Source of the DNA: an uncultured Bacilli bacterium
Lineage (GTDB): Bacteria; Bacillota_I; Bacilli_A; RF39; UBA660
NCBI GenBank assembly: GCA_944331805.1
Contig: CALVIS010000011.1
Span: forward strand, 1 to 35,066
Direction of reading: 5' to 3'
DNA: 35,066 nucleotides
This document shows positions 1-35,066 of this stretch, piece by piece. The translations under genes were made by a program, and so were the position numbers. How positions within the stretch are numbered: the stretch's first letter is position 1; every line of letters begins with the position of its first letter. The notes under the pieces are model-generated. The model searched no databases and was not told the DNA's origin. It worked only from the letters and a program-made list of their open reading frames with translations.

Positions 1-83
1 CCATCTTTTATTGGAACATTAAAATCACATCTAATTATTACTTTTTTATTATCAATATTTAAATCTTTAACAGTTTTTTTCAT
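1..83 (-). CDS. pgk: Phosphoglycerate kinase, N-terminal fragment (runs off the window)
   Basis: Only the first 27 codons are present. They read MKKTVKDLNIDNKKVIIRCD and continue FNVPIKDG, which is the conserved N-terminus of phosphoglycerate kinase (the VRxDFNVPxKDG segment that helps bind 3-phosphoglycerate). The enzyme transfers phosphate from 1,3-bisphosphoglycerate to ADP in the cytoplasmic glycolytic pathway. Two in-frame ATGs exist (89 and 83). The AGGAGG at 93-98 is 9 nt from the ATG at 83 but only 3 nt from that at 89, so 83 is chosen. gap lies upstream on the same strand, as in many Firmicutes, but here a DUF5071 gene, a decayed gene and a terminator separate the two. Confidence 0.88.
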   Translation of the reverse strand, partial: MKKTVKDLNIDNKKVIIRCDFNVPIKD

Positions 84-104
84 ATACATAATCCTCCTAG
101 TAAT

Positions 105-133
105 ATTGTAGTATTTTTCTTATGTTTTTTCAA
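105..133 (-). promoter_or_regulatory. Sigma-A-type promoter for pgk
   Basis: On the minus strand a TTGAAA (128-133) and a TACAAT (105-110) are separated by 17 nt. The predicted start near 98 falls at the ribosome binding site, so the pgk leader would be only about 15 nt. The hairpin at 163-199 upstream supports pgk being a separate transcription unit. Confidence 0.6.
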
Positions 134-162
134 TATTGTTGCTATAACATTTTTGTAATATA

Positions 163-199
163 AAAAGACGGTTCCTATCAAAAGTCAAACCAGTCTTTT
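163..199 (-). terminator. Hairpin terminator upstream of pgk
   Basis: The arms AAAAGACGGTT (163-173) and AACC-A-GTCTTTT (188-199) pair with one bulged base. On the minus strand the 3' arm continues into a T-rich stretch, and the A/T flanks are symmetric, so it could work in both directions. It lies just after the decayed gene at 202-432 and before the pgk promoter. Confidence 0.5.
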
Positions 200-201
200 A
201 A

Positions 202-432
202 TTAATTACTTAATAAAAACTCAAGTACACTTATAAATGGAGTTATTCTTTCACCGTTTATATATTTTGTAATTATCTTTATCTATTTTTTTTAGTAATT
301 ATTGCAAGATAAAAATAGCTTTCATCTTCTGCATTAACTTTTTTAAATTTTGAATCTAGTGAATCTTCTATTGTTAATTCTTATTAGTTTAGTCTTCTAA
401 AATATAAAAGCATATCTTTTCCAAAATCCCAT
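202..432 (-). pseudogene. Decayed gene remnant between gap and pgk
   Basis: No intact ORF is present, but protein-like sequence can be followed on the minus strand across frames. One frame reads WDFGKDMLLYFRRLN, two stops, then ELTIEDSLDSKFKKVNAEDE and SYFYLAIITKK. A frame change gives IDKDNYKIYK, and another gives NGERITPFISVLEFLLSN ending in TAA at 202-204. Two in-frame stops plus two frameshifts in an otherwise protein-like stretch indicate decay of the 3' part of a gene. I do not recognise the family. Together with the terminator and promoter this accounts for the 350-base stretch before pgk. Confidence 0.5.
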
Positions 433-433
433 T

Positions 434-877
434 TTATAAACGTTTTTCTTTTATAGTTGAATATAATGTTTTATTCTTTAAATCTGTTGCCTTTATATTG
501 TTTTCTTTAGCAAAAGCGTATAACCAATACATCCAGCCATAATCATTTTCTTCTACTGCTTTACCTATCGCTTGTTCAAAGTTTTCTATTAATACATCAC
601 GAGGTAAAGTTGATAGCATTTTCCAGATTTCCTCAGCACCTGGCCAATTCATATCTTCTAACCATACAAATAGTTTTGGAATTACATCAATAATTTTGGG
701 ATATCCTCTTTTTGTTAAAACTAATGCTTCATAATACCATGTTCCTTTATCACCAACTTGAATAAACTTTTCGTTAGCAAGACTTTCATCTTCACTTAAA
801 ATATTTACATATTTTTTCATTTCGTCAACAGGTAAAGTCTCATTAATAAACTGGTTATAAATCTCATTATTGTCCAT
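434..877 (-). CDS. DUF5071 domain-containing protein
   Basis: This is a 147-residue soluble protein with no signal peptide or membrane segment. The central part (about residues 45-100: YYEALVLTKRGYPKI, VIPKLFVWLEDMNWPGAEEI, LLS-type segment) matches what I remember of DUF5071, a family of unknown function marked by the WLxDMNWPGA motif. The start ATG at 877 has a GGAGT about 9 nt upstream. It sits between gap and pgk, separated from gap by a terminator. A TATAAT-like -10 lies near 906-911, but I see no good -35. The function is unknown; its position interrupts the usual gap-pgk pairing and the next stretch is a decayed gene, so this looks like a small accessory insertion. Confidence 0.75.
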   Translation of the reverse strand: MDNNEIYNQFINETLPVDEMKKYVNILSEDESLANEKFIQVGDKGTWYYEALVLTKRGYPKIIDVIPKLFVWLEDMNWPGAEEIWKMLSTLPRDVLIENFEQAIGKAVEENDYGWMYWLYAFAKENNIKATDLKNKTLYSTIKEKRL

Positions 878-915
878 CTAAATTTACTCCTATACTTAAG
901 TAATATTATTATAAA

Positions 916-937
916 CGAAAAAGAGCCTAAAGCTCCT
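916..937 (-). terminator. Terminator after gap
   Basis: Immediately at the gap stop codon, minus-strand AGGAGC and GCTCTT pair across a TTTAG loop (six pairs, one G-T) and are followed by TTTTT. It ends the nucleotidase/small-protein/gap operon. Confidence 0.7.
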
Positions 938-1940
938 ATAAATTTGCAACGTATTTTGCTACTCTTACATACTGTGCAGTATAACTCATTTCATTATCAT
1001 ACCATGCTACTACTTTAACTAGTTGTTCTCCATCTACTTCACTAATTGATGTTAGTAGACTATCAACTAAACTACCATAGTGCATTCCTATTGTATCACT
1101 TGAAACGATTGGATCAGTTGTATAACCTAGAGTTTCATTAGTATTATTTTTTAATACTTCATTGATTTCTTCAACTGTAGTATTTTTATTAAGTTTTAAT
1201 ACTAAATCAACAACTGAACCTGTAGTTACAGGAACTCTCATGGCTGCTCCTTCCATTTTTCCTTCAAGGTTAGGTAGTACTTTACCAATAGCAGAAGCTG
1301 CTCCAGTTGATGCAGGTACGATATTAGCAGCACTTGCTCTACCACGACGTGCTTTTATTCCTTTTTTATGAGCAACGTCTAGTGTAGCTTGGTCATTTGT
1401 ATAAGCGTGAACTGTTGTCATATATCCTTGTTTAATACCAAAGTTATCATCTAATACTTTTAGAACAGGTGCTAGACAGTTAGTAGTACAACTAGCAGCA
1501 GAGATAATCTTTTCGCTTCCATCTAAAATGTCGTGATTAACATTATAGACAATAGTTTTAACATCTCCTTTAGCAGGAGCTGATATTATTACTTTTTTAG
1601 CACCGGCATTGATATGAGCCATGGCTTTCTCATCACTTGTAAATTTACCAGTACATTCTAATACAATATCAATATCTAAATCTTTCCATGGTAATAGATT
1701 TGGGTCTGTTTCAGCATAGACTTTAATCTTTTTATCTCCTACTACAATATTATCTCCTTCAAAAGATATCTCATTTTCTTTATATCTTCTATGTGAAGTA
1801 TCATATTTAAGTAAGTAAGCAAGTTGTTCTGCATCTGTTAAATCATTAATAGCCACTACTTCCATTTCTGGATCTTCATCTAGTAATCTAAATGCTAATC
1901 TTCCTATTCTTCCAAACCCATTAATTGCAACTTTTTTCAT
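936..1940 (-). CDS. gap: Glyceraldehyde-3-phosphate dehydrogenase, type I, NAD-dependent
   Basis: The protein has 334 residues, normal for GapA. It oxidises and phosphorylates glyceraldehyde 3-phosphate to 1,3-bisphosphoglycerate in cytoplasmic glycolysis. The NAD-binding Rossmann start is [12 protein letters not shown] (residues 4-15). The catalytic Cys151 lies in [12 protein letters not shown], with the partner His178 in [10 protein letters not shown]. The [17 protein letters not shown] stretch (31-47) resembles the glycolytic, NAD-using GapA type rather than the gluconeogenic GapB type. The start ATG overlaps the stop of the upstream small gene (TAATG), with AGGAGG inside that gene's end, so translation is coupled. 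A terminator follows. Confidence 0.97.
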
Positions 1941-2128
1941 TAGTTTTCCTCCTCTTCATCACTTGGTACAAACATACCATCTTCTTTCTCCACTGTTTTT
2001 ACAGGAGAATCTTTTTCTATTCCATTATTATAGGCTAAAACCATAACAGCGATAAGGACAATGATAAATATCCCTATAAATATTAACATTGTACTCATAC
2101 CAAAACCTCTATTATTCAGTTTACCCAT
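1940..2128 (-). CDS. Small single-pass membrane protein with prepilin-like N-terminus
   Basis: The 62-residue product begins [20 protein letters not shown], then has a hydrophobic segment (about 13-33) and an acidic tail ending DEEEEN. The KLNNRGF start followed by a hydrophobic helix looks like a type IV prepilin leader (NNxGF-hydrophobic), but the usual Glu at mature position 5 is replaced by Thr, so processing is doubtful. The ribosome binding site AGAGGTG is 5-6 nt before the ATG. It lies 14 nt after the nucleotidase gene and overlaps the gap start by one base, so it should be co-transcribed with gap. Its function is unknown; it may be a membrane-anchored small protein unrelated to pili. 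Confidence 0.7.
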
Positions 2129-2142
2129 TTTATCACCTCTTA

Positions 2143-2745
2143 TTAAATTATTTCTACAGCAGCAAATTTATTTATTATCTCTTGATATATTTGATACCAA
2201 GAATATACTCTAATAACATTTTTACCTGTACAGTCCTGATTATATGGAGCATCAAATACCATAACTGGGATAATCTTAGAAATATCATCAACATTACTAG
2301 CTTTATCTTCTATCATTAGGTCAAGGCCTATACTTAGACATTTTTCTCTTTTATTACTAGTATTAATTACTATCTCATCATACTCAATATTATACTTATC
2401 TAGCCAAGCTTTAACATAGTAATCTATCATACCACTGTATTGATGAGTTAAGTATTGATTATCTCTTGCTGATAATATTATAATTTTGTGTCCATCTTTA
2501 CGTAGTTTATGAATAACTTCACTGGCATAGGGTCTTATTGGAATAGCGATTAATAAATCAAAAATGTATTGACGCCAAAACTCTATGTTCTCTTCACTTG
2601 TTAAGTGGAATTGTTCTTCCATATAATAACCTTTAGGATTAAAGCCTCGGTTTATATTTTGTTCTAAGCAAAACTTAGATCCACAGGCAAAATGCCACTC
2701 TGCTATATCGTTTAATACGCCATCTAAATCAACACCTATACGCAT
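2143..2745 (-). CDS. 5'(3')-deoxyribonucleotidase-like HAD phosphatase (NT5C family)
   Basis: The protein has 200 residues from the ATG at 2745. The N-terminus MRIGVDLDGVLND carries the HAD nucleophile motif DxDGV (Asp6, Asp8). Motif II is seen in IIILSARDNQ, and the acidic motif IV in LMIEDKASNV. This pattern fits the NT5C/5'-nucleotidase deoxy family (PF06941), cytoplasmic enzymes that dephosphorylate nucleotides; the substrate cannot be read from sequence. A TTG at 2754 extends the frame by three codons but lies one base from the AAGGG ribosome binding site, whereas the ATG at 2745 is about 10 nt away. It is the first gene of a three-gene operon ending with gap. Confidence 0.78.
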   Translation of the reverse strand: MRIGVDLDGVLNDIAEWHFACGSKFCLEQNINRGFNPKGYYMEEQFHLTSEENIEFWRQYIFDLLIAIPIRPYASEVIHKLRKDGHKIIILSARDNQYLTHQYSGMIDYYVKAWLDKYNIEYDEIVINTSNKREKCLSIGLDLMIEDKASNVDDISKIIPVMVFDAPYNQDCTGKNVIRVYSWYQIYQEIINKFAAVEII

Positions 2746-2771
2746 TTTAACCAATCCCTTCTTATATCATT

Positions 2772-2785
2772 GTAACAAATGTTAC
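2772..2785 (-). promoter_or_regulatory. Palindrome in the promoter region of the nucleotidase-gap operon
   Basis: GTAAC and GTTAC arms flank a four-base AAAT spacer, 27-40 nt upstream of the operon's first ATG. A TTGTCA lies further upstream (minus strand) after the rpoC terminator, but I could not settle the -10. The site is placed like an operator; this is an inference from symmetry and position only. Confidence 0.35.
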
Positions 2786-2827
2786 CTAAAAATAAAAGAG
2801 AAGTGAATAAATTTGACAAGAGTATAC

Positions 2828-2854
2828 AAAAAAGGAATAGGATTAACCTATTCC
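2828..2854 (-). terminator. Intrinsic terminator of the rpoBC operon
   Basis: The 8-bp stem GGAATAGG/CCTATTCC with a five-base loop (2842-2846) is followed on the minus strand by six T. The stem overlaps the rpoC stop codon. Confidence 0.9.
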
Positions 2855-5800
2855 ATAAATTCATCTTCTAGTTTTTCTAAAGGTTCTTCATCAGCGAACT
2901 CATCTTCTAGAGTATATTCTACATCACGGTATTTCTTTAGACCAGTTCCTGCTGGTATTAATTTACCTATTAGAACGTTTTCTTTTAATCCTTCAAGATG
3001 GTCTACTTTTCCATGAATTGCAGCATCTGTTAAGATTCTTGTTGTCTCTTGGAATGATGCTGCTGATAAGAATGAATCTGTTTCAAGAGAAGCTTTAGTA
3101 ATACCAAGTAGTACTGGACGACCTGTTGCAGGACGTTTACCACTGATTATTACTTCTTTATTACCTTCTGTAAACTCTCTAAAGTTAACTAGAGAACCTG
3201 GTAAGAACTTAGTATCTCCGCCTTCTACGATTCTAATCTTAGAAATCATACGACGAGCGATAATTTCGATATGTTTATCAGCGATATCAACACCTTGAGA
3301 ACGATATGTATTTTGTACTTCTTTTAAGATGTACTCTTGTGTTGTAATTGGATCTGTTACATCTAATAATTCTTTTGGTGAGATAGCTCCTTCTGTTAAT
3401 TTATCTCCACAAGAAACTGTATCACCTTTTTCTACACAAAGTTTAGCACCATAGTTAGTTGTATGTTCTTTAGTTTCAACTTTGTTTGTAATACTGATTT
3501 TATATTTACCATGATCTTCAGCAATTTTTGTAACTTTACCATCAATTTCAGCGATAGTTGCTTTACCTTTAGGGTTACGTGCTTCGAATAACTCTTGAAC
3601 ACGTGGAAGACCTTGAGTAATATCTTCACCACCAGCAACTCCACCTGTATGGAAGGTACGCATGGTAAGTTGGGTACCAGGTTCACCGATTGATTGGGCA
3701 GCCATAACACCAACTGCTTCACCAATTTCAACGATATTACCTGTTGCAAGGTTTCTACCATAACATTTACGGCATACACCTTTTTCAGTGTTACATGTAA
3801 GAATTGATCTAATTTCAACTTCTTCAATACCTGCTGCAACTATTTTATCAGCAAGTGCTTCTGTGATATATTCATCTTTATCAACAATTACTTCTTTTGT
3901 TTCAGGATTAATTACTTTCTTGCTAGCAAATCTACCAACAATACGGTCATATAGACTTTCAATAACTGCTCCTGTTTTCTCATTAACAAAGTCACGAGCG
4001 ACAACTCCTTGTTCTGTACCACAATCATCTTCTTTAACGATGATATCTTGAGATACATCAACAAGACGACGTGTCAAGTAACCTGAGTCTGCAGTTTTTA
4101 ATGCTGTATCGGCACTACCTTTACGAGCAGAGTGAGTTGATAAGAAGAATTCTGATACTGATAGTCCTTCTTTAAAGTTTGAGATAACTGGTATTTCAAT
4201 TGGGTCTCCATTTGGTTTTTGCATTAGTCCACGCATACCAGCAACTTGAGTAAACTGAGAAATACTACCACGCGCTTTAGAGTGCATCATGATGAAGATT
4301 GGGTTATCTACTTCTTGTTCTGATATTTCTTCAAGTTCAGCTTGAACTTTATCTTTAACTCCATACCAAGTTTCAATAACTTTTTCATGACGTTCTTCTT
4401 CAGTAATTAAACCACGAGTATATTGTTTATTGATTTTATTAACTAAAGCTTGTCCTTCATCAATATATTCTTGTTTATGTTCACTTGTTGCAACATCACT
4501 CATAGATATTGTAATACCAGCGATGGTTGAGTAATAGAAACCTAAGTCTTTCATCTTATCAAGCATTTCTGATGTTTCTGTAGTTTTATAGCGTTTAAAT
4601 ACTTGGTCGATTACTTTTTCTAGTGTTCCTTTAGCGAAAGGTTTAACTAGAGGCATTTTACTAATCTCTTCTTTAATATTAGCACCTTTAGGTAAGAAAT
4701 ACTTATTAGGAGTAATATTTTGAATATTATCATCTGTTGGTTCATTAATATATGGGAATGAATCTGGTAAGATTTCATTAAATTTAATTTTACCAACTGT
4801 TGTTATTAAGTATTTACCTTTTTGAGATGAAGTAAATAGTTTATATTTAAATGAATCTACAGGAACGGCGATTCTTGTATGAAGAGTTATTTCACGTCTT
4901 TCATAAGCCATTAGAGCTTCATTAGAGTCTTTAAATACTCTTCCTTCACCATCTTCTCCCGCTTTTTCCATAGTTATATAGTAGTTACCTAAAACCATGT
5001 CTTGGGCTGGAGTAACGATAGGTTTTCCATCAGATGGTTTCAAGATGTTTCCTGAACCTAACATTAGCATTCTTGCTTCTGCCTGAGCTTCTTCTGATAA
5101 TGGTACGTGTACTGCCATTTGGTCTCCATCGAAGTCAGCATTGAAAGCAGGACAAACTAATGGATGTAGTCTTATCGCTTTACCACCTACTAAGATTGGT
5201 TCAAATGCTTGGATACCTAATCTATGTAGTGTAGGGGCACGGTTTAATAATACAGGATGTTCTTTAATTACATCTTCTACAATATCCCAAACTACTGGGT
5301 CTCTATTTTCAATAAGACGTTTAGCAGCTTTGATGTTATGAGCGATATCACGGTCAACTAAACCATTGATAACGTGTGGTTTAAATAATTCTAGAGCCAT
5401 TTCTTTTGGAATACCACATTGATACATCTTAAGTGATGGTCCAACAACGATAACTGAACGACCTGAATAGTCAACACGTTTACCTAATAGGTTTTGACGG
5501 AAACGTCCTTGTTTACCTTTTAACATGCTAGAAAGTGATTTCAAAGCACGATTTCCGGCACCTGTTACACTTCTACCACGACGTCCATTATCGAATAGAG
5601 CATCAACTGCTTCTTGTAACATTCTCTTTTCATTTTGAATGATGATACCAGGAGCACCTAAGTCTATTAGTTTCTTTAAACGATTATTACGATTAATAAC
5701 ACGACGATATAAATCGTTTAAATCACTTGTCGCAAAACGTCCACCATCAAGTTGAATCATAGGACGAAGTTCTGGAGGTATTACAGGAATACAGTCTAGA

Positions 5801-6480
5801 ATCATCCATTCAGGTTTTTGATTTGAACGATAGAAAGCATCTAGGACATCTAGTCTTTTTAATAGTCTAGTTCTCTTTTGTCCTTGAGCAGTTTCTAATT
5901 CTTTATTTATTTCATCAATATCATGTTTTAAGTCTACTTTCTTAAGTAGTTCTTTAATGGCTTCTGCACCCATACCCACTTTGAAACCGTTACCATATTT
6001 TTCATAGTAGGCACGATATTCTTTTTCAGATAGGGTTTGCTTATTTTCAAGTGGAGCATTTCCTTTATCAATTACTACATAACTAACAAAGTATAATACT
6101 TCTTCAAGGTCTCTTGGACTCATATCAAGAACAAGTCCCATTCTTGAAGGTACTCCTTTAAAGAACCAGATATGAGAGACAGGACTAGCAAGTTCAATAT
6201 GTCCCATTCTCTCACGTCTTACTTTAGATTTTGTTACTTCGACACCACAACGGTCACATACGATATTTTTGTAACGAACTCTTTTATATTTTCCACAGGC
6301 ACATTCATAATCTTTAGTTGGTCCAAAGATTTTCTCACAGAATAAGCCATCACGTTCTGGACGAAGAGTACGATAGTTAATTGTTTCTGGTTTTTTTACT
6401 TCACCATAACTCCATTCACGAATTTTTTCAGGAGAAGCGATACCAATTCTAATAGCATCAAATTTATTTACTTCTATCAT
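2848..6480 (-). CDS. rpoC: DNA-directed RNA polymerase subunit beta'
   Basis: The protein has 1210 residues, close to the roughly 1200 of B. subtilis. It forms the catalytic half of RNA polymerase together with beta. Visible landmarks in order are the N-terminal zinc-binding cysteines Cys60, Cys62, Cys75 and Cys78, the switch/rudder region ([20 protein letters not shown]), the catalytic [12 protein letters not shown] loop (447-458, three Mg-binding Asp), the trigger loop region (about [23 protein letters not shown]), and the second zinc site in [15 protein letters not shown]. The C-terminus is acidic ([20 protein letters not shown]). The ATG overlaps the rpoB stop by one base (TAATG), with GGAG upstream, so translation is coupled. 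A strong terminator overlaps its stop codon. Confidence 0.99.
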
Positions 6481-9400
6481 TATTCCTCATCTCCTTTACT
6501 TAATTCGTCTTCTACATTTATTAATTCTTCATCAGGCTGTTCTTCATCTTCTAAAGAAGCCTCATCTGTTTCTTCTGTTTCAGAATTTTCTTCTTTAGCC
6601 TCTTCTGTATTTATTTTAGTGATGTTTACTTCTTCATTTAAAGGTTCTTCTACCTCATCATCACTTTCTTCTATTTGTTTTAAGCCAAGGCTTTCTCCTT
6701 CTTCATTAATAATTGAGATATCAAGTCCTAAAGCTTGGAACTCTTTCATTAATACTCTAAATGATTCTGGAACTCCTGCTCTATTAACTTCTTCTCCTTT
6801 AACGATGGCTTCATAGACTTTGACACGTCCAACGACATCATCTGATTTAACAGTCATCATCTCTTGAAGTGTATAGGCAGCACCATAAGCATATAGAGCC
6901 CAAACTTCCATTTCTCCAAATCTTTGGCCACCGAACTGAGCTTTACCTCCAAGTGGTTGTTGTGTTACTAAGGAGTAAGGTCCTGTACTTCTAGCATGTA
7001 GTTTATCATCTACCATGTGATGTAGTTTAATCATGTACATTACACCAACAGAGATACGGTTATCGAATGGTTCACCAGTACGTCCATCATATAGAACGGT
7101 TTTACCATCAGGGTCCATTCCAGCTTCGGCCATGATTTCTTCAATATCATCGATATGAGCACCATCGAAGACTGGTGTTGCGATATGTACGCCTAACTTC
7201 TTAGCAGCCATACCCATATGTAATTCTAGGATTTGTCCTAAGTTCATACGAGATGGAACACCTTGTGGATTAAGCATAATATCTACTGGACGTCCATCTG
7301 GTAAGTAAGGCATATCTTCTTGAGGTAAGATAAGAGAAATAACACCTTTGTTACCATGACGACCTGACATTTTATCTCCTACTTGGATTTTACGTTTTTG
7401 GATGATATAAACTCTTATTACTTTAGATACACCTGCTGGTAGTTCATCATTATCTTTACGAGAGTAAATCTTAATATCGTGAACAATACCGTCTCCACCG
7501 TGTGGTACACGAAGTGATGTATCTCTAACTTCACGAGTCTTTTCACCAAATATAGCATGTAATAGTTTCTCTTCACTAGATAACTCAGCCATTCCTTTAG
7601 GAGTTACTTTACCAACTAAGATATCTCCTTCTTTAACTTCAGTACCAATTGTAACGATACCATTTTCATCAAGGTTCTTCTTAGCTTCTTCACTAACATT
7701 TGGAATATCACGAGTAATTTCTTCTGGTCCTAGTTTAGTTTCACGACATTGCATCTCATAGTCTTCTAGATGTAGAGATGTATATTTATCATCTTTAACT
7801 AGGTTTTCATTTAATATTACAGCATCCTCATAGTTATAACCATTGAAAGTCATGAAAGCGACTACAACATTTTTACCTAAAGCAAGTTCTCCATTATCAC
7901 AACTATTACCATCAGCGATAATATCACCCATCTTAACTTTATCTCCAACTCTAACAATTGGTCTTTGATGTGAACAAATACTAGAGTTTGCAAGTTCAAA
8001 GTTAGCAAGGTAATATGTATCTTTACCTTTAGCATTAGCGATAACTATCTTCTTAGCATCAACATAGTCAACTATACCATCAGCTTTAGCGATAATACAT
8101 ACTCCTGAGTCTTTGGCAGCGATATGTTCAACACCTGTTCCAATGAATGGAGCTTCTGTTTTTAATAATGGCATTGCTTGACGTTGCATGTTGGCACCCA
8201 TCAAAGCACGAGTTGCATCATCATGCTCTAGGAATGGAATACAACTTGTTGTTACTGATACAACTTGTTGAGGTGATACATCGATGTAATCTACTTGTTC
8301 AGGTTTTGCAAGAATGTTTTCATCACGGAAACGTGCTGCAACTTGTTTATCAATAATAACATTATCTTCATTAGTATTAACTGTTGATTGAGAGATGATA
8401 TAGTCTTGTTCTTCATCTGCTGTTAAGTAAACTACTTCATCTGTTATCTTACAATCAACAACTTTACGATATGGAGTCATAATAAATCCATATTCATTAA
8501 TTTTAGCATAACTTGCAAGTGATGTAATAAGTCCAATGTTTTGTCCTTCTGGTGACTCAATAGGACAGATTCTACCATAGTGAGAAGCATTAACGTCACG
8601 TACTTCTACACCGGCTCTATCACGAGAAAGTCCACCTGGTCCTAAAGCTGACAAACGACGTTTATTAGTAAGTTCAGCGATAGGGTTAGTTTGGTCCATG
8701 AATTGTGATAGTTGAGATGAACCAAAGAATTCTTTCATAGCAGCGGTAACTGGACGAATATTGATTAATGTTTTAGGAGTTACTTCTTCCATCTCTTGAG
8801 TAGTCATTCTCTCACGAATAACTCTTTCCATACGAGAGATACCTATTCTAAATTGATTTTGTAATAGTTCTCCTACCTGTCTAACACGACGATTACCTAA
8901 ATGGTCAATTTCATCATAATTACCTACTCCATGTAATAAGTTTAAGTAATATGATACTGCTGCATAAACATCTGATATTGTTAGGCGTTTAGAATCAATT
9001 GTCTGATCATTACCAATAACAATTAGTTTTTTCTTCTTATCATTTGGGTCATAGATAGTAACTTTTTGAATTTTATTGTATGTATCAAGCTCATCATTAA
9101 TCTTAGCTTCTTCTACACCATAACCATTCTTAAAGATTTCTCTTAAATCTTCTAAAATCTCTTTAGTTACAACTGTTCCTTTAGGATATTTAACCTCATC
9201 ATCAACTACTATATCTTCTGCAAGTGTTTGATTTAATAGACGATCTACAATATTTAATTTACGATTAAATTTATAACGTCCTACTTTAGCAAGGTCATAT
9301 CTAAACTCATCAAAGAATCTTGTTATGATATGGTTTTTAGATGAATCTAGTGTTGCAGGTTCACCTGGTCTTAATTTTTCATAGATTTCAATTAAGGCTT

Positions 9401-10091
9401 CATCTAAGTTTTTAGTTGCATCTTTTGCAATAGTATTTTTAAGGAAGTCATCTTCACCAAATAGTTTTAAGATATCTTCATCACTAGAAAGTCCAAAAGC
9501 ACGTAATAATGTTGTTAAGGTTACTTTTCTAGTTCTATCTATTCTTACATATAATACATCTCTAGCATCTGCTTCAAACTCTAACCATGTACCACGTGTA
9601 GGAATAATTTGTGATGTGATTAACTCACGACCATTTTTATCGATTTCTCTATTATAGTATACACTTGGAGAACGAACTAATTGAGATACAACTACACGTT
9701 CTGCTCCATTAATTATAAATGTACCACTATCAGTCATAATAGGCATATCACCTAAGAAGATTTCTTGTTCTTTTACTTCACCTGTCTCACGATTAAAAAG
9801 ACGCACTTCTACCTTAAGTGGTGCTGCATAAGTAGTTTCTCTATCTTTACTAGCTTTAATTGAATATCTTGGTTCTTCAAAATGATAATCTCCAAACTCT
9901 AAAGATAGTGTACCTGAAAAGTTTTCAACTGGGAATAAGTCTTCAAAAACTTCTTTTATTCCTGTTGTAATAAACCAATCATATGATTTTTTCTGGATTT
10001 CCAATAAATCCTTTAGCTCATAAGTATTTCTTATTCTTGAATAATTTCTTCTTTCACGTTTTTTTCCATATTTTACAATTTTATATGACAC
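6480..10091 (-). CDS. rpoB: DNA-directed RNA polymerase subunit beta
   Basis: The protein has 1203 residues. Translation starts at GTG (10091), with GGGGTGA about 7 nt upstream. The rifampicin cluster I reads [20 protein letters not shown] then [13 protein letters not shown]. The residue equal to E. coli His526 is Asn476 (codon AAT, 8664-8666), while the rest of the cluster is conventional. The conserved [25 protein letters not shown] and PSRMNLGQ motifs are present. The last roughly 55 residues form a strongly acidic low-complexity tail. A promoter directly precedes it, so rpoBC can be transcribed independently of the methyltransferase gene and ribosomal genes upstream. Confidence 0.99.
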
Positions 10092-10160
10092 TAAAATTCA
10101 CCCCATTACCATAGTTTTTTACATTTATTATTCCAAAAAATAATACATTGCCAATTTATA

Positions 10161-10189
10161 TTATTAGCATAAACTCTTCAACAAGTCAA
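10161..10189 (-). promoter_or_regulatory. Promoter for rpoB-rpoC
   Basis: TTGACT (10184-10189) and TAATAA (10161-10166) are spaced 17 nt, with a TGC immediately before the -10 (extended -10 pattern). The -35 box includes the TGA stop codon of the methyltransferase gene. The leader before the rpoB GTG is about 60 nt. Confidence 0.55.
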
Positions 10190-10776
10190 CACATTTTTGC
10201 AACTATTATATAAAAACCTTTACTTTTATTAACAATACTTACATCATAGTATTTTTTTAAGTCGGAAATTGTCGACTTTGCTCCTTGTTCTTTTCTTATT
10301 ACTAAGTACATTACCCCATCAGGTTCCAAATGACTTCTAGCATTAAGTAAGATGTCATAAACTATTTTTTTACCTGCTCTAATCGGTGGATTAGTAATAA
10401 TAGTTTTATATTTTCTTGTGACGTTTTGATAACAGTCACTAAGAAATGCATTTATATTAGTACATTTATTTTCTTTAATATTTCTTTTAGATAGATGCAA
10501 TGCTCTTTTATTAACATCTATCATATCAACTTCTAAGTTAGTTTTTTTATTAACAATAATTCCTAGTACCCCATAACCACAACCAACATCGAGTACTGGT
10601 CCTTTTAATTCTTCATAGGCAATAGACTCTAAAAGTAATCTACTACCATAGTCAAGACCATGTTTGGCAAAGACACCATTATCCGTATAAAAAATAAAGT
10701 TCTGATTAAAAATGGTTGTTGTAGTTTTCTTTAAATTACTAGGGAGATTCTGGTCATTTTCAAAATAATGACTCAT
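10186..10776 (-). CDS. RsmC/YbxB-type class I SAM methyltransferase
   Basis: The product of 196 residues is counted from the ATG at 10776, which follows AGAGGTG by 6 nt. The reading frame extends further upstream, but that part overlaps the leader hairpin and promoter and lacks a ribosome binding site. An N-terminal FIFYTDNGVFAKHGLDYGSR region precedes the SAM-binding motif VLDVGCGYGVLG and the NPPIRAGKK motif (NPPx catalytic-type motif of base N-methyltransferases). This matches B. subtilis YbxB, which occupies the same place between rplL and rpoB. RsmC relatives methylate guanine N2 in 16S rRNA; the exact target here is not known. Here the gene has its own promoter, and the rplL linkage is broken by a four-gene insertion. 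Confidence 0.88.
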   Translation of the reverse strand: MSHYFENDQNLPSNLKKTTTTIFNQNFIFYTDNGVFAKHGLDYGSRLLLESIAYEELKGPVLDVGCGYGVLGIIVNKKTNLEVDMIDVNKRALHLSKRNIKENKCTNINAFLSDCYQNVTRKYKTIITNPPIRAGKKIVYDILLNARSHLEPDGVMYLVIRKEQGAKSTISDLKKYYDVSIVNKSKGFYIIVAKMC

Positions 10777-10800
10777 TGACATCACCTCTAAACAAAGAAA

Positions 10801-10838
10801 GAGACAAGCCATTATACTAAAAGTATATAGTTTGTCTC
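10801..10838 (-). promoter_or_regulatory. Leader hairpin before the methyltransferase-rpoBC genes
   Basis: GAGACAA (10801-10807) and TTGTCTC (10832-10838) pair perfectly. An inner TATAC/GTATA pairing and an outer AAAG/TTTC extension lengthen the stem. The predicted transcript starts near 10845, so this hairpin is at its 5' end and is followed by a T-rich, not uninterrupted, stretch. It may stabilise the mRNA or act as an attenuator. Confidence 0.5.
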
Positions 10839-10851
10839 CTTTCGTAGTGTT

Positions 10852-10880
10852 ATAATACACTATTTTTTCTATTTCGTCAA
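10852..10880 (-). promoter_or_regulatory. Promoter for the methyltransferase gene
   Basis: TTGACG (10875-10880) and TATTAT (10852-10857) are 17 nt apart. The -35 is inside the last codons (Leu-Thr-Lys-stop) of the gene upstream. AGTGT/ACACT arms flank the -10 symmetrically and could be an operator. Confidence 0.6.
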
Positions 10881-11813
10881 CACTTTTTTTCGAAGTTGTT
10901 CCTGAAAATTGCCATTTGACAGTTTTGAAGTTATATCAAGATAGTCAGAACTTCTTAAATATTCTTTTTCAATATCATCATTATAAAATGCATATTTAGT
11001 AAATTCTTCATTAAATATTGATAAGAAAATATTAATATCGGCTTTATCGAACTTACCTCGTGAATAAGATTCAATTAAAACATTCAAATATACATCAACT
11101 AAATAATTTGATAATATATTCATAATTTGTATAGATCTTTTTATATTATTTCTATATATACTTAGTTTGTCTATAGAACTAATGAATGCAATTGTCTCTT
11201 CTTCAGATGAAAACTTTGATAAGAATTTAATTATTGCATACAAATTATTAGAAGCATAGAAATCTTGCATATTTTTTTCTCCTAATATTATCTCCGTTTT
11301 CCTAGCAATATTTGCTTCTATCATATACGAAATTACACTATCAAAATATCGATTCGCTAATAAGTCTGTGTATCCTTCATTTGATCTTCTCGCTATATCA
11401 GTATGTATATTTGTATAATTAAATCCAGAATATAGTGAGAAAGAATTTTTTTTATAAGTAGTAAATACATGAAATAGTTCATGATATATAGAATCATCTA
11501 TATTTTTCCCTACATAAATTTTATTGTTTAAAATATTATAATCTGCATCACTAGTTGGAAAAATTAAAGTATGCAATAGTGGCCTTGGTTTAATAGCTAA
11601 TGTCTCTAATTTTTCATTTGGATTTCTAAAATTAAAGTTAGTACTAGTCTTTTTAACAAACTCTTTTATGTATGGTTTATATTTTTCATCTATTGTTAAT
11701 TTATCAATATCTACTGTTATCTCCTGTTTATCTTTAATCTGCTCTACAGGCTTTATATTTTTTAGTAAATATTCAAATTTTATTTTATTAATTCTTAAAT
11801 TATTTACTATCAT
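10869..11813 (-). CDS. Putative cytoplasmic zinc metallopeptidase-like protein (HExxH...E)
   Basis: The 314-residue protein has no signal peptide or membrane segment. It has the zincin motif HELFH at residues 111-115 and a downstream NEGYTD (Glu146), arranged like the third zinc ligand of gluzincins (HExxH then E about 30 residues later). The rest is mostly helical, with no family I can name. The ATG at 11813 has AGAGGA 6 nt upstream. It lies last in the accessory block between rplL and the methyltransferase gene; its final codons contain the -35 box of the next promoter. Peptidase activity is inferred from the motif alone; the substrate is unknown. It could also be a catalytically inactive zincin fold. 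Confidence 0.65.
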   Translation of the reverse strand: MIVNNLRINKIKFEYLLKNIKPVEQIKDKQEITVDIDKLTIDEKYKPYIKEFVKKTSTNFNFRNPNEKLETLAIKPRPLLHTLIFPTSDADYNILNNKIYVGKNIDDSIYHELFHVFTTYKKNSFSLYSGFNYTNIHTDIARRSNEGYTDLLANRYFDSVISYMIEANIARKTEIILGEKNMQDFYASNNLYAIIKFLSKFSSEEETIAFISSIDKLSIYRNNIKRSIQIMNILSNYLVDVYLNVLIESYSRGKFDKADINIFLSIFNEEFTKYAFYNDDIEKEYLRSSDYLDITSKLSNGNFQEQLRKKVLTK

Positions 11814-11872
11814 TATAAGTCCTCTTTTCTAATGTGTTTTATATTAACACAATTTATATAGAAAGAAAAGAT

Positions 11873-12511
11873 TTAATAACAAGTTATTCTTATAATAATA
11901 GTAATCATTGTAACTAGAAGGTATAATGTGGATATCATAAATACAAGATAACTTATAGCATGATGATTTAATAATTTCTTTTTAATAATAGTTCTTACAA
12001 GCTTAAATATGGTAAAGACTATAATTATTACTATTGGAATTGATAATAAAGATAGATAAACTACATGCCCATTATTTGAAAATGCTACTGGTAGAAAAAA
12101 AGAAAAACAAATACTAACTCCTACAAAGATACTAAAGTATAAGTTTAATATTAATGATAGTAAAGAGAAACTCTTATAATATAGGAATAATGCTAGCGGA
12201 ATAAATATTATTAGCCACAAAGGATAATTAGTTATAATCTTAAAAAGAAAATGATTATCTTCAATATAAGTAAAGTAATAATAACTTAAGAAATATGCTA
12301 GTAATATCATGATGATACTTATAATTAAAAGAGGTATTTCCTTCTTAAAACTAAACTTCTTATTTCTTACATCATCTTTAAAACTTTCATATGAACTTTT
12401 CTTTAAATCTACTTCTTTTATATCTTTATATATTTCTTTATTTATCGCTCCACAATATGGGCAACTAAATAAAATGTCTTTATATTCTTTTTTACAGTTA
12501 GGACATTTCAT
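11873..12511 (-). CDS. Zinc-ribbon polytopic membrane protein
   Basis: The 212-residue protein begins MKCPNCKKEYKDILFSCPYC, with a treble CxxC...CxxC zinc ribbon (Cys3, Cys6, Cys17, Cys20) on the cytoplasmic side. Four or five hydrophobic segments follow (about 50-75, 90-110, 112-140, 145-170, 185-210). Proteins with this layout are common in Firmicutes and mostly uncharacterised. The ATG lies 5 nt after the stop of the laccase-domain gene with only a weak ribosome binding site, so it is probably translationally coupled. I do not assign a function. Confidence 0.7.
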   Translation of the reverse strand: MKCPNCKKEYKDILFSCPYCGAINKEIYKDIKEVDLKKSSYESFKDDVRNKKFSFKKEIPLLIISIIMILLAYFLSYYYFTYIEDNHFLFKIITNYPLWLIIFIPLALFLYYKSFSLLSLILNLYFSIFVGVSICFSFFLPVAFSNNGHVVYLSLLSIPIVIIIVFTIFKLVRTIIKKKLLNHHAISYLVFMISTLYLLVTMITIIIRITCY

Positions 12512-12516
12512 AATAC

Positions 12517-13310
12517 TTAATCAAGAAAAACGGCACCTGCTATAAATCTACCATTTTTACTTATATTTCCTTTCTTATAGGCAACATGAGAATAGAAATC
12601 ATCATCTGTTCTTGTATCTTTGTTTGAAACTGTAATATTTTCCTTTTTTAGACCTTTTTTTAATAACTGATTGATGATAGCTTCTCTTAAATCTATATAA
12701 TACAAATCTTCTCTTTTTTCAATTGCATTTTTCCAAGCATCTTTGTTTGTAGCAACTGGGGGATATTTGCCATAAACATAACTTTCTTTTGCAATGCATG
12801 GGGTAATATATGCTTCTATATTTTTAGGGTCAACTTTACTTTCCTTTATTAGGGAATCTACCATCTGCTTAGGTAATAGTCTATTTATATATTCACCTCC
12901 ACAATGAGCGATAGTTAGCATCCAGTTTTTTCATTTATTTTTGCTAGTAAAATTAACATAGGACAATCCTCTACTTTGTCTGCTACCAAAATATTCTTTA
13001 TACTACTATCCATAATTAAAAAATCATCATGAAAGTATTTCTCACCTTTTAAATATTTTGTAACATTTTCTTTTGTTAATATTTCGTAAGTTCCATCTTT
13101 ATAATTAAATGTTTCATCTTGTTCTTCATAAATTGTGTTTTGAACTGGTATTAATATATTGACATTATCTAAATTGTGTTTTTGTAAAAAGTTCTTCTTA
13201 TTTAACTCAAACTTATTTTTTCTTTCTTCTTCTAATAGATTTGGATAAAATGTTTTATCATCTGACATAATTCCATCTTCTCGTTTTGAATAAATTATTT
13301 TAAGTTTCAT
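12517..13310 (-). pseudogene. Laccase-domain (PgeF/YlmD/YfiH-like) gene split by a frameshift
   Basis: Two overlapping frames make one family member. The upstream frame (13310 to 12915) ends VEDCPMLILLAKINEKTGC-stop. The downstream frame (to 12517) begins MLTIAHCGGEYINRLL and continues with TPCIAKESYVYGKY and a DDDFYSH stretch near the C-terminus. The order matches the multicopper-polyphenol-oxidase/laccase family (purine nucleoside phosphorylase activity, peptidoglycan editing). The frames meet after a run of six A (about 12926-12931); a -1 slip there gives NEKNWMLTIAHCG, which reads naturally. The first metal His of the family (QVHG) is absent (PVQNT), and HAGWRG is HCGGEY, so it is divergent. 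The start has AAGGAGA 6 nt upstream. It could be a pseudogene, a sequence error or slippage-rescued. Confidence 0.65.
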
Positions 13311-13351
13311 GACATTCTCCTTCTAATCAATTATAGCAAGTTTTACATAAA

Positions 13352-13376
13352 AGAAAAAGAGGTTTGCTTTCCTCTT
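13352..13376 (-). terminator. Terminator after the membrane-anchored protein gene
   Basis: AAGAGG/CCTCTT (13357-13362, 13371-13376) with an eight-base loop is followed on the minus strand by TTTTCTTTT. It directly follows the TAG at 13377. Confidence 0.7.
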
Positions 13377-14078
13377 CTACTCGTTATTACTTGCATCGTT
13401 TATCATAGGTGCTAGGTCATAAAGTGTTCCATCTTTGGTTTGAGCAAGAATAGTAACACTACTACTTGTTCCGGATGTAGCATTAGCTGTATAGAACTTA
13501 ACTACATCTTTGATACTTGATATAGTTTGATATGTTGTAAGTCCTTCTGCTCCATTAGTAGATAATGTTTGATATACAGGAATATAGGCAATTGTTCCAT
13601 CTTCCATTAAGAATAAGATAACATCGCCTGTTCTATCTTGTCCAATACCACTAAATAAAACATCATTTACTTTGTTATTAAAAGTTATCGTTTGACTTTC
13701 TAAAACACCTTCTTCTACACCAGTTAGGTCCCAATTTAATAAATAAGTATTAGAAAGAGTAGCTCTGTTATAACTTAATGTAGCAACTTTTCCAGTTTCA
13801 TCAATACTAACATTAATAGTTCCACTATAGTTTGCTAAAGTGTATGAATTTTCTCCTCCATTGCTTATATTACTAGTATCAAAATCTAAGGAGTAACTTT
13901 GAACTTCACTTTCTGTATTATCTTCAATTTCTTCAGTTTTATTGCTTTCTTCACTACGTACTTTTAAGTTGGCACTATACACACTAATATATGCTATTAT
14001 ACAAATAAATAGTGCAAGTAATAATCCAATACAGATATTAAGACATATATTGCCTTTTTTCTTCTCCTTTTTTGCCAT
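13377..14078 (-). CDS. Membrane-anchored extracytoplasmic protein of unknown function
   Basis: The product of 233 residues is counted from the ATG at 14078, preceded by GAGGAGG; the longer frame upstream only translates the ribosome binding site. A lysine-rich start (MAKKEKKKGN) precedes one hydrophobic helix (about residues 13-34), so most of the protein should lie outside the cell. An acidic linker (about 40-60) is followed by a Ser/Thr/Asn-rich beta-type domain with several GTIxxxxVY-like strands (for example MEDGTIAYIPVYQTL and TKDGTLYDLAP). I do not recognise the family. It lies first in the accessory block after rplL, between two terminators, so it is probably transcribed alone. Confidence 0.7.
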   Translation of the reverse strand: MAKKEKKKGNICLNICIGLLLALFICIIAYISVYSANLKVRSEESNKTEEIEDNTESEVQSYSLDFDTSNISNGGENSYTLANYSGTINVSIDETGKVATLSYNRATLSNTYLLNWDLTGVEEGVLESQTITFNNKVNDVLFSGIGQDRTGDVILFLMEDGTIAYIPVYQTLSTNGAEGLTTYQTISSIKDVVKFYTANATSGTSSSVTILAQTKDGTLYDLAPMINDASNNE

Positions 14079-14175
14079 TTCTATACCTCCTCTATTATTA
14101 AGTTTATCACAAACAAAAAGAAAAGAAAACGACAAAATAAGTTATAAGTGTAAACTTTGTGATTATTTAGTTAAA

Positions 14176-14223
14176 ACAAAAAAGAAGCTAATTACTTAAC
14201 TTCAACAGTAGCACCAGCTTCTT
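14176..14223 (-). terminator. Probable terminator of rplJL
   Basis: AAGAAGCT and AGCTTCTT (14216-14223 and 14182-14189) pair over 8 bp and are followed by six T on the minus strand. The loop is long (26 nt) because the 5' arm is inside the last codons of rplL. Confidence 0.5.
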
Positions 14224-14566
14224 CTAATTTAGCTTTAATTTCATTAGCTTCTTCAACAGAAATGTTTTCTTTAATTGGTGAACCAGCATTATCAACTAAA
14301 TCTTTAGATTCTTTTAATCCTAGTCCTGTAATTTCACGAACTACTTTGATTACTGCAACTTTAGCAGCTCCTGCATCAGTAATTGATACTGTAACTGTAG
14401 ATGGAGCAGCATCTTCTTGAGCACCAGCAGCTCCTGGAGCAGCAACTGCAACAGCTGATGGATCTACACCAAACTCTTCTTTCATTGCGTCTACTAATTC
14501 TTTAATTTCTAAAAGATTCATTTCTTTTAATGAGCTAATAAATTCTTCTTTTGTTAATTTTGCCAT
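14192..14566 (-). CDS. rplL: Ribosomal protein bL12 (L7/L12)
   Basis: The 124-residue protein is counted from the ATG at 14566 (AAGGAGG 7-8 nt upstream); the extension upstream is lysine-rich junk overlapping rplJ. The N-terminal dimerisation domain begins [20 protein letters not shown], then comes the Ala/Pro/Gly-rich hinge ([18 protein letters not shown]), and then the C-terminal factor-binding domain with [20 protein letters not shown]. It forms the ribosomal stalk with L10 and recruits translation GTPases. It follows rplJ by about 20 nt in the same transcript, which begins at the L10 leader. Confidence 0.98.
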
Positions 14567-14585
14567 TTTATTTTCCTCCTTATAA

Positions 14586-15086
14586 TTAATTTTCTTCTTT
14601 TTCTTTTTGTTCACTATATAAATTTAAGCAGATAGATAGGTCGCGAACAAGTCCTATCATACCACCTGCAAGCATAGTAAGTAAGCCATCTCTTGATGGA
14701 ATCTTTGCATATTCAGCAAGTTTAGCTTGATCTGCAATTTCGCCATCAACATAACCAATCTTTAATGTTAATTTCTCATGGTCTTTAGCAAAATCAGATA
14801 ATACTTTGATTGGAGCTATTTGGTCAGTACTATAAGCAAATGCACTTGGTCCTTCTAAAGCTTCTTTAACATCAATGTTTAAATCATTGAATGCTCTAGC
14901 CATTAAAGTATTTTTATATACTTTATAAGTAGCACCTGCATCTCTTAGGGCACGTCTTAGCTCTTTAATCTCAGCATCTGTTAGACCACGATAATCAAAT
15001 AATACAAAAGTAGCATTATTATTAACATTATCTTTAATTTCATCAATAACTTCTTGCTTCTTTGCTAAGATTTTTTGATTAGCCAT
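14586..15086 (-). CDS. rplJ: Ribosomal protein uL10
   Basis: The 166-residue protein begins [20 protein letters not shown] and contains the family's [20 protein letters not shown] and [11 protein letters not shown] stretches, which bind the L11 region of 23S rRNA. The C-terminal helix that carries L12 dimers ends the protein. The length is as in B. subtilis. The ATG is preceded by AGGAGG (8 nt). It is the first gene of rplJ-rplL, with its own promoter and an L10-type RNA leader, so L10(L12) autoregulation is expected from the family. Confidence 0.98.
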
Positions 15087-15235
15087 ATTTTCCCTCCTAT
15101 TTTCTTGTCAGTTCATAGTCCCTAGAAAGGTTAAAAGTTCTTGGAATTTTCCCAAGAACTTTTATTTATTAAGAATAGTCCTCGGTAGGATTTACGTTTT
15201 TACCTACTGTCTTGGGTACTTGTTAACTGATTTCT
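15087..15235 (-). promoter_or_regulatory. L10 leader RNA (autoregulatory 5' UTR of rplJL)
   Basis: On the minus strand the conserved core ACCCAAGACAGTAGGT (within 15202-15217) pairs with CCTACCGAGG (15180-15189), the kink-turn-like L10(L12)4-binding element found upstream of rplJ in Firmicutes (Rfam L10_leader). Downstream is a 12-bp hairpin, AAAAGTTCTTGG/CCAAGAACTTTT (15133-15163), ending in four T, in the place of the regulatory terminator. Then CCTTTCTAGGGACTATGAAC leads to the rplJ ribosome binding site. Confidence 0.85.
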
Positions 15236-15240
15236 TTCTT

Positions 15241-15269
15241 ATTATATTCTATAATCTTCTATTTGTCAA
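15241..15269 (-). promoter_or_regulatory. Consensus promoter of rplJ-rplL
   Basis: A perfect TTGACA (15264-15269) and TATAAT (15241-15246) are separated by 17 nt. The -35 box overlaps the last codons and stop of rplA. This is the best sigma-A match in the window. Confidence 0.9.
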
Positions 15270-15957
15270 AAGAATTAATTTGAATCTTAATTCCAGGACC
15301 CATAGTAGATGAAATAGATATATTTTTAATATAGTCTCCTTTTACTGTAGCAGGTTTAATTTTAATAATTTGACTAACTACAGCATTTAGGTTTGCTAAT
15401 AGGTCTTCTTCAGTAAATGATACTTTACCAATGATAGTATGGATATTACCAAAACTATCTGTACGGTATTCAACACGTCCTGCTTTAGCATCTGTTACTG
15501 CTTTAGCAACATCTGTTGTTACTGTTCCTGTTTTAGGGTTAGGCATTAATCCTTTTGGTCCTAGGATACGTCCTAACTTACCAAGTAAAGGCATCATATC
15601 TGGAGTTGCAATCATAGTATCAAATTCAAACCAATTTTCATTAGCAATTTTATCTAAGTAATCTTGATCTCCAACATAGTCTGCTCCAGCTTCTGTAGCC
15701 TTTTTAGCATTATCACCTTTAGCAATAACTAAAACACGGTTTGTTTTACCTGTTCCTTTAGGTAGAACAATAGCACCACGTAATTGTTGGTCTGCTTTTT
15801 TAGTATCAAGATTTAAGTTCATTGCAACTTCTACTGAAGAATCAAATTTAGTAATACTAGTTTCTTTAACTAATTTTACGGCTTCTTCTTTAGTATATAG
15901 TTTATTCTTTTCTACTTTAGTAGCAGCTTCACTATATTTTCTACTTCTTCTTTTCAT
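15259..15957 (-). CDS. rplA: Ribosomal protein uL1
   Basis: The 232-residue protein has the standard length. It begins [20 protein letters not shown] and contains [20 protein letters not shown] and the L1 signature region around [21 protein letters not shown]1 forms the stalk near the ribosomal E site and in many bacteria represses its own operon. The ATG at 15957 is preceded by AAGGAGG. The 82-nt spacer from rplK contains competing helices that probably form the L1 target. Its last codons carry the -35 box of the next promoter. Confidence 0.98.
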
Positions 15958-15961
15958 TATT

Positions 15962-16031
15962 TTTCCTCCTTATGTGGTTATTCGGGTAAGCAATTAGTGT
16001 TACATCCTCCCACATAGGTATAACCTATATG
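15962..16031 (-). promoter_or_regulatory. Candidate L1 autoregulatory structure upstream of rplA
   Basis: Two helices share a segment. CATATAGG (16024-16031) can pair with CCTATGTG (16011-16018), or TATGTGG (16010-16016) can pair with CCACATA (15971-15977). The second helix ends directly at the rplA ribosome binding site (15965-15970). The loop holds GAGGATGTAACACTAATTGC followed by TTACCC. Position and exclusivity suggest translational control by L1; the protein target is inferred. Confidence 0.55.
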
Positions 16032-16039
16032 TTTAGTTT

Positions 16040-16480
16040 TTAATCTTCTTTCTTTTCTTCTACGGCAACACCCATGTTTTTAGCTGTTCCAATTACTGTC
16101 TTTTTAGCTGCTTCTAAATCATAGCAGTTTAAGTCTGGTAACTTGATTTCAGCTATTTCTGTTACTTGAGCGTCTGTAAGTGTTGCAACTGTTTCATTCT
16201 TTCCTTTAGTTGAACCTTTGTTGATTTTTGCATATTTCTTAATTAAGAATGGAACTGGTGGAGTCTTAATAACAAAGTCAAAGCTTCTATCTTCATAAAT
16301 AGAAATTTCAACTGGTAAAATATCTCCCATCTTATCTCTAGTTGCATCGTTATATTTAGTACAAAATTCCTGTAAATTGATTCCAGCAGGTCCTAAAACT
16401 GTTCCAACTGGTGGAGCAGGTGTTGCTTTCCCTGCAGGAATTTGTAACTTTATTTTCTTTACAACTTCTTTCTTTGCCAC
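16040..16480 (-). CDS. rplK: Ribosomal protein uL11
   Basis: The 146-residue protein starts at GTG 16480, 10 nt after AAAGGA, and reads (M)AKKEVVKKIKLQIPAGKATP then APPVGTVLGPAGINLQEF, the N-terminal PAGKAxPAPPVGxxLG signature. The C-terminal domain binds the GTPase-centre rRNA. The frame continues upstream to an ATG at 16534, but that stretch is the leader hairpin and promoter. It is followed by rplA in the same transcript. Confidence 0.97.
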   Translation of the reverse strand: MAKKEVVKKIKLQIPAGKATPAPPVGTVLGPAGINLQEFCTKYNDATRDKMGDILPVEISIYEDRSFDFVIKTPPVPFLIKKYAKINKGSTKGKNETVATLTDAQVTEIAEIKLPDLNCYDLEAAKKTVIGTAKNMGVAVEEKKED

Positions 16481-16499
16481 GAAAAACACATCCTTTCTT

Positions 16500-16547
16500 A
16501 CTCGTTTTCGCGAGTGGTTATAATAGCTTTTCACATTTCAATATCAA
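16500..16547 (-). promoter_or_regulatory. rplK promoter and 5'-terminal hairpin
   Basis: TTGATA (16542-16547) and TATTAT (16520-16525) are 16 nt apart. The predicted start near 16513 falls in a small hairpin, ACTCG/CGAGT (16500-16504, 16511-16515), which precedes the ribosome binding site. This gives rplK-rplA a promoter separate from secE-nusG. Confidence 0.5.
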
Positions 16548-16650
16548 GAATGTTAAATCCTGATATTTTGCATTTAATGCACTTTTTGCTTCCCACTAAT
16601 ATTAATCTATATCAAATTAATATAGCCCCTAAATAATAGCATAATTTTTC
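16540..16650. repeat. Cluster of inverted repeats in the nusG-rplK spacer
   Basis: Three dyads lie close together: AATATCA/TGATATT (16540-16546, 16561-16567), the palindrome TGCATT-T-AATGCA (16569-16581) and TATTAAT/ATTAATA (about 16600-16622). Near the nusG stop a further TCTTGT/ACAAGA pair occurs. None has the T-run of a terminator on the minus strand. The first dyad overlaps the rplK -35 box. Their role is unknown. Confidence 0.45.
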
Positions 16651-16666
16651 TTGTTTGACAAGACTT

Positions 16667-17200
16667 TTATGCTTTTTCTATTTGTGTTAATTCAACTTCA
16701 ACTTGAGTTTCTTGTCCAAACAAGTCAACATTAAGAACAATTTTCTCATTAGCACTATCAACTTCTTCGATAACTCCATACATTCCTGTAAATGGTCCAC
16801 CGATGATTTTAACTTTAGTTCCTGGTTGTAATTCTTTATCAATATCAATTCTGCTAATACCCATGTTCTTTAAGATATGGTCTACTTCACTAGGTTGTAA
16901 TGGAGTAGGTTTTGCACCTTTACCACTTGAACCGATAAAGCCTGTAACTCCTGGAGTATTACGTACTATATACCAAGCTTCATCTGTCATAATCATTTCC
17001 ACTAAGATATATCCTGGGAATAGTTTCTTTACTTTAGTCTTTTTTACTCCATCTTTAATCTCAGTTTCTTCTTGTTCTGGAACAATTACTCTAAATATAT
17101 AATCTTGCATATTCATAGATTCAGCACGCATTAAAAGTTTTTCTTGAACTTTCTTTTCATGTCCTGAATAAGTATTAACGACATACCATTGTTTTTCCAT
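16667..17200 (-). CDS. nusG: Transcription termination/antitermination factor NusG
   Basis: The product of 177 residues is counted from the ATG at 17200; the ATG at 17206 is only 3-4 nt from AAAGGA, the second is 9 nt away. The NGN domain starts MEKQWYVVNTYSGHEKKVQE and contains KKLFPGYILVEM; it binds the RNA polymerase clamp. The KOW domain is LQPGTKVKIIGGPFTGMYGV at the C-terminal side. NusG keeps the polymerase processive and couples transcription to ribosomes. It follows secE by 15 nt in the usual secE-nusG pair. Confidence 0.97.
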   Translation of the reverse strand: MEKQWYVVNTYSGHEKKVQEKLLMRAESMNMQDYIFRVIVPEQEETEIKDGVKKTKVKKLFPGYILVEMIMTDEAWYIVRNTPGVTGFIGSSGKGAKPTPLQPSEVDHILKNMGISRIDIDKELQPGTKVKIIGGPFTGMYGVIEEVDSANEKIVLNVDLFGQETQVEVELTQIEKA

Positions 17201-17215
17201 AATCATGTTTCCTTT

Positions 17216-17512
17216 CTATTTACCTAATGAGTGTAGTGCTGCTAATATTACATCTATTAAATAGAAGAATAATGAACAACAGATAATAAATACTATTGTT
17301 GCAATAGAGTATTTAACCATTTCTTTTCTTGATGGCCATTTTACTCGTTTAAACTCTGTTTTAACACCACTAAAAAAGTTAGCTATTCTTTCAAATATAT
17401 TTCCCTTTTCTTTCTTTTTTCCTTTAGAAGAAGTCTTTTTAGTTTCTTTTTTAGATACTTCTTTTAAAGAGTCTTTTTTCATTTCTTTAGTTTCTTCTTT
17501 TTTCTTTGCCAT
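17216..17512 (-). CDS. secE: Protein translocase subunit SecE
   Basis: The 98-residue protein has a long lysine-rich N-terminal extension (about residues 1-45) and then the family core GVKTEFKRVKWPSRKEMVKY before one transmembrane helix (about 70-92). SecE clamps SecY in the membrane-embedded translocation channel. The ATG at 17512 lies 10 nt after AGGA; a GTG two codons earlier is too close. The ribosomal protein gene rpmG that often precedes secE is not seen. An insertion sequence sits just upstream of its promoter. Confidence 0.95.
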   Translation of the reverse strand: MAKKKEETKEMKKDSLKEVSKKETKKTSSKGKKKEKGNIFERIANFFSGVKTEFKRVKWPSRKEMVKYSIATIVFIICCSLFFYLIDVILAALHSLGK

Positions 17513-17547
17513 ATACACATCTTCCTTTGTATTTTTTTCTAAAAGAA

Positions 17548-17600
17548 AAACACTTTTCAGTGCTTAAGCATACATTATCACAAAGTATACTGGTAGTCAA
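17548..17600 (-). promoter_or_regulatory. secE-nusG promoter with a terminator-like hairpin at the transcript start
   Basis: TTGACT (17595-17600) is followed after 17 nt by TAATGT (17572-17577); overlapping GATAAT is an alternative -10 with 15 nt spacing. The predicted start near 17565 coincides with a 7-bp hairpin, AAGCACT-GAAA-AGTGTTT (17565 to 17548), with a GAAA tetraloop and a following T-rich run. It could be an attenuator or a 5' stabiliser. The -35 is 10 nt from the IS target duplication. Confidence 0.5.
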
Positions 17601-17609
17601 GTGTTTTTC

Positions 17610-17618
17610 TAAACTTTT
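17610..17618. repeat. 9-bp target-site duplication, left copy
   Basis: TAAACTTTT directly precedes the left inverted repeat of the insertion sequence and recurs exactly at 19227-19235. Confidence 0.9.
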
Positions 17619-17642
17619 CTTCAATTCGCAAAATTTAAATAA
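17619..17642. repeat. IS left terminal inverted repeat
   Basis: 24 bp, identical to the reverse complement of 19203-19226. Its outer eight bases also recur inverted at 17641-17648 (AATTGAAG), so the left end has a second, internal dyad that the right end lacks. Confidence 0.92.
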
Positions 17643-17699
17643 TTGAAGAAACACCAACAAATACTGTATAATTTATATATAGTAAAAGGGTTGGTGTTT
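17643..17699 (+). promoter_or_regulatory. Transposase promoter and anti-readthrough hairpin
   Basis: TTGAAG (17643-17648) and TATAAT (17667-17672) with 18 nt spacing form the likely promoter, starting near 17679. AAACACCAAC (17649-17658) and GTTGGTGTTT (17690-17699) are perfect 10-bp complements. The first arm is upstream of the start point, so only transcripts entering from outside would contain both arms and fold next to AAAGGG, the ribosome binding site at 17685-17690. Confidence 0.65.
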
Positions 17700-17703
17700 T
17701 AAA

Positions 17704-19176
17704 ATGATGAAAAAATATGATAAAGAAAAAGTAATAAAAATATTAACAAAAGAAGAAGCTAATAAAATAAATGCTTTTAACATAGTACCAAATTTATCAG
17801 ATAAGGTACTTGATTATAATGAGAAAGTATTTAATTTTACAGATATAGTAACAGATAATTTAGAAGAAAAGAGAAAGTATAATTCAAAACTAGAGATAGC
17901 GCTTTTTGTTATGGCAGGAATGCAAGCAAGGATGAAACAACAATTCTCTATTTCAGAATTATCCCTTGCATTAACAAGTGAAGAAGTTATAAATAAATTG
18001 AATATAAATATTGAATATGATAAAGATAAAAGTTTATTAAAGGAAGCAAATGTAAGAGCATTTCTAAACAGATATGAACAAAATGATAAAGAAGAAATAG
18101 AGTTTAATAACGATTTTATAAAATTCTTTAATAAAATAACAAAATCATATTTAAGCAAAGCAGGAATAGAGTCAAATATCCATATTTTAGATTGTAGTGT
18201 TTTAGATGTTAATTTAGATAATTGTAATTATGAAGGAAGCAGTGTAACTTACAAAGGTGGTAAAAAACTAAGAGGATATAAAATAGGATTATTAAGAGGT
18301 GTAACACCTAATGGTGGTGTTACTGAAGAAATATGTATGAGTACAGCAAAAAACCATGATTTAGATATGAGTAAAGAAATGATTATAAATACAAAATATT
18401 TAAAAGAAGGAGATTATCTATTAGAAGATAGAGGCTTTTTAGATATTTTAACTTTTAGAAAATTAGTAGGGAAAAAAATAAATGTTATTATACCAATAAA
18501 GAAAAATATGGAGATATATAAAGCTGCTAAAGAAGAAGCAATAAGTAAAAATGAATGGAAAAAGCATCCTAATTCTAAGAGAAAAGGACAAGATATAGTT
18601 TTAGTAGAAAACCTTGAATTATTTTGGCTAACTGATAATGATAAAACTAAAAAAATAGATAAGGTAAAACTAGAATATAAAATAAATGCATGTGTTATAA
18701 GATTTGATAAAAAACTTAACAAAAAAGTTTTAACTGACGAAGAAATAATTGATGGAGATGAAAAATATGCATATGCAGTTATAATAACAAATGATACTAA
18801 TATAGATGCTAATGAAATTATAAGATTATATGAAATGAGATCTGAAATTGAAGAAGACTTTAGACAATTGAAAGATTTTTGGGGATTAAACACTTATAAA
18901 AGTACTAAATATATAATAATTAGTTTTATAATAATGTTAAGTTTATTAAGTTATAACTTATATCAGGTTTATAAAGAAAGTGAGGAAGGAAAAAGTTATA
19001 TTGGTAAAAACTTTATAGTAGAAGAAAGAAAAGGATTATATATAGTTAAAGGTGTTAGAACTGCTATTATTGTTAATGATTACTTTGCTATTTTTTATCA
19101 AGATGAGCTTTTAGATTTATATGTTGAATTATCAAAAAAAATGAGAGACCAGTTGAAACAATTATTGACTCTCTAG
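17704..19176 (+). CDS. IS4-superfamily DDE transposase
   Basis: The 490-residue protein has an RNase H-like DDE catalytic core: Asp163 in ILDCSVLDV, Asp242 in LLEDRGFLD, and Glu383 in YEMRSEIEEDFRQLK, which fits the Y-(2)-R-(3)-E-(6)-K signature (Tyr376, Arg379, Glu383, Lys390) of the IS4 superfamily (DDE_Tnp_1). A beta-rich insertion of about 140 residues lies between the second Asp and the Glu, as in IS4-type enzymes. It cuts and joins the element ends. The ATG at 17704 follows AAAGGG by 13 nt, a long spacing consistent with weak translation; an ATG at 17707 is an alternative. All catalytic residues are present and the frame is intact. Confidence 0.93.
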   Translation: MMKKYDKEKVIKILTKEEANKINAFNIVPNLSDKVLDYNEKVFNFTDIVTDNLEEKRKYNSKLEIALFVMAGMQARMKQQFSISELSLALTSEEVINKLNINIEYDKDKSLLKEANVRAFLNRYEQNDKEEIEFNNDFIKFFNKITKSYLSKAGIESNIHILDCSVLDVNLDNCNYEGSSVTYKGGKKLRGYKIGLLRGVTPNGGVTEEICMSTAKNHDLDMSKEMIINTKYLKEGDYLLEDRGFLDILTFRKLVGKKINVIIPIKKNMEIYKAAKEEAISKNEWKKHPNSKRKGQDIVLVENLELFWLTDNDKTKKIDKVKLEYKINACVIRFDKKLNKKVLTDEEIIDGDEKYAYAVIITNDTNIDANEIIRLYEMRSEIEEDFRQLKDFWGLNTYKSTKYIIISFIIMLSLLSYNLYQVYKESEEGKSYIGKNFIVEERKGLYIVKGVRTAIIVNDYFAIFYQDELLDLYVELSKKMRDQLKQLLTL

Positions 19177-19202
19177 CTTTGTTATGCTCTTTGACAATTT
19201 AG

Positions 19203-19226
19203 TTATTTAAATTTTGCGAATTGAAG
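19203..19226. repeat. IS right terminal inverted repeat
   Basis: 24-bp perfect inverted copy of 17619-17642, ending at the right target duplication. Confidence 0.92.
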
Positions 19227-19235
19227 TAAACTTTT
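19227..19235. repeat. 9-bp target-site duplication, right copy
   Basis: TAAACTTTT, an exact copy of 17610-17618. Its last base is also the last base of the TAA stop codon of the minus-strand gene ending at 19235. Confidence 0.9.
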
Positions 19236-19771
19236 TATTCTTCTATCATCTGTTCATATACTTTTATTTTACTATTATGTTGATTTTCTTTAATACAGAG
19301 TTTTAATGGTGAAAAACTTAGTTTTAATTTATAGCAAGAATCAGGGTCTTTAAATATATCTAATAGGCCATAAACAATGTGTATATCAATATCTTGATAA
19401 GATGTATATTTCTTTATAATATCTATGCTAGTTAACCCTAAACTTTCAAAATCATATTCAACTAGTTTATCAATATATAAAGATAATAAATATAGTCTTG
19501 CACTTTTTGTCATATTAGACTTTGATATTGCTAGAACTTCTATAGTAAAATTACTGATATTATTTTTTTCTTTATGTTTTAGTAACTTTTCCTGATATTC
19601 AGATAAAGACTTCATTAAAACGTATTCACTAGTGTTATCAAAGAAACTTTTTAAACTTTCTCTTGTATTCTCATCTAAATCAAAATTGTTATTAAGGCTT
19701 TCTTGATAAATTGGTTTAACCTCTTTTAAAATATCCATAGCATTCATTTTAGCTTGTTCCATTTTATCCAC
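19235..19771 (-). CDS. Hypothetical helical protein
   Basis: The product has 178 residues and starts at GTG (19771), 8-10 nt after AGGAAGAG; the first ATG is three codons later and too far from that site. It has no membrane segment or signal peptide, and is mainly alpha-helical with many Lys/Glu (SLSEYQEKLLKHKEKNNISN) and an ISKSNMTKSARLYLLSLYID stretch near residue 90. I do not recognise the family. It lies downstream of uvrB on the same strand. Before the IS arrived, its stop codon was about 35 nt from the secE promoter; the insertion leaves the coding sequence and stop codon intact. Confidence 0.65.
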   Translation of the reverse strand: MDKMEQAKMNAMDILKEVKPIYQESLNNNFDLDENTRESLKSFFDNTSEYVLMKSLSEYQEKLLKHKEKNNISNFTIEVLAISKSNMTKSARLYLLSLYIDKLVEYDFESLGLTSIDIIKKYTSYQDIDIHIVYGLLDIFKDPDSCYKLKLSFSPLKLCIKENQHNSKIKVYEQMIEE

Positions 19772-19904
19772 AGTTATATCTCTTCCTCTCTAATAGAATT
19801 GTACCATATATTTGTTAATAAATGTTTTAAATATTACTTTTTCCACAAATATTGTTGATAATCTTTTTTATCTTCTATACTTTTTTCACAGTTTCTGTGG
19901 AAAA
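19764..19904. other. Cluster of DnaA-box-like 9-mers
   Basis: A perfect TTATCCACA (19764-19772) is followed by TTTTCCACA (19839-19847), TTTTTCACA (19882-19890) and inverted TGTGGAAAA (19896-19904). The last two form a hairpin at the uvrB 3' end. The first overlaps the GTG start of the adjacent gene. No replication genes are nearby. These may be chance in AT-rich DNA or a DnaA-titrating site. Confidence 0.3.
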
Positions 19905-19908
19905 TATA

Positions 19909-21861
19909 CTATTCACTCTTCATTTCAAATAAAGCATTCCTTAATTCCATGGCACGTTCAAAGTCAAGGTTCTTAGCTGCTTCTTTCATTTCAGTTTCAA
20001 TTCGCTCAATTTCTAACATCTTTTCTTGTTTAGTTAATTTCTTCTTAGGTTTAGTAGAGTCTTTTGTATCGACATTACTAATTACTTCTCTTATTTCTTT
20101 TTCAATTGTTTTAGGAACGATGCCATGTTCTTTATTATAAGTTTCTTGGATTTCGCGACGACGTTTTGTCTCTTTAATGGCTTTATCCATAGAGTCTGTT
20201 ATATTATCTGCATACATAATAACATGGCCATTTGCATTTCTAGCACAACGTCCTATTGTTTGAATAAGACTTCTCTCACTTCTTAAGAATCCTTCTTTAT
20301 CAGCATCTAATATAGCGATTAATGATACTTCAGGAATATCTATACCTTCACGAAGTAGATTAATTCCAACAACGACATCATAGATACCACATCTTAAGTC
20401 ATGAATAATTTGCAAACGCTCTAGAGTTTTTATTTCTGTATGAAGATATGCTACTTTTATATCTAAGTCTTTTAAATAGTTTGTTAACTCTTCACTCATT
20501 CTAATAGTTAAAGTAGTAATTAAGACTCTTTCATTCTTCTTAATACGGTCATTTATCTCTCCTACTAAGTCATCTATTTGTCCTTCTGTCTTTCTAACTT
20601 CAATAGTTGGGTCAAGTAGTCCTGTAGGTCTAATGATTTGTTCAACATACTCACCATGTGTTTTTTCAAGTTCATAATCACCAGGAGTTGCTGATACATA
20701 GATGGCTTGTTTGATTTTCTTTTCAAATTCATCAAACTTTAAAGGACGGTTATCAAGGGCACTAGGTAGGCGAAATCCATAGTCGACTAAGTTTTGTTTT
20801 CTTGCTCTATCACCATTATACATTCCTCTTACTTGAGGTAAGGTTACGTGGGACTCATCTACTATTAACAAGTAATCATCACCAAAAAAGTCCATAAGAG
20901 TTGTAGGAGTTTCACCTGGTTTACGTCCTGCCATAGGTGCTGAATAGTTTTCAATACCATGACAGAATCCTGTTTCTTCTAGCATTTCTATATCATAGTT
21001 AGTTCTCTGTTCAAGACGTTCTGCTGCTAGTAACTTATTTTGACTCTTAAGTTCTTCTAAACGTTCTGCTAGTTCTTTTTTTATCCTTTTAATTGCCTCT
21101 TTTAATTTATCATCACTAATTACAAAGTGACTAGCTGGGAAGATACTAATATTTTTCTTATTAGAGATTACTGTTCCTGTTAAGACATCTATTTCACTAA
21201 TTCTATCTATTTCACTACCAAAAAACTCTATTCTATAACCTGTTTGATTTTGATTAGTAGGAATTATTTCTAAGACATCTCCTCTTACTCTAAAAGTACC
21301 ACGATGAAAGTCTAAATCATTTCTTGCATATTGCATTTCCACAAGTTTTACTAAAACTTCATTTCTCTCTATTTCTTCTCCTACTCTTAGAGTTAACATT
21401 TTATTTTTATACTCTTCTACTTCTCCAATACCATAGATACAAGAGACACTAGCAACAACGATGGTATCTTTTGATGATAATAGGGCAGAGGTTGCAGCAT
21501 GTCTTAATTCATCTATTTCATCATTTATAGATGAGTCTTTTTCAATATAAGTATCAGTGCTAGGAACATAAGCTTCCGGTTGGTAATAGTCGTAGTATGA
21601 GACAAAGTACTCAACATTATTTTCAGGGAATAACTCTTTCATTTCACTATAAAGTTGTCCTGCTAGAGTTTTATTATGGGCAAGAATTAAAGTTGGTTTG
21701 TTAACTTCTTTAATAACGTTAGCCATGGTAAAAGTTTTACCTGTTCCTGTCGCTCCTAATAAAACTTGTTCTTTTTTACCTTCTTTTATTCCTTCTACTA
21801 ATTCTTTTATTGCTTCAGGTTGGTCTCCACTTGGCTTAAATTTTGAGACTAATTTAAACAT
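19909..21861 (-). CDS. uvrB: Excinuclease ABC subunit B
   Basis: The 650-residue protein has normal length. UvrB verifies DNA damage delivered by UvrA and recruits UvrC in nucleotide excision repair. Walker A is GATGTGKT (36-43). The damage-probing beta-hairpin [20 protein letters not shown] follows near residue 92, then DEAD-like [10 protein letters not shown], the helicase motif [15 protein letters not shown] and [10 protein letters not shown]. The C-terminal UVR domain that binds UvrC is [20 protein letters not shown]. The ATG at 21861 has AAGGTG about 7 nt upstream. uvrA is not adjacent here. The hairpin after its stop lacks a T-run, so read-through into the next gene is possible. Confidence 0.98.
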
Positions 21862-21977
21862 ATCTAATCACCTTTTTTCATTTTACATTCTTTTAACTTA
21901 TATTCATTTATTCACAAGTCTTCTCCTTCAGTCGTTATTATATCATTATGACTATATACTTACAAATATTTTTTAAT

Positions 21978-22007
21978 ATAAAAACTCCAGCCGAAAAGAC
22001 TAAAGTT
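21978..22007 (-). terminator. Terminator after the four-gene operon
   Basis: AACTTTAGTC and GGCTGGAGTT pair over 10 positions (three or four G-T) around a TTTTC loop, followed by TTTTTATATT on the minus strand. It separates the unknown operon from uvrB. Confidence 0.7.
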
Positions 22008-22012
22008 TTAAA

Positions 22013-22306
22013 TTACATACCTATTAAATCAAAATTTATAGGGTCTTCTTTAAGTAGTTCAAGGATATTAGTATTAGAATATTTCTCTATTCTTTCCTTT
22101 ATAGAGTTAACATCATCATAAAATAAATTAGGTTTGGTTATAATAATATCTTTTATATTAGTGATCCCTATTGAGAGGAAGTAGTCTATTATCGATGATA
22201 CTCTTTCTTCATTTAAATCTAACTCTAGTTTATCATCTTCATCTATAGAGCTAGTAATATCTCTTATATCTTCAGTAGTTAAGTTATATTTAGTTAAATA
22301 CTCCAT
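22013..22306 (-). CDS. Small helical protein of unknown function (last gene of the four-gene operon)
   Basis: This 97-residue acidic protein has no membrane segment. The middle reads IDYFLSIGITNIKDIIITKP then LFYDDVNSIKERIEKY. The pattern helix, short turn, KP-N-L, helix recalls the roughly 30-residue repeats of mTERF-like helical-repeat proteins, but one and a half repeats are too few for an assignment. The ATG overlaps the end of the preceding gene by 13 nt, and AGGTGA lies 6 nt upstream, so the two are translated together. The function is unknown. Confidence 0.65.
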   Translation of the reverse strand: MEYLTKYNLTTEDIRDITSSIDEDDKLELDLNEERVSSIIDYFLSIGITNIKDIIITKPNLFYDDVNSIKERIEKYSNTNILELLKEDPINFDLIGM

Positions 22307-24138
22307 CCATACTCACCTCTTCCTTTTACTGATGTTTTAAGCATATTAAATGTTTCTTCATCAAGATACATTCCCCTAGTAACAGAATATAGTAAGGCAT
22401 TATCATCAGTAATTCCTTTTGATTTTAAAGTGCTATAACACCTTAAAACTTTTAATCTAGATATTATTTCATTACCAATTTTATATTGATATGGATTATT
22501 ATCTACTCTATATTGTTCTTCTAACTTCTTTATCTTTTCATCTGTTAATATGTCATCTTGATAATTAATAGGGTTTTCTCTTGTAATAATATCTTCATAT
22601 CTACTAGCATTAGGAATATATCTATCATCCATTTGCTCTATAAAATGCTCTTGTTTAAAAGCATCTATTTCTTCAGATGTTCCAAGATTATAGCCGAATT
22701 TTTTAGATGATTTATGTGTTAGACAGCTATTTAGTAATTGTTTATCTTTTCTATATTGTGAAAAAATAATATTATAATAATTATCTATACTATTTTCTCT
22801 TTTTAATTTGTAAAGAAGGGCAAAATTTTCTTCTCTCATAGTATTAATTATAGTTGGGAAAGTTATAGTATAATTATTATTAGCATTATGTAATAGGCCT
22901 ACTTCTATTAACTTATCACATTTATCTGCTACTTTAGTAAAAGAAAATATTGATGGTGGTAAAGTAGACTTAGCTCTAGCTTCAAAGAATCCATATAATT
23001 TATAGGTGTTCAAGTTTTCTTCTATTTTTTCTCTTGGTGTTTCTAATACTTTAATATTAGTTTTATTAGAAATAGAAACGTTAAGACCCATACTTGTTAA
23101 ATATTGTTCATTAGATAACATTTCCTCATAAGATATTTTACTAGCATAAACTCGTAATCTATTATTGTTATTACTTTCATTTTTCTTTTTTGATGATGAT
23201 TTGTGTCTTACTCTTATCTTTTTAGGTAAATTGTTTACCCATATACTAGGCATTTCAAAAAGTGGTGTAAATAAAGCTTTACGGGCTTTTAAATCCTCAT
23301 ATCGTTTATTAATTGTACTTACATTACTATATAAAACAATTGCTAGTAAGGCTCCTTTAGAAAATTTATCTAATATTTTTTTACTTGATAAATAAGTTAA
23401 TATTTCTCTTGTATTACTTAAATCAATATTTCTAGATATTTCTTCTTTATTCCTATCAATAAATTTTAACATATCTTCTTTAAAACCAAAATTTTTAAAA
23501 CACTCTTTAACTTCTTCTATATCTGTAGTTGATAATATCTTTTTATTTTGTTTTTCTATATTTTCGTTATAGTCAATTACACTACTTAATAAATCTATTT
23601 TTACTTTAGAAGGTGTATCTTTATCTTCAATAATTATAGATAAAGTTTTAAAGTCTTCCAAATTTAGTAAAGAGTAATCATCAGGATTATTAACTTTTTC
23701 ATATAGATATTCTAAATTTAAAATATTTTCTTCAATAGATGAAGCCTTTTCTTTATTCTTATTAACTTGCTCTTCTTCTTTTGTTACTGTTTCTACTAGT
23801 AAATTTTTCTTTTCTACTAGCTCTTCTAGTATTTTTTTAATAATCTCAAGTTGAGTAGATGTTAAATCAACTGATAAGTTAAATTCATATTTAGCTTTTA
23901 AGACAAGATTTATATTTTTTAAGTCTTCTTCTTTAATTGAAATATATTTACTGATATCTTGATAACTTATATTTTTTAGATTTTTTATATCTTTACTTAA
24001 TGTTTCAATTAAAGTAGTAAGCTTATTTATATCTTCTTTTAATGTTTCAATTTTCTTTTTGTTATCTTCAACATTAAGATTATTATACGTTTTATATAAG
24101 TCGTCAACTTTTGTTTTAATTATTTCTGCTAATGTCAT
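22294..24138 (-). CDS. Large coiled-coil protein of unknown function
   Basis: The product of 614 residues is counted from the ATG at 24138 (AGGTG about 5 nt upstream; an ATG five codons earlier overlaps the previous stop). Residues 1-150 are long Lys/Glu/Leu coiled coil (KKKIETLKEDINKLTTLIET). A lysine-rich KIRVRHKSSSKKKNESNNNN stretch lies about halfway along. The C-terminal half is globular, with TITFPTIINTMREENFALLY and a YRVDNNPYQYKIGNEIISRL segment. There is no signal peptide or membrane segment. I recognise no family. It lies third in a tight operon and shares coiled-coil character with the first gene, suggesting that they act as partners. Confidence 0.65.
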   Translation of the reverse strand: MTLAEIIKTKVDDLYKTYNNLNVEDNKKKIETLKEDINKLTTLIETLSKDIKNLKNISYQDISKYISIKEEDLKNINLVLKAKYEFNLSVDLTSTQLEIIKKILEELVEKKNLLVETVTKEEEQVNKNKEKASSIEENILNLEYLYEKVNNPDDYSLLNLEDFKTLSIIIEDKDTPSKVKIDLLSSVIDYNENIEKQNKKILSTTDIEEVKECFKNFGFKEDMLKFIDRNKEEISRNIDLSNTREILTYLSSKKILDKFSKGALLAIVLYSNVSTINKRYEDLKARKALFTPLFEMPSIWVNNLPKKIRVRHKSSSKKKNESNNNNRLRVYASKISYEEMLSNEQYLTSMGLNVSISNKTNIKVLETPREKIEENLNTYKLYGFFEARAKSTLPPSIFSFTKVADKCDKLIEVGLLHNANNNYTITFPTIINTMREENFALLYKLKRENSIDNYYNIIFSQYRKDKQLLNSCLTHKSSKKFGYNLGTSEEIDAFKQEHFIEQMDDRYIPNASRYEDIITRENPINYQDDILTDEKIKKLEEQYRVDNNPYQYKIGNEIISRLKVLRCYSTLKSKGITDDNALLYSVTRGMYLDEETFNMLKTSVKGRGEYGWSI

Positions 24139-24146
24139 AATAACAC

Positions 24147-24347
24147 CTACCATTCTATTAATATTCGATAAGTTTCTAAGTAAAAGGAAAAGTCTTTAAT
24201 TCTAGCTTGAAAATTAGAGATAAATTCTCTAGAACTGATTCCTAGAGCGAAAGAAAGTTCTTCTAAACTAATATCTTTTTCTTTAATTAGGTTCATGCAA
24301 TCAGCTTTTATGTTATAAAATAGATTGTCTAATTTTTCATTTATCAT
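24147..24347 (-). CDS. Small helix-turn-helix-like protein
   Basis: The 66-residue protein contains KDISLEELSFALGISSREFI, which fits the helix-turn-helix of Cro/XRE-type regulators (xLxELAxxLGISxxxxS), followed by a helix-rich tail. It is shorter than most stand-alone regulators but within the range of antitoxins. It begins within the stop codon of the gene upstream (one-base overlap at 24347) and ends 8 nt before the next ATG, so all are co-translated. DNA binding is inferred from the motif. It could autoregulate the operon or pair with the RelE-like region of the preceding product. Confidence 0.55.
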   Translation of the reverse strand: MINEKLDNLFYNIKADCMNLIKEKDISLEELSFALGISSREFISNFQARIKDFSFYLETYRILIEW

Positions 24348-25747
24348 TATTTATGATCATCTCCTTTTACGGCTATCATAGCTTTAAATTGTTCAGTAAA
24401 TTCTTTTTGTTGTTTTAAATAATTAGGATTTTGATTGTTTATTTTAGTTAAATTTTCATCAATAACATAACTATAAGTTTGAGCGATAGTATTTGAGTTA
24501 TCATAAATATCACTATGAGGAGCGAATGTTAATACTAGTACTTTATTATCTTTAGTTCTGACATAAGAAACACACATATTAGAACTCTTATTTATGTAGA
24601 TGTTATATCGTTTATTATTAGATAATAATTTAGTATGTTTCTTACCTTTCTCGTAATCATGTAACCCTTTTTTAAATTTTTCGATAAGGGATAGACAATG
24701 TTTTTTCTCTTCTTTATTAAATTTATTTATTTGAAAGAAAGAATTATTATTTTCATCTAATAAGAAATAAATTTCATTAGTTGTTTTTTCTTCTTCTTTC
24801 TTTTCTTCTGTTAAAATTTTATCTAAGGATATAGCTTTGTTATATTCTTCTTTAAGCATATTAAAGTAATCCCTTATATCTTCTAATGTAGCGGTAGGGT
24901 TATTTAGTTGTGATTCTAATTCTGCTTTTACTTCAAACATATCTAATATTAAAACTGTCATTGAAATATCTTTATATTGAAATTCATCAATTCCTAATGT
25001 AGATAAATCCAAGTTATCTTTACTTTCCTGCTCTTTTATGGCTCTTGACATCTCTTTATTGTAATTTATATACTTCTCATCTTTACCATTAATTAAATAA
25101 TAATATTTGGTCATGATAGATTCTATATTGTTTTTTATTTTATAATATTCACCTTTTATATTATTTAGCTCTTCTTGATTTATATTTGGTGTTTCTTCTT
25201 CTGTGAATAACGATTCTATTTCTTCGTGAGGTGTTGGTATTTTATGAGATTTAAGTTTTTCTTCTTTTTTAGTGACACTTTTACAACTTTCATAAGCAAT
25301 TTCTTTTAAAATACTTATTTTTTCTTCATCTGTAATATTTGCCTTTAAGATAAATGAGGCTTTGGCAGTAAGACTTTTTTCATCTAATTCTTTTATTTGT
25401 GATTCTAAACTTTTAACTTGTAATTGATATTTTTCTATATTACTAAGACAATCTTTTACTATTTCATCCGTTAATATGTTATTTATAGCGATTTGAACTT
25501 GTTCTATTTCTAAAGCATTGTTATCATAAAAGAATTTAAGAATTTGAAAGTTAGAAGTAAGTTGAGGAAATAAAAGCAGGAACGTCTTTTGATGCTCTAA
25601 CAAGTTTTCTATATATCTTTTTTTATCATTTATTGGCATTATTAAAATGTTAGCAATGTTTATCATTGTTTTATATTTATTTAGTTCTCTTTTTAATTTT
25701 TGTGATTGTTCTTCTAATAATTGTTCATATTTTTCTTTTGGTTCCAT
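24347..25747 (-). CDS. Coiled-coil protein with a possible RelE/ParE-like C-terminal domain
   Basis: The 466-residue product starts at ATG 25747 with AAGGAGG 7-8 nt upstream. Residues 1-330 are mostly helical and coiled coil (KEKYEQLLEEQSQKLKRELN, QLQVKSLESQIKELDEK). The C-terminal 110 residues change character: two helices (FNKEEKKHCLSLIEKFKKGL), then strands RYNIYINKSSNMCVSYVRT, NKVLVLTFAPHSDIYDNS. This order, ending in VLxFxxHSDIY, resembles RelE/ParE toxins, which end in a strand followed by HRxxVY. The match is by eye and unproven. It is the first gene of the operon, placed directly after a terminator hairpin and a short G-tract ORF. Confidence 0.6.
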   Translation of the reverse strand: MEPKEKYEQLLEEQSQKLKRELNKYKTMINIANILIMPINDKKRYIENLLEHQKTFLLLFPQLTSNFQILKFFYDNNALEIEQVQIAINNILTDEIVKDCLSNIEKYQLQVKSLESQIKELDEKSLTAKASFILKANITDEEKISILKEIAYESCKSVTKKEEKLKSHKIPTPHEEIESLFTEEETPNINQEELNNIKGEYYKIKNNIESIMTKYYYLINGKDEKYINYNKEMSRAIKEQESKDNLDLSTLGIDEFQYKDISMTVLILDMFEVKAELESQLNNPTATLEDIRDYFNMLKEEYNKAISLDKILTEEKKEEEKTTNEIYFLLDENNNSFFQINKFNKEEKKHCLSLIEKFKKGLHDYEKGKKHTKLLSNNKRYNIYINKSSNMCVSYVRTKDNKVLVLTFAPHSDIYDNSNTIAQTYSYVIDENLTKINNQNPNYLKQQKEFTEQFKAMIAVKGDDHK

Positions 25748-25772
25748 AATATCCTCCTTTATTTTTAACATG

Positions 25773-25803
25773 AAAAAGAACAGAATAAAGTTATTCTGTT
25801 CTT
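25773..25803 (-). terminator. Strong hairpin terminator, likely an attenuator of the four-gene operon
   Basis: Thirteen-base arms (25791-25803 and 25776-25788, AAGAACAGAATAA and its complement) leave a two-base spacer and are followed by five T on the minus strand. The ribosome binding site of the next gene is only about 15 nt beyond. No promoter fits between hairpin and gene, so transcripts from upstream must pass it. A TATAAT at 25809-25814 without a good -35 could instead start transcripts at the hairpin. Confidence 0.8.
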
Positions 25804-25898
25804 AAAGTATTATAAAAGAAAGTAATTGTATTATTACTTATAGTTTTATTTAAACTGCCCCCCCCCAGGTAACAAATTGTAAACATGAAATTTGACAT
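25791..25898 (-). CDS. 35-codon leader ORF containing a nine-G tract
   Basis: The ATG at 25898 follows AAGGAG with 7 nt spacing, an excellent ribosome binding site. The product would be MSNFMFTICYLGGGSLNKTI followed by SNNTITFFYNTLRTE. The run of nine G encodes part of Leu-Gly-Gly-Gly. The TAA stop (25791-25793) is the last three bases of the 5' arm of the terminator. With eight or ten G the frame stops after about 16-17 codons near 25848. A candidate promoter is TTGTAA/TACTAT around 25925-25952, with TATAAT nearby; it is weak. The ORF could be a regulatory leader peptide, a phase-variable small protein, or chance coding inside a small RNA. Confidence 0.5.
   Translation of the reverse strand: MSNFMFTICYLGGGSLNKTISNNTITFFYNTLRTE
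25858..25866. repeat. Homopolymer of nine C (nine G on the coding strand)
   Basis: This is the only such run in a very AT-rich window. Poly-G/C tracts of this length are known sites of slipped-strand length change. It lies in frame inside the short ORF at 25791-25898. Confidence 0.95.
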
Positions 25899-25999
25899 TC
25901 TTACTCTCCTTCTTTCTGTTTTTATAGTAACATATTATACTACAACTTACAATAATTTCTTCTTCTTTGATGACACAACTTTACTTTAGAATTTTATTT

Positions 26000-26326
26000 T
26001 TAAGATATCTTTAACCCATTTTCTACCTTATTATCTAGATTTAATAGAACTACACCATTATTAGTTACAACTCCTAATACTAGAACTTCACTAGTTACTT
26101 CTGAGATGTGAATTGGTTTAAAGTTAACAACTGCAATTATCTGTTTACCTATTAAATCTTCTTCTTTATATAAATCTGTAATCTGAGCAGATGACTTTTT
26201 TATACCTAATGGTCCAAAGTCTATTTTCAACTTATAGGCTTTTTTTCTTGCTCCTTTATTTATACTTGCATCTATTATAGTTCCTACTCTTATATCTATT
26301 TTCTTAAATTCTTCTAATGTTATCAT
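26000..26326 (-). CDS. csaA: CsaA-type tRNA-binding-domain protein
   Basis: The 108-residue protein consists of one OB-fold tRNA-binding domain. DIRVGTIIDASINKGARKKA, DFGPLGIKKSSAQIT and LIGKQIIAVVNFKPIHISEV are the conserved segments of CsaA, a secretion-related chaperone of B. subtilis and relative of the C-terminal domain of methionyl-tRNA synthetase. The length equals that of known CsaA proteins. The ATG has AAGGAG about 7 nt upstream. It lies between a terminator and the G-tract leader; no terminator is seen directly after it, so it could be co-transcribed with the leader ORF. Chaperone function is taken from the family only. Confidence 0.85.
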   Translation of the reverse strand: MITLEEFKKIDIRVGTIIDASINKGARKKAYKLKIDFGPLGIKKSSAQITDLYKEEDLIGKQIIAVVNFKPIHISEVTSEVLVLGVVTNNGVVLLNLDNKVENGLKIS

Positions 26327-26342
26327 ATTTCTCCTTTATATT

Positions 26343-26366
26343 AAAAGCATAGGTTTTGCCTATGCT
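26343..26366 (-). terminator. Terminator of ftsE-ftsX-M23 operon
   Basis: AGCATAGG/CCTATGCT, an 8-bp perfect stem with a five-base loop, is followed by TTTT on the minus strand just after the M23 gene. Confidence 0.85.
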
Positions 26367-26370
26367 ATAA

Positions 26371-27567
26371 TTATCTACCATTCCACCAAACTCTTAGTCC
26401 TGATGGGAATCCTATATACTGTCTTGGGTTAATGGTACTTTTTTCATATTGTGCATATGAACTACATCCACCACCTGCATGCCAGTCACAAGTTGTGAGT
26501 TCAAGATGCAAGTGTGCTCCAAAAGAATATCCAGTATTTCCCATTCTACCAATTACAGTATCAGGTGTCACTAGTTCTCCTACATTAACATACCAGGCAG
26601 AAAGATGTGCATAAGTTGAATATATATATCTTCCATTGACATTATGACGTATTTTTAGGACTAAAGCACCATAAACATCATAGTATTTGGCAAAAACTAC
26701 ACCTGTGGCAATTGGGTATATTTCAATAGTTTTATTAGTATTAGATAAATCTATTCCTAAGTGACCAGCATTCATCCAATTTTGAGTTACATAACCACTT
26801 ACCATTGGTCTATAAAATCCTGCTGCTGATGGAACATATCCTCCACCACTACCACCTGATGAAGAATTATTACGCGATTGTTCATATGCAAATTGACATG
26901 AATCGATATCTTCGCTCTCTCCACAACCAATTCTTTCATAATATTCTATCTGTTTTTCTGCTTCTTTTTTCTGTTGTTCGACACTAGGCATGGCATCTTT
27001 TATTTGAGCAGTCTCAGCATTTATTTTAGCTTGTTCTGCTTCTAGGTCATCTGTTAATTTTTCAAGTTCTTTATTTTTAGTTGCAAGTTCTTCTTTTCTT
27101 TGTTCATTTTCTTCAACTAATTGGGAAAGTTCGTTCATTATTTTGTCATTATATTCAGTTAACTGTTCTACTATAGCCATACGATAAACCATATCAGTAA
27201 CATCTGTCGCTCCAAAGATATACTCTAGGTAAGCATTTTCTCCTTCACTAACTTGAAGATACTGAAATAAAGATTTACTTTGTTCACTCTTTTCGGCTAT
27301 TTCGTTATTGGATTCTTCTATTTCTTGCTCTAAAACTCCTGTTTCACTTTCAATTTCACTTATTTGGCTTTCGATATCTGCTATTTTCTTTTTTATCTCT
27401 GCTACTTCAGCATCATTTGCAGCGATTTGATTATTTTTGTTTTCCAAGTCAGCATTCGCTTCTTCTACTTCTTTTCTTAAATCACTTAAAGTTTTCGCTT
27501 CGGTATTAATTGGAATTAGAAATACGGCCAGTAATGCTATTAATATAACTGAACTTAATCTTTTCAA
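26371..27567 (-). CDS. M23-family murein hydrolase with coiled coil (EnvC/PcsB-like, FtsEX partner)
   Basis: The 398-residue protein starts at TTG 27567, 8 nt after AGGAGG; a GTG three codons earlier lies inside that site. A signal peptide (KRLSSVILIALLAVFLIPIN) precedes a long coiled coil (about residues 25-210) and a Ser/Gly linker (GGSGGG). The C-terminal LytM domain has all zinc ligands: GHLGIDLS (His269, Asp273), TYAHLS (His321) and GAHLHLEL (His352, His354). Such proteins cut peptide cross-links in peptidoglycan and are activated through FtsX. It lies 16 nt downstream of ftsX, which supports the FtsEX-controlled role. The organism should therefore have a peptidoglycan wall. Confidence 0.93.
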   Translation of the reverse strand: MKRLSSVILIALLAVFLIPINTEAKTLSDLRKEVEEANADLENKNNQIAANDAEVAEIKKKIADIESQISEIESETGVLEQEIEESNNEIAEKSEQSKSLFQYLQVSEGENAYLEYIFGATDVTDMVYRMAIVEQLTEYNDKIMNELSQLVEENEQRKEELATKNKELEKLTDDLEAEQAKINAETAQIKDAMPSVEQQKKEAEKQIEYYERIGCGESEDIDSCQFAYEQSRNNSSSGGSGGGYVPSAAGFYRPMVSGYVTQNWMNAGHLGIDLSNTNKTIEIYPIATGVVFAKYYDVYGALVLKIRHNVNGRYIYSTYAHLSAWYVNVGELVTPDTVIGRMGNTGYSFGAHLHLELTTCDWHAGGGCSSYAQYEKSTINPRQYIGFPSGLRVWWNGR

Positions 27568-27583
27568 ATAAAACACCTCCTCA

Positions 27584-28483
27584 TTATATCTTTAAGTATT
27601 TTCTAACAGCAGAAGCTGAACCTATCATACCTACAATTATACCAATTACTAAGACTATTCCTGATACCATATAGATAAATGGTTCTGGTTCAATTAAAGT
27701 AATCATTCTGCTATATAGATAGCCATCAAAATGATTATATAAGGCAATATAACCAAAACATATTATTAATATTGGAATAATAGAACCAAATAGTCCTAGA
27801 ACCATACCTTCTACTATAAATGGTGTCTTAATAGTAAAGTTAGAGGCTCCTACTAATCTCATTATAGATATTTCTCTTTTTCTTGAAAAGATTGTTAATT
27901 TGATTGTATTTATGATTAGAAATACTGTTACAAGTATTAAGGCAATAACCATACCATATGATATTTTTTGTGCAGCTTCAAAGGCAGATATTAGATTATC
28001 TACCATACCTTCTCCATAACGAACAGTACTTACTTTATCAATTCTTCCTATTTTTTTAGCAGTATCAGATATTTTTTCAACATCTTTTACTTTTACTTGG
28101 AATGTATCTTTCAAAGGATTATCTTCATCATCCCAGGTACTCATTACTTCGTTAAAGACATCACTTTCTTTACTCATTTCTTCTTTAATAGCAGATTTAC
28201 TTTGATAAGTTAAAGACTCAACGTTAGTCATATTTTCTAATCTTTCTCTTATATTATTTACTTCTTCTTCAGTAGTATCATTATCAAGAAAAACAACAAT
28301 AGTTAAATCTTTCTCCATTTCTCTTGTAAAGCTTTGAACATTAAAGGTAACTATTATAGATATTGCTACTATAATTAAAGTAATTGTTATACATGAGATA
28401 GAAGCTAGAGAAAGGCTGAAGTTTCTAAAGACGCTTTTAAAGGCATCTCTTATACTTCTTCTCAACATTCTAAAGAATTTCAT
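27584..28483 (-). CDS. ftsX: Cell division protein FtsX
   Basis: The 299-residue membrane protein begins [20 protein letters not shown], with TM1 at about 24-50. A large extracellular domain (about 50-170) contains FLDNDTTEEEVNNIRERLEN, and three more TM helices follow (about 172-195, 220-245, 270-292), with REISIMRLVGASNFTIKTPF between TM2 and TM3. This is the FtsX/MacB-like permease fold. FtsX relays ATP hydrolysis by FtsE to a wall hydrolase outside the cell. The start overlaps the ftsE stop by 4 nt (ATGA). The M23 hydrolase follows directly. Confidence 0.96.
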   Translation of the reverse strand: MKFFRMLRRSIRDAFKSVFRNFSLSLASISCITITLIIVAISIIVTFNVQSFTREMEKDLTIVVFLDNDTTEEEVNNIRERLENMTNVESLTYQSKSAIKEEMSKESDVFNEVMSTWDDEDNPLKDTFQVKVKDVEKISDTAKKIGRIDKVSTVRYGEGMVDNLISAFEAAQKISYGMVIALILVTVFLIINTIKLTIFSRKREISIMRLVGASNFTIKTPFIVEGMVLGLFGSIIPILIICFGYIALYNHFDGYLYSRMITLIEPEPFIYMVSGIVLVIGIIVGMIGSASAVRKYLKI

Positions 28484-29169
28484 TCTTCATAGCCTCCTTT
28501 CTCAAGATGTTTAATAAGTCTACCATCTTTTAGGAGAACTATTTCTTTTTGCATCTTATTAACTATTTCTTTGTCATGAGTAGCCATGATAATGGTTGTA
28601 CCACAGGTTTTATTAATTTCTTCTAGAACTTTAACTATTTCCATACTACGGTCTGGGTCAAGGTTTCCTGTTGGTTCATCACATAGTAATATTCTTGGTT
28701 CATTAACTATCGCTCTTGCTATGGCAACACGTTGTTGTTCTCCTCCTGATAATTGGTCTGGGTAGTTATGAATTTTAGCTTTTAACCCTACTAGTTCTAA
28801 GGCTTTTAAAACTTTCTTTCTTGTTTCAGCTTTAGTCGCACCAATTGATTCCATAGTGAAGGCAACATTTTCATAGACTGTTAGTTTAGGTAAAAGACGA
28901 TAGTCTTGAAAGACTATACCTAGTTTTCTTCTTAGTTTATAAACTTTACTGTTTCTAAGTTTTGCAACATTAATACCACCAACTATGATTTCTCCACTAG
29001 TTGGTTTCTCTTCACGATAAAGCATCTTGATAAAGGTACTTTTACCAGAGCCTGAACCACCTATTACAAAGACAAAAGAGCCCTTCTTTATATTAAGGGT
29101 TAAGTCATAGATAGCGGTAACACCATTTTTATATTGTTTATTTACATTTTTAACTCTAATTAAATCCAT
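28480..29169 (-). CDS. ftsE: Cell division ATP-binding protein FtsE
   Basis: The product of 229 residues is counted from ATG 29169 (AGGA 8 nt upstream); upstream in-frame sequence is promoter region. Walker [10 protein letters not shown] (37-45), the Q-loop [17 protein letters not shown], signature [15 protein letters not shown], Walker [13 protein letters not shown] and the switch His in [11 protein letters not shown] are all intact. This cytoplasmic ABC ATPase pairs with FtsX to control wall hydrolysis at division. It is the first gene of the ftsE-ftsX-M23 operon. Confidence 0.97.
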
Positions 29170-29218
29170 TAACATCATCCTATTCATAGTAAAGTATAAC
29201 ATATTTAGACATATTATG

Positions 29219-29247
29219 TATATAGTAAATTTCTGGTATTTTGACAA
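29219..29247 (-). promoter_or_regulatory. Candidate promoter for ftsE
   Basis: TTGTCA (29242-29247) and TATATA (29219-29224) are 17 nt apart, between the YitT terminator and ftsE. A second -10-like TATACT lies closer to the gene without a clear -35. Confidence 0.45.
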
Positions 29248-29256
29248 ATCTGAGTC

Positions 29257-29281
29257 AAAAAAAAGAGGATTTATTTTCCTC
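29257..29281 (-). terminator. Terminator of prfB-YitT-YitT operon
   Basis: GAGGA/TCCTC (29277-29281 with 29265-29269) with an AAATAAA loop is followed by eight T on the minus strand. Confidence 0.85.
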
Positions 29282-30116
29282 CCTTAACTTCATAGGCATC
29301 TGTTACGACAAAAAAGGCTTTTGGATCTATTTCTTTAATACCTTCTTTTAGTCTGAAATAATCTCTTGTTGGGACTACTGCTAATAAAACTCTTCTTTTC
29401 TTTTCTAAAAAACCACCTTTTACATCAAAAATAGTAACTGTATGATGTAGGGTATTAATAAGATAGTCTTTTACTTTTTCTTCTTTACTTGTTGTTATAT
29501 AGAAGGCTTTATTTTTAGATATTCCTAGTATTACTTTATCTATTACGAATCCACTAATATAGATAATTATAAAAGCATATAACATCATATTGAAGCCAAA
29601 GTAAACTCCTCCGATTAGGACAACGATAAAGTTTATAATCATGGTGGTTTTAGCAAGAGAGATATGAAAGTATTTATAAACTATTTGACTAATTATATTT
29701 AGACCACCATTACTAAAACCTACTTTATACATAAGACCATTAGTTATTCCTAGAAGTATTCCTATTAAGATACTCATTAATATTAAGTCACTAGTATCTA
29801 TGACAATATATCTTGCTAGAGGTTCTGTTAAAGAGACAAATAAAGGATAAACTAGGGTTGCTACTAAGGAACCTGCCGTTTGATCAAGACCTAAGAATAG
29901 ATAACTTAGTCCTAGTAAAAGAACTGAACCTATTAGGATGATTAGAGAAGGAGGAATATCAAAGATATGATTTAATATGATAGCAACTCCATTCATTCCA
30001 CCTGTTACTAAGTCAGTTGGGTATAATAAAAGATTAAATACTAATGATGAGATAAAAAGACTGAATATTAAAACTCCATACCTATACCATAGTTTAGTCT
30101 TATCTATTTTTAACAC
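29271..30116 (-). CDS. YitT family membrane protein (second of a tandem pair)
   Basis: The 281-residue protein starts at GTG (30116), with AAAGGTGGTG upstream. Five or six hydrophobic helices occupy residues 12-200, including the YitT-type PTDLVTGGMNGVAIILNHIF and SNGGLNIISQIV segments. A C-terminal cytoplasmic DUF2179 domain (about 205-281, with VLLAVVPTRDYFRLKEGIKE and FVVTDAYEVKGG) follows. The transported substrate of YitT proteins is not established. It starts 2 nt after its paralogue; the two share order, length and the final DxYEVKGG motif, which indicates gene duplication. Confidence 0.88.
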   Translation of the reverse strand: MLKIDKTKLWYRYGVLIFSLFISSLVFNLLLYPTDLVTGGMNGVAIILNHIFDIPPSLIILIGSVLLLGLSYLFLGLDQTAGSLVATLVYPLFVSLTEPLARYIVIDTSDLILMSILIGILLGITNGLMYKVGFSNGGLNIISQIVYKYFHISLAKTTMIINFIVVLIGGVYFGFNMMLYAFIIIYISGFVIDKVILGISKNKAFYITTSKEEKVKDYLINTLHHTVTIFDVKGGFLEKKRRVLLAVVPTRDYFRLKEGIKEIDPKAFFVVTDAYEVKGGK

Positions 30117-30118
30117 TA

Positions 30119-30967
30119 CTAAGCACCACCTTTTACTTCATAAGAGTCCATTGCAACAAAGAAAACATTTTTATCTATGTTATGGATTCCTTCCTTTAAT
30201 TTATAATACTCTCTTGTAGGAACAACACTCATTAGGATTGTTTGATTTTCACTATTATATCCACCCCTCGCTTTAAACTCTGTAACACCGTGTTTAAGTT
30301 CATTTATAACAAAGTCTTTCACTTCTTTTTCTTTGCTAGTAATAATATAAAAGGCTTTAGAGTCAGATATTCCTAAGACTACTTTATCTGTTATAGTAGA
30401 GATTAAATAAAGAATTATTAGGGAATACATTAAGTGATTAAAGCCAAAAACAAAGGCTCCTATTACAATGATTGTACCATCTGTAAAGAACATACTATTA
30501 CCAAGACTAATTTTGAAGATTTTAGATATTATCATATTTAGTATGTCTGTTCCACCAGTTGAATAACCTGCTCTAAATATAAGACCAGCACCTATTCCTT
30601 GTAAAGCTCCACCAAATACAGCGATTAGTATCATTTCACTTTCTTTAAAACTTATATAAGTAGATAAATGTTCTGTTAGACTTACAAAAACTGGAAAAAG
30701 GATAGAACCTAGTATCGTCGCTTTAGTTTTTTCTTTTCCTAAGACTAGAAATGATAATATAATTAGGAAAACATTTGCAATGGAAATAATAGTTGAAGGA
30801 TTAAGACCAAAGAAGTGTTTTAATATTAAGGAAAAGCCACTTACTCCTCCTGCTACTAAGTTATTAGGTGACATGAAAAGATTAAAGGCAAGTGCAACTA
30901 GAAAACAGCCTATAATAAATTCTATTAATTCTTTAATTCTAATCTTTTGTTTTATCACTTTCTTCAT
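30119..30967 (-). CDS. YitT family membrane protein (first of a tandem pair)
   Basis: The 282-residue protein has the same layout as its neighbour: hydrophobic helices with SPNNLVAGGVSGFSLILKHF and GYSTGGTDILNMIISKIF, then a DUF2179 domain ending VFFVAMDSYEVKGGA. The ATG at 30967 is preceded by GGAGG (5 nt) inside prfB, with which it overlaps by 29 nt in a different frame. It is therefore translated from the prfB message. The function of YitT proteins is unknown. Confidence 0.88.
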   Translation of the reverse strand: MKKVIKQKIRIKELIEFIIGCFLVALAFNLFMSPNNLVAGGVSGFSLILKHFFGLNPSTIISIANVFLIILSFLVLGKEKTKATILGSILFPVFVSLTEHLSTYISFKESEMILIAVFGGALQGIGAGLIFRAGYSTGGTDILNMIISKIFKISLGNSMFFTDGTIIVIGAFVFGFNHLMYSLIILYLISTITDKVVLGISDSKAFYIITSKEKEVKDFVINELKHGVTEFKARGGYNSENQTILMSVVPTREYYKLKEGIHNIDKNVFFVAMDSYEVKGGA

Positions 30968-32064
30968 TTAGTCCTCCTTTTAGACTACTTTCAATAAAAC
31001 TATCTATCTCTCCATCTAATACTCCTTTAGTATTACTAGTTTCATAATTAGTTCTATGATCTTTAACTAGAGAATAAGGATGTAAAATATAACTTCTTAT
31101 TTGACTACCAAAATCTATATTAGATTGAATACCTTTTTCTTTAGCAAGTTCTTGTTCCTTTTTTTGTTCTTCTAATACATATAACTTACTCTTTAACACT
31201 TGTAAAGCTGTTTCTTTATTTTGAATTTGACTTCTTTCATTTTGACAAGTTACAACTATTTTAGTAGGTAAGTGAGTAATACGTACGGCACTATCAGTAG
31301 TGTTTACTCCTTGACCTCCGGCACCTGTTGAACGATAGACATCTATTTTTAAATCTTTTTCATTTATATCTATTTTAATATCTTTAGATATTTCTGGAGT
31401 TACATCAATGCTTGCAAATGAGGTATGACGACGATTAGATGAGTCAAAGGGAGATAATCTAACTAGACGATGGACTCCTTTTTCATTTTTTAAATAACCA
31501 TAAGCATATTCACCTTTTACTTTAAAAGAGACACTCTTAAGTCCTGCTTCTTCACCTGCTTGATAGTCAAGTAGTTCTATTTTAAAGTTCTTTTTTTCAC
31601 AGTATCTTGTATACATTCTATAAAGCATATTAGCCCAGTCACAAGATTCAGTTCCTCCTGCACCAGGATGTATTTCAATGATACAGTTATTTTTATCATA
31701 TGGTTTATTAAATAGTAGATAGATACTTAAACTCTTTAAATCTTTTTTTATAGTTTTGTTATCTTCCTCAATTGTTTGTAATAATTCTTTATCACTTTCT
31801 TCATCTAACATCTCTAGTAATTCTATAGAGTCAAATATCTTTTTCTTTAAGTCTATTAACTTAGATGTTCTTTCCTTTAAACTCTTTAACTCACTAATAG
31901 TAGTCTCCGCTTTACTAGGGTCACTCCAAAAGTCTTCTTTAGTAGTTTCTTTTTCTAGTTCTTCTTGTTCTTTAAGTTTTTTATCAGTGTCAAAGTGACC
32001 TCCATAAACTTAATATTTCTTCTTTTTCGCTTGTTAATTCTCTTAATAATTCGTTTTTATTCAT
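30939..32064 (-). CDS. prfB: Peptide chain release factor 2, programmed +1 frameshift
   Basis: The gene has two frames. Frame 1 runs from ATG 32064 through 24 codons (ending LSLWRSL) to an in-frame TGA at 31990-31992. Skipping T 31992, the second frame continues from GAC (31991) to the TAG at 30939, giving 374 residues. RF2 recognises UAA and UGA: the SPF anticodon-like tripeptide is in RLSPFDSSNRRH, and the catalytic GGQ in STGAGGQGVNTTDSAVRI. The site CTT-TGA-C with GGAGG just upstream is the classical autoregulatory frameshift, in which low RF2 favours shifting. The ribosome binding site is weak (AGAGAG). It shows that TGA is a stop in this organism. Confidence 0.96.
31988..32005 (-). promoter_or_regulatory. 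RF2 programmed frameshift site
   Basis: Minus-strand GGAGG, three bases of spacer (TCA), CTT, TGA, C. The Shine-Dalgarno-like GGAGG sits at the short distance known to promote the +1 shift at CUU. Confidence 0.9.
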
Positions 32065-32087
32065 TCTTACCAACTCTCTTTATTAGT

Positions 32088-32116
32088 ATTATACAAGATA
32101 TTTATTTTTATAACAA
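32088..32116 (-). promoter_or_regulatory. Promoter for prfB
   Basis: TTGTTA (32111-32116) and TATAAT (32088-32093) are spaced 17 nt. It lies directly after the terminator-like repeat at 32128-32149. Confidence 0.7.
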
Positions 32117-32127
32117 TTATTAAAAGA

Positions 32128-32149
32128 AAAAAGAAGTCTATTAGACAAC
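32128..32149. repeat. 22-bp direct repeat, copy 1 (terminator-like)
   Basis: Identical to 33249-33270. It contains AGTCTATTAGAC (dyad GTCTA-T-TAGAC). On the minus strand it folds weakly (AAAAAG/CTTTTT plus GTC/GAC with an internal TT/TT loop) and ends in T6, directly after the gene ending at 32153. Confidence 0.7.
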
Positions 32150-32152
32150 TTT

Positions 32153-33118
32153 TTATTGTGAATTTATAGATTTTACTTTTTGATATGATGATAATGGTTT
32201 ATCTACACCTAGTATACCGTCTTCATCATCACAAAAATCTAATTTAGTTTTAAAATGGCATTTGTCTTCATAATCATTTAGTAATTCTCTTAAATTTCTA
32301 GTTATTATAGAATCATATATATTTTCTTCCTCGGAATAGATAATGTCAAAATATTTTATTCTACCATGATTAATTGTTTTACCATTTTCGAAGGAATTTT
32401 CTTTTCTAAATTCTACTGCACTATAACACAAATTATAAAAATCGGTATATGGTAATAATGAAAGTTGAGGGCAACTTTTAGTCACATCATATAAGTATTG
32501 TTTAGCTTTATCATCAAGGGCAAAAATTAGACAACTATGTGGTTCAACAACTCGAAATTTATTTTTTTCATCTATGGTTATTCCTTTTGATGTAGGAAGA
32601 TAGATATCTACATCAGGATTTTCAACTTTTATTAATTCAGAGACAATAATTTTAATATCTTTGTTAGTGAAATCCTTTGCTTTCTGTCCATAGTGAAAAT
32701 CATCATAAATAGAAAATATATCTCTGTATGATTTTATATAGTTTTCAAATTCTTCTTGATCTTTTCCTAAAGTTGATGCATTCATCATTGACAAAATCCG
32801 GGTCATATTTTTTGCATATTCTAATCCTTTAAATTCATTAAACCCAAAATTTGTTCCTCCAAATATTATATTCTTTGTATAAGTAAAATTCTCAAAACCA
32901 TTAGAAGACTTTGTATTAACAGATAGGCCTATAACTTTATCTTCTTCTTTTATTACACCTACATAATATGTTTTGTCATCTTCTCTATACCAAATATGAT
33001 TTTTATCTGCAGTGCTAATATTGTCATCTTTTAAATTCTTTCTAATTTCAAGTTGAGCGAATTTTAAAATATTTTCATCATTTGGTACACCTAATTCTAT
33101 CAAAATATCTTTTAACAT
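32153..33118 (-). CDS. Hypothetical protein
   Basis: The 321-residue soluble protein starts at ATG 33118, with GGGGAG about 7 nt upstream. It has no membrane segment. An N-terminal alpha/beta portion (WYREDDKTYYVGVIKEEDKV) is followed by a helical region near IKSYRDIFSIYDDFHYGQKA, and a later part has VVEPHSCLIFALDDKAKQYL and an acidic CDDEDGILGVDKPL tail. I recognise no family. It is divergently oriented from the Abi-type gene, and a gene remnant sharing its 3' flanking repeat lies between them, so this end of the window looks like accessory DNA. Confidence 0.65.
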   Translation of the reverse strand: MLKDILIELGVPNDENILKFAQLEIRKNLKDDNISTADKNHIWYREDDKTYYVGVIKEEDKVIGLSVNTKSSNGFENFTYTKNIIFGGTNFGFNEFKGLEYAKNMTRILSMMNASTLGKDQEEFENYIKSYRDIFSIYDDFHYGQKAKDFTNKDIKIIVSELIKVENPDVDIYLPTSKGITIDEKNKFRVVEPHSCLIFALDDKAKQYLYDVTKSCPQLSLLPYTDFYNLCYSAVEFRKENSFENGKTINHGRIKYFDIIYSEEENIYDSIITRNLRELLNDYEDKCHFKTKLDFCDDEDGILGVDKPLSSYQKVKSINSQ

Positions 33119-33248
33119 ATATACTCTCCCCTCATGTTGCTACTTATTATACACTTTCTTATCACAAAAGCAAGAAATTTTTCTAACTCTTTGTTACGTT
33201 TAGATAGCATTATTGCAACTCAAAACAAATTAAAAGTAAATATCATAT

Positions 33249-33270
33249 AAAAAGAAGTCTATTAGACAAC
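33249..33270. repeat. 22-bp direct repeat, copy 2
   Basis: Exact copy of 32128-32149. Here it overlaps the last codons and TAA of the gene remnant at 33262-33387. Confidence 0.7.
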
Positions 33271-33387
33271 AGGCTTCATCTTATCAAGTATAATACTATC
33301 AAAATCTTTATCATTTAAATTGCCCCAAGAGTTCTCATCTTCGTCTTTATACGGATCACCTACTGTAGATGTTACATTTATAAGCTT
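33262..33387 (-). pseudogene. C-terminal gene remnant
   Basis: A 41-codon open stretch on the minus strand reads KLINVTSTVGDPYKDEDENS, WGNLNDKDFDSIILDKMKPV V then TAA. It has no start codon or ribosome binding site and is closed upstream by TGA (33388-33390). The acidic, ordered composition looks like the real end of a protein. With the repeat and the Abi promoter region it accounts for the 368-base gap between genes. Confidence 0.4.
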
Positions 33388-33396
33388 TCATAAGTA

Positions 33397-33464
33397 ACAT
33401 TTATCAACTTTATCATAAAAAATCAAATAATAGTTGATAATGTAGAAAAATTTAATGTTATAAT
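33397..33464 (+). promoter_or_regulatory. Promoter region of the Abi-type gene with a dyad
   Basis: TTGATA (33434-33439) and TATAAT (33459-33464) are 19 nt apart, slightly long. ACATTTATCAACT (33397-33409) and AGTTGATAATGT (33432-33443) are inverted copies with one extra base; the second covers the -35 box. This looks like an operator. Confidence 0.45.
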
Positions 33465-33486
33465 AGATTTTATATGAGGTGACTTT

Positions 33487-35007
33487 ATGGAGACAAATTC
33501 AACTAATAAACTTATTACAATTACAGAAAATAAAGGAATAAAATTTTTACGTGGTGATAAAGCTTTATTTAAAAAATATAGTTATTTTCAGGTCATTAAT
33601 GCTTATAAAAATCTTTTTGCTTATGATGAAGATACTATTGAAGAAATAAAAGATAATATTTCAAATAAGATTAAATTAGATTTTTATAGAAAATCCTTTC
33701 AAATAAAAAGTGATGTTTCAGATAGTGATTTATATGAAGCTATATGTGGTAGAATTTGTAAGAAATATGGACTGTGTGGTAAAACATTACAAGAAAAAGA
33801 AGAACAAATTAAAATTATTAAATATCATCATCATATTTATAATCCGGGAACATTATATACAGATTTTGTAAGGATGTATAAATTTGAACATGAATTAAGA
33901 ATTATGCTACTAAAATATACATTGATAGTTGAAGAAAGTATAAAAAATATTTTTATTTCTTATCTTAATGACATAAATGCAGAACCAAATTATTTAGTTA
34001 ATATGGATAACTATAACACAAATTCTTTAAAGTCAAAATCATTCGATACTATGAAGTTAATAATTGATAAATATGATAATCAGAAGTCTAAACCAATAAA
34101 AAGAAAAAGAGATCAACATTTAATCGTTCCATATTGGATTATTATTAATGAATTAGCTATGAATCAAACTTACTATGCAATTGCAAATTTGAATTCCAAT
34201 GATTCATATAAAATCTTTTTAAGATGCCTCAACTTTTTTACACAACTTAATTTATTAGAAGAAAATAGAGGAAAAACTCAAAAACAAATAAATTATGAAA
34301 AGAAAATGGTTAATAATTTCAAAACGTTATTGTGCTATTTAGGTGAATTTAGAAATATGCTAGCACATAATCAACCAATCTATTGTTATAATGTATCAGA
34401 GTATAGTATTAATGGTAATCCAAAATTTAAATACGAATTACCAAAGGCAAATCCTGAATACAAAGATAAAAATGGTAATAAAGTTCCTATAGAAAAACAA
34501 CAAACAAATATAATGGGATCATTAATGAATAGTTTAAAAGAATATTTTGGTAGTGATAATTTTAATTCGAATAATTCGACTAAATTAGATCTTTCAAAAA
34601 TAATATATATTTTATATAAAATGTTAAATCATATTGATAAAAATACTAAATTTTATTCGGAATTAGTGGGAATATATTCTAAATATAATATAGTCTTAAG
34701 TGAATCTATTATTGAAGTTGAAAACCCGAAGCAAATTAATGAACTTAAAAGTGCAATTGCAGAATTATCATCATATGATATGGAAATATCTAATCTTATA
34801 AAGAAAATTGAATCTAATAAATCTTATAAAACGGATTTAAAAGCTAAAGAAAAACAATTGAAACGATTAATACAACAAGTAAATTTTATATCTAAAAATA
34901 TTACTGTTAATGAGATTAAGTCTAAGTATAAACATTTCCCAGCAAGAAAACGATATACAGAATTTACGGGAATAAATACTAATTTTTTTATTAACGCTAT
35001 GTTGTAG
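33487..35007 (+). CDS. Abi family (Abi_2/AbiD/AbiF-like) protein with HEPN motif
   Basis: The 506-residue protein fits the Abi_2 family of phage abortive-infection proteins. An early FKKYSYFQVINAYKNLF resembles the family's Y..xGYYRL.xY start. FEHELRIMLLKYTLIVEESI matches its central helix, VPYWIIINELAMNQTYYAIA its P.W..xExxTxG segment, and GEFRNMLAHNQPIY carries Rx4H (Arg289, His294), the HEPN ribonuclease-type motif. The C-terminal 150 residues are an added helical region (ELKSAIAELSSYDMEISNLI), longer than the usual 300-350 residue members. AGGTGA lies 5-6 nt before the ATG. It is on the strand opposite its neighbours and carries its own promoter. RNase and defence roles are inferred from the family. 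Confidence 0.8.
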   Translation: METNSTNKLITITENKGIKFLRGDKALFKKYSYFQVINAYKNLFAYDEDTIEEIKDNISNKIKLDFYRKSFQIKSDVSDSDLYEAICGRICKKYGLCGKTLQEKEEQIKIIKYHHHIYNPGTLYTDFVRMYKFEHELRIMLLKYTLIVEESIKNIFISYLNDINAEPNYLVNMDNYNTNSLKSKSFDTMKLIIDKYDNQKSKPIKRKRDQHLIVPYWIIINELAMNQTYYAIANLNSNDSYKIFLRCLNFFTQLNLLEENRGKTQKQINYEKKMVNNFKTLLCYLGEFRNMLAHNQPIYCYNVSEYSINGNPKFKYELPKANPEYKDKNGNKVPIEKQQTNIMGSLMNSLKEYFGSDNFNSNNSTKLDLSKIIYILYKMLNHIDKNTKFYSELVGIYSKYNIVLSESIIEVENPKQINELKSAIAELSSYDMEISNLIKKIESNKSYKTDLKAKEKQLKRLIQQVNFISKNITVNEIKSKYKHFPARKRYTEFTGINTNFFINAML

Positions 35008-35066
35008 AATTTGAGGGATGATAGTGATAATCTTCATAGACATCATAGAAATCTAATATACTATGA
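34997..35066 (-). CDS. C-terminal end of a minus-strand reading frame (runs off the window)
   Basis: From the right edge the minus strand is open for 22 codons, HSILDFYDVYEDYHYHPSNS then TT, ending in TAG at 34997-34999. It overlaps the end of the convergent Abi-type gene by 11 nt. The fragment is too short to identify and could be non-coding. Confidence 0.3.
   Translation of the reverse strand, partial: HSILDFYDVYEDYHYHPSNSTT

Follow-up and report, generated by a model that had tools for sequence, protein, structure and literature searches.

The window analysed here, a stretch of 35,066 nt from an uncultured Bacilli bacterium (contig CALVIS010000011.1; the genome, G000, comprises 1.37 Mb and is 69% complete), carries on its minus strand an operon of four genes preceded by a short leader (Table 1). 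None of the operon's products found a significant match in Pfam, PADLOC or NCBIfam. The AlphaFold model of the first, a protein of 466 residues (mean pLDDT 67, pTM 0.34, with a poor C-terminus), predicts a long helical part and, after it, four strands in a C-terminal region of low confidence. Scanning of the window against Rfam yielded no known leader or riboswitch at the leader site; elsewhere, at 15122-15234 on the minus strand, a ribosomal protein L10 leader (RF00557) scored above its gathering threshold.

Table 1. Features of the leader and of the operon behind it, in window coordinates.
Feature	Position	Strand	Remarks
Candidate -10 of the leader promoter, TATAAT	25934..25939	-	from sequence; compare the extended -10 of the family
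Leader ORF ribosome binding site, AAGGAG	25906..25911	-	from sequence
Leader ORF, 35 codons and TAA	25791..25898	-	terminator-reaching phase (G9)
Conserved core GTTTACAATTTGTTACCT with G9	25858..25884	-	14-15 copies in the genome
G9 slippage tract	25858..25866	-	begins at base 3 of codon 11 and ends at base 2 of codon 14
Out-of-phase stops	25846..25852	-	G8: TAA 25852-25850; G10: TAA 25848-25846
Outer 5' arm, pairing with SD/start of the gene	25804..25817	-	MFE fold
Inner hairpin, intrinsic terminator	25776..25803	-	stem of 12 bp, loop of 4 nt; T-run at 25777-25773
Outer 3' arm, taking in GAGG from the SD as well as the first operon gene's start codon	25742..25756	-	MFE fold
First controlled gene, 466-aa helical protein	24347..25747	-	no Pfam/NCBIfam/PADLOC match
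Second gene, 66 aa	24147..24347	-	adjoins the first gene in relatives too
Third gene, about 615 aa	22294..24153	-	no significant family match
Fourth gene, 97 aa	22013..22306	-	no family match

An initial annotation of this DNA had proposed that the leader is a phase-variable attenuator, and most of its geometry holds: the 35-codon ORF with its ribosome binding site and the tract of nine G at codons 11-14 lie where it placed them, and the tract is the sole run of seven or more G in the window (0.07 overlapping matches expected). The terminator it described, of 13 bp and with the stop codon as the last three bases of the 5' arm, required correction in part; the stop is indeed at the end of that arm, but the stem (-12.8 kcal/mol) has 12 bp, and the TAA at 25793-25791 contributes two bases to the stem and one to the loop. 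With eight or ten G, translation would end 8 or 12 nt past the tract, that is 42-46 nt ahead of the hairpin (about 45 had been given), and the AAAGGAGG of the first operon gene begins 13 nt 3' of the T-run, within the 15 nt or so that had been claimed. The TATAAT at 25814-25809, which had been named as a possible source of a refuting downstream transcript, was considered as a promoter of the operon and rejected: it is accompanied by no matching -35 box, and it is not conserved, relatives reading CATAAT or CATGGT.

The leader has at least 14 relatives inside its own genome, where a DNA search identified a dozen places and a pattern search raised the total to 15 copies; all 12 tracts of eight or more G in that genome lie inside copies of the element. 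Within Candidatus Onthousia, whose genomes (class Bacilli) derive from gut metagenomes, the element is present in 32 of 35 genomes, with several hundred matches and at most 28 in any one genome. The set read for the family comprises 114 distinct copies from about 25 genomes; leader ATG, SD and G tract are all present in 103 of these, and an intrinsic terminator, with stem and T-run, is predicted between leader and gene in the copies analysed. The core of the attenuator idea is well supported by about 100 paralogues and seven orthologues, and the window's leader is one member of a genus-wide family and no lone oddity. A search for the core in viral contigs found no copy.

The genes that follow the element (unreadable in five copies) all encode an N-terminal membrane or signal segment, such as MKKRENIIIVVVLVVMVIAIVGVSYAAFNYS... 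or MKKILLETSFSKIYMIVMIIITLLILGGYFSYAMF..., with the exception of the window and of one incomplete reading; one of the proteins has a weak match to DUF6273. Judged by these N-termini, nearly all copies appear to precede genes for surface proteins, and the window copy is, on its sequence, an atypical member of the family, coupled to an operon of another kind. Some copies begin right after the stop codon of a preceding surface gene, and the leader is thus intergenic. About twelve copies (L029, L033, L066, L069, L071, L073, L079, L107, L144, L145, L153 and L160) have some 100 nt between terminator and gene, and several of them carry a second inverted repeat; in this group the leader does not sequester the SD, and the genes possibly have their own promoter or another layer of control. 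A further copy, L036 on contig 36 of G000, is degenerate, with a long leader ORF, CTGAG7 and no terminator, and its ORF continues directly into surface-protein-like sequence.

Starting at the first ATG with a ribosome binding site upstream of the tract, the end of translation was scored for the tract as found, for one base fewer and for one base more, and the 5' arm of the terminator is reached in one, and only one, of the three phases in 100 of 103 copies. The stop codon of this reaching phase ends between -4 and +3 nt from the end of the arm; the other two phases stop 4-28 nt past the tract, mostly at 8 and 19 nt. Dinucleotide-preserving shuffles of the stretch between tract and arm gave an expectation of 39 +/- 4.8 copies, and when the set was reduced to 11 copies less than 70% alike, all 11 were phased, against 4.0 expected; chance falls far short of explaining the arrangement. 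The distance from leader start to tract, compared in 91 canonical copies, takes 17 different values between 25 and 109 nt, and yet 85 of the 91 hold one frame, so that changes in leader length come in threes, a sign of translation. Upstream of the leader ATG, at 20-60 nt and mostly at 42-44 nt, an extended -10 element (TGnTAnnnT) occurs in 65 of 104 copies, versus 9 of 104 for a control window.

In minimum free energy folds, the terminator is the inner portion of a longer hairpin, whose outer 5' arm (family consensus TTACTTTCTTTCATTAT) pairs with the SD of the downstream gene in 84 of 95 copies. The duplex between arm and SD has a median energy of -15.1 kcal/mol, compared with a mean of -8.4 kcal/mol for other gene starts of the window, and the median z-score of the fold is -5.6. 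Compensatory changes are found in both stems (one inner pair, for instance, has gone from T-A to C-G in 22 of 87 copies, and one outer pair from T-A to A-T in 15); pairing was counted with anchors, since MAFFT misplaced the stems and a first covariance model in consequence held only five pairs and served as a sequence profile only. When a ribosome is placed at the reaching stop in a fold model, the inner stem falls from 0.96 to 0.00, and the short phases keep it; the SD still remains paired, as the ribosome leaves the outer arm exposed again behind it. RNA polymerase passes the T-run before it makes the outer 3' arm, which thus can be of no help to termination, and the outer pairing most likely silences RNA that has been read through. 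It is likely, although this could be wrong, that the SD pairing, which the initial annotation had not noted, acts as a second, translational layer, which would be opened by passing leader ribosomes.

Tract length, which had been expected to be variable if the proposal was right, is indeed not fixed among related genomes: it ranges from 5 to 12 G, and as each genome has one assembled length, the variation is that between copies and between species. Two pairs of copies with identical 155-nt flanks have unlike tracts (G6/G9 and G11/G9); the members of the second pair are orthologues, from contig 5 of G000 and contig 64 of G029, that share about 99% identity along 4.9 kb, G11 being the reaching and G9 the short state. 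Of 29 pairs whose copies are 95% or more alike, 15 have unequal tracts, and control runs of five or more A or T differ in 15 of 82 comparisons, both being counts from related copies that are not independent.

Orthologues of the first operon gene with upstream DNA are found in seven relatives, all of which retain leader and hairpin, in keeping with the conservation that the initial annotation had called for, and gene order is kept where checked. The tract is still G9 in the closest relative only and has been lost in the other six, which have GGAGGTGG, G6, GGAGGGGG, TGGGGG (two genomes) and GTGGGGG. Nonetheless, the leader is open to or through the hairpin in all seven, in more than one frame: four stop at the window position, two in another frame 11 nt earlier, with leaders that end in LIKISVIIVLLSFIMT and a stop codon, and one runs through the whole terminator. 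The residues at the tract read LGGG, LGGS, LEVAD, LEGAA or CGGS. What is conserved is the arrival of translation at the hairpin, and neither peptide nor codons. Lineages that lose the tract keep the reaching state, and this long phase is therefore taken as the ON state, which is most likely correct; by its sequence, the window copy would presently be in the ON phase. With the tract eroded in six of seven relatives and the leader open in every one, this locus may hold a device that is all but locked ON, with switching of minor importance there.

Across the family the picture is one of OFF states. Only 13 of about 100 copies, the window included, are at present in the reaching phase, which is rarer than a random one third (p = 6e-6), and of the 60 copies with G9, 52 are in a short phase that a single deletion would turn into the reaching one. 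This excess calls for either a bias toward OFF or an effect of assembly; if each gene were ON in a minority of cells, consensus assemblies would come out OFF, and assembly effects are possible.

The leader, its one-of-three phasing, the hairpin, the SD pairing and the variation of the tract are read from the sequence, and together they make it quite probable that the element is a phase-variable, translation-controlled attenuator, with the reaching tract length as ON. RNA polymerase would start upstream of the leader ORF, trailed by a ribosome which, with the right tract length modulo three, would read on until the stop where the 5' arm of the terminator ends, and there its footprint would block the hairpin and allow the operon to be transcribed. 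With the other two lengths, the ribosome would stop about 40 nt earlier, the hairpin would form and transcription would end. In RNA that escapes termination, pairing between the sequence just ahead of the terminator and the ribosome binding site of the gene would be a probable second lock, which passing leader ribosomes would open, and slippage of the G tract would flip the state at random. Termination, antitermination by the ribosome, the rate of slippage, the assignment of ON and OFF and the translational layer are what we infer.

A different way for a homopolymer to act is suggested by relatives outside the genus, in which a related core (GTTNAC-N5-GTTNAC-NN-G8+) occurs in further genera. 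In g80 (G113), the core GTTAACAAAAAGTTGACATG9 lies between -35 and -10 boxes that are perfect and 16 nt apart, in the order TTGACA, 16 nt containing G9, TATAAT; in g36 it is arranged much as in g80, with TTGACT-18-TATAAT. The core pattern has 28 matches in G113 alone, and at loci L296-L300, L306 and L311 of that genome, 9-10 G lie between TTGACA or TTGACG and TATAAT, before surface-protein genes. If the Onthousia element worked in the same manner, tract length would set promoter strength through the spacing of -35 and -10, as is the case for other phase-variable genes, and ORF and hairpin would be incidental. We regard this as improbable: among Onthousia copies no convincing promoter with -35 and -10 boxes at 15-19 nt was found across the tract, the best scores there being mostly 7-8 of 12 as against 11-12 of 12 in g80. 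In addition, a transcript from such a promoter would start just before the terminator, the promoter motif sits upstream of the leader, and the phasing and coding signals would be left unexplained.

The core can be followed into both settings. In genus g104 (G254, G137), leaders of other sequence, with hairpins that differ from those of Onthousia, follow the same logic before similar surface genes, with one phase going into, up to or through the terminator. The occurrence of the core in leaders (Onthousia, g104) and in promoter spacers (g80, g36) points to one core serving two kinds of switch, with the GTTNAC boxes retained in both. A looser core pattern is found in 6 of 83 sampled genera, and the reversed control pattern in none of them. 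Two loci of genus g3 (L248 and L249, in G182 and G283) have a third arrangement, in which the core with G9 and a terminator-like hairpin, with no leader ATG found, precede the gene of a 121-aa membrane protein; genus g140 (G276; L303, L309) has eight further G8+ core matches, and the single one that was read shows a leader ORF and no clear terminator. It is conceivable, if rather doubtful, that one bacterial family has in the core a portable switching module, which four or more of its genera would have kept, for the most part ahead of surface genes, and which would also mark the 5' edges of exchanged cassettes; were this so, the GTTNAC boxes would have a role of their own, for instance in binding a protein that favours slippage or recombination.

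The clustered GGG codons in a leader ahead of a terminator, many of which read ...VTWGGG..., also evoke the classical attenuators of amino acid metabolism, in which case stalling at Gly (or Trp-Gly) codons would report on charged tRNA. There is little likelihood of this, since frame and codons differ among the orthologues of the window, tracts of 5-12 G vary the codons, and translation mostly ends just past the tract, which would defeat sensing. An equally slim prospect is that the leader peptide itself, a small membrane or regulatory peptide made in one phase only, is the functional product, the hairpin being an ordinary terminator. The reaching-phase peptides do have the motif ITFFHYD... in common, and close orthologues share the peptide; yet two orthologues of the window are in a second frame and one runs through the terminator, with the DNA conserved, the stop is placed according to where the hairpin arm ends, and the conserved stretch doubles as the RNA arm that pairs with the SD. 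The conservation of arrival rather than of peptide or codons argues against both of these readings.

The core also coincides with breaks in similarity at mosaic surface-gene loci (L266/L267, L278 and L279, belonging to G030, G025 and G011). L266 and L267, which are one locus in two species, are about 100% identical for the 900 nt or more that end at the core and, beyond it, mostly 80-95% identical, and L278 concerns paralogues with unrelated upstream DNA that are 100% identical for about 1 kb starting at the core. These sequences suggest that genes were converted or cassettes exchanged, the 5' edge of the exchange falling at the core; a site-specific recombination there was weighed and dropped, since gene conversion accounts for the loci. 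That the core acts above all as a hot spot of recombination, bounding exchangeable surface-gene cassettes on their 5' side, with phase variation secondary, is the least probable of the readings, as ordinary gene conversion between copies whose shared homology starts at the core gives the same picture and the one-of-three phasing would go unexplained.

The attenuator reading has a precedent, contrary to the initial statement that no such system had been described. In Streptococcus gallolyticus, slippage of a GCAGA repeat in the leader ORF of the pil1 operon shifts the end of translation relative to a terminator (PMC3894217); a longer leader raises transcription, and deletion of the terminator and mutants of the start and stop codons were analysed (Danne et al. 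2014, PMC3894217). The pil3 operon is reported to behave likewise (PMC3894217). Both systems place a repeat tract within a leader ORF that has its own ribosome binding site, slippage shifts the frame, the short phase stops (in pil) 39-49 nt before the terminator and the long phase just before, in or past it, and the products under control are surface structures, putatively so in Onthousia, with most cells being, or expected to be, OFF. Prevention of termination by the ribosome is known from experiment for pil and is predicted from sequence for Onthousia. On each feature that sequence can address, the Onthousia element agrees with pil1. The pil switches consist of GCAGA pentamers at two pilus operons, whereas the tract of Onthousia consists of G only and recurs in at least a dozen copies per genome, before genes that would form a regulon in many of the genomes. 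Of the three phases, two are ON in pil1 and one in Onthousia, and Onthousia alone has a stop whose position is fixed where the 5' arm ends, and the predicted additional sequestration of the SD. The lineages differ, and no sequence homology is claimed.

Attenuators of the trp/his type resemble the Onthousia element in their leader ORF and terminator and in that the position of the ribosome decides on read-through; the latter, in contrast, has neither conserved regulatory codons nor a conserved frame, and takes tract length (a state of the DNA) as its input; no alternative antiterminator hairpin was found in it. In translation attenuation of the erm type, the downstream SD is paired in a hairpin that leader translation can open. 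The Onthousia element differs in having an intrinsic terminator and a slippage tract and no drug-sensing stall, the opening of its SD being a prediction. Homopolymer switches in promoter spacers include the core with G9 in g80, before similar surface genes, and in g36; in Onthousia, the tract lies in an ORF behind the promoter and not between -35 and -10. No further description of such a switch was found in the literature searched, which covered few subscription journals. What appears to be new is that the tract is a homopolymer, that a whole genus makes use of such switches, that a double lock is predicted, and that sister genera employ the core as a promoter spacer.

Phase variation by leader attenuation can be recognised in assemblies through its one-of-three phasing, and can thus be sought elsewhere, while the natural occurrence of promoter-type and attenuator-type versions of one element offers a comparison for the evolution of switches. 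A mechanism known from two pilus operons of one streptococcus would, by its sequence traces, be a standard means of controlling a large family of surface proteins in Candidatus Onthousia, whose members are uncultured bacteria of the animal gut. In many of the genomes, at least a dozen one-in-three switches, each independent of the others, would give a lineage of cells with a small genome very many surface states, and with such a switch before a dozen or more surface-protein genes, each cell probably displays a different surface.
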